The position numbers were made by a program, and so were the translations under genes. From Candidatus Planktophila versatilis (GTDB lineage: Bacteria; Actinomycetota; Actinomycetes; Nanopelagicales; Nanopelagicaceae), in contig NZ_CP016774.1 in the NCBI RefSeq assembly GCF_002288105.1, positions 620,001-684,000 on the forward strand: a stretch of DNA of 64,000 bases, given 5' to 3'. Positions within the stretch are counted from its first letter, which is position 1, and each line of letters starts with the position of its first letter. Positions 1-64,000 of the stretch are shown piece after piece. The notes beneath the pieces were generated by a model. That model did no database searches, was not told where the DNA came from, and saw only the letters and a program-made list of their open reading frames with translations.

Positions 1-49
1 GATTATCGAGGGTAGTGCGGGGAGTTGACTGTCGAGAACGGATAGCCAC

Positions 50-769
50 ATGGCCGAAATGCGCCTTAATAAGATTATTGCCGACGCGGGAATTACTAGC
101 CGCCGCGGTGCCGATGAACTCATCATGGATGGTCGAGTCACCGTTGACGGTCACCAGATTAGAGAGCTCGGAGCAAAATTTGACCCCGAAAAGGTCAAAG
201 TATCGATTGATGGTGAGACAATTACCCGTTCTTTGTCTAAGACTTATTTAGCACTTCATAAGCCTAGAGGTGTTTTGTCAACAATGTTTGACCCGGAAGG
301 TCGCCCTTCACTATCTGACTTTATCAACCTTCGAACCGAACGCCTTTTTCACGTGGGACGCCTGGACAAGGACTCTGAAGGGCTAATTCTGCTCACAAAC
401 GATGGGGACTTGACCTTTAGAGCGACCCATCCTTCCTTTGGCCTTGAGAAGACCTACATCATTGAATTCGATGGAAAACTTCCCGTGGGAGTCGAAAAGA
501 CCCTTTTGAAGGGGGTCGAGCTCGAAGATGGAATGGGCCGAGTCTTAAGCTTTAATCACCTATCGCCACAATGGATCGAAGTCGTCATTCACGAGGGTCG
601 CTACCACATCATCCGCCGTCTGATGGAGGCGGTAGGAGTGGAGGTCCTTCGGTTGATTAGAACCAAGTTTGGACCCATCTCTCTGGGGGAGACTCTCGAG
701 GGACGGTGGCGAGATCTCAATAGCGGTGAATTAGTAAGCCTACAAACTGCTTTAGATATAAAACCTTAA
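50..769 (+). CDS. rluB: 23S rRNA pseudouridine synthase, RluB/RsuA family
   Basis: Converts a specific uridine of ribosomal RNA (in this family usually 23S rRNA) to pseudouridine in the cytoplasm. The 239-residue protein has an N-terminal S4 RNA-binding domain (about residues 4-50) followed by the RsuA/RluB catalytic domain. The signature GRLDKDSEGL lies near residues 103-112, with Asp106 the expected catalytic nucleophile. I take ATG 50; ATG 59 is an alternative that trims three residues. No strong Shine-Dalgarno sequence is visible, and the gene probably continues an scpA-scpB transcript lying upstream of the window, as is usual in actinobacteria. RluB versus another RsuA-family member is assigned from gene order. 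Family assignment is secure; the exact target uridine is inferred. Confidence 0.9.
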   Translation: MAEMRLNKIIADAGITSRRGADELIMDGRVTVDGHQIRELGAKFDPEKVKVSIDGETITRSLSKTYLALHKPRGVLSTMFDPEGRPSLSDFINLRTERLFHVGRLDKDSEGLILLTNDGDLTFRATHPSFGLEKTYIIEFDGKLPVGVEKTLLKGVELEDGMGRVLSFNHLSPQWIEVVIHEGRYHIIRRLMEAVGVEVLRLIRTKFGPISLGETLEGRWRDLNSGELVSLQTALDIKP

Positions 770-1021
770 GTCTATATAGAATCGTTTAATAGGTAAGTAG
801 ATAAATAGATACTCTTGGCCTCAGACTTTCAAGTATAGATATATCGATAATAATACGCTCAATCACGACCACAAAATATCGATAAATTGATAGTTTGTAA
901 TTCGATAGATCGGCTCGCTTGTGTTGACCTTGATTTTCTCTCCACTTGTTAGCGTTTAGTCGATAAAACGTTTAAAGTGCAAAACCATTTGCAATCAATC
1001 TCTTAGAAAATGAGTTACGGC
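770..1021 (+). other. AT-rich intergenic region with repeated TCGATA motifs
   Basis: This is the largest gap between genes in the window and I see no coding sequence in it. It holds four copies of TCGATA (844-849, 879-884, 902-907, 960-965). Two of them sit in identical TATCGATAA nonamers at 842-850 and 877-885, 35 bases apart. No intrinsic terminator hairpin with a T-tract is visible after rluB. The function is unknown; a regulator-binding region for aroH-tyrA is possible. Confidence 0.5.
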
Positions 1022-1027
1022 TACACT
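1022..1027 (+). promoter_or_regulatory. -10 element (TACACT) for leaderless aroH
   Basis: TACACT fits the actinobacterial -10 consensus TANNNT and is followed by exactly six bases before ATG 1034. Transcription would therefore start at the A of the start codon. This decides the aroH start in favour of 1034 over the upstream ATG 1010, which would lie 5' of the predicted transcript. No -35 element is recognisable. Confidence 0.55.
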
Positions 1028-1033
1028 TGCCTA

Positions 1034-1396
1034 ATGTCAGTGCGTGCAATCAGGGGAGCAACCCAAGTAGAGGCCAATACGGCTGAGAGTATCTACGCAG
1101 GTGTAGTTGAGCTGCTCTCTGAAATTCTCAGCGCCAACGCGCTCACCCCTCAAGATGTGATTTCCGTGCTCTTCACTTCGAGCCCTGATCTCAATGCTGC
1201 ATTTCCGGCCGCTGGTGCGCGTGAGGTCGGTTTTGCATCAGTTCCATTGATCTGCGCCGTAGAGATCGACGTTCCAGGGGCCCTTGAGCGCACGATTCGC
1301 GTGATGGCGCACGTAGAAACCGCTGCGAGCGCTGACTCAATCTCACATATCTACCTGCATGGGGCTAAATCCCTGCGCCGAGACATTGCCCAGTAG
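1034..1396 (+). CDS. aroH: Chorismate mutase, AroH type
   Basis: Rearranges chorismate to prephenate, the branch-point step to tyrosine and phenylalanine. The 120-residue protein has the usual length of the trimeric AroH class and retains the residues known from the Bacillus subtilis enzyme: Arg7, Arg63, Cys74, Glu77 and Arg89. The reading frame opens upstream at ATG 1010, but ATG 1034 gives the canonical N-terminus (MSVRAIRGAT) and is preceded by a -10-like TACACT at the leaderless distance. tyrA follows three bases after the stop, so the two consecutive steps to tyrosine are probably co-transcribed. Assignment is secure; only the start was in question. Confidence 0.92.
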   Translation: MSVRAIRGATQVEANTAESIYAGVVELLSEILSANALTPQDVISVLFTSSPDLNAAFPAAGAREVGFASVPLICAVEIDVPGALERTIRVMAHVETAASADSISHIYLHGAKSLRRDIAQ

Positions 1397-1399
1397 CTC

Positions 1400-2470
1400 A
1401 TGAGCGCGAAACTTCCCTTTTCGAGCGTGGGCATTATCGGCTCTGGCCTGATCGGCACCTCTATTGGGCTTGCCCTCTCCAAAAAGGGCGTCTCGGTGAC
1501 CATGCTTGATCAAGATTCGCGCACCCAGGGCATAGCCCAGGCACTTATGGGAAATCAGGGCGAGGAGATCTCCGGCGCCGAACTCGTTATCGCGGCCGTT
1601 CCTGTTTCGGCTTTCCCAATGGTCATTACTACTCTCGAAAGAGCAACCTTCAAGAGTGTATTGATAGATGTTACATCTATCAAGATCAAACCTGTACTTG
1701 AGGTATCAAAATCTTCTTTAAGTAGCTCGCAATTCCTGCCGACACATCCCATGGCAGGGCGTGAGTTCTCAGGAGTTGAGTCAGCTCGAGCAGATCTCTT
1801 TGAAGGTCGACCTTGGATGATTGATTCCACAGGCGTTGAGCAGCAGGCACTTGCCTGGGGTAAGGCTCTTATCGAGTCACTAGGTGCTCAGGTCATTGAT
1901 ATGCCGGCGGCCGATCACGATCAAGCGGTAGCGCTGGTCTCACATCTTCCGCAACTCATCTCTTCACTTCTGGCCAAGCAGTTGACTGGAAAACCAGCCA
2001 GCTGGCTAGAACTATCTGGGGGAGGGTTGCGCGATACCACGCGCATAGCAGCCTCTGATCCGACTCTGTGGAAGGAGATTATCGCTGCCAATAGTTCGGC
2101 TATCGCACCACTTCTCAAATCCTTGGCCTCAGATCTCAACTCTCTGGTCTCTAATATTGAAAGTGAAAGCTTCGTTGCGGGTGTAATCAAAGATGGGCAA
2201 GCGGGTATAGCGCTCATTCCTGGAAAACATGGTGGAAAAGCTCGTGAATACACCTATCTGCCGATAGTCATTGAAGATAAACCAGGTCAGTTGGCTGCGA
2301 TATTTGATGAGTGCGCAAAGGTTTCAGCCAATATCGAAGATCTCTCCATCGAGCACTCTCCAGGTCAAGAGACAGGATTGATTACTTTGGCCGTTTCACA
2401 TTCAGATGCTGCCATTTTAAAAGCGCATTTAGAGAGTGAAGGCTGGGACGTTCACGCTCCACGTTCGTAA
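1400..2470 (+). CDS. tyrA: Prephenate dehydrogenase with C-terminal ACT domain
   Basis: Oxidatively decarboxylates prephenate to 4-hydroxyphenylpyruvate with NAD(P)+ in tyrosine biosynthesis. The 356-residue protein begins with a Rossmann fold (GSGLIG around residues 14-19), has the conserved PTHPMAG motif supplying the catalytic His, an all-helical dimerisation domain, and a C-terminal ACT-like domain from about residue 283 (IEDKPGQLAAIF). ACT domains in this position usually bind an aromatic amino acid for feedback control; tyrosine is the likely ligand by inference. It starts three bases after aroH and belongs to the same transcription unit. Confidence 0.92.
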   Translation: MSAKLPFSSVGIIGSGLIGTSIGLALSKKGVSVTMLDQDSRTQGIAQALMGNQGEEISGAELVIAAVPVSAFPMVITTLERATFKSVLIDVTSIKIKPVLEVSKSSLSSSQFLPTHPMAGREFSGVESARADLFEGRPWMIDSTGVEQQALAWGKALIESLGAQVIDMPAADHDQAVALVSHLPQLISSLLAKQLTGKPASWLELSGGGLRDTTRIAASDPTLWKEIIAANSSAIAPLLKSLASDLNSLVSNIESESFVAGVIKDGQAGIALIPGKHGGKAREYTYLPIVIEDKPGQLAAIFDECAKVSANIEDLSIEHSPGQETGLITLAVSHSDAAILKAHLESEGWDVHAPRS

Positions 2471-2522
2471 TTCACTGTATTAGGCAACTGCGCCTTAGAA
2501 TGTAATCACTTATAGATGGGCT

Positions 2523-4499
2523 GTGAAGATGATTGTTGTTGCACTAGATGGCCCTAGCGGCTCTGGTAAATCCAGCACATCGAAGAACATTGCCATTCGA
2601 GCTGGGTGGAGTTATTTAGATACCGGTGCTTTATACCGCGCAATCACATTCATTGCTTTATCGATAAAGAGTGATAACGCAAATGAAATTATCGCTGCCG
2701 TCATTGATGCACCTATCACTTTCAATTCCGATCCCAGAGATCCAAAAGTCTTTGTTGGTTCAACGAATGTCAGTGAAGAGATTCGCAGTCAAGAAGTAAC
2801 AGAGAAAGTTTCAATTATTAGTGCTCTGCCACAGGTTCGCGCAGAGCTACTCACTTTGCAGAGATCAATCATTGCTAAAGCAGACCGTGGGATTGTGGTT
2901 GAAGGTCGCGACATTGGAACAGTCGTGTGTCCTGATGCTGCGCTCAAGATTTATCTCACCGCTGAGATTTCAGCACGAGCAGCAAGACGAGATGCTGAAC
3001 AAGACGGTGCGGCAGGGGGTGTTGACGCTGTTGCGCAATCACTTTCAACCCGCGATGAGATTGATACAAATCGCACGATTTCACCGTTATCAATGGCCAC
3101 GGATGCGGTACATATAGATTCAACTGAACTTACGCTCGATGAAACTGTGGAACGAATTTGGGAACTACTATCGCAACGTTCGCTCTTAGGACTTCCGATT
3201 GTTGCCATTCTTGGACGTCCGAACGTTGGGAAATCAACGTTGATCAACCGATTTATTGGTCGTCGGGAAGCAATCGTTGAGGACACTCCGGGTGTGACGC
3301 GCGATCGCGTGCAATACGAATGTGAATGGGGCGGTCGGCGCTTCATCATTATGGATACTGGTGGCTGGGAATCTAAGCCAGATGGAATTTCAGTTCAGGT
3401 GAGTGCAAGTGCTGAGTTAGCGATGGGCGAGGCAGATGTTCTCTGCTTTGTCGTCGATGCCCAAGTGGGCGCACTCGATGAAGATGATGTATTGGTTCAA
3501 GAGTTACGTAAAGTGAAGAAGCCAACAATTCTGGTTGCTAACAAAGTTGACGGTGATAACGATGAATCTGATGCGCATGCGTTGTGGAACATCGGCTTAG
3601 GTGAACCGCACTTTGTATCGGCTTTGCATGGTCGCGGTAGCGGAGATTTGCTGGATTCAATTACCAAGCTCCTGCCTGAAGTAGGTGCGGCACAGGTACA
3701 AGATGGCTATCGCCGGATAGCCCTCATTGGTCGTCCAAATGTGGGTAAATCCAGTTTGCTCAACGCTCTCGCTGGCGAGAATCGTTCTATCGTTGATGAT
3801 GTTGCGGGCACAACTCGCGATCCAGTTGATGAGCTCATTGAATTCGGCGGAAGTATCTGGAGATTTGTAGATACCGCTGGGCTTAAAAAGCGCGCCAACC
3901 AAGCTAGCGGAACAGATTATTACGCGACCTTGCGAACACAAACTGCCTTGGAACGCTGTGAATGTGCAGTAGTCATCCTTGATGCATCGGTTCCTATCTC
4001 CGAGCAGGACCTGCGAGTTATCACGATGGTCGAAGAGGCGGGCAAGGCGATGGTAATCGTCATGAATAAATGGGATTTGGTAGACGATGACCGACGCACT
4101 CAGCTAGATAAAGAAATTGAACGACATCTAGATCAGGTCGAATGGGCGCAGATTGTGAACGTTGCAGCCAAGACCGGATGGCACCGTGATCGACTAGCGC
4201 CGGCACTTCGCACAGCAATAGATTCCTGGGAACGTCGCGTTCCAACTTCCAAACTCAACTCTTTCTTGGGCGCCCTCATTGGTGCGACGCCGCCACCTGT
4301 TCGCGGTGGTAAGCAGCCAAAGGTGTACTACGCAACACAGGCCGGCATCGCACCACCCAAGTTCGTGGTCTTCTCATCTGGCTGGATTGAAGCTTCTTAT
4401 CGTAGATTTATCGAACGGCGCCTGCGCGAAGAGTTCAAATTCCCAGGAACTCCGGTTCAGGTGGCTATCCGCGTGAAGGAACGAGATAAGGAGGCGTAG
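2523..4499 (+). CDS. cmk-der: Fused cytidylate kinase / ribosome-assembly GTPase Der
   Basis: A 658-residue bifunctional protein. Residues 1 to about 215 are cytidylate kinase (P-loop GPSGSGKS at 10-17; EGRDIGTVV motif), which phosphorylates CMP and dCMP. Residues from about 222 to the end are Der/EngA, with two GTPase domains (GRPNVGKS near 231 and 403; NKVD near 340; NKWD near 515) and a C-terminal KH-like domain, acting in 50S subunit maturation. There is no stop or start signal at the junction. cmk and der are adjacent in most actinobacteria, and fused forms are known in the phylum. The start is GTG 2523 or ATG 2529; both lack a good Shine-Dalgarno, and a near-consensus -10 TATAGA lies six bases before the GTG. 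Confidence 0.93.
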   Translation: MKMIVVALDGPSGSGKSSTSKNIAIRAGWSYLDTGALYRAITFIALSIKSDNANEIIAAVIDAPITFNSDPRDPKVFVGSTNVSEEIRSQEVTEKVSIISALPQVRAELLTLQRSIIAKADRGIVVEGRDIGTVVCPDAALKIYLTAEISARAARRDAEQDGAAGGVDAVAQSLSTRDEIDTNRTISPLSMATDAVHIDSTELTLDETVERIWELLSQRSLLGLPIVAILGRPNVGKSTLINRFIGRREAIVEDTPGVTRDRVQYECEWGGRRFIIMDTGGWESKPDGISVQVSASAELAMGEADVLCFVVDAQVGALDEDDVLVQELRKVKKPTILVANKVDGDNDESDAHALWNIGLGEPHFVSALHGRGSGDLLDSITKLLPEVGAAQVQDGYRRIALIGRPNVGKSSLLNALAGENRSIVDDVAGTTRDPVDELIEFGGSIWRFVDTAGLKKRANQASGTDYYATLRTQTALERCECAVVILDASVPISEQDLRVITMVEEAGKAMVIVMNKWDLVDDDRRTQLDKEIERHLDQVEWAQIVNVAAKTGWHRDRLAPALRTAIDSWERRVPTSKLNSFLGALIGATPPPVRGGKQPKVYYATQAGIAPPKFVVFSSGWIEASYRRFIERRLREEFKFPGTPVQVAIRVKERDKEA

Positions 4500-4501
4500 C
4501 A

Positions 4502-5059
4502 ATGTTGACGATTCCTAATGCGCTCACATTCCTGCGATTCCTAGGGATTCCGCTCTTCATCTGGCTCGCCTTAGATCAACGCGCAGATGGTTGGGCCATC
4601 TTGGTCCTCATGATCGGTGGGGCTACAGATTATTTCGATGGAAAGTTAGCTCGCGCACTTCATCAGGAATCACGTTTTGGCGAGATCGCAGATCCCACGA
4701 TTGATCGACTCTATATTGCAGCCACCATCATCGTCTTATACATCAGAGATGCGATTCCACTCTGGGTCATACTTGTCTTGGTAGCCCGCGATGTTGCGAT
4801 GGCAATTCTTGCCCTAGTCATCCAGATGCGAGGACTTCCGACTCTGCAAGTGACATATCTGGGTAAAGCGGCAACATTTAATCTGCTCTATGCCTTCCCA
4901 TTTCTTCTTCTGGCGCTTAACCCGAATTGGTATGGCACCATTGCCTTCATTTTCGGCTGGGCCTTTACCGGCTGGGGAGTGGCTCTCTATGTAGCCACGG
5001 CCATCGGGTATTTCCGGACCGGGATAAATAGCATTAGAGTGCGCCCAGAAGTTATCTAG
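4502..5059 (+). CDS. pgsA: CDP-alcohol phosphatidyltransferase (PgsA-like)
   Basis: An integral membrane enzyme of 185 residues that transfers a phosphatidyl group from a CDP-lipid to an alcohol. The family signature DG-x2-AR-x8-G-x3-D-x3-D is complete: Asp46, Gly47, Ala50, Arg51, Gly60, Asp64, Asp68, where the aspartates bind metal and the pyrophosphate. Several hydrophobic helices follow. A strong GGAGG lies just before ATG 4502, overlapping the end of der. The position before gcvH-garA matches M. tuberculosis Rv1822 (annotated PgsA2). The acceptor (glycerol-3-phosphate versus phosphatidylglycerol for cardiolipin) cannot be read from the sequence. Confidence 0.82.
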   Translation: MLTIPNALTFLRFLGIPLFIWLALDQRADGWAILVLMIGGATDYFDGKLARALHQESRFGEIADPTIDRLYIAATIIVLYIRDAIPLWVILVLVARDVAMAILALVIQMRGLPTLQVTYLGKAATFNLLYAFPFLLLALNPNWYGTIAFIFGWAFTGWGVALYVATAIGYFRTGINSIRVRPEVI

Positions 5060-5078
5060 CGGATAGTAGAGGCGCACG

Positions 5079-5459
5079 ATGTCGGTAATTCCAGCAGAAT
5101 TGCAGTACACAAAAGAACATGAGTGGGTAGCACCTACCGAAACTGCACTTCGCTATCGCATGGGCATTACTGATTTCGCCCAGGGCGCGCTCGGTGACAT
5201 TGTCTATGTGCAGATGCCGAAAATTGGTGAAAAGGTCATCGCTGATGCGGTCTGCGGAGAAGTTGAATCAACAAAGAGCGTTTCCGAAATCTTCGCACCC
5301 CTTACTGGAACCGTTGTTGCAATTAATGAAACCCTTAGCGCCACACCAGAGCTGATTAACTCCGATCCCTACGGTTTGGGATGGTTGGTTGAAATTGAAG
5401 TAGGAGCAGAGCCAGCAGGACTGCTTTCGGCAGCGCAATATGGTGCAATTACCGCATAA
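5079..5459 (+). CDS. gcvH: Glycine cleavage system H protein
   Basis: Lipoyl carrier of the glycine cleavage complex: its lipoyl arm takes the aminomethyl group from GcvP, passes it to GcvT and returns for reoxidation by dihydrolipoamide dehydrogenase. At 126 residues it has standard length. The lipoylation site is Lys66 within GEVESTKSVSEI. A GAGG ribosome-binding sequence precedes ATG 5079. gcvP lies 2.5 kb downstream on the same strand; gcvT is not in the window. The gcvH-garA-ftsR-nuclease-merR-gcvP order is the conserved actinobacterial arrangement. Confidence 0.95.
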   Translation: MSVIPAELQYTKEHEWVAPTETALRYRMGITDFAQGALGDIVYVQMPKIGEKVIADAVCGEVESTKSVSEIFAPLTGTVVAINETLSATPELINSDPYGLGWLVEIEVGAEPAGLLSAAQYGAITA

Positions 5460-5529
5460 ATCTCCGCTTGATTTCTCTGCCGCAACTCTCTAGTGTCACC
5501 CTTAAGTTGACATCGAAGGGGGTGAGTTC

Positions 5530-5985
5530 ATGGCAGAGGCAGATTCAAAGCCTGAGCTAACCAGCACTCTCCACCTGGGACTTCGTCCCGTGGTTGGTGA
5601 CTCTTCCTCAGAGCTCATTAAGGATTATCTAGCAACATCGTCGGCGGAAGAGCGTTCTGTTCTTGAATCGACTTTGGCTGGTGATGGTAAATCTGCAATG
5701 GTTCTCATTCATCGCGGTCCCGGACGAGGTGCCAGATTTCTGGTGACAGACCAGGGAGCAACTATTGGCAGGTCACAAGAAAGTGCGATATTTCTAGATG
5801 ACGTAACAGTCTCTAGAAAGCACGCAGCAATTGAAAAATCAGATTCAGGGTTCATCTTTAGAGATACTGGAAGTCTCAATGGCTCATATATCAATAACGA
5901 GCCAACCACCGAGAAGCAGTTATCTGTGGGGGATGAGATTCAGGTCGGCAAGTTCCATCTTTTATTCATTACAGCTCAAAAGTGA
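5530..5985 (+). CDS. garA: FHA-domain metabolic regulator, GarA/OdhI family
   Basis: In mycobacteria and corynebacteria this protein binds 2-oxoglutarate dehydrogenase and glutamate-metabolising enzymes through its FHA domain, and is switched off when Ser/Thr kinases phosphorylate its N-terminal tail. The 151-residue protein has an FHA domain at roughly residues 60-145 with the conserved GRS, SRKHA and LNGSYIN phosphothreonine-binding motifs. The tail differs: the family's ETTSVF appears here as ELTST (residues 9-13), keeping the second Thr but not the first. A strong AAGGGGG precedes ATG 5530. Assignment rests on domain, size and position between gcvH and ftsR. Confidence 0.88.
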   Translation: MAEADSKPELTSTLHLGLRPVVGDSSSELIKDYLATSSAEERSVLESTLAGDGKSAMVLIHRGPGRGARFLVTDQGATIGRSQESAIFLDDVTVSRKHAAIEKSDSGFIFRDTGSLNGSYINNEPTTEKQLSVGDEIQVGKFHLLFITAQK

Positions 5986-6029
5986 ATAGTTTTACAAGAC
6001 AATTCGAGATCTACTAGGGGAGAAGTCAG

Positions 6030-6752
6030 TTGAGCGTTCCAGCACGGGCCTACTTAAGTATCGGTGAAGTACTCACTAAGTTGCGCGGCGATTTTGCCGA
6101 CATCACGATCTCAAAGATTCGTTTTTTAGAGTCGGAAGGTCTGATTGAGCCCCAGCGAACACCCTCTGGATACCGTAAATTCACGACAACTGACCTAGAG
6201 CGACTTCGTTACGTCCTGCTAGCCCAACGAGATCAGTACTTGCCACTTAAAGTTATTAAGGAAAATCTAGACGCGCTAGACCGTGGTCTGCAGCCAGCAC
6301 CAGCCGGAGGAATCCCCGCTCCACGCCCAACTCTTGGCCTTGCCACAGTCGATGGTGAATTCGCACCGGCAGCATTTGGCGAACAATCCGAGATGCGTTT
6401 ATCTCGCGAGGAGCTGCTTGCGGCATCGGCGTTAGATGATGCCCAGTTGGTCGAACTCGAGTCATATGGACTTATTCAAATCCGTGGTCGTCACTATGAC
6501 GGAGATGCCCTCTCTGTTGCCCGCGCAGTTGCTGAGATGGCTGGATTTGGAATTGAACCGCGCCACCTTCGCTCCTTTAAGTCAGCAGCTGATCGCGAGA
6601 TTGGATTGATTGAACAAGTGATCACTCCCTTTACTAGGCAGAAGAGCACGGAGGCAAAAGCTCGCGCCGAGGAAGTTCAGAAAGAGATTGCATCCCTATC
6701 TGTTCGACTCCATGCTGCCTTGGTACGTGGCGGCTTAAATCGTCCTCGTTAA
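6030..6752 (+). CDS. ftsR: MerR-family regulator, FtsR/Rv1828 type
   Basis: A 240-residue transcription factor with an N-terminal winged-helix MerR DNA-binding domain (about residues 8-80, including ITISKIRFLESEGLIEP) and a second helical domain of the Rv1828/FtsR type. FtsR in Corynebacterium activates ftsZ; the same role here is inferred from family and position. The start is TTG 6030, supported by AGGGGAG just upstream. It lies 44 bases after garA in the conserved gcvH-garA-ftsR-nuclease-merR cluster. Confidence 0.87.
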   Translation: MSVPARAYLSIGEVLTKLRGDFADITISKIRFLESEGLIEPQRTPSGYRKFTTTDLERLRYVLLAQRDQYLPLKVIKENLDALDRGLQPAPAGGIPAPRPTLGLATVDGEFAPAAFGEQSEMRLSREELLAASALDDAQLVELESYGLIQIRGRHYDGDALSVARAVAEMAGFGIEPRHLRSFKSAADREIGLIEQVITPFTRQKSTEAKARAEEVQKEIASLSVRLHAALVRGGLNRPR

Positions 6753-6772
6753 TCGCATAAGAATTTTCTTTG

Positions 6773-7276
6773 ATGTTTATTCCGGTTGAAGTCGTGGGAG
6801 TGCGAATTGAGATGCCCTCGAATCAACCCATCGTTTTGCTTAAAGAGATTGAAGGCTCCAGATTTCTTCCCATCTGGGTGGGCGCAGTGGAAGCAACTTC
6901 CATAGCTTTTGCCCAACAAGGGTTGGCAGCGCCTCGTCCGCTCACACATGATTTGATTCGAGATGTATTAGAGCGAGTAGACATCTCACTGGCATCTGTC
7001 CACATTACCGCCATCGTTGATGGGGTCTTCTACGCAGAGTTAAACCTAAGAAATGACAAAGGCGCGCTGCCGGCACTGTCTGCCAGGCCATCAGATGCGA
7101 TTGCAATTGCGCTACGTACCAAGTCAAACATCTTGGTGGATAACGATTTGCTCGATCAGGTGGGAATCGATATCCCAGAGCAGGTGGCATCAGAGGTTTC
7201 GGCTGCGGGGGACCAGGAGCTTGAAGCATTCCGGGAATTCCTAGATCAGATCAATCCGGAGGACTTTGCCGGCTAG
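6773..7276 (+). CDS. Bifunctional nuclease family protein (DUF151)
   Basis: A 167-residue protein of the BFN/DUF151 family, named after plant bifunctional nucleases; the bacterial cellular role is not established. The conserved core is visible: PIWVGAVEA-type segment near residues 34-42, the RPLTHDL motif near residues 54-60, and SARPSDAIAIALR near residues 102-114. I choose ATG 6773; a TTG directly before it (6770) is possible. It follows ftsR by about 20 bases and corresponds to Rv1829 in the syntenic M. tuberculosis cluster. Confidence 0.85.
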   Translation: MFIPVEVVGVRIEMPSNQPIVLLKEIEGSRFLPIWVGAVEATSIAFAQQGLAAPRPLTHDLIRDVLERVDISLASVHITAIVDGVFYAELNLRNDKGALPALSARPSDAIAIALRTKSNILVDNDLLDQVGIDIPEQVASEVSAAGDQELEAFREFLDQINPEDFAG

Positions 7277-7288
7277 CTCAGAAGTCTC

Positions 7289-7305
7289 AACCTCAAGTAG
7301 AGGTT
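7289..7305. promoter_or_regulatory. Inverted repeat AACCTC-N5-GAGGTT upstream of merR
   Basis: A perfect 6-bp inverted repeat with a 5-base spacer in the 110-base gap between the nuclease gene and the MerR-family gene. It reads CCTCAAG in its left half, a half-site type seen in MerR-family operators. It has no following T-tract, so it is not an intrinsic terminator. Candidate operator for FtsR or the downstream MerR protein. Confidence 0.4.
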
Positions 7306-7336
7306 TGTTTCGTGTCGGTACTGACTTTCTAGGATT

Positions 7337-7354
7337 CTCAAGCGTACCCTTGAG
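7337..7354. promoter_or_regulatory. Palindrome CTCAAG-N6-CTTGAG, candidate MerR operator
   Basis: A perfect 18-bp dyad located 32 bases before the GTG of the MerR-family gene. The CTCAAG...CTTGAG arms and the total length fit the 18-20 bp dyads typical of MerR-family operators (compare the SoxR box). Autoregulation by the adjacent gene product is the simplest reading. This is inference from sequence only. Confidence 0.45.
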
Positions 7355-7386
7355 GCAACCCCCTAGACGAAAGCGAGCCCCCTCTC

Positions 7387-7887
7387 GTGACTGAGCAAGA
7401 ATTCGAAATCGGTTATCGCGGTGCGACAGCTTGTTCCGCTGCTGGAATTTCATATCGCCAATTAGATTATTGGGCGCGTACTGGTCTGGTTGAACCATCA
7501 ATTCGCACAGCTACGGGTTCGGGTAGTGCACGTCTATATGGTTTCCGCGACATCTTGGTGCTGAAAATTGTTAAACGTTTACTTGATGCCGGTGTTTCTC
7601 TACAGAATATTCGCACCGCAGTAACTCACTTGCGCGAACGCGGTGTTACAGATTTAGAGCGAATCACTCTGATGAGCGATGGAGCATCTATCTATGAGTG
7701 TGCCAGCCCTGATGAAATTATCGATCTACTTGCTGGCGGTCAAGGAGTTTTTGGAATCGCTGTGGGCAAGGTTTGGTCTGAGGTTGAGGGATCTCTTGCC
7801 ACCCTTGCGGGTGAAGTAAACGGTGAGACTGTCGTTTCTCAAAATAGTGATGAACTCTCACTGCGTCGAAAGGCGAAAGGCGCCTAA
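7387..7887 (+). CDS. MerR-family transcriptional regulator (Rv1830 type)
   Basis: A 166-residue regulator with a MerR DNA-binding domain at about residues 12-80 (the segment SYRQLDYWARTGLVEP is typical) and a C-terminal region conserved with the Rv1830 family. The start is GTG 7387; no clear ribosome-binding site precedes it. Two inverted repeats in the upstream gap are candidate operators. Position between the nuclease and gcvP matches M. tuberculosis Rv1830, for which roles in division and drug tolerance have been proposed; the function here is unknown. Confidence 0.85.
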   Translation: MTEQEFEIGYRGATACSAAGISYRQLDYWARTGLVEPSIRTATGSGSARLYGFRDILVLKIVKRLLDAGVSLQNIRTAVTHLRERGVTDLERITLMSDGASIYECASPDEIIDLLAGGQGVFGIAVGKVWSEVEGSLATLAGEVNGETVVSQNSDELSLRRKAKGA

Positions 7888-7941
7888 TACTCATATATTT
7901 CGCTCATCTAATTTAGGGCGATAGGGCCATAGATGAGTTGA

Positions 7942-10800
7942 ATGGGTGGTCACGTGGGCGGCGGTAAAGGTTTTCAAGATCGACATATCGGCCCCTCTGG
8001 TGCACAAGAAGAGGAGATGCTCTCTGTCCTTGGATACTCAAATCTCAAAGATTTTATCGCCGATGTAGTTCCTGAAAATATCGTCATAGAAAAGAAACTC
8101 GCGCAAGTCCTGGATAACGCGAAGAGTGAAGTTGAAGTCATTGATGAACTTCGCACTTTAGCTTCAGAGAACGAAATCTTTACCTCACTTATTGGCACTG
8201 GCTATTACGGCACCATCACACCACCGGTTATCAAACGAAATGTTCTAGAAAATCCGGCTTGGTATACCGCATACACTCCATATCAACCAGAGATTTCGCA
8301 AGGTCGCCTGGAGGCACTCTTTGCATTTCAAACCGTGATTACCGATATGACTGGTCTTGCGATCTCTAACGCTTCTATGCTCGATGAATCAACAGCAGCT
8401 GCTGAAGCAATGACCTTGGCTAGACGCACCTCTAAAGCCGGTGATGACGCGGTATTTCTGATTGATCACAATGTGCATCCTCAAACCAAAGCGGTAGTAA
8501 TTACTCGAGCGAAGCCACTTGGAATCAAGGTGCTTGAGGTGGATGTTCTCGCTGTAGATCCTTTTCTGAATTTCTTTGGAGTTTTGGTTCAGTACCCGGA
8601 TACAACTGGTGCGATGGATGATTTCAGCGATTTGGCAACGCAGGCACACTCCAAAGACGCGCTATTAATCGCAGCTACAGATCTGCTTGCACTTACCTTG
8701 ATCACAGCGCCAGGGGAGTGGGGCGCCGATATTGCAGTGGGTTCAGCCCAACGCTTCGGAGTACCGATGGGATTTGGCGGACCACACGCAGGATTTATGG
8801 CGGTACGTTCGGGGCTAGAGCGCGCACTACCTGGTCGCCTGATTGGCCAGAGTGTTGATGCGCACGGCAATCCAGCATTTCGTTTAGCTCTTCAAACGCG
8901 TGAGCAACACATTAGACGCGATAAGGCGACAAGTAATATCTGTACTGCTCAAGTATTACTTGCCAATATGAGTGCATTCTATTCAATGTGGCACGGACCA
9001 AAAGGTTTGATTGAAATTGCCGAGCGTGTTCATGGATACACCGCAGCTCTGGCAACGGTCGTGGAGAGTGTTAACAAAAGTTACTTTGACACTTTAACTA
9101 TCAAGGTGGCTGATGCAGCAGTGGTTCATAAAATGGCAGCTTCATTACGAATCAATCTTGGGATAGTTGATGCAAAGCATGTTCGCATTTCTATAGATGA
9201 AACTGTCACTGCAAGTAAGTTTGCCGAGATTGTTAGTATCTTTGGCGCGAAGGTCGTCTCAGCCCAGGGGAGTGGCATCTCGCCAGCGATCAAGAGAACC
9301 TCCACCTTCTTACAACACCCAGTTTTTAACACCTACCATTCAGAAACTTCCATGATGCGTTACTTGCGCACTCTTGCAGATCGCGATTTGGCACTTGATA
9401 GAACAATGATTCCGTTGGGTTCTTGCACCATGAAGCTCAATTCCGTCACTGAGATGGAAGCTGTCACCTGGCCGGAGTTTGCATCGCTGCATCCTTTCGC
9501 ACCAGCAGATCAGAGCAAGGGATCGCGCAAACTGATTGCTCAACTTTCCAAGTGGCTTGTTGAAATCACTGGCTATGACGCAGTTTCGCTGCAGCCTAAT
9601 GCTGGCAGCCAAGGGGAGTTCGCTGGCCTGCTCGCTATTCGAAATTATCACGATTCTCGCTCTGAACAAGAACGCGATATCTGTTTAATTCCTTCCAGCG
9701 CTCATGGCACGAATGCAGCCAGTGCGGTGATGGCTGGAATGAAGGTCGTAGTCATCACTTGTGATGAAGCGGGCAATGTGAGCCTTGATGATTTGAAGTT
9801 AAAGATCAGCGAACACGCAGGAAAGTTGGCGGCGCTCATGGTCACCTATCCATCAACTCACGGAGTTTTCGAATCTGCCATCTCTGAAATCTGCGCATTG
9901 GTTCACGAGGCGGGCGGGCAGGTATATGTCGACGGTGCAAATCTCAATGCACTCGTTGGTTTAGCTCAACCTGGAAAATTTGGTGCCGATGTTTCGCATT
10001 TAAATTTGCATAAGACTTTCTGTATTCCTCATGGTGGCGGGGGACCGGGTGTTGGTCCAGTAATTGCTCGTGCGCATTTAGCACCGTTTCTGCCTAACCA
10101 TCCACTTGATGCAACTGCGGGCCCTACAACAGGTCCAGGGCCTATCTCTGGCGCTCCATTTGGTTCGGCCAGTATCTTGCCTATCTCATGGGCTTATATT
10201 CGCCTTATGGGGGGAGCAGGACTTACTCATGCAACAGAGGTAGCAATTCTTAGCGCTAACTACATGGCAGCGCGTTTAAAGGGCTCCTATCCGATTTTGT
10301 ATACCGGTGAAAAAGGTTTGATTGCCCACGAATGTATTCTCGATGTCAGGGAGATAACCAAGGTCAGTGGTGTCACCGTCGATGACATCGCAAAGCGCCT
10401 GATGGACTTTGGTTTCCACGCACCGACAATGTCATTTCCGGTTCCAGGAACACTGATGATTGAACCAACGGAATCAGAAGATATCTTGGAGATGAATCGT
10501 TTTATTGATGCGATGATTGCTATCAAGTATGAAATTGATGAGATTATTGAAGGCAAAGTTGCGGTAGAAGATTCTGCTCTGCGCCATGCACCTCACACAG
10601 TGGGGGCAGTGGCTTCAAATGAGTGGGATCGCAGTTATAGCCGCGAACGCGGAGCTTTTCCAGCAACATTTACCGGACTTATTCCTGGTGAACTTATCGG
10701 CATGAAGGGTAAGTACTGGCCCACCACAGGGCGCATAGATGGGGCATACGGGGATAGGAACCTGGTCTGTTCTTGCCCACCGATTGAGTCCTTCGCGTAG
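7942..10800 (+). CDS. gcvP: Glycine dehydrogenase (decarboxylating), P protein
   Basis: PLP enzyme that decarboxylates glycine and transfers the aminomethyl group to lipoylated GcvH. At 952 residues it is the full-length homodimeric form with both halves in one chain. The N-terminal motif FQDRHIGPS is present, and the PLP lysine is Lys691 in [17 protein letters not shown] use ATG 7942, which gives a short Gly-rich leader; GTG codons a few residues further in are possible starts. The gene ends 11 bases before the convergent ppm gene with no terminator hairpin. Confidence 0.96.
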
Positions 10801-10811
10801 TTGAGTTTTTC

Positions 10812-11570
10812 TTACTTTACATAATGTAACTTATCGGCGTTAGGTCTAAGCCTGCGAGATAGACCCCAGAGCGTGGTCTGCCAGAGAGCTTCGATAACAA
10901 TCGCCTTACTCATCTTAGAAACCCCATTAATTCGCTCCACAAAGGTGATGGGAACTTCAATCTCGATTGCTCCAGCTAAGTCACTGGCCATCGCCATTTC
11001 GATCTGAAAACAATATCCAGTTGCTGTCATGTCGGTGAGATTTAATGAACGAAGTAGCGATGTACTGTAAATGCGAAAACCGCCGGTGAGATCGCGCAGC
11101 GGGATACGAAGTATTGCCTGGGCGTAGGCAGTACCTGCGCGAGAGAGTAATTGTCGACTCCGAGGCCAGTTCACAACCGAACCGCCGGGCATCCAACGAG
11201 TTCCAAGGACAATAGATTTAATCCCATTTGCAACTGATTCTGCAGCCGTAAACATTGCAGCCAGGTCTTGAACTCGATGTGAGCCATCTGCATCCATAGT
11301 AACTACATGGGTGTATTTCTCGTCCTTTAGTACCGCCTGAAATCCTGCACGATAGGCAGCCCCAAGACCGGCTTTGCCGGGCCTTCGGATAACACTCACC
11401 CATAAATATCCAAGATTCTGGGCAATATCTGCAGTTCTATCCGGGGAATTATCATCTAAGACAACCACGTCAAATTGATAACGATTTTGAATAGTGGCAA
11501 GAGAATTGAGCAATTCGACTATTGAAATGGATTCGTTGTAGGTGGGTATCAAAATTACAAAACGACTCAT
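10812..11570 (-). CDS. ppm: Polyprenol-phosphate mannosyltransferase-like glycosyltransferase (GT2)
   Basis: Predicted to transfer mannose from GDP-mannose to polyprenyl phosphate, providing the donor for extracytoplasmic mannosylation. The 252-residue protein is a compact GT-A domain with LDDNSPD near residues 38-44 and the metal-binding DADG at 93-96; there is no membrane extension. Its start overlaps the end of lnt by four bases. In M. tuberculosis the same two activities form one polypeptide (Ppm1, Rv2051c) with the Lnt domain first, so the gene pair here is the unfused version. Dolichol-phosphate-mannose-synthase family is clear; substrate is inferred. Confidence 0.85.
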   Translation of the reverse strand: MSRFVILIPTYNESISIVELLNSLATIQNRYQFDVVVLDDNSPDRTADIAQNLGYLWVSVIRRPGKAGLGAAYRAGFQAVLKDEKYTHVVTMDADGSHRVQDLAAMFTAAESVANGIKSIVLGTRWMPGGSVVNWPRSRQLLSRAGTAYAQAILRIPLRDLTGGFRIYSTSLLRSLNLTDMTATGYCFQIEMAMASDLAGAIEIEVPITFVERINGVSKMSKAIVIEALWQTTLWGLSRRLRPNADKLHYVK

Positions 11571-12883
11571 GAAAGAATCCGATTAATCAGAGTTCGATAA
11601 TTACTTAGCACCAAAGAACCTGCCAAAGACTCCTGCGTATTCTCTCCTGTTTGGCTTAACACTCGCCCATTATTATCTATAAAGGCTGATATTCCGACCG
11701 TGGAAACACTTAAAATAGCTCTGGAATGTTCAACTGCACGTATGCGAGTGATGGCTAATTGTTGCGCACTTTCTGCAGTACCAGCAAAAGTGGCGCTATT
11801 GGTCTGCACAATCAACACCTGAGAATTCTTAGCCATATCCCGCACTAGGTCATCAAGGATGATTTCATAACAAATGATTGGACCAAGCTCAACGCCCGCT
11901 ACCGTATGAGTTACTCGCTTACTTCCCGGTATGAAGTCATTAACTTTTTTGGCCAGCGGGCTGACTAGTTCAGCTAATCTTCGCAACGGGATATATTCTC
12001 CAAAAGGCGTCAGTCCTCGCTTGATATAGACACTTTCTCGAATTCCATCCTCGCCGAAGAGAATGGAGGCGTTCTGCGGACCATTAGCAGCTCGCTGAAC
12101 AACTCCAGCGATAATAGGCGTACTTAAATCACCTGTGAGGGCAGCTATATCAGCTTGAACTTCCGGAAATAGCCGCGGATCTATGTCAATAGCGTTTTCT
12201 GGCCAAATGATTGCATCATATTGGTCAGCAGTTACTCGTCTTGTTACATCTCGATGTAGATCAAAGACCGCCTTTGCTCTGGAATTAAATCCAAGGCCTA
12301 CTTCAGGTGTGTTTCCTTGGATAGCGATGAGGTTTACTTCACCACTCCCCTGTGGATTTGCAGGGAGTAGAAACGCAATAACGAATAAGGAGAGAATTGC
12401 TGCGAGATTTTTGCCGCGCAAGTGCACCAGAAGAAGAGCTATTGCCAGTGTGAATGCGGAAAGTGCGATGACTCCCCCGAGGGCGACTATGGGTAGCGCC
12501 GGTGAGTCAACCTGACTAAATGCGATCCGAGTCCAACCAAAGCCACCCAAGGGAAAGCGGGAACGAATTTCCTCCATTGCGAGTAATGCAAGGGCGCTCC
12601 ACAGCAGGCGATGAGTGCGCCGATAGACCCAACCAACAGGGAGATAAAACAGCGCCTGCAAAGCTGAGAGCAGTAGCCATGGGATCGGACCCACGTACTT
12701 TCCACTCCAGTAAAGAACTATTGCGTTGAGGATGAAACCGAAAGCAAGACTATGAAGCATTGGTCTGGAACTACTTCGCAACTTTTGCAGATATAGGGCT
12801 AGGCCAATAACTGCTAGATACCAGATCCCGACTGGCTCGAAAGCGGCACTGACAAGAAATGCGGCGAAGGCTATATTTACCAT
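11567..12883 (-). CDS. lnt: Apolipoprotein N-acyltransferase
   Basis: Membrane enzyme that N-acylates the lipid-modified N-terminal cysteine of lipoproteins. The 438-residue protein has an N-terminal block of several transmembrane helices and a C-terminal nitrilase-like domain. The Glu-Lys-Cys catalytic triad is intact: Glu229 (IWPEN), Lys288 (YIKRGLTPFGEY) and Cys338 (GPIICYE). It overlaps the upstream exonuclease gene by seven bases and the downstream ppm by four, so the group is one translationally coupled unit. Confidence 0.92.
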   Translation of the reverse strand: MVNIAFAAFLVSAAFEPVGIWYLAVIGLALYLQKLRSSSRPMLHSLAFGFILNAIVLYWSGKYVGPIPWLLLSALQALFYLPVGWVYRRTHRLLWSALALLAMEEIRSRFPLGGFGWTRIAFSQVDSPALPIVALGGVIALSAFTLAIALLLVHLRGKNLAAILSLFVIAFLLPANPQGSGEVNLIAIQGNTPEVGLGFNSRAKAVFDLHRDVTRRVTADQYDAIIWPENAIDIDPRLFPEVQADIAALTGDLSTPIIAGVVQRAANGPQNASILFGEDGIRESVYIKRGLTPFGEYIPLRRLAELVSPLAKKVNDFIPGSKRVTHTVAGVELGPIICYEIILDDLVRDMAKNSQVLIVQTNSATFAGTAESAQQLAITRIRAVEHSRAILSVSTVGISAFIDNNGRVLSQTGENTQESLAGSLVLSNYRTLINRILS

Positions 12884-13779
12884 CGCAGAGCCGATATCAA
12901 TCTATCGACGCTAGCCCCTAACCCGTACTCCTCTTTGATGGCATAGATTGCAGATAAGTCATCTGGCTTGGCAGGAGTATCTATTTTCATAGAAGGTATG
13001 GCCACATCTCGCGCACAGTTGACCAGTGTTGGTGCAATCTTCAAATAGTCCGCTCCTTCAATAATTTTTTTGGCAAGTGATGCACTCAGTACTTCATGTC
13101 CAGCCTTAGCACCAGCCAGTGCATCTTCTACCGAAGCGAAATTGTTGGCAATCAGGGCTGCGCCTTTCTCACCTATCCCCTTTACTCCGGGAAGACCATC
13201 GGAAGGATCTCCTCTAAACATGGCAAAGAGGGCATACCTATCCCCTGGTATTCCATACTTGTTGGCAACCCAAGAGATATCAACTAAGTCATGTTGTGAG
13301 ATTCCTTTTGCCAGGTAAACAACTTTTACATCTCGTTTGTCATCAACGAGCTGAAAGAGATCCCTATCTCCCGTCACAATACGAATAGGGCCCTTTTCTC
13401 TCACGGCAAAGGTGGCCATAACATCATCGGCCTCATAGTCATCAACGCCGACCATCGGAATGCCAAAAGCATCTAGTAGGTCAAGCAATATTGGAATCTG
13501 CGGAGTGAGAGTCTCTGGTTCTTCTTCCACTTCACTATCATCCTCAAGCCGATTAGCTTTATAAGCTGGAAATAAATCAACTCGCCATGATGGGCGCCAG
13601 TCTCCCTCTATGCAGGCAACTATTCGGTTGGGTGAATACATACCAATTAAGCGAGCGGTCATATCAAGATATCCACGTATAGCGTTGACAGGCATTCCGC
13701 TCGGAGACAAAAGCGTGTCCGGCATTCCATAGTAGGCGCGATACCAAAGTGAGGCGCTATCTAGAAGCATGAGAGTCAT
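12877..13779 (-). CDS. Stand-alone 5'-3' exonuclease (PolA N-domain-like)
   Basis: A 300-residue nuclease equal to the 5'-3' exonuclease/FEN domain of DNA polymerase I without the polymerase. Metal-binding acidic clusters are visible in MLLDSASLWYRA, DDYEADDV and TGDRDLFQLV, followed by the helix-hairpin-helix GVKGIGEKGAA. Likely acts on RNA primers or flap structures. M. tuberculosis carries the equivalent Rv2090 near helY. Its ATG overlaps the helY stop as ATGA, indicating translational coupling. Confidence 0.88.
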   Translation of the reverse strand: MTLMLLDSASLWYRAYYGMPDTLLSPSGMPVNAIRGYLDMTARLIGMYSPNRIVACIEGDWRPSWRVDLFPAYKANRLEDDSEVEEEPETLTPQIPILLDLLDAFGIPMVGVDDYEADDVMATFAVREKGPIRIVTGDRDLFQLVDDKRDVKVVYLAKGISQHDLVDISWVANKYGIPGDRYALFAMFRGDPSDGLPGVKGIGEKGAALIANNFASVEDALAGAKAGHEVLSASLAKKIIEGADYLKIAPTLVNCARDVAIPSMKIDTPAKPDDLSAIYAIKEEYGLGASVDRLISALRW

Positions 13780-16151
13780 AGCTCACCCAACATATAGGAA
13801 ACAACACCGCGATCTAATCGTTTGACACCCTCTTTACATATCGGACGAAGATTCTCTGCTGCGCCACCAATCTGAGTAAGCAAGTCAATTAACTGCTTGA
13901 TGCATCGCACGAAATCACCAACCGTCATATCCGTGCCTTTGATAACACTGCTCAGTGAGTGTCCATTTGCCCAACGATAAGCGGCATAACAGAAACCAAA
14001 ATCGGGCTCACGTTGAGTTTTCACATCAAACTCATTTTCAATATCTTCAAGTTCCACCCAAATCTTGGCGACAACCGCCAGGGCGTTGGCTACATTTTGG
14101 TGTGGCATCTTCGGGGCATAGTTTTCAACACTTCGACTCTCATAGATCATCGCGGAGGCAACCGATAAGAGTTCGACCGGAGTCAGATTTTCAAAGACTC
14201 CCCGACGAATTGACTCGGTAAGAAGCAAATCTGACTCAGCATAAATCTTCGCCAGAATCTTGCCTTGCGCTAGCGGCTTTTCACCCTCGATATAGCCAAG
14301 ATGGGTCAGCACATTACAGATTCGGTCGAATGTCTTTGCAATCACATGCGTGCGATTTTCCACGCGAGAACGTAAACCTTCAGATTCCCTGTTCAATCTA
14401 TCGGCGCGTTCAGCAAATCGAGCGTGTGTTTCTCGATCGTTACAGGAGTGGCAGGGATGGGCACGAAGAGCACGCCGCATGGAATCAAGTTCGTTCTCCA
14501 TCTTTACTCTCTGACGTTGATCAAAGGTGCGCCGACCATCTCGCTTGCTGAGCAATCGCTCAAGCTCTTTAATGTCGATTCGAGTGCGGGCATATTCGGT
14601 GAAATTCCCGAGATGGCATTGGGCAGACTCATCTTGTTCTGCTGCAGCGGAATCATTCTTTCGAATCTGTCTGACTAATCCAATAACTGCTCGGTCTGCT
14701 TGGAACTGGGCAAAGGATGACTCGAGACTTCCTCGCGCACGTTCTCTTCCAAAACGGGCGATGAGATTTATTGACATGTTGTATGTGGGAGTAAAGGAAG
14801 AACGAAGTGGATATGTTCGAGTTGATGCTAGCCCCGCTGCGGTAGCAGAATCTACAGTTGGTGACCACTGCACAACTGCGTTACCTTCAATATCAATTCC
14901 TCGTCGACCTGCGCGACCAGTGAGCTGGGTGTACTCCCCTGGTGTAATCGAGACGTGTGCCTCACCATTCCACTTCGTGAGCTTTTCCAACACAACTGTG
15001 CGCGCTGGCATATTAATTCCAAGTGCCAAGGTTTCAGTAGCAAAGACCGCCTTGACCAGACCACGCTTAAAGAGATCTTCTACCGCGCCCTTAAAACTCG
15101 GCAACATACCTGCATGGTGGGCAGCGATTCCACGTTCGAGTGCGGTGAGCCAATCGCGATAACCCAAAACTTCTAAATCCTCTTCGGCTAAGTTCTGCGT
15201 GTAACGCTGGGCGGTTGCAACAATTTCTATCCGCTCTTCAGTAGTTGTTAACTTCACTCCCTCATTCAGACACTGCTTGACCGCAGCATCACAGCCAACC
15301 CGGGAGAAGATGAAGGTAATTGCAGGCAATAAGTTCTCTCGCTGAAGCTTCTCGATAATTTCAGCACGTGATAATCGACCCTCACTATCGTTGAATCTAT
15401 CGCGCCGACCCCTGGGTGCTTTGGTACGTCGTAGCGCTTCGCGCTCAAGACCTAAAATCTCAGGATTGATTCTTCCTGGTTCGTTAAAGAGATCAATCAT
15501 CCGATCGCCAATAAGTACATGTTGATAGAGCGGGATGGGTCTGATTTCACTGACTATCACCTCGGTGGCGCCACGTATCTCACCGAGCCACTCACCAAAT
15601 TCTTCAGCATTGGAGACGGTGGCGGAAAGTGAGATCACCTGCACGCTCTCCATGAGGTGAATAAGAACTTCTTCCCACACCGCTCCACGGAACTTATCGG
15701 CTAAATAATGCACCTCATCCATCACTACCGATCCAAGATTGGTGAGCGTCGATGAATTCGCATAAAGCATGTTTCGCAGGACTTCAGTGGTCATCACCAA
15801 GATGTCAGCTTCTGAGTTGATGTTTGTATCACCGGTCAGAAGACCCACGCGGTGTTCACCGAAACGCTCTTGAAACTCAGCAAACTTCTGGTTCGAAAGA
15901 GCTTTTATGGGTGTTGTGTAAAAACATTTCTTTCCGCGAGCCAGTGAACTAAAGGCTGCAAACTCTCCCACTACCGTCTTGCCGGCTCCGGTTGGCGCTG
16001 CCACGAGTACGCCCTTGCCATCTTCAACGGCCTGACAAGCGATAATCTGAAATTCATCAAAACCGAAATCAAACTGTTCAATGAATTGAGTTGTGAGCGG
16101 GTGAGTCCCTCGCTTCTTGGCGGCTGCGTATTGCTCCGCCGGCGTGGTCAT
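13776..16151 (-). CDS. helY: Ski2-like DEVH-box helicase HelY
   Basis: ATP-dependent RNA/DNA helicase of the Ski2/Mtr4 family; the actinobacterial role is unresolved. Helicase motifs are in order: Walker A APTGAGKT near residues 52-59, DEVH box in VVMDEVHYLA, motif III SAT, and motif VI TGRAGRRG. I place the start at ATG 16151 because it overlaps the dagK stop as ATGA; further upstream candidates (16160, 16184) would run deeper into dagK. The resulting 791 residues are shorter than the roughly 900 of mycobacterial HelY. The gene order tatA-tatC-...-helY is conserved. Confidence 0.88.
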   Translation of the reverse strand: MTTPAEQYAAAKKRGTHPLTTQFIEQFDFGFDEFQIIACQAVEDGKGVLVAAPTGAGKTVVGEFAAFSSLARGKKCFYTTPIKALSNQKFAEFQERFGEHRVGLLTGDTNINSEADILVMTTEVLRNMLYANSSTLTNLGSVVMDEVHYLADKFRGAVWEEVLIHLMESVQVISLSATVSNAEEFGEWLGEIRGATEVIVSEIRPIPLYQHVLIGDRMIDLFNEPGRINPEILGLEREALRRTKAPRGRRDRFNDSEGRLSRAEIIEKLQRENLLPAITFIFSRVGCDAAVKQCLNEGVKLTTTEERIEIVATAQRYTQNLAEEDLEVLGYRDWLTALERGIAAHHAGMLPSFKGAVEDLFKRGLVKAVFATETLALGINMPARTVVLEKLTKWNGEAHVSITPGEYTQLTGRAGRRGIDIEGNAVVQWSPTVDSATAAGLASTRTYPLRSSFTPTYNMSINLIARFGRERARGSLESSFAQFQADRAVIGLVRQIRKNDSAAAEQDESAQCHLGNFTEYARTRIDIKELERLLSKRDGRRTFDQRQRVKMENELDSMRRALRAHPCHSCNDRETHARFAERADRLNRESEGLRSRVENRTHVIAKTFDRICNVLTHLGYIEGEKPLAQGKILAKIYAESDLLLTESIRRGVFENLTPVELLSVASAMIYESRSVENYAPKMPHQNVANALAVVAKIWVELEDIENEFDVKTQREPDFGFCYAAYRWANGHSLSSVIKGTDMTVGDFVRCIKQLIDLLTQIGGAAENLRPICKEGVKRLDRGVVSYMLGEL

Positions 16152-17014
16152 AGGGGCCATGTTAGTCCAGCGCCAGCGATACATTGCGCCGAAACTGGAG
16201 CTGGACCTATTCGCTCACCATCGGCGTATGCAATTGCATCAGCGTTGAGTTCGATCTTCTTTGTGCGAAATATCTCCACGGCTGGATGTGTGATATGAGA
16301 ACCGGAAAACACTTTTGGGAAAACCTTTATGAACTCCAACTTACTCACAGGTTTCAGAATCATCACATCAAAGAGGCCATCATCGAGTTTTGCATGCGGA
16401 CACACCAACATCCCTCCCCCATAAGATCTCCCATTGCCAATCGCAATCAACATCGCTTTCGTGGTGAAGGTCCGATTGTCGGTAGTAATCTCATATTCGA
16501 TTGGGGCAAATCTTGGGAGTTCAAGGGCTATCGCAACGTTATACCGCTGCGGTCCACGAGGCCAAGTCATTGCATTTGCTTTCTCATTAACTACAGAATC
16601 AAAACCAGTCGAAAGAATTGCAGCAAACCATTCAGAATCAACATTACCTAAGTCAATCGGCGTTGCTGGATTACTAGTGACATGATCAAGATATCTGGTG
16701 GAATCTTCTAGTGACCAACCTAAAGAACGAACGATGTCATTGCCAGTGCCGGCAGGAATCACTGCAAAGGGAATAGATCGAGGAACTGCTAACTGCAAAA
16801 CAAGATGCGCAAGTCCATCACCGCCGATAGAGATAACACCTTCGCATGGGTGGGTATCTAAAAAGTGCTCGAGCTCTTCCTTGAGCCTCTTTGCTGAGCG
16901 CGATGAGAAGACTTGATACTTCAACTTCCGCTGGGCGAAGTAAGCAGTAACTTTCTCACCAGCTAGCGCGCCCTTGCCATGTCCAGATGTTGGATTGATG
17001 GCTAACGCCCACAT
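16148..17014 (-). CDS. Diacylglycerol kinase family lipid kinase
   Basis: A 288-residue protein of the diacylglycerol/sphingosine kinase fold, phosphorylating a lipid hydroxyl with ATP. The nucleotide-binding motif GGDG is at residues 64-67 and PAGTGND at 87-93; the N-terminal NPTSGHGKG segment is also characteristic. The likely role is recycling diacylglycerol to phosphatidic acid at the membrane, by family. It lies between tatC and helY and its stop overlaps the helY start, so it is part of the same operon. Confidence 0.87.
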   Translation of the reverse strand: MWALAINPTSGHGKGALAGEKVTAYFAQRKLKYQVFSSRSAKRLKEELEHFLDTHPCEGVISIGGDGLAHLVLQLAVPRSIPFAVIPAGTGNDIVRSLGWSLEDSTRYLDHVTSNPATPIDLGNVDSEWFAAILSTGFDSVVNEKANAMTWPRGPQRYNVAIALELPRFAPIEYEITTDNRTFTTKAMLIAIGNGRSYGGGMLVCPHAKLDDGLFDVMILKPVSKLEFIKVFPKVFSGSHITHPAVEIFRTKKIELNADAIAYADGERIGPAPVSAQCIAGAGLTWPL

Positions 17015-17030
17015 AGTACGAGCCTATCGG

Positions 17031-17846
17031 CTATTCGGTAATTGGGGTTGGTGCAGCAATCTTGGTACTGCCAGTTTCTACGTCATTAACTTTACTATCT
17101 CGCTTCTTATCTACAAGCAGAGCAATTCCACCTGCAATAAAGTAGAACAGAACTAACGGCACAGACAGTAGAGCCATACTCAATGGATCCCCTGTTGGTG
17201 ATAGGGCTGCGACCGCAAGACAGATAGAGAATATCCATGCGCGCCAGGGTTTGAGGATGGTGCGTCCTCTTAAGAATCCAATCAGATTAAAGGTTAGTAA
17301 GAATATTGGTAGCTCAAAGGCGAGACCTACGAATAAAATTATTCGGAGAACGAAATCTAGGTAATCATCAATGCGTACCAAGTTGCTCACCGACTCCGGA
17401 GTGAAGCCAAGTAGCGCTTGTATAGCTATGGGCAGAATCAAGTAACCAAGAGTCGCTCCCATGATAAAGAAAGGGACCGCGGCTGTGACAAAAAGAACGC
17501 TATTGCGCTTCTCTTTTCTATGAAGTGCAGGGGCAATAAATGCCCAAAGTTGGTAGAGCCAGAATGGAGCGGAGACTATAACTGCAGTCATGAGAGCCAC
17601 CTTGATCTGCAAATCTAGTGGACCCAAGACACCACTGATATATAAAGGCCCACAACTTGCAGCCTCTGAAGCTTGAGCTGCTCGCAAATCACATACAGGT
17701 TTCGCTAAGGCAACGAGGATTGAATTGTAAAAATACCATCCCCCACCAAATGCAACGACAATTGCGATAGCTGAACTCAGAACTCGTTTCCTGAGTTCTC
17801 GTAGGTGATCGATGAGCGGCATCTGCCCTTGTGGTGTGGATGCCAT
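17031..17846 (-). CDS. tatC: Sec-independent protein translocase TatC
   Basis: Multi-spanning receptor of the twin-arginine translocase, which exports folded proteins. The 271-residue protein starts with the conserved cytosolic segment PLIDHLRELRKRVL and contains the expected six hydrophobic spans. I choose ATG 17846, four bases after the tatA stop; an upstream in-frame ATG at 17879 would overlap tatA by 29 bases and adds a Lys/Arg-rich stretch. A tatB gene is not visible here, consistent with TatA/TatC systems or with tatB elsewhere, as in other actinobacteria. Confidence 0.93.
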   Translation of the reverse strand: MASTPQGQMPLIDHLRELRKRVLSSAIAIVVAFGGGWYFYNSILVALAKPVCDLRAAQASEAASCGPLYISGVLGPLDLQIKVALMTAVIVSAPFWLYQLWAFIAPALHRKEKRNSVLFVTAAVPFFIMGATLGYLILPIAIQALLGFTPESVSNLVRIDDYLDFVLRIILFVGLAFELPIFLLTFNLIGFLRGRTILKPWRAWIFSICLAVAALSPTGDPLSMALLSVPLVLFYFIAGGIALLVDKKRDSKVNDVETGSTKIAAPTPITE

Positions 17847-17850
17847 CAGA

Positions 17851-18033
17851 TTACTTCTCTTTTTTGCCGTCTTCTTCAATAACAGTATCGTCGGCCTTCA
17901 TCTCTTTCATCTCACTTTTGAAGATTCGCATCGAACGGCCGAGAGAACGGGCAGAATCAGGAAGACGCTTTGCGCCAAAGAGGACCAGAACAACAATAAG
18001 GAGAATGACGATTTCTTTTGCACCTAAATTCAT
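17851..18033 (-). CDS. tatA: Twin-arginine translocase subunit TatA
   Basis: A 60-residue membrane protein that forms the Tat pore-like assembly. It shows the TatA architecture: one N-terminal hydrophobic helix (residues 8-20), the [14 protein letters not shown] hinge, an amphipathic helix and a charged tail. AAGGAG precedes ATG 18033. tatC follows immediately. The 71 bases upstream, between tatA and pafC, hold a TAATCT -10-like sequence that could start a tatAC transcript. Confidence 0.92.
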
Positions 18034-18104
18034 ATTGCGAACTCCTTAGCGTGAGATTTGAGCATAGATTACACCAGGTATCATTGAATGGGTAGGCGAG
18101 GAAA

Positions 18105-19031
18105 TCACCCCTCATAACGGTTGAGTATCACTTTGGCTCTTTTGGCGAGTTCACTCCGGATCTCTGCTGGGGCGAGAAGTTCGATAGCGCCGCCAGATGC
18201 CAACACAGACCTTGCAATCCAATGTTGTGAAAACGACGAACTTTCGAAGACGGTTCCAGCTTCCAGGTTAGATTCTTGAAAGCGTTCGGCAACATCTCTA
18301 GTTGGCCTCAGCACCTTTACCGAAAAATCAATTTTCTCGGGATTAACAGGCGGCGCTGTCGAAGGTTTTTTTACCTCCGCTGAATTTGCTGCTTTAATTC
18401 TATCTATCCGGAAATGTCTGAAATCAAGTGCTGTGAAGCAGTACGCATGCAGGTACAAATACCCCTGACTCTCAAGTATCTCTAGCGGAAGTACGACTCT
18501 CGAGGAGACTTCATCCTTATAGAGCGAGTGATATGAGATCTGCAGTCCACTGCGATGAGCTATCGCTTCCTTTACTGAAGTTGTTACTTCATGGCTGATA
18601 TCACTTGATGCGGAGAGCGCTAATGGGAGATTAACAAGGCGGGCGATACGTTGTGAAAGTGAACTAATTGCTTCTATAAGATCTGTTCTCTCGGTCGAAA
18701 TTGCAGATCGCAGGACATCTAAACCAAGAACGAGCGCTACACCCTCTTCGTGTGTGATGGATCGAGGCTTTGCAAGGGTTGGTGCATTTCTTATCGTGAC
18801 GTAACCAGATTCAAAATCTAAATCCATCAGTTCTAGCGGCGTATAACCGGGAAGTCCGCACATCCACAGCGTCGTCAAATCGCTGATCATTTGGTTAGTG
18901 GAGACCTCGAATACTTCGGCCAAATCAACAAGAGAAATACCCTGATGCGTATTGATATACGGAACGAGATCTAGCAATCGAGAAGTGCGCTCTAATGGGC
19001 TCACAGCATTCTTTGGCGCGTTCTTAGCCAT
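18105..19031 (-). CDS. pafC: WYL-domain regulator PafC
   Basis: Subunit of the PafBC heterodimeric transcriptional activator of the actinobacterial DNA-damage response. The 308-residue protein has an N-terminal winged-helix region and a central WYL domain (GYLYLHAY near the middle) with a C-terminal extension domain. Start ATG 19031 overlaps the pafB stop by eight bases; the longer reading frame to 19103 would run well into pafB. In proteasome-containing actinobacteria the pair follows pafA; no pafA is present here. Confidence 0.9.
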   Translation of the reverse strand: MAKNAPKNAVSPLERTSRLLDLVPYINTHQGISLVDLAEVFEVSTNQMISDLTTLWMCGLPGYTPLELMDLDFESGYVTIRNAPTLAKPRSITHEEGVALVLGLDVLRSAISTERTDLIEAISSLSQRIARLVNLPLALSASSDISHEVTTSVKEAIAHRSGLQISYHSLYKDEVSSRVVLPLEILESQGYLYLHAYCFTALDFRHFRIDRIKAANSAEVKKPSTAPPVNPEKIDFSVKVLRPTRDVAERFQESNLEAGTVFESSSFSQHWIARSVLASGGAIELLAPAEIRSELAKRAKVILNRYEG

Positions 19032-19962
19032 GTGTCTCCAATATATCTTTGAGACTTGAAATGATGATCTCGCGCAGCTCCGCTGGCGAATGAACATAGA
19101 CATCGTCTCCGTGCCAGAGGATCAAGGCAGCCAGAGTTTTCATATCTAGGATTGGAATCTGAATCTGATCCCACTCACCTATCGACTTCGTCGATGATGC
19201 GAGAGCGCGCAGTGAGGTGCCTTTGCCGCGACGGACATCAATTACTGCGTCGATGTTCTTCACTCTTTCGAAGAGACTTTGAGAATCAAAGTTTTCAGGA
19301 GTTTCGAACTTCTTAGGTCCTTTCTTCACGGTAAAGGTTCCGATTACTCGATCAAAACGGAAGGTCCGAACCTCCTCGATACTCTGATCTACTCCAGCCA
19401 AATACCAGTGGCCTGAGCGGGTTGATAGAGCTATCGGAACAATGCGTCTATTTTCCACCGTCAAGTCATAGTTTTGGTAAGTAAATTCAAGAATCTGGTG
19501 CTCTGCAATAGCGCGCGTGATCTTCGGAAGATCTAATCCATCATCGGAGAAGAAGGGTATGGAGTCTGGCAAATTTGCTTCATCAACTGCTATTCCAAGT
19601 GAATTCAACTTAACCAGTGCCCGTTGCGCAGCATCATCTAGTGAAGCTCCCTGCCATGCCTGAGCGGCTAACGACAAAAGAGAAATTTCCAGGGCAGTAA
19701 TATCACCAAGATCTAGTTGGTATCTCTCCTGCTTGATGCGATAACCGGCCTCATCATTAAAGAGCGGGTCGAAGGAACCAACTTCTATCTCTATGCCAAG
19801 AGAGCGTAGATCATCTTTATCTCGCTCGAACATTCTCTCTTTAGAATCAAGACTTCCTTCATAGCCCTCGATAGTCCTAAAGATTTCAGATTTGGTAATG
19901 AATCTCTTCGTTGCTAACAGCGCAATCGTGAGATTAATGAGTCGTTCACTCTTCCGTGACAC
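19024..19962 (-). CDS. pafB: WYL-domain regulator PafB
   Basis: Partner of PafC in the DNA-damage-responsive activator PafBC. The 312-residue product begins MSRKSERLINLTIALL, matching the canonical PafB N-terminus, when started at GTG 19962. The open frame extends upstream to 20055, but that part lies inside trmI. A wHTH domain is followed by the WYL domain containing GHWYLAGVD. The gene overlaps the end of trmI by 17 bases, the place where pafA and the Pup-proteasome genes lie in mycobacteria. Confidence 0.9.
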   Translation of the reverse strand: MSRKSERLINLTIALLATKRFITKSEIFRTIEGYEGSLDSKERMFERDKDDLRSLGIEIEVGSFDPLFNDEAGYRIKQERYQLDLGDITALEISLLSLAAQAWQGASLDDAAQRALVKLNSLGIAVDEANLPDSIPFFSDDGLDLPKITRAIAEHQILEFTYQNYDLTVENRRIVPIALSTRSGHWYLAGVDQSIEEVRTFRFDRVIGTFTVKKGPKKFETPENFDSQSLFERVKNIDAVIDVRRGKGTSLRALASSTKSIGEWDQIQIPILDMKTLAALILWHGDDVYVHSPAELREIIISSLKDILETHG

Positions 19963-20797
19963 CGTAAGCACCTTTTGCCGGACGTCTGCGGCGAGCCAAT
20001 ACTTCAACACCCGGTGCCATTCGCCTGCTTTGGATAAGGAAACCGGTGTGCCCAATCATTCTTTGTTGCGGGCGAACAGCAAGGCCTTCATGATGCCAAC
20101 CTCGAACAATTGTTTCTGAACTCTCTGGCTCAGTGAAATGTCCATCCGCTTTGAGCGCTTCCGCCGTTGCCGAAAGCTGGGTGGTAGTTGCCACGTAGGC
20201 AAGGAATACTCCTCCTGGACGTAATACCTCGGCAGCCATCGAAACGCATTCCCAAGGAGCAAGCATGTCAAGGATCACGCGATCATATTTTTCAGTAAAG
20301 CCTTGTTCCTGAACTGAGCCAACGTCTAACTTCCAATTTCTAGGTGATTCTCCAAAATAATTTTCAATGTTAGCTTGCGCGTTATCGGCAAAATCTTGAC
20401 GACGCTCAACTGAATGAACCGAACCATTCTCACCTACGGCGCGTAGAAGTGAGAGCGTAAGCGCCCCGCTACCCACACCTGCCTCAAGGACTCGCGCTCC
20501 AGGGTAGATATCTGCAACTCCGACAATCATTGCTGCATCTTTTGGATACACAATTGTTGCCCCGCGCGGCATAGATAAAACGTAATCGGCCAGCAATGGA
20601 ATGAATGCGGTGAACTTAAGTCCAGCGGTAGTGCTGACAACTGAACCTTCCGGTAATCCGATGAGATCATCGTGAGTAATCCAGCCCTTATGGGTGTGCC
20701 ACTCTTTACCAGGGGTTATCGTGAAGCTATATAGCTTTCCCTTGGGATCGGTAAGTTGAATACGATCGCCGGCTTTAAAGAACCCATGTTCAGACAC
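19946..20797 (-). CDS. trmI: tRNA (adenine-58-N1)-methyltransferase TrmI
   Basis: SAM-dependent enzyme that methylates A58 in the T-loop of tRNAs. The 283-residue protein has an N-terminal beta domain and a Rossmann methyltransferase domain with the SAM motif VLEAGVGSGALTLSLL and a following acidic VERRQDF segment. The start is GTG 20797, preceded by TAAGAT and exactly six bases, indicating a leaderless mRNA. It corresponds to Rv2118c in M. tuberculosis. Confidence 0.93.
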   Translation of the reverse strand: MSEHGFFKAGDRIQLTDPKGKLYSFTITPGKEWHTHKGWITHDDLIGLPEGSVVSTTAGLKFTAFIPLLADYVLSMPRGATIVYPKDAAMIVGVADIYPGARVLEAGVGSGALTLSLLRAVGENGSVHSVERRQDFADNAQANIENYFGESPRNWKLDVGSVQEQGFTEKYDRVILDMLAPWECVSMAAEVLRPGGVFLAYVATTTQLSATAEALKADGHFTEPESSETIVRGWHHEGLAVRPQQRMIGHTGFLIQSRRMAPGVEVLARRRRPAKGAYGVTEE

Positions 20798-20803
20798 AGA
20801 GGC

Positions 20804-20809
20804 ATCTTA
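20804..20809 (-). promoter_or_regulatory. -10 element (TAAGAT) for leaderless trmI-pafB-pafC
   Basis: On the minus strand TAAGAT is followed by six bases and then GTG 20797. This matches the TANNNT-N6-start arrangement of leaderless actinobacterial promoters. No Shine-Dalgarno and no -35 element are seen. Confidence 0.55.
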
Positions 20810-20843
20810 GGCGAGGAATGACTCCCTGCGCTGGCGCGGGCGG

Positions 20844-20849
20844 TATCGT
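20844..20849 (+). promoter_or_regulatory. -10 element (TATCGT) upstream of the RecB-like nuclease
   Basis: TATCGT fits TANNNT and is eight bases before ATG 20858, so the mRNA would have a leader of zero to two bases. It lies in the 60-base divergent gap opposite the trmI promoter. Confidence 0.45.
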
Positions 20850-20857
20850 CGGCGCCC

Positions 20858-21613
20858 ATGGAGCAGTTACGTCTTTCCCCCAGCAGAATGAATGATTTCA
20901 CCAACTGCCCACAACTCTATAAATACCGAGCGATAGACCTCTTGCCGGAACCGCCCAGTATTGATGCAGAACGCGGGAAGTTAATTCACTCAGTGTTAGA
21001 AGACATCTTTGAACTTCCTGCTGCGGATCGAACTTTTGAGAGTGCGGTTGATTTACTGCCCGAATCGTGGAGTGCGCAATTAGAGAAAACCCCCGAACTT
21101 AATGCGCTAGTTCTTGATGAGAAAGAATGGATGGACCGTGCGCAGGCGCTATTGACTAACTACTTCTCCCTCGAAAATCCAACAACGTTTGAACCAACCT
21201 ATCGGGAACTGCATTTAGAGCGAAACATTTCGGATGAGGTTTATCTCCACGGTTATGTTGATCGACTTGATATCGCACCCACTGGTGAGGTGCGGATTGT
21301 TGATTACAAAACAGGCAAATCTCCCAAGCCGGGATGGGAGGATAAAGCGCTATTTCAGTTACGTGTATACGCACTTCTCTACTGGCAGAACCACGGAGTT
21401 CTCCCCCGCATGCTTAAATTGATTTACTTAGGTGATGTGAAAACTATTGAAAGTCAACCGACCGAAGCGCAACTGACTTCTACTGAGAAGAAATTGAACA
21501 ATATCGGCTCTGAGATTCTCACCGCTATTGAAACTGGGCACTTTCCCACACGAAAGTCGAAATTATGTGACTGGTGTTTCTTTAAAGCAATCTGCCCAGC
21601 ACACGTAAAGTAG
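20858..21613 (+). CDS. RecB-family PD-(D/E)XK exonuclease with putative Fe-S cluster
   Basis: A 251-residue Cas4/AddB-like nuclease. Catalytic motifs are visible: GKLIHSVLEDIF (His) and RIVDYKTGK (Asp and Lys of the PD-(D/E)XK core). One cysteine near residue 17 (NCPQLYKY) and three near the C-terminus (CDWCFFKAIC) form the pattern that binds a 4Fe-4S cluster in AddB/Cas4-type nucleases. It is the equivalent of Rv2119 beside trmI. No CRISPR genes are nearby, so a general DNA-repair role is more likely than adaptation. It ends seven bases from the convergent metH. Confidence 0.85.
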   Translation: MEQLRLSPSRMNDFTNCPQLYKYRAIDLLPEPPSIDAERGKLIHSVLEDIFELPAADRTFESAVDLLPESWSAQLEKTPELNALVLDEKEWMDRAQALLTNYFSLENPTTFEPTYRELHLERNISDEVYLHGYVDRLDIAPTGEVRIVDYKTGKSPKPGWEDKALFQLRVYALLYWQNHGVLPRMLKLIYLGDVKTIESQPTEAQLTSTEKKLNNIGSEILTAIETGHFPTRKSKLCDWCFFKAICPAHVK

Positions 21614-21620
21614 TCAAGAA

Positions 21621-24600
21621 TTAGTTGGCGTTGAAGTACTTCGCCTCTGGGTGGTGGACAATAATTGCCGAAGTACTCTGTTCGGGATGGAGCTGGAATT
21701 CCTCCGAGAGTTCAACTCCAATGCGACCAGGTTCAAGTAATTCACAGAGTTGAGTCTGTTGTTCAATATCAGGGCAAGCTGGATAACCAAATGAGTATCG
21801 CGATCCTCGGTAGCCCTGATCCAAGATGCCCTGTAGATCTGGTGAGTCAAGATTTCGCACAGACATCTCTTCGCGAATACGTGCGTGCCAATGTTCTGCA
21901 AGTGCTTCAGTAAGTTGGACCGAGAGACCGTGCAACTCGAGGTATTCACGATACTTATCGGCTGCAAATAACTCATTTGCGGCCTTACTTACTGTGTTTC
22001 CCATAGTCACAACGTGGAAGGCAACAACATCGGTTTTCCCTGAGTCTTTACTTGCAAAGAAGTCCGCTAAACAAAGTCTGCGATCGCGTGATTGACGCGG
22101 GAATGAGAATCTCGTTCTCTCCTGACCGGCGAGAGGACCTTCATGATGCAAAATGATCAGGTCATTACCATCTGAGACGCATGGGAAATATCCGTATACG
22201 ACAGCGGCTTCTAGCCAACCATTTGACTGGACTTCGTTCAGCAACTGACGAAGACGCGGCCGACCTTCAGATTCAGCCATTACATCGAATTCTCCGCGCG
22301 CGCCCTTAAGACCCCATTGCCCAACAAAGAGTGCGCGTTCATCGAGCATGCCAACATAGTCAGCGAGAGCTATACCTTTAACGATACGTGAACCAAAGAA
22401 TGGCGCCTTTGGAATATCAATATCTATCGCAACATCACTTCGTAGCGTGTCAATAACTTTCGGTTGACTCGACTTAGCTACAGCCTTAACTTTTCGCTCG
22501 CGAAGTGCCGGCAGCGCCGCTCCTTCATCGCCGCGCTTAACGGCCATGATTGCATCCATCAGGCGCAAACCTTCGAAAGCATCTCGCGCATATCTGACTT
22601 CTCCTGGGAAAATTGCTGCCAGGTCTTGTTCGACATAGGCGCGCGTGAGAGCAGCACCCCCAAGAACAATCGGCCATTTCTGATCGAGCCCGCGACTAGT
22701 AATTTCTTCCAGATTCTCACGCATGATGACAGTGGATTTCACCAAGAGACCAGACATACCTACAGCGTCAACATTATGTTCAATTGCGGCGTCGATGATC
22801 TGATTTGCTGTCTGCTTAATTCCAATGTTGACAACTTGATATCCGTTATTAGAAAGAATGATATCTACCAGGTTCTTTCCAATATCGTGCACGTCACCCT
22901 TAACGGTTGCCAGCAACATCCGCCCACGCCCACCATCACTGGTCTTCTCCATATGAGGCTCTAGGTATGCAACGGCAGACTTCATAACTTCCGCACTTTG
23001 CAGTACGAATGGAAGCTGCATCTCACCTTTACCAAAGAGCTCCCCAACTACCTTCATGCCTTCTAGAAGATGATCATTAATGATCGCAAGTGGGGCAACT
23101 CCCTCACTCATCGCCGCGTCTAGATCGTCAGTGAGCCCAACTTTTTCACCATCAATAATGCGACGCTCTAAGCGTTGGCGAAGTGGAAGTGCGGCTAATT
23201 CTGAAGCTCTGATGTTACGAGAGGCAGCTAACTCCACGCCTTCAAAGAGTTGGAGGAACTCTTGTAGTGGGTCATAGGTGCAATTCTCGCCATCAAATAC
23301 TCTGCGGTCATAAATCAGATCGAGTGCCACTTCTTTTTGACGCGGTTCGATTCTGGCCATCGGCATGATCTTGGAAGGGTGGACAATGGCCGAATCAAGG
23401 CCTGCTTCCACGCACTCAGAGAGAAAGACGGAGTTGAGTACAACTCGAGCGGCGGGATTAAGGCCGAAGGAAACATTGCTCACACCTAAAGTTGTTTGTA
23501 CATCTGGATATTCACTCTTCAAGGTGCGAATCGCACTAATTGTTTCAAGTCCATCACGTCTGGTCTCTTCTTGACCTGTCGCGATAGGAAAGGTGAGTGT
23601 GTCAATCAAAATATCGCCGACATCCATCGACCAGTTCTGCGTTAAGTCAGCTATCAAGCGACGTGAAACACGCATCTTCCACTCAGCAGTACGCGCCTGG
23701 CCTTCCTCATCAATAGTCAGTGCTACTACCGATGCACCATGTTCTTTCACAAGTGGCATAATTTTCGCAAAGCGTGAAGTGGGACCGTCGCCATCTTCAT
23801 AGTTAACCGAGTTAATGACGCTACGTCCGCCGAGTGATTCCAGACCAGCTTTGAGTACTGCCGGCTCTGTTGAATCAAGAACAATCGGCAGAGTGGAAGA
23901 TGTTGCAAATCGAGAAGCAAGCTCTTTCATATCTCTAGCGCCATCGCGACCAACATAATCAACGGAGAGATCAAGCATATGGGCGCCATCTCGAATCTGA
24001 TCTCGAGCTATTTCGACACACGTCGCCCAATCTTCAGCAACCAGCGCATCTCTAAAAGCTCGTGAACCATTGGCGTTGGTACGCTCGCCTATCGCTAGGT
24101 ATGTTTTCTCTTGTCTAAAAGGAACGTACTGATAGATAGAAGAAGCACCTGGTTCAATAGTGATTTTTCGTGCATCAACTTTCTTGGCGGCCAATTTCTT
24201 CACAACGGCCTGCATGTGGGCCGGCGTTGTGCCACAGCAACCACCAATCAAGGTGATTCCATAGTCATTGACGAAGGTTTCAAGCGCAACCGCTAGCTCT
24301 TCTGGCCCTAGCGGATACTCAGCACCTTTCTTGCCCAGAATCGGTAGACCGGCATTTGGCATCACTGAGATTGCCACCCGCGAATTCTTCGAGAGATACC
24401 GCAAATGCTCTGACATCTCGGTTGGTCCGGTTGCACAATTTAATCCGATGAGATCAATATCAAGTGGCTCAAGTGCGTTTAACGCTGCCCCAATTTCAGA
24501 ACCCAAGAGCATCGTCCCTGTTGTCTCAACAGTTACCTGGGCAATCAGCATGACATCCCGCTTAGCTTCTGTGATTGCTTGCCTAGCGCCATTGACCGCT

Positions 24601-25133
24601 GCTTTAGCCTGCAATAAATCCTGTGTGGTTTCAATCAGTAACGCATCAGAACCGGAATCGACTAAACCTTTAGAGGCGGTGTAATAAGCCTCTTTCAATT
24701 TTTCATATGTTGTATGACCAAGGCTAGGTAGTTTGGTACCGGGACCGAGTGAACCAAGAACAAAGCGAGGTTTATCAGAAGTTGAGTAAGCATCAGCGGC
24801 TTGTCGAGCAATGACACCGCCGGCATAGGCCAGTTCATAGATTCGGTCTTCAATTCCATACTCGGCCAAATTCGCCCAGTTTGCGCCAAAGGTATTGGTC
24901 TCAATGGCATCAACGCCGACCTCTAGATAGGCATCGTGCACAGAGCGAACGAGATCTGCGCGTGTCACGTTCAGAATTTCATTGCAACCTTCATGACCCT
25001 GGAAATCTTCGAGTGAAGGATCTGCAGCTTGGAGCATCGTTCCCATCGCGCCGTCGGCGATGACAGTGCCGTGAGCGAGGGCGCGCCGCATAAGGCCATC
25101 CATCAGTTTTTGGGGGTTTTTCTCGCTCGTCAC
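21621..25133 (-). CDS. metH: Cobalamin-dependent methionine synthase
   Basis: Transfers a methyl group from 5-methyltetrahydrofolate via cobalamin to homocysteine. The 1170-residue protein contains all four modules: homocysteine domain (zinc ligands in GLNCATGP and GGCCGTTP), pterin domain, B12 domain with DVHDIGKN supplying the lower-ligand His, and C-terminal activation domain (RYSFGYPACP). Start GTG 25133 is preceded by TAATCT and seven bases; an in-frame ATG at 25103 is less likely. Its presence means the cell needs cobalamin; no B12 synthesis or uptake gene is in the window. Confidence 0.96.
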   Translation of the reverse strand: MTSEKNPQKLMDGLMRRALAHGTVIADGAMGTMLQAADPSLEDFQGHEGCNEILNVTRADLVRSVHDAYLEVGVDAIETNTFGANWANLAEYGIEDRIYELAYAGGVIARQAADAYSTSDKPRFVLGSLGPGTKLPSLGHTTYEKLKEAYYTASKGLVDSGSDALLIETTQDLLQAKAAVNGARQAITEAKRDVMLIAQVTVETTGTMLLGSEIGAALNALEPLDIDLIGLNCATGPTEMSEHLRYLSKNSRVAISVMPNAGLPILGKKGAEYPLGPEELAVALETFVNDYGITLIGGCCGTTPAHMQAVVKKLAAKKVDARKITIEPGASSIYQYVPFRQEKTYLAIGERTNANGSRAFRDALVAEDWATCVEIARDQIRDGAHMLDLSVDYVGRDGARDMKELASRFATSSTLPIVLDSTEPAVLKAGLESLGGRSVINSVNYEDGDGPTSRFAKIMPLVKEHGASVVALTIDEEGQARTAEWKMRVSRRLIADLTQNWSMDVGDILIDTLTFPIATGQEETRRDGLETISAIRTLKSEYPDVQTTLGVSNVSFGLNPAARVVLNSVFLSECVEAGLDSAIVHPSKIMPMARIEPRQKEVALDLIYDRRVFDGENCTYDPLQEFLQLFEGVELAASRNIRASELAALPLRQRLERRIIDGEKVGLTDDLDAAMSEGVAPLAIINDHLLEGMKVVGELFGKGEMQLPFVLQSAEVMKSAVAYLEPHMEKTSDGGRGRMLLATVKGDVHDIGKNLVDIILSNNGYQVVNIGIKQTANQIIDAAIEHNVDAVGMSGLLVKSTVIMRENLEEITSRGLDQKWPIVLGGAALTRAYVEQDLAAIFPGEVRYARDAFEGLRLMDAIMAVKRGDEGAALPALRERKVKAVAKSSQPKVIDTLRSDVAIDIDIPKAPFFGSRIVKGIALADYVGMLDERALFVGQWGLKGARGEFDVMAESEGRPRLRQLLNEVQSNGWLEAAVVYGYFPCVSDGNDLIILHHEGPLAGQERTRFSFPRQSRDRRLCLADFFASKDSGKTDVVAFHVVTMGNTVSKAANELFAADKYREYLELHGLSVQLTEALAEHWHARIREEMSVRNLDSPDLQGILDQGYRGSRYSFGYPACPDIEQQTQLCELLEPGRIGVELSEEFQLHPEQSTSAIIVHHPEAKYFNAN

Positions 25134-25140
25134 ATGGCAG

Positions 25141-25150
25141 AGATTACCTT
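25141..25150. promoter_or_regulatory. Overlapping divergent -10 elements between metH and the PAC2 gene
   Basis: Only 28 bases separate the two starts. On the minus strand TAATCT (25146-25141) lies seven bases before GTG 25133 of metH. On the plus strand TACCTT (25145-25150) lies 11 bases before GTG 25162. The two hexamers share two bases, so RNA polymerase could occupy only one at a time. Confidence 0.45.
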
Positions 25151-25161
25151 AAGGTGTCGCT

Positions 25162-26025
25162 GTGGAGATTCATCAAATTCCTTCTTTGCGTTCACCAGTG
25201 ATGGTTATCGCCTTTTCTGGTTGGAATGATGCTGCCGAGGCTGCAACCGGCGCTCTATCTCACCTATTAGGTTCATGGACTGATCCTTCATTTGATGTGG
25301 TCCCTGAGTTAATCGCAGATGTCGACCCGGAAGAGTTCTATGACTTTCAAGTAAATAGGCCAATGATCTATGTAGATGAATCAAGTGTTCGTAATCTGAC
25401 CTGGCCAGGAACGCAGATCTTCGCACTTCGCACTCCCACACTTGATCATGATTTTATTGTCGTGCGCGGAGTTGAACCATCTATGAAGTGGAAGACTTTT
25501 ACCTCTGATCTGCTAGATCTGGCAGAAGATCTTGAGATTGATTTAGTCATCACTCTTGGTTCGATGCTCGCCGATACTCCTCACACACGTCCAATTACTG
25601 TCAGTGGAAGTGGTGCACATCCAGACATCGCACAGCGTCTAGGTGTTGAGATAAGTAAATATGAGGGCCCAACTGGGATCCTCGGTGTTATTCAGGTTGC
25701 GTGCGTACAACGCGACATTGATGCAGTCTCCTTATGGGCTGCCGTTCCTCATTACGCCTCAAACTCGCCATCGCCAAAAGCATCATTGGCACTTGTGAAT
25801 GCACTTGAAGATTTCCTGCGAATCTCAATTCCGCAAGGCGCACTTCCCGAAGAATCAACTGCCTGGGAGGTTGAGGTAACAGAGATGGCTAAGGAAGACT
25901 CCGATGTTGCTGAATATGTGAAAGCTTTGGAAGAGAGCAAGGATGCCTCGGAACTCCCTGATGTCACCGGTGAATCAATTGCGCGCGAATTAGAAAGATT
26001 TCTACGTCGGCAAAGCGGAAATTAG
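25162..26025 (+). CDS. PAC2 family protein
   Basis: A 287-residue protein of the PAC2 (proteasome assembly chaperone 2-like) family, widely conserved in actinobacteria (Rv2125 in M. tuberculosis) but without an established function there. The fold region includes VMVIAFSGWNDAAEAAT near the N-terminus and ITLGSMLADTPHTRP in the middle, then an acidic C-terminal part. Start GTG 25162 has AAGG upstream. No proteasome gene is present in the window, so a chaperone role for the 20S proteasome cannot be assumed. Its stop overlaps the mshC stop. Confidence 0.85.
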   Translation: MEIHQIPSLRSPVMVIAFSGWNDAAEAATGALSHLLGSWTDPSFDVVPELIADVDPEEFYDFQVNRPMIYVDESSVRNLTWPGTQIFALRTPTLDHDFIVVRGVEPSMKWKTFTSDLLDLAEDLEIDLVITLGSMLADTPHTRPITVSGSGAHPDIAQRLGVEISKYEGPTGILGVIQVACVQRDIDAVSLWAAVPHYASNSPSPKASLALVNALEDFLRISIPQGALPEESTAWEVEVTEMAKEDSDVAEYVKALEESKDASELPDVTGESIARELERFLRRQSGN

Positions 26026-27263
26026 AGCGCTAGTCCGAGCAAGGTATCTAGTGCACGCGAAAGCTCACCCGCTTCCCCACCAATCATTCCTTCACTTGTA
26101 TCTCTCATCCAGCTGCGAATAATCGTTTGAACTTTCACAGTATCGAGATTATCGCCCAGCGCTGAAATTATCGCTGCAATAACCTCATCCGTTGGCGCAA
26201 CATCTACTCGACTCAATTGCAGTCGAAGATCATCAATTTCAGTCGATGCTTTAACCAAAATCTCCCTATTCCACATCAGGTCCTGTGAGAATTGATGACC
26301 CATCAGCGCCCATCTAATCGCCATCGGTTCGACACCTTCTGCAATGAGTTGCGATACAAAGAGCAAATTTCCCTTTGACTTACTCATCTTCTCGCCATCA
26401 AGACCAATCATTCCTGCATGTACATAAGTGCGAGCAAATCGTTGGCGCCCAATGATTCGACTTTGCGCAGCTGACATCTCATGATGAGGAAAAATTAGAT
26501 CACTTCCCCCACCTTGAATATCTATTGCAAAGTCATCATGAGTATCAGGCTGCAGATAATGAAGTGCGATGGCACAACATTCGATATGCCAGCCAGGTCG
26601 ACCCATACCAAACGGACTTTGCCAGCCAGGTTCACCTTCACGTTGGGCTAACCAGAGAAGTGCATCAAAAGGATTCTCTTTCCCAGCACGTTGTGGGTCT
26701 CCCCCGCGTTCGGCGAAGATGGAGAGCATTTGCTCATCTGTGTAATGAGAACGGGTGCCGAATTCCTCATCTGAATGAATTCTAAAGTAGAGGTCATTTT
26801 CGACGCTATATGTGGTCCCTGACTCCTGCAATTTCATTATTGAGTCCACTACCAATGGCATTGCCTCGACAACTCCGACATAGTGTTGCGGAGGCAGAAC
26901 GTGAAGGTCGGCCATATCACCACGAAAGAGATCTATTTGAGAGTTAGCCAAATCCTGCCAATCGATACCGTCGCGCGCGGCACGCTCTAACAGCGGATCA
27001 TCGATATCAGTAATGTTCTGAACAAAACGAACCTCAGCACCGCTTGCTTTGAGATAGCGATGAGTCAAATCGAAAGTGAGATAAGTGGCTGCGTGTCCTA
27101 GATGCGTTGCATCGTATGGAGTAATGCCGCATACATACATCCGGTAGACAGACTTCTCAGGCATAGTTTCAACCTGTTGAGTAGCGGTGTTCAGTAGTGA
27201 AAGTGGCTGGAATGAGAATCTACTGGAGAGCTTGGGAATGTAAATCTCTGGCCAGGCACGCAT
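26022..27263 (-). CDS. mshC: Cysteine:GlcN-Ins ligase MshC (mycothiol biosynthesis)
   Basis: Joins cysteine to glucosaminyl-inositol with ATP, the penultimate step of mycothiol synthesis. It is a paralogue of cysteinyl-tRNA synthetase but, at 413 residues, is shorter and carries the MshC-type N-terminus (MRAWPEIYIP). The motifs YVCGITPYDATHLGHAATY (HIGH region with zinc Cys) and KMSKSKGN (KMSKS) are intact, with GWHIECCA and FPHHEMS for zinc and substrate binding. ATG 27263 is preceded by TAAAGT and six bases. The gene implies that the host uses mycothiol as redox buffer. Confidence 0.93.
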   Translation of the reverse strand: MRAWPEIYIPKLSSRFSFQPLSLLNTATQQVETMPEKSVYRMYVCGITPYDATHLGHAATYLTFDLTHRYLKASGAEVRFVQNITDIDDPLLERAARDGIDWQDLANSQIDLFRGDMADLHVLPPQHYVGVVEAMPLVVDSIMKLQESGTTYSVENDLYFRIHSDEEFGTRSHYTDEQMLSIFAERGGDPQRAGKENPFDALLWLAQREGEPGWQSPFGMGRPGWHIECCAIALHYLQPDTHDDFAIDIQGGGSDLIFPHHEMSAAQSRIIGRQRFARTYVHAGMIGLDGEKMSKSKGNLLFVSQLIAEGVEPMAIRWALMGHQFSQDLMWNREILVKASTEIDDLRLQLSRVDVAPTDEVIAAIISALGDNLDTVKVQTIIRSWMRDTSEGMIGGEAGELSRALDTLLGLAL

Positions 27264-27269
27264 ATCGCA

Positions 27270-27275
27270 ACTTTA
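27270..27275 (-). promoter_or_regulatory. -10 element (TAAAGT) for leaderless mshC
   Basis: On the minus strand TAAAGT is followed by six bases and ATG 27263. It sits in the 14-base gap after the SCO1664-family gene, so mshC may be transcribed on its own leaderless mRNA as well as by read-through. Confidence 0.45.
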
Positions 27276-27277
27276 CT

Positions 27278-27979
27278 TTAAAAAGGGGGCCATGGCACAG
27301 CAGGCCAATCTTCATTTGGAGATGGAAATTTCCCAGACTCGATGAGGCCTTCGATTCTTGCGATGAGGGCGCTAAATTCAATATCAGTGATTAATCCATG
27401 CAAAACCTCGGACTCAATGTGCAATCTACGGGCTAATTCATCGAGGGTGTGTATCTCTTCGGCGGTGAGTTCGCGCTCAGCAAACTGCCAAATAACGGTT
27501 CGCAGTTTGTTCTCTTCGTGAAATGTCACGCCATGATCACAACCAAGAAGACTGCCATCAACGACAGGCAACAAGTGACCTATTTTTCGATCGGTGTTGT
27601 TAATGACTGCATCAAATAGGGCCATCCGACGAAGGTTCTCGTTATCCTCCCGGTAGTACAAGGCCAAATCAATTGATTCATCGATATCAATCCACTGCTG
27701 CACCATTCCTACACCGAATGGTCCTTCTCGTAATACGGTGGGTGGAACAACTTTCCAACCGGAATACTCACTAATTAAGTAGGAGGCGTATTCGCGGTGA
27801 GCTAGATTTCCATCCGGAAAATCCCAGAGCGGTCGCTCTCCTGCGATGGGTTTATATATGACAGCCATCTTTTCATCGTTAAAAGTGCATTCGCCATAGA
27901 GAGTGGCATTAGATGCATCAACTAATCGACCGGTTACCTCAAGAGTTCCGGCAAGCAGATGTTCAATGACCTTACTCAT
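27278..27979 (-). CDS. SCO1664-family PI3K/HipA-like kinase-fold protein
   Basis: A conserved actinobacterial protein of unknown function with features of the PI3/PI4-kinase superfamily: a candidate ATP-binding Lys43 (VIYKP), a catalytic loop DAVINNTDRKIGH at residues 123-135 and a DFG-like DHG at 148-150. The substrate (lipid, protein or small molecule) is unknown. I set the start at ATG 27979 (233 residues) because it overlaps the DUF3090 stop as ATGA; the upstream in-frame ATG at 28048 lies within DUF3090. It is the third gene of a coupled phosphatase-DUF3090-kinase-like set next to mshC. Confidence 0.82.
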   Translation of the reverse strand: MSKVIEHLLAGTLEVTGRLVDASNATLYGECTFNDEKMAVIYKPIAGERPLWDFPDGNLAHREYASYLISEYSGWKVVPPTVLREGPFGVGMVQQWIDIDESIDLALYYREDNENLRRMALFDAVINNTDRKIGHLLPVVDGSLLGCDHGVTFHEENKLRTVIWQFAERELTAEEIHTLDELARRLHIESEVLHGLITDIEFSALIARIEGLIESGKFPSPNEDWPAVPWPPF

Positions 27980-28527
27980 CTGCGATAGCCATTTGAGCGC
28001 GGACATAGATGTCCTTTGAGATCTATCGGTCCACCACAAAATGGACACGGCTGACGTCCTGCGCCCACCACGATGAAGGCTCGCTTGGAGAATCGATCAG
28101 CTTCACTCGGAGTAATGAGAACCCGCAAAATATCCTGGTCACCTGTTAGATCATCGACATCTATGAACTCTGGATTCTGATCGCTCCCTTCATTAATAGC
28201 CTGGAAATCTACTTGAATCAAACCTTGCTCTGCATCGAAAGCTAAGCCGATTACGCCGACGCGAAACTCTTCTTCAATGGGAGTACTTAGCGGTGCATCA
28301 TCTTTCACAAGACGGGAAAAGCTAACGCTTGGATTGTTCTGCTTGATATCTCGGATTGTGTAGAGCAAGCGATCTGCCAGAGCTTGAACCTGCGTCTTTT
28401 CGAGCGAAACTGAGATTAAACGTGAACCACTTTGAGCTTGAATAAAGAAGGTTCGTTCCCCTGGCTGACCTACCGTGCCAACTGTAAATCTCTCCGGTTG
28501 TTCAAAGAGAATTATTTGCGAACTCAT
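27976..28527 (-). CDS. DUF3090 family protein with C-terminal zinc ribbon
   Basis: A 183-residue protein of unknown function conserved across actinobacteria (Rv2134c in M. tuberculosis). The N-terminal part (FEQPERFTVGTVGQPGERTF) is typical of the family. The C-terminus carries CPFCGGPIDLKGHLCP, a two-knuckle pattern with three Cys and one His likely to bind zinc. It overlaps the phosphatase gene upstream (ATGA) and the SCO1664-type gene downstream (ATGA), so the three are made in coupled fashion. Confidence 0.85.
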   Translation of the reverse strand: MSSQIILFEQPERFTVGTVGQPGERTFFIQAQSGSRLISVSLEKTQVQALADRLLYTIRDIKQNNPSVSFSRLVKDDAPLSTPIEEEFRVGVIGLAFDAEQGLIQVDFQAINEGSDQNPEFIDVDDLTGDQDILRVLITPSEADRFSKRAFIVVGAGRQPCPFCGGPIDLKGHLCPRSNGYRR

Positions 28528-29216
28528 TTCTTCTTTCGCCTGACAGCACCGGCTCCACCACCCAAGAGCATTTTCTTGGGACGCGAACCTGAGAGCGAGC
28601 CTTCTAGGTGCGTAAGATTGTCATTGAAAAGTATAAGGCGTGCACTGTCGCCATCATATTCAAGCATGGTAATCGAGGCGGGATCGATTACTAGAGACTG
28701 GAAGTTATCAAGTTTCATCTTCAACAAACTCGCAACCATTGCCTTAATGACATCACCGTGACTCACAAACAAGTGAGTCCCCTTAGATTTTTCTAGCACT
28801 GCCTCTTCTATGGATGCCACAGCGCGCTTTTGCATAGCGGTCATGCGTTCACCTTGCGGAAATTCAACCTTGCTCGGAGTCTTCTGAATAATCTTCCAGA
28901 GGGGTTGCTTAGCTAGTGAGTTGAGTTTCTTGCCACTCCAACTCCCATAATTCATTTCAATCAGCTTCTCATCGAGAATGAATTTCTTAAGTCCATTTGA
29001 GTGCGAGGATTCCAGCCAAGGTGCGAGCGTCTCCTGACAACGTTGCATCGGACTCATGCGGATGGAATCAAATGAGACTTTTCCAATGCGATCTACCAAG
29101 GCAATAGCCTGTTGGCTCCCCTTTTTACTCAGAGAGATACCAGGTAATTGCCCTGCCAAAATTCCAGATTCATTGGCGATTGAATGTGCATGTCTTAGAA
29201 GGATTATTCGCGCCAC
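28524..29216 (-). CDS. Histidine phosphatase superfamily protein (MSMEG_4193 type)
   Basis: A 230-residue protein of the phosphoglycerate-mutase-like histidine phosphatases. The catalytic RHA motif is in LLRHAHSIANE near residues 7-10, with the second His in FVSHGDV. The C-terminal tail is Gly-rich then basic (GGGAGAVRRKKK). The start is GTG 29216 with TAACCT seven bases before it. The substrate is unknown; pairing with a kinase-fold gene two positions downstream suggests an opposing activity but that is inference. Confidence 0.85.
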   Translation of the reverse strand: MARIILLRHAHSIANESGILAGQLPGISLSKKGSQQAIALVDRIGKVSFDSIRMSPMQRCQETLAPWLESSHSNGLKKFILDEKLIEMNYGSWSGKKLNSLAKQPLWKIIQKTPSKVEFPQGERMTAMQKRAVASIEEAVLEKSKGTHLFVSHGDVIKAMVASLLKMKLDNFQSLVIDPASITMLEYDGDSARLILFNDNLTHLEGSLSGSRPKKMLLGGGAGAVRRKKK

Positions 29217-29223
29217 AACACGA

Positions 29224-29229
29224 AGGTTA
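29224..29229 (-). promoter_or_regulatory. -10 element (TAACCT) for the phosphatase-DUF3090-SCO1664 operon
   Basis: TAACCT on the minus strand is seven bases before GTG 29216, consistent with leaderless transcription of the three-gene set. No Shine-Dalgarno is visible. Confidence 0.45.
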
Positions 29230-29270
29230 TCGCTAAATTTCTAATCACCACTTTTCCGCTATCCCCTTGC

Positions 29271-29276
29271 TAAGGT
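29271..29276 (+). promoter_or_regulatory. -10 element (TAAGGT) for the aldo/keto reductase gene
   Basis: TAAGGT lies seven bases before ATG 29284, the leaderless distance. It is in the 67-base divergent gap shared with the phosphatase promoter. Confidence 0.45.
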
Positions 29277-29283
29277 CTGCGTC

Positions 29284-30228
29284 ATGGAGATGAGACGGGC
29301 TGGAAATAGTGGCCTCACACTCTCTCGGCTGGGTCTGGGAACCATGACATGGGGTCGAGATACCGATACGCACGAGGCCGCAGATCAATGCCGTGCCTAT
29401 ATCGAAGCTGGCGGCAACTTCCTAGATACCTCTCCTACCTTTGGCGATGGAGATAGCGAGCGAGTTATTGGTGGGCTGATTGGAACGCTCTTTAATCGCG
29501 CCGATGTAGTGATTGCTACGAAGGCAGGTGTCTCACATCCAGGCGGTGTTCGCACCGTAAATAACTCTCGCACCGCACTCATTGCAGAATTAGATAAATC
29601 ACTATCGCGACTAGAAACAGATTATGTCGATATCTGGCAGATTCAGATGTGGGATGAACATACCCCGCTAGAAGACACTCTCTCGGCAATTGATTACGCA
29701 TACACATCGGGGAAAGCTCGCCATGTTGGAGTTTCTAATTTCTCTGGCTGGCAAAGTGCGCGAGCAATCACCATTCAGGAGAGTAATTCCGCAAAAGCAC
29801 CGATAGTCTCAAATCAAATTGAATACTCGCTGCTCAATCGAAGCGCGGAAGAGGAAATCCTTCCCTGTGCTCGAGCAACTGGAATTGGGGCTTTAGCCTG
29901 GGCGCCCTTGGGTCGTGGAGTCTTAACAGGAAAATATCGAACTGGGATTCCCAGTGATTCGCGCGCTGCAGCCCCGCACTTTGTGAAACATGTTGAGCCT
30001 TATTTGAATGAGAAGTCGACCCGAATAGTTGAAGCAGTATCTGTAGCAGCTAGCGGTCTTGGTTACTCCCCATTGGAAGTTGCACTTGCGTGGGTGCGAG
30101 ACACCCCTGGAATAACGAGTGCGATAGTGGGAGCTAGAACTGGTGGCCAACTTCGTGGAATTTTGAAATCCGAAGAAATATCCTTGCCAGATATCGTGCG
30201 CAGCGTGCTCGATGAAATCTCTGCTTAA
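29284..30228 (+). CDS. Aldo/keto reductase family protein with altered active site
   Basis: A 314-residue (beta/alpha)8 barrel protein of the AKR family that would bind NADP(H). The catalytic tetrad is only half conserved: Asp48 (FLDTSPTFGDG) and Lys80 (VIATKAG) are present, but the catalytic Tyr is Phe53 and the catalytic His position (normally WQxH) is Gln121 in IWQIQMWDEH. The cofactor-side motifs (GVSNFSGWQ, GARTGGQL) look intact. Classical carbonyl reduction is therefore doubtful. Its stop codon overlaps that of the convergent M20 gene. Confidence 0.85.
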   Translation: MEMRRAGNSGLTLSRLGLGTMTWGRDTDTHEAADQCRAYIEAGGNFLDTSPTFGDGDSERVIGGLIGTLFNRADVVIATKAGVSHPGGVRTVNNSRTALIAELDKSLSRLETDYVDIWQIQMWDEHTPLEDTLSAIDYAYTSGKARHVGVSNFSGWQSARAITIQESNSAKAPIVSNQIEYSLLNRSAEEEILPCARATGIGALAWAPLGRGVLTGKYRTGIPSDSRAAAPHFVKHVEPYLNEKSTRIVEAVSVAASGLGYSPLEVALAWVRDTPGITSAIVGARTGGQLRGILKSEEISLPDIVRSVLDEISA

Positions 30229-31562
30229 GCCTGCTCTAGAAATTTCTTTAGGACCTGAACCCCAAAGTGAAGACCAGAGATTGGCACGCGCTCATCTACC
30301 CCGTGGAATAAAGACATGAAATCCAAATCTTGCGGAAGGCGCAGTGGGCTAAATCCATAACCGATGATCCCAAGTTCTGATAGCGCTTTGTTATCAGTTC
30401 CACCGCTCATGACATATGGAACGGGAATACCTTCAGGATCATGGACCAAGATTGCAGCACACATCGCCTCCACCAGGTCTCCTTCAAAATCAACCTCGAG
30501 TGCAATATCGCGAGTAATGGTTTCTATTTCAATATCTGGGCCAATGATTGATTTAATTGTTGAATTAAGTTCATCTTCGTATCCAGGTAAGAATCTTCCG
30601 TCAATGACAGCCGAAGCAGATGCCGGAATTACGTTCTCCTTATATCCAGCTTCCAACATCGTTGGGTTAGCTGTGTTCTGCAACGTTGCTCCCACCATTC
30701 GAGCCGTCGGACCAATCTCTGCCAATAAAGGTGTGAGATCTGCCGGGTTGAATGGTTTGCCCGTAGCTTGCGCAATTTTTTCAAAGAGAATCTTGACTGT
30801 CTTCGTATATCTCTGGGGCCATTGGTATCGACCAATTTTGGCTACCGCCTCCGTTATCAAAGTGATTGCATTCTCATCATTTAACATTGAACCGTGACCA
30901 GCACGACCATGTGCGGTGATCTTCATCCAGTGAATACCTTTTTGCGCAGCCTCGATGAAGTACAAACGTTTTCCACCAGAGACGGTGACTGAAAAACCAC
31001 CCACTTCTGAAATTGCTTCGGTGCACCCAGCAAAAACTTCCGGGTGCTTGGCAGTCATAAACCTGGAACCGTAAGAACTTCCCGCCTCTTCGTCGGCAAA
31101 AAAAGCTAAGACAATATCTCGCTGTGGTTGAAATCCGGTGCGCGACCACTCGCGAACGACTGTCAAAATCATCGCGTCCATATTCTTCATATCCACTGCC
31201 CCGCGACCCCAGATCATGCCGTCGCGAATTTCGGCAGCGAAGGGATCTACTGACCACTCACTAGCGTTCGCCGGAACAACATCGAGATGACCGTGGACTA
31301 CTAAAGCGCCGAGTGAACTATCTTTTCCCGGTATACGCGCAATCACATTGCAGCGATTGGGAGCAGACTCATATATATCTGCTTTGATTCCAACTTCAGC
31401 GAGTGAGGCAACGACATACTCTGCACATGCCTTTTCATCTCCCTTGCCTTCTCCATAATTTACTGAAGGGATTCGAATAAGATCTTGGCAGATAGAGACA
31501 ACTTCATTCTCAATGGTGTTCGACTTCTCTGCGCTACTCATGGTCGTATTCTGCCCTTTCAT
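30225..31562 (-). CDS. M20-family metallopeptidase/dipeptidase
   Basis: A 445-residue zinc-dependent peptidase or amidohydrolase of the M20/M25/M40 family (Rv2141c type). Metal-binding and catalytic motifs are in order: VVHGHLDVVP, WGRGAVDMKNM, FADEEAGSSYG (general-base Glu pair), and a C-terminal YVMSGGTDNK. Probably cleaves dipeptides or deacylates N-acyl amino acids; the substrate is not readable. Start ATG 31562 is used; ATG 31541 (seven residues later) is an alternative. The gap to the divergent tRNA gene is 94 bases. Confidence 0.87.
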   Translation of the reverse strand: MKGQNTTMSSAEKSNTIENEVVSICQDLIRIPSVNYGEGKGDEKACAEYVVASLAEVGIKADIYESAPNRCNVIARIPGKDSSLGALVVHGHLDVVPANASEWSVDPFAAEIRDGMIWGRGAVDMKNMDAMILTVVREWSRTGFQPQRDIVLAFFADEEAGSSYGSRFMTAKHPEVFAGCTEAISEVGGFSVTVSGGKRLYFIEAAQKGIHWMKITAHGRAGHGSMLNDENAITLITEAVAKIGRYQWPQRYTKTVKILFEKIAQATGKPFNPADLTPLLAEIGPTARMVGATLQNTANPTMLEAGYKENVIPASASAVIDGRFLPGYEDELNSTIKSIIGPDIEIETITRDIALEVDFEGDLVEAMCAAILVHDPEGIPVPYVMSGGTDNKALSELGIIGYGFSPLRLPQDLDFMSLFHGVDERVPISGLHFGVQVLKKFLEQA

Positions 31563-31633
31563 AGCTCTCTTTTGCGCCCATGGCGCCAGGTTGATATCGT
31601 TACCCAGTTATTTCGACTCGAGCGCATAAGATT

Positions 31634-31639
31634 TATCTT
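31634..31639 (+). promoter_or_regulatory. -10 element (TATCTT) for tRNA-Leu
   Basis: TATCTT lies 17 bases before the mature 5' end of the tRNA, giving a start a few bases downstream and a short 5' leader for RNase P removal. No good -35 is seen. Confidence 0.35.
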
Positions 31640-31656
31640 CTAGCGAGCGGGTACTC

Positions 31657-31740
31657 GTCCGGGTGGCGGAATTGGCAGACGCGCTAGCTTGAGGTGCTAG
31701 TTCTCGCAAGGGATTCGGGGTTCAAGTCCCCGTTCGGACA
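31657..31740 (+). tRNA. tRNA-Leu (anticodon GAG)
   Basis: An 84-base tRNA with a long variable arm. The acceptor stem pairs GTCCGGG with TTCGGAC (last two as G-U), leaving discriminator A at 31740. The anticodon stem is CTAGC/GCTAG with loop TTGAGGT, giving anticodon GAG, which reads CUC and CUU. The T-arm contains GGTTCAAGTCC. The 3' CCA is not encoded. The sequence after the tRNA leads directly into apt. Confidence 0.95.
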
Positions 31741-31759
31741 CAGTTACGGTGGTGCAGCT

Positions 31760-32287
31760 ATGGATATCAGTCAAGCACTTGCATTGATTAGACCTATCCC
31801 GGATTTTCCTAAGCCGGGGATTCTCTTTCAGGATATCTCCCCCTTATTGGCCAATCCGGAAGCATTTGCCACCGTCATATCGGCCCTCGCCGCTGTTGCA
31901 GATGAAATTGACTATGTGGCCGCACTGGATGCGCGTGGGTTCATCTTGGGGAGCGCGGTCGCCCTGGAAATGAAAGTCGGATTCATTCCAATCCGCAAAT
32001 CTGGAAAATTGCCTTACACAACTTTTTCGCGCAGTTACAGCTTGGAGTATGGCCAGGACGAATTAGAGATTCATACTGATGCGATGGAGCCTGGTTCGCG
32101 AGTACTCCTGATTGATGATGTTCTAGCAACTGGTGGAACTCTAAAGGCTGCAATTTTGCTCATTCAAGATCTGGGGGCTGTTGTTGTGAGCGCTGCAGTT
32201 CTTTTGGAGATTCCAGAATTGGCAGGTCGGGCAAGCATTGCGAAACTGGACTCCGCCCCGCCAGTATTCTCACTCTCACTAAAATAG
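31760..32287 (+). CDS. apt: Adenine phosphoribosyltransferase
   Basis: Makes AMP from adenine and PRPP in purine salvage. The 175-residue product has the usual Apt length when started at ATG 31760; the longer open frame from 31694 reads through the tRNA and is not real. Motifs: RPIPDFPKPGILFQDI near the N-terminus and the PRPP loop VLLIDDVLATGGTLKAA. A GGTGG sequence precedes the start. With the AzgA-type permease 3 kb downstream it forms a purine-salvage capability. Confidence 0.94.
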   Translation: MDISQALALIRPIPDFPKPGILFQDISPLLANPEAFATVISALAAVADEIDYVAALDARGFILGSAVALEMKVGFIPIRKSGKLPYTTFSRSYSLEYGQDELEIHTDAMEPGSRVLLIDDVLATGGTLKAAILLIQDLGAVVVSAAVLLEIPELAGRASIAKLDSAPPVFSLSLK

Positions 32288-32349
32288 CTTTAGATTCCGC
32301 CCGTTTTTAGATGAGAGAATATTGAGGCGATTCATGGCAGGATTCCCAC

Positions 32350-32997
32350 GTGGCTGAACTGATTTACTACTGCGGAACTATGGATTCGGGTAAGTCAACC
32401 CTTGCGCTGCAAACCGCGCACAACCATAAGTCACGTGGACGGACCGGACTCATCTTTACGAGTAAAGATCGTGCTGGGGCAGGTCTCATTAGTTCCCGTT
32501 TAGGGTTGCAATCTGAAGCAATTGAAGTTGAAACCTCACTGGATATTCATAAATTTGTGGTTGATCGCTTATCGGCTGGTGACCGTATCGATTACATCAT
32601 CTGTGACGAAGCTCAGTTCTATCAGCCAGACCAAATTGATGGACTAGCAAAGATTGTTGACGGACTAGGTATTGATGTCTATGCATTTGGAATTCTTGCT
32701 GATTTTAGAACCAAACTCTTCCCAGGTTCTGCCCGTCTTGTGGAACTTGCCGATCGTGTGAACACTCTGCAAGTTGAGGCCCTTTGTTGGTGCGGATCAC
32801 GTGCTACACATAACGCTCGAACTATAAATGGCGTCATGGTTACCGAAGGTGAACAAGTGGTGGTCGGAGATGTTGGTAAAAGTGATGAGATTGCCTATGA
32901 AGTCCTATGCCGTAGACACCACATGCGCCAAGTCACAGCTCGCGCATCACGAGCCGGTCATATAAGTTCTGACCCATTGCCATTTACTGAAATCTAA
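32350..32997 (+). CDS. tdk: Thymidine kinase, type II (TK1-like)
   Basis: Phosphorylates thymidine to dTMP with ATP. The 215-residue protein shows the P-loop GTMDSGKST near residues 9-17, the DEAQFY motif with the catalytic Glu near the middle, and a zinc site from CWCGSRATHNAR and CRRHH near the C-terminus. The first knuckle is Cys-X-Cys rather than Cys-X2-Cys. The start is GTG 32350. Sixty-two bases separate it from apt; no terminator is visible between them. Confidence 0.93.
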   Translation: MAELIYYCGTMDSGKSTLALQTAHNHKSRGRTGLIFTSKDRAGAGLISSRLGLQSEAIEVETSLDIHKFVVDRLSAGDRIDYIICDEAQFYQPDQIDGLAKIVDGLGIDVYAFGILADFRTKLFPGSARLVELADRVNTLQVEALCWCGSRATHNARTINGVMVTEGEQVVVGDVGKSDEIAYEVLCRRHHMRQVTARASRAGHISSDPLPFTEI

Positions 32998-33050
32998 ATC
33001 GGAGAAAATAGAGACAAGATGACTACATATGTGATTGCAACATCCGCGCT

Positions 33051-33782
33051 TTAGATCGAATGTAGGACTGTTGCCAGTACTGGCGCAATAACCAGAGCTG
33101 GCAACAGATTTGCAACTGATATTTTCTTGATATTGAGCAGTCGCAGTCCGATGCCAACCAGCATCAGCCCTCCGGAGATAGTCATCGCATCAATTTGATA
33201 CTGCTCGAGAACAGATCCAGCAAAGAAACCGATAATTGTCCAGAAGCCCTGGTAGATGCCGACTGGAATAATCGATGCCATCACTCCTATTCCCAGGGTC
33301 GATGCGAATGCCATGGCGGCAAAGAAGTCGAGGGAAGACTTGAGAATTAATTGATCTAAGCCTTGAGACATGCCGTCGCTGACGCTGCCAAGGATTGCAA
33401 GTGGACCGATCACAAACAACAGTGATGCACTGACGAAGCCTTCGACGAAAGGACTGTCACTAGATGCCTTAAACTTCTTTCTTAGATTTTCGCCAAAGTT
33501 CTCAACTCGTTTCTCAATCTTGAGAGCGGTTCCGAGTAGACCTCCGATAAGCATGGATGCCAGAATCAAGAGAAGCGGTGATCCATCTGGAAGTGAATCC
33601 TTGAATTCATTTGACCATAGCGGCAAAAGTGCCGAAGTCGCACCCAATAGGGTGATGAGCCCCAGAACATCAGTAATCATCTTCTGCGATCTCTTAGGCA
33701 GTCGACCACCTAAGGCGATTCCGATAGCAGCACCTACGATGATGGTGAGCAAATTGATTACTGTTCCGAGGCCTACAAACAT
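33051..33782 (-). CDS. DUF554 family membrane protein
   Basis: A 243-residue integral membrane protein with about seven hydrophobic segments, belonging to the DUF554 (YdfK/YqgA) family of unknown, possibly transport-related, function. The N-terminus (GLGTVINLLTIIVGAAIG) and the internal LDQLILKSSLDFFAAMAFASTLG region (residues in the second half) fit the family. ATG 33782 is preceded by TATAGT and six bases. It is divergent from the YczE-like gene with only 22 bases between starts. Confidence 0.8.
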   Translation of the reverse strand: MFVGLGTVINLLTIIVGAAIGIALGGRLPKRSQKMITDVLGLITLLGATSALLPLWSNEFKDSLPDGSPLLLILASMLIGGLLGTALKIEKRVENFGENLRKKFKASSDSPFVEGFVSASLLFVIGPLAILGSVSDGMSQGLDQLILKSSLDFFAAMAFASTLGIGVMASIIPVGIYQGFWTIIGFFAGSVLEQYQIDAMTISGGLMLVGIGLRLLNIKKISVANLLPALVIAPVLATVLHSI

Positions 33783-33788
33783 TCATCC

Positions 33789-33798
33789 ACTATAGACT
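33789..33798. promoter_or_regulatory. Overlapping divergent leaderless promoters (DUF554 / YczE-like)
   Basis: On the minus strand TATAGT (33794-33789) is followed by six bases and ATG 33782. On the plus strand TAGACT (33793-33798) is followed by six bases and GTG 33805. The hexamers share two bases, and both starts sit exactly at the leaderless distance. The whole gap is 22 bases. Confidence 0.55.
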
Positions 33799-33804
33799 GC
33801 GCAA

Positions 33805-34479
33805 GTGAATCTCGCATCCATCATCAAAAGTCTGCGCCCCCATAAAACTGTCCCCATAACGCCATGGACCGCGCAAGGACTTTGGGACCTCACTCCCCTG
33901 CGAACTGCGATTCTTTTCTTTGGTTTAGCTATTTTCGGTCTCGGTGATTCATTACTTATCCAGGCTGGAATTGGAAATGCTCCGTGGACTGTATTTGCCG
34001 AAGGTCTGACACTAAAAACTGGGTTGAGTATCGGATGGGCAACTTTCATTATTAGCGTGTCCGTGATGCTGCTCTGGATTCCACTTAATGAACGAGTTGG
34101 TTTTGGAACAATCTCGAATATCGTCATCATTGCAGCGTTTATTCAAATCGGAACAATCATCTTCCCGAAGCAAGACAATTTCGCCATCGGAGTTATCTTT
34201 GATCTCATTGGAATCGCACTGGTCGGATTAGGCTCTGCCCTCTACATCACCTGTGGCCTAGGACGTGGTCCTCGAGATGGCGCCATGACCGGGATCCACT
34301 ACAAAACAGGGGTTCGTGTGGGACGCGTACGAATGGGCATTGAGGTCACGGTCTTAATTATCGGCTGGTTCCTCGGAGGCACTGTTGGGCTCGGAACCGC
34401 CCTATTTGCCCTCTTTATCGGGCAATCGGTCGCCATTTTTCTTGGTCTTGTTGCGCGTTTAACCCACAAGTACGTCTAA
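33805..34479 (+). CDS. YczE/YitT-like membrane protein
   Basis: A 224-residue membrane protein with about five hydrophobic spans, resembling the YczE/YyaS family found in Gram-positive bacteria. Conserved parts include the segment after the first span (GIGNAPWTVFAEGL) and the CGLGRGPRDGAMTG loop. The function is unknown. The start is GTG 33805, set by a -10 TAGACT six bases upstream. An apparent overlap of more hydrophilic residues at the N-terminus is cytoplasmic. Confidence 0.75.
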   Translation: MNLASIIKSLRPHKTVPITPWTAQGLWDLTPLRTAILFFGLAIFGLGDSLLIQAGIGNAPWTVFAEGLTLKTGLSIGWATFIISVSVMLLWIPLNERVGFGTISNIVIIAAFIQIGTIIFPKQDNFAIGVIFDLIGIALVGLGSALYITCGLGRGPRDGAMTGIHYKTGVRVGRVRMGIEVTVLIIGWFLGGTVGLGTALFALFIGQSVAIFLGLVARLTHKYV

Positions 34480-34504
34480 GTACCTACTAGCGTTTAGACA
34501 TCCC

Positions 34505-34536
34505 CCTCGGTCTGTGAGCCGTCATTTCACACGAGG
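34505..34536 (+). other. Hairpin upstream of the purine permease
   Basis: An interrupted inverted repeat in the 97-base gap before the permease: CCTCG (34505-34509) and TGTGA (34513-34517) pair with TCACA (34527-34531) and CGAGG (34532-34536), with a three-base bulge and a nine-base loop. It has no T-tract directly after it, so it is not a standard terminator. It could be an operator (TGTGA-N9-TCACA) or an mRNA leader element. Confidence 0.45.
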
Positions 34537-34576
34537 TCGCAAACACCCTCGATAAAAAAATTAGAAAGGTCCATTT

Positions 34577-36067
34577 ATGTTGGATTCCTATTTTAAGATT
34601 AAAGAGCGAGGGTCATCGATAGCCCAAGAGGTTAGAGGTGGGCTAGTTACCTTCTTTACAATGGCATATATCGTTGCGCTCAACCCGCTGATCCTTGCCA
34701 CAACCGATGGAGCTGGAGAATTCATCGGTGGCGGAGATAGAACCAACGCAATCATTATCGTTGCCGCTGGAACCGCACTTATCGCCGGTATTTTGACCAT
34801 CCTTATGGGAGCTGTCGCGAATTTTCCACTGGCACTTGCTACCGGCCTTGGCTTAAACACCTTTGTCGCTGTTTCAATCGCAAAGAACGCTACCTGGGCG
34901 CAAGCCATGGGCTTAGTTCTTATTGAAGGTATTCTCATTCTTATTCTGGTTCTGACCGGATTTAGAATCGCGGTCTTCAAGGCAATTCCAACCGCATTAA
35001 AAGTCGCTATCTCAGTAGGCATCGGATTGTTTATCGCCCTCATTGGCCTAGTCGATGCCGGATTCGTGCGACGTACTCCAAATGTGGTGTGGGGAAGCTC
35101 GAACTCCAAACCCTCTGCAGTTCCACTAGAACTTGGTGACGGCGGAACACTTGTGGGTTGGCCGATTGTCGTCTTCGCTTTTGGTCTCTTCCTGACCATC
35201 ATCTTGATGATCAAAAAGATCAAGGGTTCCATTCTCATTGGAATCATCTCTTCAACGGTCCTAGCAATCATCGTAGAAGCCCAATTTAAAGTTGGAAATA
35301 GCTTCATCAGTCCTACTGAGTCAAACTCACGAGGCTGGGGTTTAAATACTCCGACGTTACCAAAGGACGCTTCCGGCTCTCTTAATCTGACAGATGCTCC
35401 ACGTTTTGATTCTCTAGGTTTGGGTTTCGATGACATCTTCGGTGCATTCACAAATCCAAAGACTGGCGCATTAGCAGCCTGCCTGCTTGTCTTCACGCTA
35501 TTGCTGGCAGACTTCTTCGACACAATGGGAACTATGACTGCTATAGGAAACCAAGCAGGATTAGTCGATAAGAGTGGAAACGTTCAAGGAGCTAACCGCA
35601 TCCTCGTTGTTGACTCAATAGCTGCCGCCGCTGGTGGAGCTGCTGGTATTTCATCGAACACCAGTTACATTGAATCCGCATCTGGTGTGGGTGAAGGTGC
35701 CAGAACTGGCCTTTCCTCTATCGTTACTGGAATCGCGTTCTTGTTGACAACATTCCTAGCGCCGCTCGTCGCAATTATTCCTTATGAGGCTGCGACACCT
35801 GCACTAATCATTGTCGGATTCCTCATGATGGGACAAGTAAAGAACATCGAGTGGGATGATCTAGGAATTGGCATTCCAGCCTTCCTGACCATCATCTTGA
35901 TGCCATTTAGCTATAACATCTCGGTCGGTATCGGAGCTGGTTTCGTTACTCACGTTGTTATTCGCATAGTTCAGGGACGTCGTAAGGAAGTTCATCCTTT
36001 GCTACTTCTTGTCTCTGGTCTCTTCATGATCTACTTCTTATCATCTCCAATTAATGCCTGGATTTAA
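34577..36067 (+). CDS. AzgA-type purine (adenine/guanine/hypoxanthine) permease
   Basis: A 496-residue multi-spanning transporter of the NCS2/AzgA family that imports purine bases, probably by proton symport. Recognisable features are the N-terminal RGGLVTFFTMAYI, the substrate-site segment ADFFDTMGTMTAIG, and SSNTSYIESASGVGEGARTG (these lie in the second half). AGAAAGG precedes ATG 34577. It is followed by a strong intrinsic terminator. Together with apt it allows scavenging of adenine. Confidence 0.9.
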   Translation: MLDSYFKIKERGSSIAQEVRGGLVTFFTMAYIVALNPLILATTDGAGEFIGGGDRTNAIIIVAAGTALIAGILTILMGAVANFPLALATGLGLNTFVAVSIAKNATWAQAMGLVLIEGILILILVLTGFRIAVFKAIPTALKVAISVGIGLFIALIGLVDAGFVRRTPNVVWGSSNSKPSAVPLELGDGGTLVGWPIVVFAFGLFLTIILMIKKIKGSILIGIISSTVLAIIVEAQFKVGNSFISPTESNSRGWGLNTPTLPKDASGSLNLTDAPRFDSLGLGFDDIFGAFTNPKTGALAACLLVFTLLLADFFDTMGTMTAIGNQAGLVDKSGNVQGANRILVVDSIAAAAGGAAGISSNTSYIESASGVGEGARTGLSSIVTGIAFLLTTFLAPLVAIIPYEAATPALIIVGFLMMGQVKNIEWDDLGIGIPAFLTIILMPFSYNISVGIGAGFVTHVVIRIVQGRRKEVHPLLLLVSGLFMIYFLSSPINAWI

Positions 36068-36082
36068 TAAGTAGATTTCCTT

Positions 36083-36121
36083 AATAGGGCTCGCATCTAA
36101 GGATGCGGGCCCTATTTCTTT
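36083..36121 (+). terminator. Rho-independent terminator after the purine permease
   Basis: A 15-bp stem (AATAGGGCTCGCATC against GATGCGGGCCCTATT, one G-U pair) with a TAAG loop, followed by a T-rich stretch TTTCTTT. It lies between the convergent permease and ung genes and is the clearest intrinsic terminator in the window. The last bases overlap the ung stop codon. Confidence 0.88.
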
Positions 36122-36761
36122 ACAGGGACCAATCGATGGGAGAAACTCCCCGGTGTTGTAGTTCTTGATTGACTTGTGAAAAAGGCTTGCTACCAAAGAA
36201 CCCGCGATATGCACTAAGCGGACTTGGATGGACACTTTTGATGCTGTGAGTGAAAAGATGTGAAAGCTCCTGTGCGCTCTTTCCCCAGAGAACTCCAAAG
36301 GCACCTTGTACTGCTGCAGCTTGAGCAATCTGAGTTGTGATTTCCTGCCAACCAATATTTTCGTGTGAATTACTTTCGCCTACCTTTGTTGTGAGAACCC
36401 GATTGAGAAGCAGAACACCTTGGTCACGCCATGGAGAAAGATCTCCATTTTTCGGAGGCTCAATCTCCAGATCAGTGACTAATTCGGTGAAGATATTTCT
36501 GAGCGATGCTGGCAGCGGCTGCACATCAGGGTTTACCGAGAAAGCCAACCCATGGGCATTACCCCTGGTGGGATAAGGGTCTTGTCCGACAATCACGCAT
36601 TTGACCGAACTCAAATCCATTTCTAAAGCAGCAAATATTCGATCGTTTCGTGGTGCGATGTCATCGCTGGAGATTGTCTGAAGAATCTTCTCAATCTGAG
36701 GAGCTAATGGGTCGAGAAGGCCATTCCAACTAGAGTGCACGGGCAAAAAAACGCGACCCAT
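36120..36761 (-). CDS. ung: Uracil-DNA glycosylase, family 1
   Basis: Removes uracil from DNA in base-excision repair. The 213-residue protein has the water-activating motif GQDPYP (residues 59-64, Asp61) and the HPSPLSAYRGFFGSKPFS motif near the C-terminus. The ATG at 36761 overlaps the preceding ABC ATPase gene by 32 bases; GTG 36740 would reduce this to 11 bases and is a plausible true start. It converges on the permease gene across a terminator. Confidence 0.93.
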   Translation of the reverse strand: MGRVFLPVHSSWNGLLDPLAPQIEKILQTISSDDIAPRNDRIFAALEMDLSSVKCVIVGQDPYPTRGNAHGLAFSVNPDVQPLPASLRNIFTELVTDLEIEPPKNGDLSPWRDQGVLLLNRVLTTKVGESNSHENIGWQEITTQIAQAAAVQGAFGVLWGKSAQELSHLFTHSIKSVHPSPLSAYRGFFGSKPFSQVNQELQHRGVSPIDWSL

Positions 36762-37518
36762 CGTGACTTACTTCCATCGGCAAATCAAAGACATGAGACA
36801 TATGTTCAGATGTAATCACTTCGTGAATTGGACCTGAGACGGCCGCTAATCCATCTTTGAGAATGAGAGCATGTGTAGTGCCGGCTGGAATCTCTTCTAT
36901 GTGATGAGTGACAAGAATCGAAGCTGGAGCTAATGGGTCGGATGCGAAGACAGTGAATCTCTTTAAGAGATCCTCGCGCCCACCTAGATCTAATCCAGAG
37001 GCTGGCTCATCTAGAAGAAGTAACTCTGGGTCAGCCATGAGTGCTCGAGAGATTTGAACGCGCTTGCGTTCACCCTCACTCAAAGTTCCATATTCTCTAT
37101 CTGCTAATTCCCGCACCCCAAATGTTGTGAGAAGAGCTACGGCTCTGGATTCATCCCATAGGTCATAGGCCTCATTCCAACGACCAAGAATTGCGTACGC
37201 TGCAGTGAGTACTACATCGCGTACTTTTTCATCGGGCGGAATATCCTCTGAGATAAGTGCTCCACATATGCCGATTCGGGTACGAAGTTCCCAGACATCG
37301 ACCTTGCCGAGCTGCTTATCAAGTAAGAAGACAGTTCCTGATGTAGGAAACATCCTTGTTGCCAATATTTGCAGGAGCGTGGATTTTCCGGCGCCGTTTG
37401 GTCCAAGGACCACCCATCGCTCGCCCGGGGCTATCGCAAAATTCAGCGGGCCCAGAATGTTCTTCTGGCCTCTTCGGACAGAGACATCACGTAGCTCTAG
37501 AACGCGATTATTACTCAT
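36730..37518 (-). CDS. ABC transporter ATP-binding protein (stand-alone)
   Basis: A 262-residue ATPase with Walker A GPNGAGKST, the signature LSEGERKRV, Walker B LLLLDEPASGLDL and a switch His in VTHHIEE. The signature is LSEGE rather than LSGGQ, as in a group of ModF/YlmA-like soluble ATPases. No permease gene is adjacent. I start it at ATG 37518; the frame extends to 37542 but that codon lies in the shared promoter. The cargo is unknown. Confidence 0.85.
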   Translation of the reverse strand: MSNNRVLELRDVSVRRGQKNILGPLNFAIAPGERWVVLGPNGAGKSTLLQILATRMFPTSGTVFLLDKQLGKVDVWELRTRIGICGALISEDIPPDEKVRDVVLTAAYAILGRWNEAYDLWDESRAVALLTTFGVRELADREYGTLSEGERKRVQISRALMADPELLLLDEPASGLDLGGREDLLKRFTVFASDPLAPASILVTHHIEEIPAGTTHALILKDGLAAVSGPIHEVITSEHMSHVFDLPMEVSHDGSRFFARAL

Positions 37519-37527
37519 AGGTGACAA

Positions 37528-37539
37528 AAGATATATCTT
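37528..37539. promoter_or_regulatory. Symmetrical bidirectional -10 palindrome (ABC ATPase / serB)
   Basis: The perfect 12-bp palindrome AAGATATATCTT carries TATCTT on both strands. On the plus strand TATCTT (37534-37539) is six bases before serB ATG 37546. On the minus strand TATCTT (37533-37528) is nine bases before the ABC gene ATG 37518. It can act as a two-way promoter core with zero or very short leaders. Confidence 0.5.
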
Positions 37540-37545
37540 CAATCA

Positions 37546-38805
37546 ATGAATCACTCGCAAATTGCGAACGAAGTGAACGTGATTCGCGATAACCTCACCC
37601 ATATGAGCGCCGAGACGAGTCACTACACAGGTCTTATTCTCGTATCCGGCGTCGACTCCCCCGGAATCACTCGAGCTCTTTTTGAGACCCTGGCGCCCTT
37701 TGCCGTCACCATTTTAGATATCGAACAGGTAGTAATCCGTGAGCGACTTATTCTCACCGCTCTGATCTCACTTAATCCCGATCATGCGCAAGCGATTGAG
37801 GCAGACCTCAATGAATGTGCGCAAGTGTTATCCGTTGACATAGCAACCTCTTTCGGCGCCCAAGAGGGCGCGACAATTGCTGCTAAGACAGGGCTCGTTC
37901 ACGTTGTGCTTCTCACAACTGAGCTACATCCTCGTTCTATTGCCGCGGTAGCCGAAGCAATAACTGCACAAAGTGGGAATATCGAGCGTATTCATCGCAC
38001 CGCTAGTTATCCGATCACTGCAATCGAATTAACGGTATCCGGTGCCAACACAGCCAAACTTCGGCAATCACTAGCTGCGGTATCGAATGAATTTTCAATT
38101 GATATAGCCGTCTCTCCCGGTGGCCTGATGCGCTGGGCTAAGAAATTAGTTGTTTTAGATGTGGACTCAACTCTTATTCAGCAAGAAGTGATTGAACTAC
38201 TGGCAGCCCATGCTGGCGTCGAGCCACAAGTGCGAGAGATAACCGAACGCGCCATGCGCGGGGAACTTGATTTTAGGCAGAGCCTGGAAGCCAGAGTTGC
38301 ACTGCTTGCGGGACTTCCAGAGAAGGTTATTGCTGATGTGCGCGAGCAGATAGTTCTTACCCCTGGGGCGCGCACTCTGATCGAAACCTTACATAAACTT
38401 GGACATAACGTAGCTGTTGTCTCAGGTGGCTTTACTGCAGTCATTGAACCAATACTTAAAGATTTGGGTATCGCCCATTACCGAGCCAATACGCTAGAAG
38501 TCATCGATGGAAAGCTCACCGGCAAAGTCATCGGAGATGTCATCGATCGCGCCGCAAAAGCCGTTGCCCTTCGTGATTTTGCCAAAATTGTTGGAGTCAA
38601 ACTAGAACAGACGATTGCTATCGGTGATGGCGCCAATGACCTAGATATGATTGCAATCGCAGGCATGGGAATAGCATTTAATGCAAAGCCAGCTGTCAAA
38701 GCGGCTGCAGATAGCTCTGTCAGCGCACCATACCTAGATTCAGTTCTCTATCTTCTAGGAATTTCACGGGAAGATATTGAAGAGGCGGGCGCGAGCCGCA
38801 GGTAA
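37546..38805 (+). CDS. serB: Phosphoserine phosphatase with N-terminal ACT domains
   Basis: Hydrolyses phosphoserine to serine, the last step of serine synthesis. The 419-residue protein has a regulatory N-terminal part with ACT-like repeats (about residues 25-180; GLILVSGVDSPGITRALFE) and a HAD phosphatase domain beginning at VVLDVDSTLIQ, with VVSGGFT and GDGANDLDMI motifs. ATG 37546 is favoured by a -10 TATCTT six bases upstream; ATG 37603 is possible. Its TAA stop abuts the hisG TAA on the other strand (TAATTA). Confidence 0.93.
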   Translation: MNHSQIANEVNVIRDNLTHMSAETSHYTGLILVSGVDSPGITRALFETLAPFAVTILDIEQVVIRERLILTALISLNPDHAQAIEADLNECAQVLSVDIATSFGAQEGATIAAKTGLVHVVLLTTELHPRSIAAVAEAITAQSGNIERIHRTASYPITAIELTVSGANTAKLRQSLAAVSNEFSIDIAVSPGGLMRWAKKLVVLDVDSTLIQQEVIELLAAHAGVEPQVREITERAMRGELDFRQSLEARVALLAGLPEKVIADVREQIVLTPGARTLIETLHKLGHNVAVVSGGFTAVIEPILKDLGIAHYRANTLEVIDGKLTGKVIGDVIDRAAKAVALRDFAKIVGVKLEQTIAIGDGANDLDMIAIAGMGIAFNAKPAVKAAADSSVSAPYLDSVLYLLGISREDIEEAGASRR

Positions 38806-39651
38806 TTACAGTCTGCAGGCGTGAATATCAGTAACCAGAATTCCGCGTGCACCCAGTGCCCAAAGTTCATCCATTAAGCGATTGGTATCTTTACGTAGCA
38901 CCATAGCGCGCACTGCAACCCAATCAGGCTTTTGAAGCGGTGAAATCGTCGGCGACTCCAGACCGGGTGTGATGGCGCAAGCCTGGTCCACGCTTTTCTT
39001 AGGGATGTCATAATCAAGAAGCACGTATTGTCTTGCGGTCACAACGCCTTGCAAACGACGAATAAGAATCTCTAATTCGGCAGCGGCGGCTGGCGCTTTG
39101 CCTTTAATCAAGATGGCTTCGGAAACCAAGATTGGATCACCGAAGATAGCTAACCCAGCCTGGCGAAGAGTATTTCCAGTACTGACAACATCGGCTATCA
39201 GATCGGCAACTCCTAATCTGATGCTGCTTTCTACCGCACCATCCAGGCGAACGACATCTGCCTTAATCTTCAAATCTGAAAGATGTTTCTGCACCAATCC
39301 TGGATAGGCCGTTGCTACGCGCTTACCGCTGATTGATGAAAGTGATAGCTTCTCTTGTGTAGGTCCGGCGAATCTAAATGTTGATCCCCCAAAATCAAGG
39401 GGGAGAATTTCTTGCGCATCTGCACCAGAGTCAATGAGCAGATCTCGCCCCGTGATTCCTGCTTCTAACTCACCAGAGCCAACATAGATCGCAATATCGC
39501 GTGGGCGAAGATAATAGAACTCAACGCCGTTAGCAGGGTCTATCAGAACCAGATCGCGAGAGTCGGTACGTTGGCGATATCCAGCCTCTTTTAGGATCTC
39601 AATCGAGGCGTCAGCGAGTGAACCCTTGTTTGGGACAGCTATTCGTAACAT
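38806..39651 (-). CDS. hisG: ATP phosphoribosyltransferase, long form
   Basis: First enzyme of histidine synthesis, condensing ATP with PRPP. At 281 residues it is the long form with a C-terminal regulatory ACT-like domain that usually binds histidine. The N-terminal MLRIAVPNKGSLAD and the internal SGADAQEILPLDFG are typical. AAGGAG precedes the ATG. It follows hisE by 18 bases at the end of the pyr-to-his gene run. Confidence 0.94.
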   Translation of the reverse strand: MLRIAVPNKGSLADASIEILKEAGYRQRTDSRDLVLIDPANGVEFYYLRPRDIAIYVGSGELEAGITGRDLLIDSGADAQEILPLDFGGSTFRFAGPTQEKLSLSSISGKRVATAYPGLVQKHLSDLKIKADVVRLDGAVESSIRLGVADLIADVVSTGNTLRQAGLAIFGDPILVSEAILIKGKAPAAAAELEILIRRLQGVVTARQYVLLDYDIPKKSVDQACAITPGLESPTISPLQKPDWVAVRAMVLRKDTNRLMDELWALGARGILVTDIHACRL

Positions 39652-39669
39652 GAAACTCCTTGTTTTCCC

Positions 39670-39933
39670 TTAGAGGTACTTATAAATATCAGTAGGTGTG
39701 AGACCACGGGCGAGCATCATTGTTTGTAGATGGTAAATCAATTGGCTAATTTCCTCGGCTAGAGCCTCATCTGACTCATGTTCAGCTGCCAACCAGACTT
39801 CACCAGCCTCTTCCAAGATCTTTTTTCCGATCGTGTGAACTCCGGCATCGACGGCAGCGACAGTCGCCGAACCCTCGGCGCGCTCAGCCAGCTTTTGCGC
39901 TAACTCAAGCCAGAGTGAGTCAAATGATTTCAT
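39670..39933 (-). CDS. hisE: Phosphoribosyl-ATP pyrophosphatase
   Basis: Second enzyme of histidine synthesis, hydrolysing phosphoribosyl-ATP to phosphoribosyl-AMP. The 87-residue all-alpha MazG-like protein retains the metal-binding acidic residues in [14 protein letters not shown] and EEISQLIYH. The pair hisE-hisG is separated from the rest of the his genes, as in other actinobacteria. Confidence 0.93.
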
Positions 39934-39973
39934 AGCGCTAGTTTACTAGAGAGATTACGCACAAGAGGCCGTA

Positions 39974-40633
39974 TTAGTGAAGTGCGGCTTGTGTGCGCAA
40001 TTGCTCAACCATCATCGCCGGATCTTGCGCGCTAAAGACTGCGCTGCCGGCTACGAATGTGTCAGCTCCCGCTTCTCGAGCAATCTCGATGGTGGAAAGT
40101 GAAATTCCGCCATCAACTTGCAGCCAGATAGGTCTGCTACCTATCAATTTTCTCGCTTCTTTGACCTTACTCATCATATTTTCCATGAATTTTTGTCCAC
40201 CGAAACCAGGTTCGACAGTCATGATAAGAACCATATCGATGAGATCGAAGTACTCTGAATAATCGTTAATGGAGGTATTGGGTTTGAGAGCGATAGAGGC
40301 CCGAGCTCCGTGGCTCTTAATCTCCTTCAAAGTACTGCGAATGTCGGAGGTGGCCTCGACATGAATAGTAACGCTGGCAGAACCAGCTTCGGCATACTGA
40401 ACCGCTATCAAATCCACATCCGCAACCATTAAATGCGAATCAACTGGAATTGGGCAGTTCTTAATGATCTCGGTTGCGGCCTGAAAATCAAAGGTCATAT
40501 TGGGAACAAATACGTTGTCCATGATATCCAGGTGAATCAAATCACTTGCCTGCGCAATCTTGGCAATCTCTGAGTCAAGATGTGCAAAATCCGCATTGAG
40601 AATACTTGGGGTGATTCGAACTTCATTCGACAT
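39974..40633 (-). CDS. rpe: Ribulose-phosphate 3-epimerase
   Basis: Interconverts ribulose 5-phosphate and xylulose 5-phosphate in the pentose phosphate pathway. The 219-residue TIM barrel shows ITPSILNADFAHL, HLDIMDNVFVPN, DSHLMV, TVEPGFGGQKF and QVDGGIS, which include the metal-binding His/Asp residues. It starts nine bases after rsmB. Confidence 0.95.
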   Translation of the reverse strand: MSNEVRITPSILNADFAHLDSEIAKIAQASDLIHLDIMDNVFVPNMTFDFQAATEIIKNCPIPVDSHLMVADVDLIAVQYAEAGSASVTIHVEATSDIRSTLKEIKSHGARASIALKPNTSINDYSEYFDLIDMVLIMTVEPGFGGQKFMENMMSKVKEARKLIGSRPIWLQVDGGISLSTIEIAREAGADTFVAGSAVFSAQDPAMMVEQLRTQAALH

Positions 40634-40642
40634 GGAAGAAGT

Positions 40643-42007
40643 TTATCTCCTCTTGCGAAAGAGCGCTAAGAACATGGCATCCGTGCCGTGCTTGCTGGTC
40701 CACAGTGAAAGTGACTTATCGCGCGTTGCACCATAAAGGTTAGAAGGGATAAATGGTGCGATATCGATTTGCTCTAACTCCGGATGATCTTTAAGTATCC
40801 GAAGCACCTCACCTGATGTCTCGGAAAAATGTGGACTACATGTTGCATATCCAAATACTCCCCCTGGGTTAAGAACCGAGATTGCCGCATCAGACAATTC
40901 TCTTTGTAGGACCAGCAAACCTCGTAGGTCTTGCACAGTTCTTCGCCAACGAACCTCTGGTCTGCGTCGTAGGGCGCCGAGGCCTGTGCAAGGAACATCA
41001 GCCAGAATCGCATCGTATGTATGTCCGAGTGATGCAATCTCTCTGCCATCACCAACCTGCACTGGAAACTTGCCAATCACGTTTTTTACTAACTTTGCAC
41101 GCGCCTCAGAAATTTCGTTGGCGGTAAATTCCTGGCCATTCACATTTGCTAGATGAGCCAGTAGGGCCGCTTTTCCACCCGGACCGGCACATAAATCTAG
41201 AAGCGAGGCAGAATCCTTAGTTGCGAGTGAGAAGATGTGTGCGACTAACTGCGATCCTTCATCTTGCACTCCTGCCTTGCGATGTCTAATAACCTCTAGC
41301 GTCCCAGGGGCGCCATCGAATCGGGCACCGTAAGGTGAATACTCTGTTGCAACCCCACCTAGATCAACTAGCTCTGATTGAGTCGAATCCCCCGGCCAGG
41401 CGACCAGTGTTGGCATCGCTGGAACATTGTTTACTGCAAGTTCCTCTTCCACCCGATCTAAATCTTTGAGTAGATCAAAGTAGGCCGAAACAATCCATTC
41501 CGGATGCGAATACCGGATAGCAAGACGCGCAATCGGGTCCGTGATAAATGAAGTGGGTTCAAGCCATTGTTCCAAGGTTTGTGAGCTGACCTTGCGCAGT
41601 ATTGCATTGACAAAGGAAGCCTTCGATTCACCAATAACTTTTCGGGCGAGTTCAACAGTTGCCGATACGGCAGCATGGGTTGCTACGCGCATCTCAAATA
41701 ACTGATGAACTCCCATCCTGCAGATATCTACGATGCCAGCGTCGACTTCCGATAATGGACGATCCGATACCTGCTGCAAGATGTAGTCATGTCGTCCTTG
41801 CATTCGCAGAGTCCCGTAGAGAAGTTCGGTGACGAAACCCTTGTCTCGCATCTCGAAATTCGAGGCTGACAGGGCTTGTGGCAAGAGCAGATTCGAGTAT
41901 CCCCCATTGCGATTAACTTCTGTTAGCAAATCAAATACCAACACTCTGGGAGCATCAGGTTTCGGTGATTTAAAGGTATCTCTGCGTGGCTTAACCAAAG
42001 AGATCAC
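40643..42007 (-). CDS. rsmB: 16S rRNA (cytosine-967-C5)-methyltransferase
   Basis: Methylates C967 of 16S rRNA with SAM. The 454-residue protein has an N-terminal NusB-like RNA-binding domain and a C-terminal NOL1/NOP2/Sun methyltransferase domain. SAM motif DLCAGPGGKAALLA, ADVPCTGLGALRRRP with one catalytic Cys, and YATCSPHFSE with the second are present. It overlaps the end of fmt by 17 bases. Confidence 0.92.
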   Translation of the reverse strand: MISLVKPRRDTFKSPKPDAPRVLVFDLLTEVNRNGGYSNLLLPQALSASNFEMRDKGFVTELLYGTLRMQGRHDYILQQVSDRPLSEVDAGIVDICRMGVHQLFEMRVATHAAVSATVELARKVIGESKASFVNAILRKVSSQTLEQWLEPTSFITDPIARLAIRYSHPEWIVSAYFDLLKDLDRVEEELAVNNVPAMPTLVAWPGDSTQSELVDLGGVATEYSPYGARFDGAPGTLEVIRHRKAGVQDEGSQLVAHIFSLATKDSASLLDLCAGPGGKAALLAHLANVNGQEFTANEISEARAKLVKNVIGKFPVQVGDGREIASLGHTYDAILADVPCTGLGALRRRPEVRWRRTVQDLRGLLVLQRELSDAAISVLNPGGVFGYATCSPHFSETSGEVLRILKDHPELEQIDIAPFIPSNLYGATRDKSLSLWTSKHGTDAMFLALFRKRR

Positions 42008-42896
42008 CGGCGATTAATCTTGCCCCGTTTGCCCATTGCGAAGATGGCATTCTCGATTTACCAGACGGTGTGATGTGACCAATTTCTAAAGCAGAAGAGG
42101 CGGTTCCCACATATAACTTCTTGTTCTCAAGAAGAAGAGCACCGGGTTCTAATGTAATCTCACTCGCAACGGGAGTATCGATTTTCAACGTCGCATCTCG
42201 GAAATTAGTCCAAGCGCCAGGTTGGGAAGTAAAGGCACGGATTTTATTGGATATGGCAGTTGCCGGTTGAGTCCAATCTATGCGTCCTTCTTCCTTGCTC
42301 AACTTAAGAGCTCGGGTAGCGCTGTGATTCTCTTGTGGCGTGGGCTTCACTCCAGACTTCATGAGTTCTAGCGCGTGAAGAAGTGCTTCCGCTCCTAACT
42401 CTGCCAATTCAACGAAGAGTTCATCACTGGTGATATCGGCATCTAGTGCGAATCGATTCTGGGTATAGACCGGTCCGGTATCCATGCCATCATCTAATTT
42501 AAAGACAGTGACCCCCGATACTTTATCTCCGGCTTCAATCGCTCGTTGCACAGGTGCTGCCCCACGCCATCTTGGCAATAGTGAGAAATGCAGATTGAGC
42601 GAACCGTAACGAGGTAGTTCGAATACTCGTTGTGGCAATATGACACCGTATCCGATTGTGATCAGGACATCAGTATTCGCTAGATAGGAATCAAAGCTGG
42701 CATCTCGCTCTGGTTTGTAAACTTCAATCCCATTCTCGTTACCCCATCCTGAGACAGCTGATTCATTGAGGCTCTGACCTCGACCGGATGGTCGGTCAGG
42801 TGGCGTGATGACACAGAGCAATTCATGATCAGAGGCAAGAAGTGCATCCAGAGACGGAATCGCTACTTCAGGCGTTGCTGCTACCGCGATCCGCAA
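41991..42896 (-). CDS. fmt: Methionyl-tRNA formyltransferase
   Basis: Formylates initiator methionyl-tRNA using 10-formyltetrahydrofolate. The 301-residue protein has the hydrolase motif HFSLLPRWRGAAPVQRA and the DDGMDTGPV segment, with a C-terminal OB-like tRNA-binding domain. It starts directly after the def stop with no spacer, linking addition and removal of the formyl group. Confidence 0.95.
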   Translation of the reverse strand: MRIAVAATPEVAIPSLDALLASDHELLCVITPPDRPSGRGQSLNESAVSGWGNENGIEVYKPERDASFDSYLANTDVLITIGYGVILPQRVFELPRYGSLNLHFSLLPRWRGAAPVQRAIEAGDKVSGVTVFKLDDGMDTGPVYTQNRFALDADITSDELFVELAELGAEALLHALELMKSGVKPTPQENHSATRALKLSKEEGRIDWTQPATAISNKIRAFTSQPGAWTNFRDATLKIDTPVASEITLEPGALLLENKKLYVGTASSALEIGHITPSGKSRMPSSQWANGARLIAGDLFG

Positions 42897-43472
42897 CTAA
42901 AGACCCAGTCCACGGTTATCTGACCCGAAGAGACTATGCGGAGAAACCTTGATTGTCGGCGATGCCCCCGATTGCCCAGCAAGTCCGAACCAATCGGATT
43001 CTCTAATCTCCTTCATCGCTATCTTGCGATCTTCATCTGAGAGTCGATCAATAAAGAGAATTCCATTTAAATGATCTGTTTCATGCTGGAGCGCTCGGGC
43101 TAGAAGTTCTGTGCCTTCGATAGTGACAGGATCACCATGCATCGTAAATCCTCTTGCAACCGCTCTAAATGCACGAGGGGTTGGATAGATCAGTTCCGGA
43201 AAACTTAAGCATCCCTCATCACCCTCCTGCATCTCCTCACTCAAATCAAGAGTTGGATTGATGAGATGCCCAATAGTTTCATCGACATCCCAGACAAAGA
43301 CTCGCAGTGGCACACCAATCTGTGGCGCCGCTAGCCCCGCACCAGGTGCATCGAGCATTGTTTCAGTAAGGTCCTTCACGAGCGTTCGCAGCTCTTTATC
43401 AAAGTCGATAACTTCCGAAGCCGGTGTGACAAGAACCGGGTCTCCGAAGTGACGAATTTGCTTGATAGACAT
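42897..43472 (-). CDS. def: Peptide deformylase
   Basis: Metalloenzyme that removes the N-formyl group from nascent proteins. The 191-residue protein has all three motifs: GAGLAAPQIG, EGCLSFPE (metal Cys) and QHETDHLNG (two metal His and catalytic Glu). It is adjacent to fmt and 13 bases after priA. Confidence 0.95.
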   Translation of the reverse strand: MSIKQIRHFGDPVLVTPASEVIDFDKELRTLVKDLTETMLDAPGAGLAAPQIGVPLRVFVWDVDETIGHLINPTLDLSEEMQEGDEGCLSFPELIYPTPRAFRAVARGFTMHGDPVTIEGTELLARALQHETDHLNGILFIDRLSDEDRKIAMKEIRESDWFGLAGQSGASPTIKVSPHSLFGSDNRGLGL

Positions 43473-43485
43473 GGGTCAATCTTAC

Positions 43486-45357
43486 CTATCGCGAGAGCGA
43501 ATATGGATCAATCCGCAGCGTTGCCAACTTCTTCCTTGTTGCACTTCGTCTTCGTTGGAACTCATGCATCAGTAGAACTAGCGCCTCACCGTCCTCAAGT
43601 GGAGCAAGTAAGAGAATCCGATGTGTAGAGGTGTTCAGAGTTGATGGTCCAAGAATTCTCGTGGACGCCGGAAGCCTGCCCTCATCGCGCGATTTATTTA
43701 ATGCTCTGACCAAGGTTGCCGATTCAGCACTATCAATATCAAGTGAGATAGACCTGACGAACGGAGGCAATGAGGCTTCGATGCGCTCTTGCAACTCTCG
43801 CCGGGAAATTAGAGATGGTTTCCAGGAAGCAAGGGCGCCCACTATGGGATTTGAGTGATTGATAACTAGCAATGCAGATCCCGAAGAGTTCAATAGCGCA
43901 GCGTGGGTAAAGAATATTTCTCGAGCTCGCTCCTGCGCTCTGAGATCTGATTGATTAAGCAATTTTTCACCGTCGAGAATTACGACAGCGGCATACCCAT
44001 CGGCCGACATGGGAGCTGATCCCGGAGTGGCAATGACAATTCCAGAATTCAGTTCAAAATCATCAACCATCTTCTCGGCCTCACACAGTGTGATTGGAAT
44101 ACCTGGTAGGGCTACTCCGATTTCTTGTGCAAATCGCTCGCTGCCACGATTGAGAAGAAACGGCTTAAGCCCGGCACAATACTGACAGACCCACTCGGAA
44201 TAGACATTTGCACACAAGGAACAAGAGATAGCCGTCGTGGCACCCTTCTTCTCTAGCCGACCACCACATGAACACGTAGAGATATTTCGACATCCACTAC
44301 AACTAATCGACTGCGAATATCCCTTTCTGGGTGCGATGAAGAGAATCGGTCCCTGTTTGACCAAGCGGCGGAGCTCGCCAATGATTTTGCCCGGAAGCAG
44401 CTCGGAAAATTCCTGCTGAAAAGTATCAACTCGAATCTTTTGTTTAGCGCCTTTGAATTCAAACCAGCCGATATCGATAAGCCGAGCGACTTCGGCACTG
44501 GGACTATAACCCACGCAGTAGATAGCAACATTCTCATTTCGTGCGCGAAGAATTGCGATGTCACGTGCGTTCCACCCCGGTGATCGAACTTCGAAGAATT
44601 GCTCCGATGATTCATTAAAAATGACGATTGACGCTAAATCTGGACTATCGGCAAAAATGGCGCTTCTGGTTCCGATAATGATCTGAGCCGATGTTGTTCT
44701 GGCACGCAGAAAATTCTCATATCTCTCACTTCGCGGCAGATCTGAATCCAGAATCAGCGCCTCTGGAAAATGCTTGCTTAATCGAAGCACTGATCTACTA
44801 TCTGGAACTATCACCAGGATTGAACCTCTGCTCCGGACGCTTTTGACGTGCCTTGCTAGGGCCTGAAAAGGATCTTGGTATGCGGGTAGTTGAAGGTACT
44901 GACGTACCGATGATTGACCCGGTCTATCAGTAGTCTTATCAATCCAGTGCATCTTCTCGACACTTGCGACACGAGGAGGGATTGCAGAACGAATTACGTC
45001 ATAAGGATGACATGCCCATCTGTGCGCAACTAGTGCAATCAAATCTAAGGAAGGTTTTGAAGCAACCGGAACGCGGGAAATCACCTTAGTAATGCTCTTA
45101 AGCCTTCGACCCGAAGATATGGTTATGCGTTCTAGAACGAGTGCTTCACACTCTCTGCCATTGAATGGCACCTGAACCCGAACGCCCACGGCAACCTGCT
45201 CGGATAGATTATCGGGAACTAGATAGTCATAGCTTTGATCTAGATGAAAGACCCCACTGTCTACCCAGACGCGCGCCACAGGATTATCAGTTGTGCTGAT
45301 CTCTGGCGCAAGGCGAACTACTTCGCGCTTAAGACGTAGTGGCCTCGTAAGTGCCAC
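43486..45357 (-). CDS. priA: PriA-like primosomal protein, helicase-inactive form
   Basis: Replication-restart protein PriA of the actinobacterial type. The 623-residue protein keeps the N-terminal DNA-binding domain and a zinc-binding cluster (CSGCRNISTCSCGG and CSLCANVYSEWVCQYC in the middle), but the Walker A GSGKT expected after the N-domain is missing and the DEEH box reads NESSEQ. It should therefore bind forks without ATP-driven unwinding; ATPase-dead PriA is known in actinobacteria. The start is GTG 45357. Confidence 0.88.
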   Translation of the reverse strand: MALTRPLRLKREVVRLAPEISTTDNPVARVWVDSGVFHLDQSYDYLVPDNLSEQVAVGVRVQVPFNGRECEALVLERITISSGRRLKSITKVISRVPVASKPSLDLIALVAHRWACHPYDVIRSAIPPRVASVEKMHWIDKTTDRPGQSSVRQYLQLPAYQDPFQALARHVKSVRSRGSILVIVPDSRSVLRLSKHFPEALILDSDLPRSERYENFLRARTTSAQIIIGTRSAIFADSPDLASIVIFNESSEQFFEVRSPGWNARDIAILRARNENVAIYCVGYSPSAEVARLIDIGWFEFKGAKQKIRVDTFQQEFSELLPGKIIGELRRLVKQGPILFIAPRKGYSQSISCSGCRNISTCSCGGRLEKKGATTAISCSLCANVYSEWVCQYCAGLKPFLLNRGSERFAQEIGVALPGIPITLCEAEKMVDDFELNSGIVIATPGSAPMSADGYAAVVILDGEKLLNQSDLRAQERAREIFFTHAALLNSSGSALLVINHSNPIVGALASWKPSLISRRELQERIEASLPPFVRSISLDIDSAESATLVRALNKSRDEGRLPASTRILGPSTLNTSTHRILLLAPLEDGEALVLLMHEFQRRRSATRKKLATLRIDPYSLSR

Positions 45358-45371
45358 GGTGTGCGGATAAC

Positions 45372-46562
45372 CTATTTAACAGCTGCCTGCAGTTCGGATA
45401 CACGATTAGTTACTTCCCATGTGAAATTAGGAAGCTCGCGACCGAAGTGACCGTATGCAGCAGTCTGAGAATAGATTGGACGCTTGAGATTTAAATCGCG
45501 AATGATTGCAGCGGGACGCAAATCAAAAACAGTTGTCACAGCAGCTTGAATCTTCTGAACCGGAACCGTTTCAGTTCCAAAGGTCTCTACAAAAACTCCA
45601 ACCGGCTGAGCTTTTCCGATTGCATAAGCAACCTGAACTTCACAACGGCGAGCTAAACCTGCTGCCACTACGTTCTTAGCAACCCAGCGCATCGCATAGG
45701 CGGCAGACCGATCCACCTTTGATGGGTCTTTTCCTGAGAATGCGCCACCACCATGGCGAGCCATTCCGCCATAAGTATCGACAATGATTTTGCGACCTGT
45801 AAGACCCGCATCGCCCATCGGTCCACCAATAACGAAGCGACCCGTTGGGTTAATCAGAATTCTCATATCCTTACGAGGAAGATCAATCTTTGTTAAAACC
45901 GGATCAATTACTTGGGCTATTACCTCGGATGTGAGTTGCCCGGCAACATCAACTTCTTCTGCGTGCTGGCTTGAGATAACAACGGTATCGAGTGCAACAG
46001 CCTTATCTCCATCATATTCAATGGTGACCTGTGTTTTCCCGTCAGGGCGAAGATATGGAAGAGCTCCAGACTTTCTCACCTTTGACAGCTGTTGTGCTAG
46101 TTCATGAGCGAGCCAGATTGGCAGCGGCATAAGTTCTTTGGTGTCATCACACGCATAACCAAACATCAGGCCCTGATCGCCGGCACCTTGAAGGTCAAGT
46201 GGGTCGACGGCAGATGCAACGCGATGTTCAAATGCGTCGTCCACACCTTGTGCAATGTCTGGTGATTGCTGACCAATCGAGATCGACACACCACAACTAT
46301 TTCCGTCAAAACCTTTCACGGAAGAGTCATAACCAATACCGATCACAGTATCGCGAACAATTCCCATGACATCGGCATAACCGTTAGTCGTTACTTCACC
46401 AGCAACATGAACTTGGCCAGTTGTGATCAACGTTTCAACAGCTACCCGGCTTGATGGATCCTGCGCTATCAGCGAATCAAGAATAGCATCAGAGATCTGA
46501 TCCGCAATCTTATCTGGATGGCCTTCGGTAACAGACTCTGAGGTGAATAGGCGTTTTGACAT
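45372..46562 (-). CDS. metK: S-adenosylmethionine synthetase
   Basis: Makes SAM from methionine and ATP. The 396-residue protein has the signatures [20 protein letters not shown] near the N-terminus, [12 protein letters not shown] and [19 protein letters not shown]. It lies four bases after coaBC in the conserved rpoZ-coaBC-metK-priA order. No SAM riboswitch can fit upstream. Confidence 0.96.
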
Positions 46563-46566
46563 TGGA

Positions 46567-47751
46567 TTAACCTAACTGATGGAGGGCATGGTCGAGTAGT
46601 TCTTGTGCAAGCGTGTCTTTGGTGGTCTTGGCCACTTTATAACTGGCACCAGCGCTGGTGAAAATCTCGCCAAAAGTTGTCTCGCTATTGAAGATATCTC
46701 CCCCAGAAACATCATTGAGATAGAGGATATCCGCACCCTTAGCCAACATCTTGCTTTGGGCTGCAGTTGCGTCATGGGAAGTCTCTGCCGCAAAAGCCAC
46801 GACTACTTGCTTGACCTTAACGTCATGAAGACTCTTGAGAATATCCACATTTTCCGTCAGATTGATCGTAGCAAGTGAAGCCTTCTTAATCTTTGAATCC
46901 TGCATCTGTTCAGGACGCGCATCCGCAACTGCTGCCGCCATCACCAGAACATCACACTGCGAAAATTCTCGATGTAAAGCATCGTGCATCTCAGATGCCG
47001 TTTTTACATGAATAGTTTGTACACCTTCAATATCTGGCAGTGAAGCATTTGCCGATACGAGTACAACATCTGCCCCTCGTCGAAGTGCCTGCAGGGCAAC
47101 GGCGTAACCTTGTTTCCCAGAAGATTGGTTTCCGATAAAACGAATGGGATCTATTGGTTCCCGAGTACCGCCTGCGCTCACCAGCACTCTCCTGCCTAAG
47201 TAATCGGATTTAGCTTGAGCTAAATCCGAGAAAGCTTGCAGAATTTTGGCTGTCTCTGGAAATCTCCCTTGGCCCACATCTCCGCTGGTGAGTGCTCCGA
47301 CGTCGGGATCTAGGACGTGATACCCACGCTCTCGCAATACTCGCACATTTGCTGTTGTCGCTTGATCACTCCACATATTTGGATGCATTGCCGGAACTAT
47401 CAAAACTGGAACGTTAGCTGCCAGGATGACATTAGTCAGAAGATCATCGGCTCGACCTGCGGCCATTCTTGCTATCAAATCGGCAGTCGCCGGAGCGATG
47501 ATGATGAAATCAGCCTTTTTTGCTAACGAGACATGGCGAACTTCTTCTACACTCTCAAAAACTTCGGTAGTGACTGCACGCCCAGAAAGAGCTTCCCATG
47601 TTGCCGCGCCCACGAAATTCAAACTCGAAGGAGTTGGAACGACCGTTACGAGGAAACCAATATCTTGCAGGCGACGCAGTAAATCGCAAGATTTATAGGC
47701 AGCTATACCGCCGCCAACACCGAGAATTACTTCGCGGCCATGTCCTTGCAT
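46567..47751 (-). CDS. coaBC: Bifunctional phosphopantothenoylcysteine decarboxylase / phosphopantothenate-cysteine ligase
   Basis: Carries out two consecutive steps of coenzyme A synthesis. The 394-residue protein has an N-terminal flavoprotein decarboxylase (CoaC; catalytic His in [11 protein letters not shown] region, PAMHPNMW motif) and a C-terminal ligase (Coa[27 protein letters not shown]). It starts 17 bases after rpoZ. Confidence 0.94.
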
Positions 47752-47768
47752 AACTATTGTGGCGCTAA

Positions 47769-48029
47769 TTAAGCAGTTGGCTCAAGATTTTCGATTGTCA
47801 GCAAACCTTCGTTAATCTCACGAAGTGCAATCGATAGTGGCTTCTCGTGAACGTGTGTGTCCACAAGTGGTCCCACGTACTCAAGAAGGCCTTCACCTAA
47901 TTGTGAATAGTAAGCATTAATCTGACGTGCACGCTTTGCAGCATAGAGAACCAGTGAATACTTTGATCCAGCCTTATCGAGAAGCTCATCGATAGGTGGG
48001 TTAGTGATTCCGTCCATGTGTGCACTCAT
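47769..48029 (-). CDS. rpoZ: RNA polymerase omega subunit
   Basis: Small RNA polymerase subunit that helps assemble beta prime. The 86-residue protein contains the conserved core [22 protein letters not shown] followed by the family's C-terminal helix (residues 13-34 for the core). ATG 48029 is supported by AGGAG seven bases upstream. It sits between the mIHF-gmk fusion and coaBC, the usual gmk-rpoZ-coaBC order. Confidence 0.94.
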
Positions 48030-48061
48030 GCATGTACTCCTAAAAAGTAATATTCGCCGAA

Positions 48062-48934
48062 CTAGGCAGATGCCAATTCTATCAGGCTGGCAACCACCTT
48101 CTCGACCTCGTCATTTACCAGGACTTTATCGAAGAAAGAGGCTGCAGCGAGCTCTTCCTGCGCTAAGGCTAGACGTGAGGCCCTGCGTTCTGCGCTATCA
48201 GTGCCGCGGCCTTCTAAGCGCGAGACCAACTCCTCCCAACTAGGTGGTTCGAGAAAGACCAGTACTGACTCCGGAATCTTTTCCTTCACCTGTTTGGCTC
48301 CCTCAATCTCGATCTCCAGAAGAACACTTTGTCCAGCACTCAGTGCGGTTTCCACTGGTAATCGTGGTGTTCCATAACGAGCTCCAGCAAATTCGGCCCA
48401 TTCTAGAAACTCATTGTTCTTAACTGCTGCATCAAATTGCGTTGCAGTTAAGTAGTGGTAGTCAACACCCGCAACTTCATTAAATCTTGCCGGACGAGTT
48501 GTCGCAGAGACAATGACAACAAAATCAGAGGCTTCCCGTAACTTCTTGGCGACTGTGCTCTTGCCTACTCCCCCAGGACCAGAGAGAACTATCAGCTTTC
48601 CTCTGCGCAGTGATGTCGGCAATTCAAATTCCTTTAGTAGCGCTGCTCGTTGGTAGCGTCCTAGCCCTTGAATCCGCCTCGTGCTGGAGATGTCAAGTTT
48701 TTCAAGTAACGCTTTACCGCGAATTTTACCCACACCACTCTTTGATTCCACCATCTCAAGAACTCGCATCTTGGCAATCACTTCATTGCTCTGAGCTAAA
48801 GCGATAACCTCAGAAATACTCAATTCACCACTTTTGATTCGAGATTTCACTGCAGAGCGCTCTTGTCTAGAAGCTTTCGCTTTCGCCAGGGCGCTAGCAC
48901 GCTCGGCGGGAGTTAGTTGCGGCGGGGTACCCAT
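48062..48934 (-). CDS. mihF-gmk: Fusion of actinobacterial integration host factor (mIHF) and guanylate kinase
   Basis: A 290-residue two-domain protein. Residues 1 to about 103 match mIHF, the DNA-bending nucleoid protein of actinobacteria (start [28 protein letters not shown]; helix-two-turn-helix [25 protein letters not shown]). From about residue 110 it is guanylate kinase, GMP to GDP, with P-loop GPGGVGKST at 119-127 and GMP-site segments [15 protein letters not shown] and [13 protein letters not shown]. Only about six residues link them, with no stop or start signal between. In mycobacteria mihF and gmk are adjacent separate genes. Start ATG 48934; no clear Shine-Dalgarno. Confidence 0.93.
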
Positions 48935-48943
48935 GTTTTTAAC

Positions 48944-49645
48944 TTACTGCAGAATATCTTCAGCGATTGTGCGCGCAGCGGTAGTCATAGCTTGCGCGCC
49001 TTGCGCCCACGCCTGTGTGATTGGACGTCCGATAACAACGTAGCTTGCGCCGGCGGCAATCGCTGCTCGAGGAGTCATTGTTCGCTTCTGATCATCACCT
49101 CCAGAACTACCTTCGGGGCGAACTCCAGGTGTGATGATCTGTGGTTCATTTCCAACGGCAGATCGGATTGCTGCAATCTCAAGCGGTGAACAGACGATGG
49201 CGCGAGCACCAGCTTCGGTAGACATCTTGGCAAGTGCAACCGCGCTCTCAAGTGCGTTATTTGCGAACCCAATTTCAAAGAGATCCTCCTCCGAAAGCGA
49301 AGTAAGGATCGTTACTGCCGTGACATCGGTAGTCGGAAGCGCTTGTACTGCCGCCGAAATCATCGCGCGTCCACCAGATGCATGAACGGTGAGGAATCTT
49401 GGCTTCAATGATTGAACCGCGGTCGCAGCAGCTCCCACTGTGTGTGGAATGTCATGCAGTTTCAAATCTAGGAAAATATCAGAATCGGTCACACCTTTAA
49501 TACGCCTGACCCCTTCATGGCCGAAGGTGAGGAAAAATTCAAGACCCAACTTATAGACACTGACATGATCCTGGGTTGCCTCTATCCAACGTTGCGCCGT
49601 ATCTAAATCCTGTGTATCAACCGCAAGAACTATCGGCGCTTTCAT
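48944..49645 (-). CDS. pyrF: Orotidine 5'-phosphate decarboxylase (short, type 1 form)
   Basis: Converts OMP to UMP, the last step of de novo pyrimidine synthesis. The 233-residue TIM barrel has the catalytic DLKLHDIPH motif (Asp60, Lys62, Asp65) and IITPGVRPEGSS near the phosphate site. This is the short type 1 subfamily; many actinobacteria, including M. tuberculosis, carry the longer type 2 form. Its ATG overlaps the pyrD stop as ATGA. Confidence 0.94.
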   Translation of the reverse strand: MKAPIVLAVDTQDLDTAQRWIEATQDHVSVYKLGLEFFLTFGHEGVRRIKGVTDSDIFLDLKLHDIPHTVGAAATAVQSLKPRFLTVHASGGRAMISAAVQALPTTDVTAVTILTSLSEEDLFEIGFANNALESAVALAKMSTEAGARAIVCSPLEIAAIRSAVGNEPQIITPGVRPEGSSGGDDQKRTMTPRAAIAAGASYVVIGRPITQAWAQGAQAMTTAARTIAEDILQ

Positions 49646-50583
49646 TGCGTCTCTTCTCTATGCGCATATCCAACGGCTTGTTGCATGGTAGCAAAGCCAC
49701 GTGTTGCCAACAGTTCGCGCAGCTCGTTTTGAATAGTGATTAGCGCAGTAGGGTTACCGAAACTGGCAGTTCCTACCGAGATCGCTGATGCTCCGGCCAG
49801 AATAAGTTCGAGTGCATCGCGACCAGAGGAGACACCACCCATTCCCAATATTGGAACGTGAGGCAGCGCAGCATGTACCTGATAGATCGCTCGTACTGCT
49901 ATCGGCTTAATCGCAGGTCCAGATAATCCGCCAGTTTTCCCACCTAAATGCGGTTTCATCGTCTCCAGATTTATCACCATGCCAAGAACGGTGTTTATCA
50001 GCGCCAGTGCATCAGCGCCAGCATCAACTACACCTTTGGCAATCTCTGGCAGACTAGTTACATCAGGTGATAGCTTTGCAATGATGGGAAGTTCCCCGCC
50101 TATAGTCTTTCGAACCCCGTCGATAACGCGCCTGGAAGCATCGGGGTCGCAGGCAAAGACCAAACCTCGGTTTTCCACGTTCGGACAAGAAATGTTCACT
50201 TCTAAAGCACTGATCCCAGAGGCCGATCTAATTTTACGAGCTAGTGTTGAATATTCTTCGATCGTCTCTCCTGCAATCGAAACTACCACTCGAGCTTTTT
50301 GTTCAAGCAGCCACGGTAGATCGTTTGCAAGGAAGGCATCAATTCCTGGACCTTGTAGCCCGATTGAGTTAAGCATTCCCGATGGTGTTTCCGCCATACG
50401 TGGAGTCGGGCGACCATGACGCGGCTTTGTCATCACTGATTTAGTAACGATTGCTCCCACATCTTTAAGTGCAAAGAATTGTGATAACTCCTTGCCACTG
50501 CTGGCACAACCACTTGCGGTAAAAATTGGGGTGGGAAACCAAGCATTTGCCAACGTTGTGGACATATCTACCGGAAGGGTCAT
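49642..50583 (-). CDS. pyrD: Dihydroorotate dehydrogenase, class 1B catalytic subunit
   Basis: FMN enzyme oxidising dihydroorotate to orotate. The 313-residue product starts at ATG 50583, which overlaps the pyrK stop as ATGA; the frame continues upstream to 50619 inside pyrK. Motifs: FTASGCASSGKE (with Ser/Cys near the FMN), VNISCPNVENRG and GMGGVSSG. The catalytic base in SCPN is Cys, as in class 1 enzymes. With pyrK it forms an NAD-linked heterotetramer. Confidence 0.93.
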   Translation of the reverse strand: MTLPVDMSTTLANAWFPTPIFTASGCASSGKELSQFFALKDVGAIVTKSVMTKPRHGRPTPRMAETPSGMLNSIGLQGPGIDAFLANDLPWLLEQKARVVVSIAGETIEEYSTLARKIRSASGISALEVNISCPNVENRGLVFACDPDASRRVIDGVRKTIGGELPIIAKLSPDVTSLPEIAKGVVDAGADALALINTVLGMVINLETMKPHLGGKTGGLSGPAIKPIAVRAIYQVHAALPHVPILGMGGVSSGRDALELILAGASAISVGTASFGNPTALITIQNELRELLATRGFATMQQAVGYAHREETQ

Positions 50584-51428
50584 TGGTGCGCCTCCGGAAT
50601 ACGTCCCACGAGATCCCATTGAACGTGAGAGCCATCCATCACCGGACCATCAATACAAGAGCGCAGCATCGAAGTTGAACCGTCTTCATTTCGAACCGGT
50701 AGGACACAGGTCATGCAAATTCCGATACCGCATGCCATCGATTCCTCAACTGCACATTGATGAATCACTTCAGTATTTGCAACCAGCTCGGTTATCGCTC
50801 GAAGCATTCCCATCGGACCACATGAATAAATCACATCAATACTTCGATTGGAGATGATCTCCAGGAGTGATTCTGTCACTCGCCCTTTCTCTCCCATTGA
50901 ACCGTCTTCGGTGTAAATCTTGAGCGAGTTAACAGAACGCTTACCCTCCATAGGTGCATAAATCTTGGTACCGATACTGGCACCTAGCAACATATCAACC
51001 TTGCATCCGCGATTCTTCAGTACATCTGCGAGTCCAAATAGCGGCGCCGAACCATAGCCACCTCCAACAAGTAGCGCATTGATTGGCTCTGTTGGTATTC
51101 CAAATGATGTTCCCAGCGGGGCAACGATGTCGAGCTCTGAACCCTCAGGTTGCGCACATAACCACTTTGAGCCTGAGCCATGAGGGGCAACGATAAGTTC
51201 CATCGTTCCGCCATACTGACTGCTATCGGATACTCGAGAGATTGCAAAGGCGCGACGCAAAATCATTCGTGAGCTATCGCCACCAACGCTGATAGCAACG
51301 AAGTTTCCCGGGCGACAACTCTTAACCATCTCTCCCACGTTTATCAGAATCTGGTGATAGGCACCGACTCGTTTATTGGAGTGAATAGTCGCAATTTGTT
51401 GAACCGCGCTCTTATTGATCGTGTTCAC
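50580..51428 (-). CDS. pyrK: Dihydroorotate dehydrogenase electron-transfer subunit
   Basis: Flavin and iron-sulfur subunit that passes electrons from PyrD to NAD+. The protein (about 282 residues) has an FAD-binding domain with RRAFAISRV, an NAD-binding region LLVGGGYGSAPLF, and a 2Fe-2S cluster from CAVEESMACGIGICMTCVLP plus a distal Cys in LRSCIDGP. Start GTG 51428 overlaps the carB stop as TAGTG, the same junction form as pyrC/carA; GTG 51443 is an alternative. Confidence 0.9.
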   Translation of the reverse strand: MNTINKSAVQQIATIHSNKRVGAYHQILINVGEMVKSCRPGNFVAISVGGDSSRMILRRAFAISRVSDSSQYGGTMELIVAPHGSGSKWLCAQPEGSELDIVAPLGTSFGIPTEPINALLVGGGYGSAPLFGLADVLKNRGCKVDMLLGASIGTKIYAPMEGKRSVNSLKIYTEDGSMGEKGRVTESLLEIISNRSIDVIYSCGPMGMLRAITELVANTEVIHQCAVEESMACGIGICMTCVLPVRNEDGSTSMLRSCIDGPVMDGSHVQWDLVGRIPEAHQ

Positions 51429-54400
51429 TACTTGCCCAGCCACTCTTGAATAGGCTTCACCGGCATAGCCCCAGCTTGAATCGCTTTAATGCCTTCTACT
51501 GCGGCACTAAAGCCAGCTGTTGTGGTGATAATTGGTATCGATCGTTGCACTGATGCGGTTCTAATGGCCCATCCATCTGCGCGCGTTCCTCGGCCCACTG
51601 GAGTATTGATTACCAAATCGATATCACCAGCGTTGAGCATCTCAACGATTGTCTTCTCACCCATCGGTCCAGTTCCCTCAGAGTTCTTGCGCACACACAC
51701 CACGCTCACGCCTGATTGTTCCAATAACTTCGCAGTTCCATCTGTTGCTAGCAATCTAAAGCCTAGTCCGGAGAGTTTACGTGCTGGTTCAACACCGGAG
51801 CTCTTGTCTTTATCAGCCAATGAGATAAAGACAGTTCCAGATTTAGGCAGTGGACCAAATGAACTTATCTGCGATTTTGCATAAGCTTCCCCGAAGTTAT
51901 CTGCAATACCCATAACTTCTCCAGTAGAACGCATCTCTGGTCCAAGAACTGCATCCACACCTCGTCCATCTACTCTCCTGAATCGATTCCAAGGCAAGAC
52001 CGCCTCTTTCACGCTAATGCCCTTTGCGATCGCATCACCCTCGGCTGGCAACATGGATTCAAGACGCAACTTGGCAATCGTTGATCCAAGTGAAATCCGG
52101 GCCGCAGCCGTTGCCAGCGGCACACCCGTTGCTTTGCTCACAAAAGGAACCGTGCGTGAAGCGCGTGGATTCGCCTCAAGAACATATAAAACCTTTTCGG
52201 CCATAGCGAATTGAATATTAATCAACCCTCGAACGCCAACACCCTGGGCAATCTTAAGAGTCGCCTCCCGGATAGCTTTGCGCTGATCTTCACTAATAGT
52301 CATCGCCGGAAGAACACAGGCGCTATCTCCTGAATGTATTCCCGCCTCTTCAATGTGTTCCATGATTCCACCCAAGAAGAGTTCCTGACCATCGTAGAGT
52401 GCATCAACATCTAATTCGATGGCAGAATCCAAGAATCTATCAACGAGAACTGGATGATCCGGAGTGATATCGGTAGCCCGGGCGATGAAGGATGAAAGGG
52501 ATTCATCATCATAGACAATTTCCATACCTCGTCCGCCAAGAACAAAGCTCGGGCGAACGAGAACTGGGTAACCAATACGTTGGGCAATCGAGAGTGCTTC
52601 TAATTGTGTTGCTGCCATTCCAAACTCTGGCGCAGTAAGTCCCTGATCTGCCAAGACTTGGCCGAATGCACCACGTTCTTCCGCCAAATTAATTGCTTCC
52701 GGACTAGTTCCGAGAATCGTAACTCCGGCTGCTTTCAGACCTGCTGCAAGTCCAAGCGGGGTTTGTCCACCCAATTGGGTGATGACTCCCAACACTGGAC
52801 CGGCAAGAGACTCCGCATGCACAACTTCAAGTACATCTTCTAAGGTCAATGGTTCAAAATAAAGACGATCACTGGTGTCGTAGTCGGTAGAAACAGTCTC
52901 CGGATTACAGTTGATCATAATCGTTTCAAAATCGGCTTCCCTCAAGGTGAATGAGGCATGGACGCAGGAGTAATCAAATTCAATGCCTTGACCAATTCGG
53001 TTCGGTCCGCTGCCTAAAATAATCACAGCCGGCCTTGTGCGCGGGCGCACCTCTGTCTCTTCTTCATAACTTGAATAATGATATGGAGTGAACGCTTCAA
53101 ACTCTGCTGCGCATGTGTCTACCGTCTTATATATAGGGCGAATATTTTCATGATGACGGGCTTTGCGAATATCTTCCTCTGATACTCCCCGCAAGCGAGA
53201 AATTTGTATGTCGGAAAACCCCATACTTTTAGCTGCGCGCAACACATCTGCAGTTAACTCCCCTGGTTCAGCAATTCGCAAGGCTTCTTGATTAATCAAT
53301 TCAATTTGGCGCAAGAACCAACGATCGATCTTGGTCGATGCGTAAATCTCTTCGATTGATGCCCCGCACCACATGGCGAGCTGAACCTGCTGAATTCGAT
53401 ACTCGGTGGGAATCTTCATAGATTCAAGAAGTGAACCTTTTTGGGAATCCGGGAAGTTCTTGGGGAATGTGAAGGTCGCCTCTTTACGCTCTAATGAACG
53501 AAGCGCTTTCATCAACGCTTCTGGAAAAGAACGTCCAATTGCCATTGCCTCTCCCACGCTCTTCATTGTGGTGGTCAAACGAGGATCCGCATCTTGGAAC
53601 TTTTCAAAAGCAAATCTTGGTGCCTTCACAACAATGTAATCCAGGGTTGGCTCGAACGAAGCTGGAGTAACCTGTGTAATGTCATTCTTAATCTCATCCA
53701 GGGTGTAGCCGATTGCTAGTTTTGTTGCAATCTTTGCAATCGGGAAACCAGTTGCTTTGGAGGCCAGGGCGCTAGATCGTGACACTCGTGGATTCATCTC
53801 AATCACAATGATGCGCCCAGTATCAGGATTCACCGCAAATTGAATATTGCAACCGCCCGTATCAACGCCAACTTCGCGAATAATATCGATAGAGAGATTG
53901 CGAAGTTTTTGGAATTCAACATCAGTCAAAGTAAGCGCTGGTGCCACGGTAATTGAATCACCCGTATGAACACCCATTGGGTCAATATTTTCAATGCTGC
54001 AGACAATCACCACGTTATCCGCTCTATCACGCATAACCTCTAATTCATACTCTTTCCAGCCAATAATCGACTCTTCGATCAGAACTTCTGACGTCGGGCT
54101 ATGTCTTAATCCAGCCCCTGCAATCTGTCGAAGTGTTGTTTCATCAAAGGCGATTCCTGAACCTAGCCCACCCATAGTAAAAGATGGTCGAATCACTACT
54201 GGGTAATTTAAGACGGCCACGGCGCCCATAACATCTTCAATGGTGTGACAGATAATTGATTTGGCTGACTCGCCACCAATCTTCTCAACAATAGTTCTAA
54301 ATATTTCGCGATTCTCGCCACGTTCAATCGCCGCGACATCTGCGCCAATGAGCTTCACATTGTATTTAGCAAGTGTTCCTGCCTGGAATAATCCAATAGC

Positions 54401-54694
54401 TGCATTGAGCGCAGTCTGTCCCCCTAGTGTTGCAAGGACAGCATCTGGTCGCTCTTTTGCAATGATCCGCTCAATAAACTCCGGCGTAATGGGCTCTATA
54501 TAAGTTGCATCCGCAAATTCAGGGTCAGTCATTATTGTTGCGGGATTCGAGTTCACTAAGATGACTCGAATACCCTCAGCCCGCAGGACTCGGCAAGCTT
54601 GCGTTCCGGAATAATCAAATTCACATGCCTGACCGATAACAATCGGGCCGGAACCAATTACTAAAACACTTTTGATTGACTCATCGCGTGCCAT
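51428..54694 (-). CDS. carB: Carbamoyl-phosphate synthase large subunit
   Basis: Makes carbamoyl phosphate from bicarbonate, ammonia (delivered by CarA) and two ATP. The 1088-residue protein has two homologous ATP-grasp halves and a C-terminal MGS-like allosteric domain. Typical segments are [21 protein letters not shown] at the start (residues 10-30), VVRPSF-type loops in both halves, and [12 protein letters not shown] in the last domain. Start and carA stop overlap by one base (TAATG). Confidence 0.96.
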
Positions 54695-55821
54695 TACTTG
54701 GAAGCCGCCAATCTTGGATATCTAGCCATCATGTCTACAAACTGATCAAAGAGATAAGCAGCATCGTGAGGCCCAGCTGCTGCTTCCGGGTGGTACTGAA
54801 CGCTAAAGGCTCCACGTTCAAGTAGTTCGATACCTTCCACAACACCGTCATTCAAACAGATGTGGGTCACTTGACCGAGGCCGTATACGGTGGAAAAACC
54901 TGAATCGGTAGGTGCTTTCAAAGCAAAGCCGTGGTTATGTGCCGTGATTTCAACCTTACCGCTTCGCTTATCAAGCACCGGTTGGTTAATTCCTCGATGG
55001 CCGAACTGCAATTTATAGGTTTCAAAGCCGAGTGCGCGACCAAGAATTTGATGTCCGAAGCAGATTCCGAAGATTGGAATCTCTTCCGAAAGTAGGCTTC
55101 GAACTAACTCAATAGTTTCAGTCATAGTTGCTGGATCTCCAGGACCGTTGGAGAGAAATACTCCATCTGGATTGATAGCCAAGATCTCATCGAGGGTGAC
55201 GTTATAAGGCATGACATGTACTTCAATCCCGCGTTGCGCCATCGCTCGTGGCGTTGCCCCCTTTATCCCCAAATCAATTGCTGCAACGGTGTACTTCTTC
55301 ACACCCTGTGCTGGGACAACATAGGTCTTTGGAGTTGAGACATCGGCGCACAGATAGGAACCAGCCATATCGGCTTGTTTGCGAACTTCCACAACCATCT
55401 CTTCACGAGTGAGGTCAAGACCAGAGAATATGCCGACCTTCATTGCTCCTCGATCACGTAGGTGACGAGTAATCGCACGTGTGTCCACCCCTTGAATACC
55501 AACAATTCCCTGGCTAATTAATTCCGATTCAAGATCTTTCTCACTGCGCCAATTACTGGTGACAGTCGATGGATTTCGAACAACAAAACCTGCCACCCAG
55601 TATTTGCTTGACTCGTTATCAAAGGTATTCACACCGGTATTGCCAATATGAGGCGCTGTCATCACCACAACTTGCTTGTGATACGACGGATCTGTCAACG
55701 TTTCTTGATAGCCAGTCATTCCGGTCTGAAAAACTGCTTCCCCAAATGTCTTACCGGTTGCAGCCCACGACTGACCCTGGAAGATTCGGCCGTCATCAAG
55801 AACGAAGAATGCTTGCGACAC
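54694..55821 (-). CDS. carA: Carbamoyl-phosphate synthase small (glutaminase) subunit
   Basis: Releases ammonia from glutamine for CarB. The 375-residue protein has the CarA N-terminal domain ([17 protein letters not shown]) and a class I glutaminase domain with nucleophile Cys in [14 protein letters not shown] and His/Glu in [10 protein letters not shown]. The start is GTG 55821, overlapping the pyrC stop as TAGTG. Confidence 0.96.
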
Positions 55822-57107
55822 TATTTACTCCCTTCGTATGTCAATTTTCCACCAAAGACTGTAGCCATGATTACGCCCGGCAGCTCTAAGCCATGGAAGG
55901 GAGTATTTCGACTTCTAGATAAAACCAGATCTCGATCCACCCGGTGAGTTGCCGTCGGATTAATCACAGTGATGTGCGCCTTAGCTCCAACCGCAATCTC
56001 ATGACCATGATTCTCATAGCGAGCAATCTGGGCCGGAGCAGAACTCATGCGCGTAGCAACCTGTTCCCAACTCATCAGGCCCGTCTGCACCATTGTCTGA
56101 TTGACTATCGGGAGAGCGGTCTCAAGACCGAGCATTCCAAATGCTGCTTCCTGCCACTCGCATTCCTTGCTCTCGGTCGCATGCGGTGCATGATCGGTTG
56201 CCACAATATCGATGATGCCTTGTGCCAACCCCTCGCGCAGTGCCATCACGTCTTTTTCAGTTCTTAGCGGTGGGTTCACTTTATATACCGCGTCATAACT
56301 TCTAGCTAGCTCATCGGTGAGCAGTAAATGATGAGGAGTCACTTCCGCGGTCACCGCTATACCGCGCGCTTTCGCCCAACGAATTATCTCAACCCCACCA
56401 GCTGTTGTGACATGACAGATATGTAAGCGTGCCTGCAGGAAATCAGCCAGGAGAATATCGCGCGCAATAATCGCTTCTTCGGCGATTGCTGGCCAACCCT
56501 TTAAGCCAAGTTGGGATGAGACTATTCCCTCATTCATCTGCGCGCCTTGGGTCAGGCGTGGCTCTTGTGCATGCTGGGCGATGACACCATCAAAACCTTT
56601 AACATATTCAAGTGCATGTCGCATCACAAGTGCATCCGAGACGCAATTTCCATCATCACTAAAGACTCGCACTCGCGCCTCTGAATTGGCCATCGCACCA
56701 ATATCCGCCAAGTTTTCACCAGCGAGACCTTGCGTCACAGCGCCAACCGGAAACACATCAACGATTCCCGCTTTTTGTCCTAAGCGATAGACATGTTCAA
56801 CAACGCTAGCGTTATCTGCAACCGGTGTTGTGTTGGCCATCGCACTCACGGCAACATAACCACCTTTGGCAGCAGCTTTCGATCCAGAGAGAACTGTTTC
56901 CGCGCTCTCTTTACCAGGTTCACGCAGGTGAGTATGTAAATCAACAAGACCGGGAAGAATGATGCAATCTTTGGCATCAATTACTTGTGCGCCATCTGGC
57001 GCGCTCGGCAAAGTAGTTATTGAGGCAATAACACCATCTGTAATGCTGATATCAGCCTTAGTTCCGTTAGCGAGGGTTCCGCCTTTAATGAATAGCTTCT
57101 GGCTCAT
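55821..57107 (-). CDS. pyrC: Dihydroorotase
   Basis: Zinc amidohydrolase closing carbamoyl aspartate to dihydroorotate. The 428-residue protein is the class I type with zinc ligands His58 and His60 in GLVDLHTHLREPG and Asp in VATDHAPHA. It starts two bases after pyrB. Confidence 0.95.
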   Translation of the reverse strand: MSQKLFIKGGTLANGTKADISITDGVIASITTLPSAPDGAQVIDAKDCIILPGLVDLHTHLREPGKESAETVLSGSKAAAKGGYVAVSAMANTTPVADNASVVEHVYRLGQKAGIVDVFPVGAVTQGLAGENLADIGAMANSEARVRVFSDDGNCVSDALVMRHALEYVKGFDGVIAQHAQEPRLTQGAQMNEGIVSSQLGLKGWPAIAEEAIIARDILLADFLQARLHICHVTTAGGVEIIRWAKARGIAVTAEVTPHHLLLTDELARSYDAVYKVNPPLRTEKDVMALREGLAQGIIDIVATDHAPHATESKECEWQEAAFGMLGLETALPIVNQTMVQTGLMSWEQVATRMSSAPAQIARYENHGHEIAVGAKAHITVINPTATHRVDRDLVLSRSRNTPFHGLELPGVIMATVFGGKLTYEGSK

Positions 57108-57109
57108 AG

Positions 57110-58054
57110 TCAGATCTCCAATTCCGCAGTTCCAGCAAGTAATAAGTACAAGATTGCCATTCTGACGCTGACACCATTTTTAACCTGCTCCACAATCACT
57201 GATCGGGCGCTGTCGGCGCTCTCAGCCGAAATCTCCACGCCACGATTCATTGGACCTGGGTGCATGACGATAGCGTTCGTTTTCATTTTCGAGAGTCGAT
57301 CTTTATCGAGTCCGAAGAAGCGCGAGTACTCACGTGCGTTGGGCAGATACATCTCCGTCATTCGCTCGATCTGGATGCGCAGCATGATTACCGCATCAAC
57401 CTCACCAATAACCGAGTCGAAGTCGTAAGAAACTTCTGCCGGCCACGACGAAACGCCAATAGGAAGCAGCGTTGGGGGCGCCACTAGAACTACTTTCGCT
57501 CCCAACATCGTAAGCAGCACGACATTGGAACGAGCAACACGTGAGTGCAAGATATCCCCCACGATTGCGATCCGAAGTCCAGTTAAATCCTCATTTCCCC
57601 GTGCGCAATGTTTACGAATAGTAAAGGCATCCAGCAGCGCCTGACTTGGGTGCTCGTGTGTTCCATCTCCGGCGTTAATCACAGAACCAGACATCCACTC
57701 ACCCTTGGCTAAAGTGTGGGCAGCACCGGAGGCGTTGTGTCTGATAATGACCGCATCCGCTCCCATCGCTTGCAAAGTTTGAGCGGTATCTTTCAAGGAC
57801 TCCCCTTTACTCAAACTCGAACCCTTGGCAGAGAAGTTGATGACGTCTGCCGATAATCGTTTTGCCGCTGCTTCAAAGGAGATGCGAGTTCTGGTGGAAT
57901 CCTCAGCGAAGAGATTGACAATCGTTCTCCCGCGCAAGGTCGGTAGCTTCTTCATCGGACCATCAGATGCTCGAGCGAGTGTCTCTGCTGTATTCAAGAT
58001 TGAAAGGGCATCGGTTTTTGTCAGATCGTTAATTGATAGTAAGTGGCGCATCAT
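57110..58054 (-). CDS. pyrB: Aspartate carbamoyltransferase catalytic subunit
   Basis: Transfers the carbamoyl group to aspartate. The 314-residue protein has the carbamoyl-phosphate motif STRTR at residues 53-57, the HPSQALLD motif and a C-terminal [10 protein letters not shown]. No pyrI regulatory subunit is present. The ATG overlaps the pyrR stop as ATGA. Confidence 0.96.
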
Positions 58055-58584
58055 CCGGCCACCTCTTCCAGTAGTACTTCATCTGCGCCATCAGTTTCAA
58101 CCAGATGCACTTTAATTATCTGTTGCGGTGATGTCGGTAGATTCTTTCCCACATAATCGGCCCTTATTGGTAGTTGACGGTGGCCCCGATCAACTAAGAC
58201 CGCAAGTTGCACCGTCTTCGGTCGCCCTACTTCGCCCAGGGCATCTAGGGCGGCGCGGATAGTACGTCCTGAGAAGAGAACATCATCAATAAGAACTACG
58301 TTTCGGTTTTCAATCCCTGATGGCGGAATCCGCGTTGGAGCTAGAGCTCGCGGAGCACGTAGTCGCAGGTCGTCGCGATGCATGGTGATATCAAGAGTTC
58401 CGCACTCAACCGGGGCTCCTGCGATTGATTCAATCGCAGCAGCGATCCGAAGTGCCAAGTGGGCGCCGCGAGTCGGAATTCCTAAGAGAGTTACTGTCTC
58501 AGAACCTAAGTTTCGTTCGAGAATTTCATGGGCAATGCGAGTAATGGCGCGCGTCATATCTGGCGCAGGCAGGGCAACACTCAT
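58051..58584 (-). CDS. pyrR: Pyrimidine operon regulator / uracil phosphoribosyltransferase PyrR
   Basis: RNA-binding regulator that senses UMP/UTP and represses the pyr genes, often with weak uracil phosphoribosyltransferase activity. The 177-residue protein has the PRPP loop [13 protein letters not shown] (residues 96-108) and the RGAHLA phosphate loop. AAGGAG lies seven bases before ATG 58584, directly after a hairpin with the PyrR recognition loop, so PyrR can repress its own operon at translation. Confidence 0.94.
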
Positions 58585-58590
58585 CTAAAT

Positions 58591-58616
58591 CTCCTTCCCC
58601 GCCTCGCAGGACGGGT
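58591..58616 (-). promoter_or_regulatory. PyrR-binding hairpin at the pyrR ribosome-binding site
   Basis: On the minus strand the stem CCCGTC (58615-58610) pairs with GGCGGG (58603-58598) around the hexaloop CTGCGA. The sequence TCCTGCGAGGC matches the PyrR recognition consensus UCCNGNGAGGY known from Bacillus and mycobacterial pyr leaders. The 3' arm abuts AAGGAG (58596-58591), so bound PyrR would block ribosome access, the translational mode described for mycobacteria. There is no attenuator terminator. Confidence 0.82.
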
Positions 58617-58635
58617 CGTTAAAGGATGCGGCGCA

Positions 58636-58641
58636 ATGATA
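58636..58641 (-). promoter_or_regulatory. -10 element (TATCAT, extended TG) for the pyr operon
   Basis: On the minus strand TGGTATCAT resembles an extended -10. Transcription from it would give a leader of about 45 bases that contains the whole PyrR hairpin and ribosome-binding site. No clear -35 is seen. Confidence 0.4.
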
Positions 58642-58695
58642 CCAGCCCCAGCAGAGCTCTGTGGATAGCCAAAACTCCCGTGTCCGCCCAACCCA

Positions 58696-58701
58696 TACCC
58701 T
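58696..58701 (+). promoter_or_regulatory. -10 element (TACCCT) for leaderless bldD
   Basis: TACCCT is followed by exactly six bases and ATG 58708, matching the leaderless arrangement. It shares the 123-base divergent region with the pyr promoter. Confidence 0.5.
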
Positions 58702-58707
58702 CGCTGG

Positions 58708-59202
58708 ATGTATCAACAACCCACAGTGAACGAGATTAATTCCACACTTCGCGCAATCAGACACTCCAAGTCACTCTCCCTTTCCGATGTGGAAACCCTT
58801 AGTCAGGGCCGGATCAAGGCCGTTGTCTTAGGTTCATACGAACGAGGAGCACGCTCTTTGAGTGTCAAGCGCGCACTGCAGATAGCCGCGCTCTACCAGG
58901 TGCCGATTTCGGAGATATTCGGCAACTCTGAAAATAGAGAGCGGAGTTACGGGTCGAAAATCATTCTCGATTTACGCCTTATCAATCACCGAGTACAACA
59001 AGAAGGCCGAAACGAGATGGCGAAATACATCAATCTCTCCAGGCTGCTGCAGAAAATAGTGCGTACGAGGCAAGATTGGAATGGTGAAGTTATTTCCTTG
59101 CGAATAACTGACATTGCAACGCTGGCCATACTCTTCGACGAGAGCGAAGACGATGTGACGAAATGGCTTGAGCGGGAAACGCTCCTACTGAGAATTCGCT
59201 AA
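58708..59202 (+). CDS. bldD: BldD-family transcriptional regulator
   Basis: A 164-residue homologue of Streptomyces BldD, the c-di-GMP-responsive repressor of development. Residues 8-72 form an XRE-type helix-turn-helix (LRAIRHSKSLSLSDVETLSQ; VVLGSYERGARSLSVKRALQ). The C-terminal domain keeps the ligand signature as RQD-X8-RITD (Arg121, Asp123, Arg132, Asp135), against RGD-X8-RQDD in Streptomyces. The position between pyrR and nusB is the same as in Streptomyces. Targets in this non-sporulating lineage are unknown. Its TAA abuts the nusB TAA. Confidence 0.88.
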   Translation: MYQQPTVNEINSTLRAIRHSKSLSLSDVETLSQGRIKAVVLGSYERGARSLSVKRALQIAALYQVPISEIFGNSENRERSYGSKIILDLRLINHRVQQEGRNEMAKYINLSRLLQKIVRTRQDWNGEVISLRITDIATLAILFDESEDDVTKWLERETLLLRIR

Positions 59203-59625
59203 TTAACGGGCGATGCTGGCTTTGATAGTGGAAATTCTTCCCAAAACGCCATGAATATATCCCGCTGACTCATCGGTGGAAAGATCCCTTGCCAGATTCA
59301 GTGCCTCATCGATAGCAACCGCATCTTCCACATCATCTGACCAGATGATCTCGTAGATAGCAAGGCGAAGAATATTGCGATCAACAGCTGGAAGACGATC
59401 CATATCCCAGCCTTGGGCATAGGTTGCAATCAGTTCATCGATCTTTCGTCGGTTTTCGGTAATGCCGCCAATGAGCGCTTTTGTGAAATCTCTTATCGGC
59501 CTTGCATCTGGCCCCTCATCCGGAATATCGCGAAGAACCAATAAATCAGCTGCCAATGAACCACGGATATCTGACTCGTAAAGCAGATCTAACGTCTGTT
59601 TACGAGCTTTACTGCGAGCCGACAC
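59203..59625 (-). CDS. nusB: Transcription antitermination factor NusB
   Basis: RNA-binding factor of rRNA antitermination complexes (with S10/NusE). The 140-residue all-alpha protein has the family N-terminus (SKARKQTLDLLYESDIRG) and the DRNILRLAIYEI segment. The start is GTG 59625, overlapping the efp stop as TAGTG. Confidence 0.93.
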   Translation of the reverse strand: MSARSKARKQTLDLLYESDIRGSLAADLLVLRDIPDEGPDARPIRDFTKALIGGITENRRKIDELIATYAQGWDMDRLPAVDRNILRLAIYEIIWSDDVEDAVAIDEALNLARDLSTDESAGYIHGVLGRISTIKASIAR

Positions 59626-60185
59626 TAGTTGGCGCGACCCAGATAAGAACCATCGCGTGTGTCAACAAGAACAATCTCATCTTGCTTAATAAACAATGGA
59701 ACCTGAATCTGAATCCCGGTCTCAACGGTTGCTGGCTTTGTTCCACCGGAAGAGCGATCGCCCTGGAGTCCTGGTTCAGTGTAAGTAATTTTAAGTGGGA
59801 CGGATGCGGCTAACTCCAGGTAGAGCGGGTTTCCTTCGTGAATCGCGACTATCGCTTCGGTGTTTTCTAGCATGTAATTTGAAGCCTCACCAACGGTGGC
59901 TGCCGAGATAGTCATCTGATCAAAATTTACATTATCCATAAATACGAAATCATCGCCTTCCTTATATAGGAAGTTCATCTCACGCTTTTCGAGGATCGCA
60001 ATCTCAATCTTGACACCTGCGTTAAATGTCTTATCCACAACTTTGCCTGTCATTACTTGCTTAAGCTTTGTGCGAACGAATGCTGGGCCTTTGCCGGGCT
60101 TAACGTGCTGAAATTCAACCACAGTCCATAGCTGACCATCGATATCAAGTGTCATGCCATTTTTTAGATCATTTGTAGTTGCCAC
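59625..60185 (-). CDS. efp: Elongation factor P
   Basis: Relieves ribosome stalling at polyproline. The 186-residue protein has three beta-barrel domains. The tip loop is KPGKGPA with Lys32, the actinobacterial PGKGP loop type that works without lysine modification in related species. The start is GTG 60185. A GGGG lies just upstream in the 64-base gap to aroQ. Confidence 0.95.
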
Positions 60186-60249
60186 GATAACCCCAGTTCA
60201 TGCCTTCGCCCATCGAAGTGCAATAGAGAGCGAACTTTACCTCATCAAA

Positions 60250-60681
60250 TTATGTAAGAAGTGCCTTCAAGGCGATGAGCGCTAGTACATATGAATTTGG
60301 CCCAAATCCACCGATAGTTCCATTTGCCACACCGGAAATAACCGAGGTATGACGGAATTCTTCACGAGCAAGCGGGTTCGATAGATGCACTTCGATGAGA
60401 GGTGCCTTAACCAGATCTGCGGCATCACGAATTGCATACGAGTAGTGAGTAAAGGCAGCTGGGTTGATAATGACTGGAGTCTTAGTATCGGCAGCTTCAT
60501 GTAACCAGCCGATAATCTCGGACTCATCATTGCTCTGGCGAACATCGGCCTCAAAGCCATGAGTCCTTGCAGCGTTTTCAATATGACTCACCAATGCTGG
60601 ATATGTCATATCCCCGTAGATGGAAGAATCTCGAATGTCGAGCCGCCCGAGATTTGGACCATTAAGAACTAATACCTTCAT
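60250..60681 (-). CDS. aroQ: 3-dehydroquinate dehydratase, type II
   Basis: Third step of the shikimate pathway. The 143-residue protein is the dodecameric type II form with catalytic Tyr22 (SSIYGDMTY), NPAAFTHYSYAIRDA and EVHLSNP with the catalytic His. The usual LNLLGxRE segment reads LGRLDIRDS. ATGA overlap with aroB. Confidence 0.93.
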   Translation of the reverse strand: MKVLVLNGPNLGRLDIRDSSIYGDMTYPALVSHIENAARTHGFEADVRQSNDESEIIGWLHEAADTKTPVIINPAAFTHYSYAIRDAADLVKAPLIEVHLSNPLAREEFRHTSVISGVANGTIGGFGPNSYVLALIALKALLT

Positions 60682-61733
60682 TGGCTAACCTTCTCATATG
60701 CGGCTAGGAGTTGGTCGTCAGTTACCGATTCGACTCTCTCAGTTTTGGCTATCTCGGAGATCACCACAAAACGAATCTGCTTTCCGCGTGATTTCTTATC
60801 TACTCTCATGGTAGCCAGAAGGTTTAGCCAATCCCCTTCCATATAGCGAACAGGTAGGCCCAACTGACTGAGTACCTTGACGTGTTGATCGACTAACTCT
60901 TGGTTCATTCGGCCAAGTGAGTGAGCTAAGTGGGCCACATAGATCATTCCAATAGCCACGCACTCTCCATGACGAAGTGAGTACTTGCTCTCTAACTCCA
61001 CTGCATGACCAAATGTGTGTCCGTAATTGAGAATCTCGCGTTCGAAACTCTCCTTGAAGTCAGCAGAGACTACATCCGCCTTGACGCTAATCGCTCTATG
61101 GATCAGATCCACTGTGAGTTCACGGGATTCACGAATATTTGCGATGCTCTTATCCGCAATCAAAGCAAGAATCTGCGGGTCACGAATGAATCCGCACTTA
61201 ACAACCTCTGCCAGGCCTGCTGCAAAATCACGATCACTGAGCGTCGACAACCATTGTGGGTCGATAATCACTTCTATCGGAGAATGAAAAGCCCCAATCA
61301 GGTTCTTTCCAAAATCGCTATTTATTCCGGTCTTGCCACCAACTGCTGCATCAACCATTCCTGACACAGTGGTTGGAACTGCTATCCAATCTAATCCGCG
61401 CAACCACGAAGCGGCAGCAAAACCGGCGAAATCCGTCACTGCTCCCCCACCGATTGCGACAATCAAATCCGAGCGCGTAAATCCGGCTGATCCCAACCAA
61501 TCCCAAACCCTAAGAAGAGTCTCTGAGCTCTTACCTTTCTCCGAATCAGGAATCCTGAAATAGAAAACTTCCGAATCTTGCGCATCAATCTGAGGGATAG
61601 AAGCTTTCATCGATTCTGAGAAAATAACAGCAATTCGCTCGCGCTCTTTGAAATGGGGTGCCAGCGCCTGCAAATATGGCGTGTCAACTAATACCGAGTA
61701 GTTACGTTCTGCGCGAACATCAATGCTTTTCAT
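60678..61733 (-). CDS. aroB: 3-dehydroquinate synthase
   Basis: NAD-dependent enzyme converting DAHP to 3-dehydroquinate. The 351-residue protein has the NAD loop AIGGGAVTDFAGFAA, metal-binding Glu/His residues in GLAEVVKCG and LNYGHTFGHAVE. Its start overlaps the aroK stop as ATGA and its stop overlaps the aroQ start. Confidence 0.95.
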   Translation of the reverse strand: MKSIDVRAERNYSVLVDTPYLQALAPHFKERERIAVIFSESMKASIPQIDAQDSEVFYFRIPDSEKGKSSETLLRVWDWLGSAGFTRSDLIVAIGGGAVTDFAGFAAASWLRGLDWIAVPTTVSGMVDAAVGGKTGINSDFGKNLIGAFHSPIEVIIDPQWLSTLSDRDFAAGLAEVVKCGFIRDPQILALIADKSIANIRESRELTVDLIHRAISVKADVVSADFKESFEREILNYGHTFGHAVELESKYSLRHGECVAIGMIYVAHLAHSLGRMNQELVDQHVKVLSQLGLPVRYMEGDWLNLLATMRVDKKSRGKQIRFVVISEIAKTERVESVTDDQLLAAYEKVSQ

Positions 61734-62236
61734 GCGAGAACCTCAAGTATCTGCGCCACGATTTCACTCTGAGAGCGTTTATTCACGTCAACGACTGTAT
61801 CGGCTATTGCCTCGTAAATAGGCCGGCGCGCTTCCATCAGCGTCTGCCATTGTCCTCGGGGATTATTGAGAAGCAAAGGACGATCACGATTGAAACCGAT
61901 ACGAGGCGCAACGTTGGCTAAAGAGATATCAAGATATACAACATGGGATGAAGTCGCTGTTAGTGCAGATTGCGCCTCGGTAGAAATCGGAGCCCCGCCA
62001 CCAAGAGCTAACACCGTGTCGCTCGCCTTAAGTTCTTGATGCAAAACCTCTCGTTCTATGGCGCGAAAGGCAGCTTCTCCATCCTCGATGAAGATTTGTG
62101 AGACTGACTTGTTCTCTCGTTGTTCAATGACAGAATCCGTATCGCGAAATTCCAACGAGAGTTTATTCGCAAGTGATTTTCCAATTGTGGACTTTCCTGA
62201 ACCCATAGGACCAATGAGAATTATTCGCGGGGCCAT
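61730..62236 (-). CDS. aroK: Shikimate kinase
   Basis: Phosphorylates shikimate at the 3-hydroxyl with ATP. The 168-residue protein has the P-loop GPMGSGKSTIGK (residues 9-20), the substrate-binding FRDTDSVIE segment and LGGGAPIS. It starts eight bases after aroC. Confidence 0.95.
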   Translation of the reverse strand: MAPRIILIGPMGSGKSTIGKSLANKLSLEFRDTDSVIEQRENKSVSQIFIEDGEAAFRAIEREVLHQELKASDTVLALGGGAPISTEAQSALTATSSHVVYLDISLANVAPRIGFNRDRPLLLNNPRGQWQTLMEARRPIYEAIADTVVDVNKRSQSEIVAQILEVLA

Positions 62237-62244
62237 GGCTTGGC

Positions 62245-63426
62245 CTACTTGAAACGCAGATTCTTCATATATGACTCAAAATTTCGACGCACTTCCTGAA
62301 CCGAATCGCCACCGAACTTTTCAAGAACAGCTTCAGCGAGAACTAGCGCTGCCATCGCCTCTGCTACAACTCCTGACGCAGGAACAGCGCAGACATCAGA
62401 TCGCTGATTAATAGCTTTGGCAGCCTCACCAGTCTTGACATCAATAGTGTCTAAGGCTTTAGGAACGGTTGAAATTGGTTTCATTGCGATAGAGACTCGC
62501 AAAATCTCACCGTTAGACATTCCACCTTCTGTACCCCCAGCGCGATCAGTACGTCTTGCGATGTGGCCATCTTTCGCGCGTTCAATTTCATCGTGAGCAA
62601 CTGAGCCTCGACGAGTAGCAGTTCTAAAACCGTCACCAATCTCAACACCTTTAATCGCTTGAATTCCCATCATCGCAGCGGCAAGGCGGGCATCTAACCT
62701 ACGATCCCAATGAACATGTGAACCTAAACCTGGAGGTAGATTGTAAGCAAGTACTTCACAGACGCCACCTAAGGTATCTCCATCAGCGTGTGCGCCTTCA
62801 ATCTCGGAAATCATCTTCGCACTTGTTGCCGGGTCGGCACAACGCACGGGATCTTCATCGATTCGCGCCATATCGTTCTCACCCGGCAGTTCATAACCAT
62901 CAGGAATACGAACGCTTCCAATAGAAACTACGTGGCTAAGAATAGTTATCCCGACTGACTGTTCTAAGAATTTTCTAGCTATAGCACCAAGTGCCACACG
63001 TGAAGCTGTTTCACGCGCGCTAGCTCTCTCCAAGATAGGTCTTGCATCATCGAAATCGTATTTTTGCATTCCTACTAAATCAGCGTGTCCTGGTCGAGGT
63101 CTGGTCAGCGGTGCATTGCGCGCTAAATTCTCAATTTCATCAAGTGGAACGGGATCTGCTGACATAACTTTTTCCCACTTAGGCCACTCACTGTTTCCCA
63201 CCTGTATTGCAATCGGACCACCTTGGGTTAAACCCAATCGGATTCCACCAAGAATGGTTACCTTATCGGCCTCAAAATTCTGTCGAGCTCCACGACCAAC
63301 TCCAAGTCTGCGGCGCGCTAAATGAAAATCGATATCAGAAGTGGTCACCTGCACATGAGCTGGGACGCCTTCAATAATTGCTGAAAGGGCCTGACCATGA
63401 GATTCGCCTGCTGTGATCCAACGCAT
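62245..63426 (-). CDS. aroC: Chorismate synthase
   Basis: Forms chorismate from EPSP with reduced FMN. The 393-residue protein has [14 protein letters not shown] at the N-terminus, RPGHADLVG, and [13 protein letters not shown] motifs. It heads the aroC-K-B-Q set; the next gene upstream (prepilin peptidase) ends 45 bases away. Confidence 0.96.
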
Positions 63427-63471
63427 GTGCCTATTCTTGCAGAAAGTACTGCAAACTCGCTCATTATTTAC

Positions 63472-63861
63472 TCACTGCGTAAACAAAAAAGCGAGATAAG
63501 ACGCACATATCGCAGGACCTAGCGCAATATTGCCCCGTAAACGCATTCGGGCCACAACAGTGAGTGCCGTTAGGATTGAAATTGCCACTACGAGAATACT
63601 TAAATAGGTGGTGATTGAACCACCAGGTATGGCCAGAAGAGCTACCGCCATAAGAAGTTTCACATCCCCTCCACCTAATCCCCCGAAGATGCCGAGTAGT
63701 AACAGCGGCACTATGAAAAGAATCCCTGTGAGAAAATAGATGTGAAAGTCGCTCTCAATAAAGAGTAAGACCGAGATAAGAGCAACCGAGAGGTTTGTAA
63801 TTCTGTGATGACGAAGGTCAAAGAAGCTGATATATATCGAGAAGAGAAGAATCAGCGCCAT
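63472..63861 (-). CDS. Short A24 prepilin peptidase
   Basis: A 129-residue membrane aspartyl protease that processes type IV pilin or Tad pilin precursors. It is the minimal peptidase domain without the N-terminal methylase part. The two catalytic Asp residues are in FFDLRHHRITN and GGGDVKLL, with several hydrophobic helices. It lies between aroE-like and aroC genes as in other actinobacteria. It implies pilus genes elsewhere. ATG 63861 has TAGGCT six bases upstream. Confidence 0.85.
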   Translation of the reverse strand: MALILLFSIYISFFDLRHHRITNLSVALISVLLFIESDFHIYFLTGILFIVPLLLLGIFGGLGGGDVKLLMAVALLAIPGGSITTYLSILVVAISILTALTVVARMRLRGNIALGPAICASYLAFLFTQ

Positions 63862-63867
63862 AGAACC

Positions 63868-63873
63868 AGCCTA
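63868..63873 (-). promoter_or_regulatory. -10 element (TAGGCT) for the prepilin peptidase gene
   Basis: On the minus strand TAGGCT is followed by six bases and ATG 63861, again the leaderless arrangement. The 51-base gap to the next gene holds nothing else recognisable. Confidence 0.4.
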
Positions 63874-63912
63874 GGTAGAACACTCTCATCACATTAACTA
63901 CCTGTGGATGAA

Positions 63913-64000
63913 CTAGGTGCGGAGCGCTGTGCGCAAATGTGTCGCTAGCTTCTCCCGGTCTAGGCTTTCACCCAGCACCAATTCCAATTGATCGATGCCT
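63913..64000 (-). CDS. C-terminal end of a protein, probably shikimate dehydrogenase (partial)
   Basis: An open frame entering from the right edge and ending with TAG at 63915-63913. The last 28 residues (beginning GIDQLELVLGES and ending LRTALRT) are compatible with the C-terminal helix of AroE. The order mltG-aroE-prepilin peptidase-aroC is usual in actinobacteria, which is the main reason for the proposal. Too little sequence is available to be sure. Confidence 0.4.
   Translation of the reverse strand, partial: GIDQLELVLGESLDREKLATHLRTALRT

Follow-up and report, generated by a model that had tools for sequence, protein, structure and literature searches.

A fusion of mIHF to guanylate kinase in Candidatus Planktophila versatilis and its occurrence among actinobacteria

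Introduction

The three arginines of the RR-x-R basic motif of the nucleoid protein mIHF have a role in DNA binding. We take this motif to be positions 170, 171 and 173 in the 190-residue numbering of mIHF. For Mycobacterium tuberculosis, passages of PMC6155035 state that mIHF starts at residue 86, that mihF is essential and very abundant, that gmk lies directly downstream of mihF, and that in work on mihF both gmk and rpoZ were supplied alongside because of polar effects. In addition, according to passages of PMC10028186, IHF of M. smegmatis is essential and little of it is needed for growth.

The closest described relatives of the protein studied here are separate proteins. mIHF (Rv1388) of M. 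tuberculosis and sIHF (SCO1480) of Streptomyces coelicolor have the same domain, end to end, as the front of the fusion, but they are stand-alone proteins of about 105 residues in which the third arginine of the motif is present. Likewise, Gmk (Rv1389) of M. tuberculosis, the top structural match of the fusion, is a stand-alone enzyme. Furthermore, mihF and gmk are annotated as separate genes in Tsukamurella and Collinsella records.

One annotated gene with the same architecture was found in the public records, namely gmk of Microbacterium sp. NIBRBAC000506063 (WP_223172673.1, NZ_CP072877.1). Like the gene in the window (the whole stretch of 64,000 nucleotides of Candidatus Planktophila versatilis analysed in this study), it codes for IHF and guanylate kinase and lies between pyrF and rpoZ. 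However, its IHF half is far more divergent (66 bits vs 133 bits for the window with the same profile), it is annotated solely as guanylate kinase, and Fic genes, two in number, intervene before rpoZ, unlike in the window. Two further features of this record are that a 465-kb replicon labelled plasmid bears the core genes around gmk (L109, 5038-8479) and that pyrF is annotated as two pieces directly before the fusion. UniProt presumably contains such long guanylate kinases as well. The architecture is therefore already in public records, though it is undescribed in the literature that we searched: no paper describing an mIHF-guanylate kinase fusion was found there, subscription papers being mostly outside the coverage.

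Structure of the fusion gene

The fusion of mIHF to guanylate kinase in the window is real. An earlier note, made from the letters alone, had described a single reading frame with both domains complete. This was borne out, but the gene lies on the minus strand, and the domains span residues 5-103 (IHF) and 112-288 (guanylate kinase) (Table 1). NF041260 (actinobacterial IHF, equivalog domain) matched the former stretch with 110.5 bits against a cut-off of 60, TIGR03263 (guanylate kinase, equivalog) matched the latter with 205.5 bits against a cut-off of 160.45, and the Pfam search was concordant in finding both domains. Actinobacterial IHF is a small stand-alone nucleoid protein, whereas this frame runs on into guanylate kinase. 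Judged by its sequence, the IHF domain belongs to the NF041260 family, but its architecture does not.

Table 1. Features of the fusion locus, in positions of the window
Feature	Position	Strand	Remarks
mIHF-guanylate kinase fusion gene	48062..48934	-	290 aa, ATG start, stop 48062-48064; coding codons without stop 48065-48934 (290 codons)
Actinobacterial IHF (H2TH) domain, residues 5-103	48626..48922	-	NF041260 110.5 bits; chains 4itq, 6tob
RRIQG, residues 86-90; RR-x-R motif with third basic residue replaced by Gln89	48665..48679	-	alignments
Linker, residues 104-111	48602..48625	-	pLDDT <50 at 106-109
Candidate internal start: AGGA, 7 nt, TTG (residue 105)	48620..48633	-	not conserved
Guanylate kinase domain, Pfam stretch residues 112-287	48074..48601	-	TIGR03263 205.5 bits; 1znw
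P-loop GPGGVGKST, residues 119-127	48554..48580	-	sequence
pyrF-like upstream neighbour	48944..49645	-	ends 9 bases before fusion start; block conserved
rpoZ (RNA polymerase omega), downstream neighbour	47769..48029	-	Pfam PF01192

The guanylate kinase half keeps the P-loop and the near-invariant residues of its family. For instance, the columns conserved at 90% or more in an alignment of 27 rows include G124, K125, S143, T145, R147, R150, Y159, Y187, R239, R243, R254 and N274. The genome of the window is a single 1.33-Mb contig, and it contains one match to the fusion protein, one to NF041260, one to guanylate kinase and one to HU. GMP kinase activity of the fusion would be expected, because this is the only gmk found in the genome.

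The gene order carB-pyrK-pyrD-pyrF-mihF-gmk-rpoZ-coaBC-metK-priA-def was kept in the loci examined of family f1 (Nanopelagicaceae, the family of the window) and family f34; the exceptions are genes truncated at the end of a contig or not picked up by the search, as well as mihF in genera g58 and g105. Apart from rpoZ, the gene names of this block are putative and come from our reading of the proteins, with annotated homologues backing pyrF, metK and priA.

The predicted model of the fusion had a mean pLDDT of 90.1 and a pTM of 0.60, with pLDDT below 50 at linker residues 106-109. It reads as two separate folded domains with a disordered linker and no fixed arrangement. The top Foldseek match to the model was Gmk 1znw of M. 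tuberculosis (48% identity), and the best 50 matches listed were all guanylate kinases. The nearest solved chains were sIHF 4itq and mIHF 6tob for the front half, aligned over fusion residues 5-103 and 4-103, respectively, and guanylate kinases for the back half. In addition, the length of the linker varied from 4 to 19 residues among the fusions.

Conservation of the fusion in the genus

A survey of the genus covered 111 genomes, including that of the window, and 103 of them had a match. The fusion was uninterrupted in 102 of these 103 genomes, in which the query was spanned from residue 1-4 to residue 287-290 with no internal stop. The 103rd genome (G609) gave a weak match (1.3e-14), and the eight genomes with no match are drafts that are at most 83% complete. 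A genome of the same species carries the fusion with 99% identity. In the named collection, the closest relative was a Candidatus Planktophila MAG from Lake Baikal (L116, 96% identity), and L113 (Candidatus Nanopelagicaceae) was 63% identical. Because 102 genomes of the genus, the same-species genome among them, carry the same fusion and span the query without a stop, misassembly or frameshift was ruled out as its cause, and the chance that an assembly or sequencing artefact joined two genes is negligible.

Distribution in the class and the phylum

To estimate how widely the fusion occurs, 394 genomes of the class Actinomycetes were surveyed, and 384 had a match. The class counts were taken from the matches listed and from 13 one-match genomes that lacked a listed row spanning the query; these 13 were inspected individually, and none of them was fused. 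Genomes with two matches were taken as unfused, and the sequences of 41 distinct unfused domains, drawn from 27 groups, confirmed this. In f1, the fusion was found in 36 of 41 genomes (21 of genus g1, 7 of g25, 3 of g26, 4 of g27 and 1 of g29), and the five unfused genomes belong to g28, g30 and g31. All 20 genomes of f36 were fused. This family is called Microbacteriaceae-like on the basis of its protein L059, which matches the Microbacterium sp. record with 63% identity. A stop-free spanning row was found in 19 of the 20, and G203, which is broken by contig ends but has one piece crossing the junction, was counted as fused. Meanwhile, the fusion was present in 2 of 17 genomes of f34, both of genus g94, and six other f34 genomes (g58 and g105) have a guanylate kinase and no IHF match.

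The phylum survey covered 396 genomes, 390 of which had a match. In at least 53 genomes of other classes, mihF and gmk share a reading frame and are separated by one to three stops; the separation is a single stop in at least 48 of these. No fusion was seen among the matches listed for other classes. However, one of the 26 other-class genomes that had one match and no listed row, and that were inspected individually, was fused (G854, locus L268, family f106, genus g312). The IHF half of this fusion is barely recognisable (28 bits), and the arginine motif was not found in it. Its family mate G940 is unfused. The search for the mIHF-Gmk architecture across actinobacteria, which the earlier note had proposed as a check, thus found it in f1, f36, f34 and another class (G854). 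The same note had described separate neighbouring genes in mycobacteria and streptomycetes, and the two genes are indeed separate neighbours in M. tuberculosis and in the majority of the other families sampled in the class.

There are also genomes in which mIHF was not detected. In f68 (five genomes), f85 (three), f83 (one) and f89 (one), no IHF was detected up to about 1.5 kb away from gmk. In addition, neither an mIHF next to gmk nor an NF041260 match was found for L071, L072, L074, L079, L082 and L084 (f34, g105 and g58), for L073, L075 and L080 (f5, of which one draft is 70% complete) and for L077 (G163, f33). These ten genomes seem to represent lineages from which a protein that is essential to mycobacteria has disappeared. 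In G172 (f39), there was no NF041260 match, and gmk lies at a contig end.

Some other loci were noted during the surveys. L302, L303 and L304 (G949, G858 and G862) have an mIHF match and no guanylate kinase match to the fusion query. The gmk match of L088 with its adjoining matches (G117, f33 g62) is split over two frames, possibly by a frameshift or an assembly error. Carriage of the fusion by phages was not seen, as none of the 59 matching records of the phage collection covers 80% of the query.

Origins of the fusion

A phylogenetic tree of six flanking proteins was constructed using FastTree, with G854 left out. f36, f34 and f1 formed separate clades in this tree, the deep backbone of which is weak (0.0-0.58). 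Unfused g31 and g28 were the first branches within f1 (support 1.0), and fused g94 paired with unfused g108 inside f34. Separate fusions are the simpler reading, because unfused members are basal in the fused clades. By parsimony, and with G854 counted as a further case, we propose at least four origins of the fusion from an ancient mihF-gmk gene pair. Furthermore, unfused g30 grouped with fused g26, g27 and g29 (support 0.856), which leaves two histories for f1: the genes fused twice, or they fused once and were split again once. In L231 (G473, f1 g30), mihF and gmk are in the same frame and are parted solely by a TAA and an immediate GTG start.

The earlier note had also suggested that the fusion may only be a by-product of streamlining. 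This suggestion was not supported, since the fusion is present in 20 of 20 f36 genomes at 2.8-4.3 Mb, and some f1 members of 1.2-1.6 Mb (g28 and g30) are unfused. Streamlining is neither necessary nor sufficient for the fusion, and it was ruled out as a general cause.

Selection, evolutionary rates and motif residues

The dN/dS ratios were calculated by the Nei-Gojobori method on short sequences. Between the window and L116, L110 and L021, they were 0.069, 0.074 and 0.103 for the mIHF half vs 0.029, 0.031 and 0.028 for the GMK half. For the more distant L111, dN/dS was equal in both halves (0.041 and 0.045, at a dS of about 3), which means that not every pair shows the weaker constraint on IHF. 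In six pairs beyond the distance of L111, dS of the IHF half was saturated. These low ratios argue that purifying selection is acting on both halves, and they agree with the statement of the earlier note that neither domain is visibly decaying.

On a fixed tree, the IHF/GMK branch-length ratio of the fused groups was 1.29, 1.25 and 1.36 in three groups of f1, 1.92 in f36 and 1.53 in g94 of f34. The unfused sister groups had ratios of 1.29 (g30) and 1.77 (f34), and the other unfused genomes had ratios of 0.94 (eight genomes) and 0.72 (g28 with g31). Acceleration of IHF caused by the fusion is therefore not supported: the unfused sister groups are accelerated too, and the constraint on mIHF seems to have been loosened before the fusion, not because of it.

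For the motif residues, we chose a sample of 136 IHF loci, which gave 131 distinct domains after identical ones were dropped (90 fused and 41 unfused; G854 excluded). Motif positions 1 and 2 were RR, KR or RK in all 90 fused domains and RR in all 41 unfused domains. The third position was basic in only 1 of 90 fused domains (L020, Lys) vs 35 of 41 unfused domains; in the window, the first two arginines are kept and the third position is Gln. The six unfused domains with a non-basic third position belong to g30 (four) and f34 (two; g78/g90), and this position was basic in 29 of 29 unfused domains outside f1 and f34 in the class sample. In other classes, the motif was recognised in 21 unfused loci, and 7 of these have Q or G at this position. 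We therefore dropped loss of the third arginine as a marker of fusion. Because unfused relatives in g30, f34 and other classes share it, the loss neither results from the fusion nor is confined to it, and the alignments indicate a trait of the lineages near the fusions. A literature search for mIHF with R173 found no paper.

The net charge of the IHF half was +8.2 in fused f1, +9.3 in f36 and +7.5 in unfused domains. The NF041260 scores varied among genomes, from about 141 bits in two unfused genomes to 114 bits in the window, 83-87 bits in g26, 76-81 bits in g94 of f34 and 56-78 bits in f36, in which one of five genomes fell below the cut-off.

Discussion

We consider it fairly probable that this is a fixed fusion producing a bifunctional protein, with the kinase passively tethered to the nucleoid and the IHF half somewhat relaxed. 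An ancient gene pair of mihF followed by gmk would have lost the stop that separated the two genes. In the resulting single chain, a short flexible linker would join an H2TH DNA-binding domain at the N-terminus to the only guanylate kinase of the cell, and each domain would most likely work largely like its stand-alone relative. The kinase would be carried on DNA, and the two activities would be fixed at 1:1 by translation. From these results we infer DNA binding, kinase activity, a location on the nucleoid and an absence of processing, as well as, by parsimony, the direction of change. A guanylate kinase sitting on the nucleoid is plausible. DNA binding by the fused IHF half may be weakened, as 89 of the 90 fused domains lack a basic residue at the third motif position.

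The fusion was probably tolerated where mIHF no longer needed to be separately dosed and very abundant, rather than selected for targeting, because mIHF, measured against the kinase, changes more quickly in the fused groups and in their unfused sister groups than it does in ordinary unfused lineages. If small amounts of IHF suffice, locking its dose with that of an enzyme could be tolerable. It is unlikely that the fusion is instead an adaptation for targeting, in which GMP would be phosphorylated on the chromosome, linking the supply of GDP and GTP to the synthesis of DNA or RNA, or in which guanine nucleotides would alter DNA binding. Such an adaptation would agree with the four or more origins by parsimony, with the presence of the fusion in all sampled genomes of one family (f36), and with purifying selection on both halves. 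In addition, the genomes of other classes (at least 48) that are one stop codon short of fusion yet unfused suggest that fusion does not seem simply free. However, the linker is short, variable in length and disordered, no domain interface is seen in the model, and the IHF half is faster-evolving than in ordinary unfused lineages. Selected nucleoid targeting would be the striking version. Its full form would require that a nucleoid-anchored kinase evolved at least four times for local GDP/GTP control, that DNA binding and the state of the kinase interact, and that mIHF turned into a chromosome anchor, and we regard this as quite doubtful.

It is likewise improbable that the IHF half is a relaxing, non-functional remnant that is heading to loss and is kept only because an essential enzyme follows it in the same frame. 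The non-basic third position, the fall of the NF041260 score from unfused genomes to f36, the lack of any NF041260 match in six f34 genomes (g58 and g105) and three f5 genomes, and the barely recognisable IHF half of G854 would fit a remnant. However, the dN/dS of mIHF is only 0.07-0.10 among the close relatives of the window, f1 keeps the positive charge and most other conserved IHF residues, and some unfused mIHFs of other classes are also found without the third basic residue. A further rival is that an internal start or proteolysis in the linker frees the guanylate kinase, so that the long frame would in effect act as two coupled genes. The junctions of 53 fused f1 loci (a few of them near-identical), 7 f36 genes and 2 f34 genes were scanned. 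An in-frame ATG, GTG or TTG was present in the junction of 44 of the 53 f1 loci, and a start codon with a Shine-Dalgarno-like 4-mer was present in 18 of the 53, compared with 11.4 (sd 2.5) in synonymous shuffles. The value of 18 was reached in 2 of 300 shuffles, but the 53 loci are related and do not represent 53 independent events. The window itself has a candidate (AGGA, 7 nt, TTG at residue 105), and the linker is disordered in the model. However, 9 of the 53 f1 loci lack any in-frame start codon in the junction, and a junction start with a Shine-Dalgarno-like 4-mer was found in none of the 7 f36 and 2 f34 genes. Lack of the 4-mer is not decisive, because the rule misses real starts: it marked the junction ATG in only two of five unfused f1 genes used as a control. 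The hidden internal start, which the earlier note had named as a finding that would count against the fusion, was thus ruled out as a conserved device and kept as a candidate in the window. Extra free kinase may be made in some lineages, and we give a low probability to two separate products as the general explanation.

In whole lineages, mIHF occurs solely as the leading part of a metabolic kinase, and other lineages are without a detected mIHF. Both kinds of lineages are natural experiments on the stability of the mihF-gmk pair and on whether the essential role of mIHF depends on its dosage. They also bear on a possible siting of nucleotide supply at the nucleoid. In the genomes that carry the fusion, the plain annotation 'guanylate kinase' hides a nucleoid protein.
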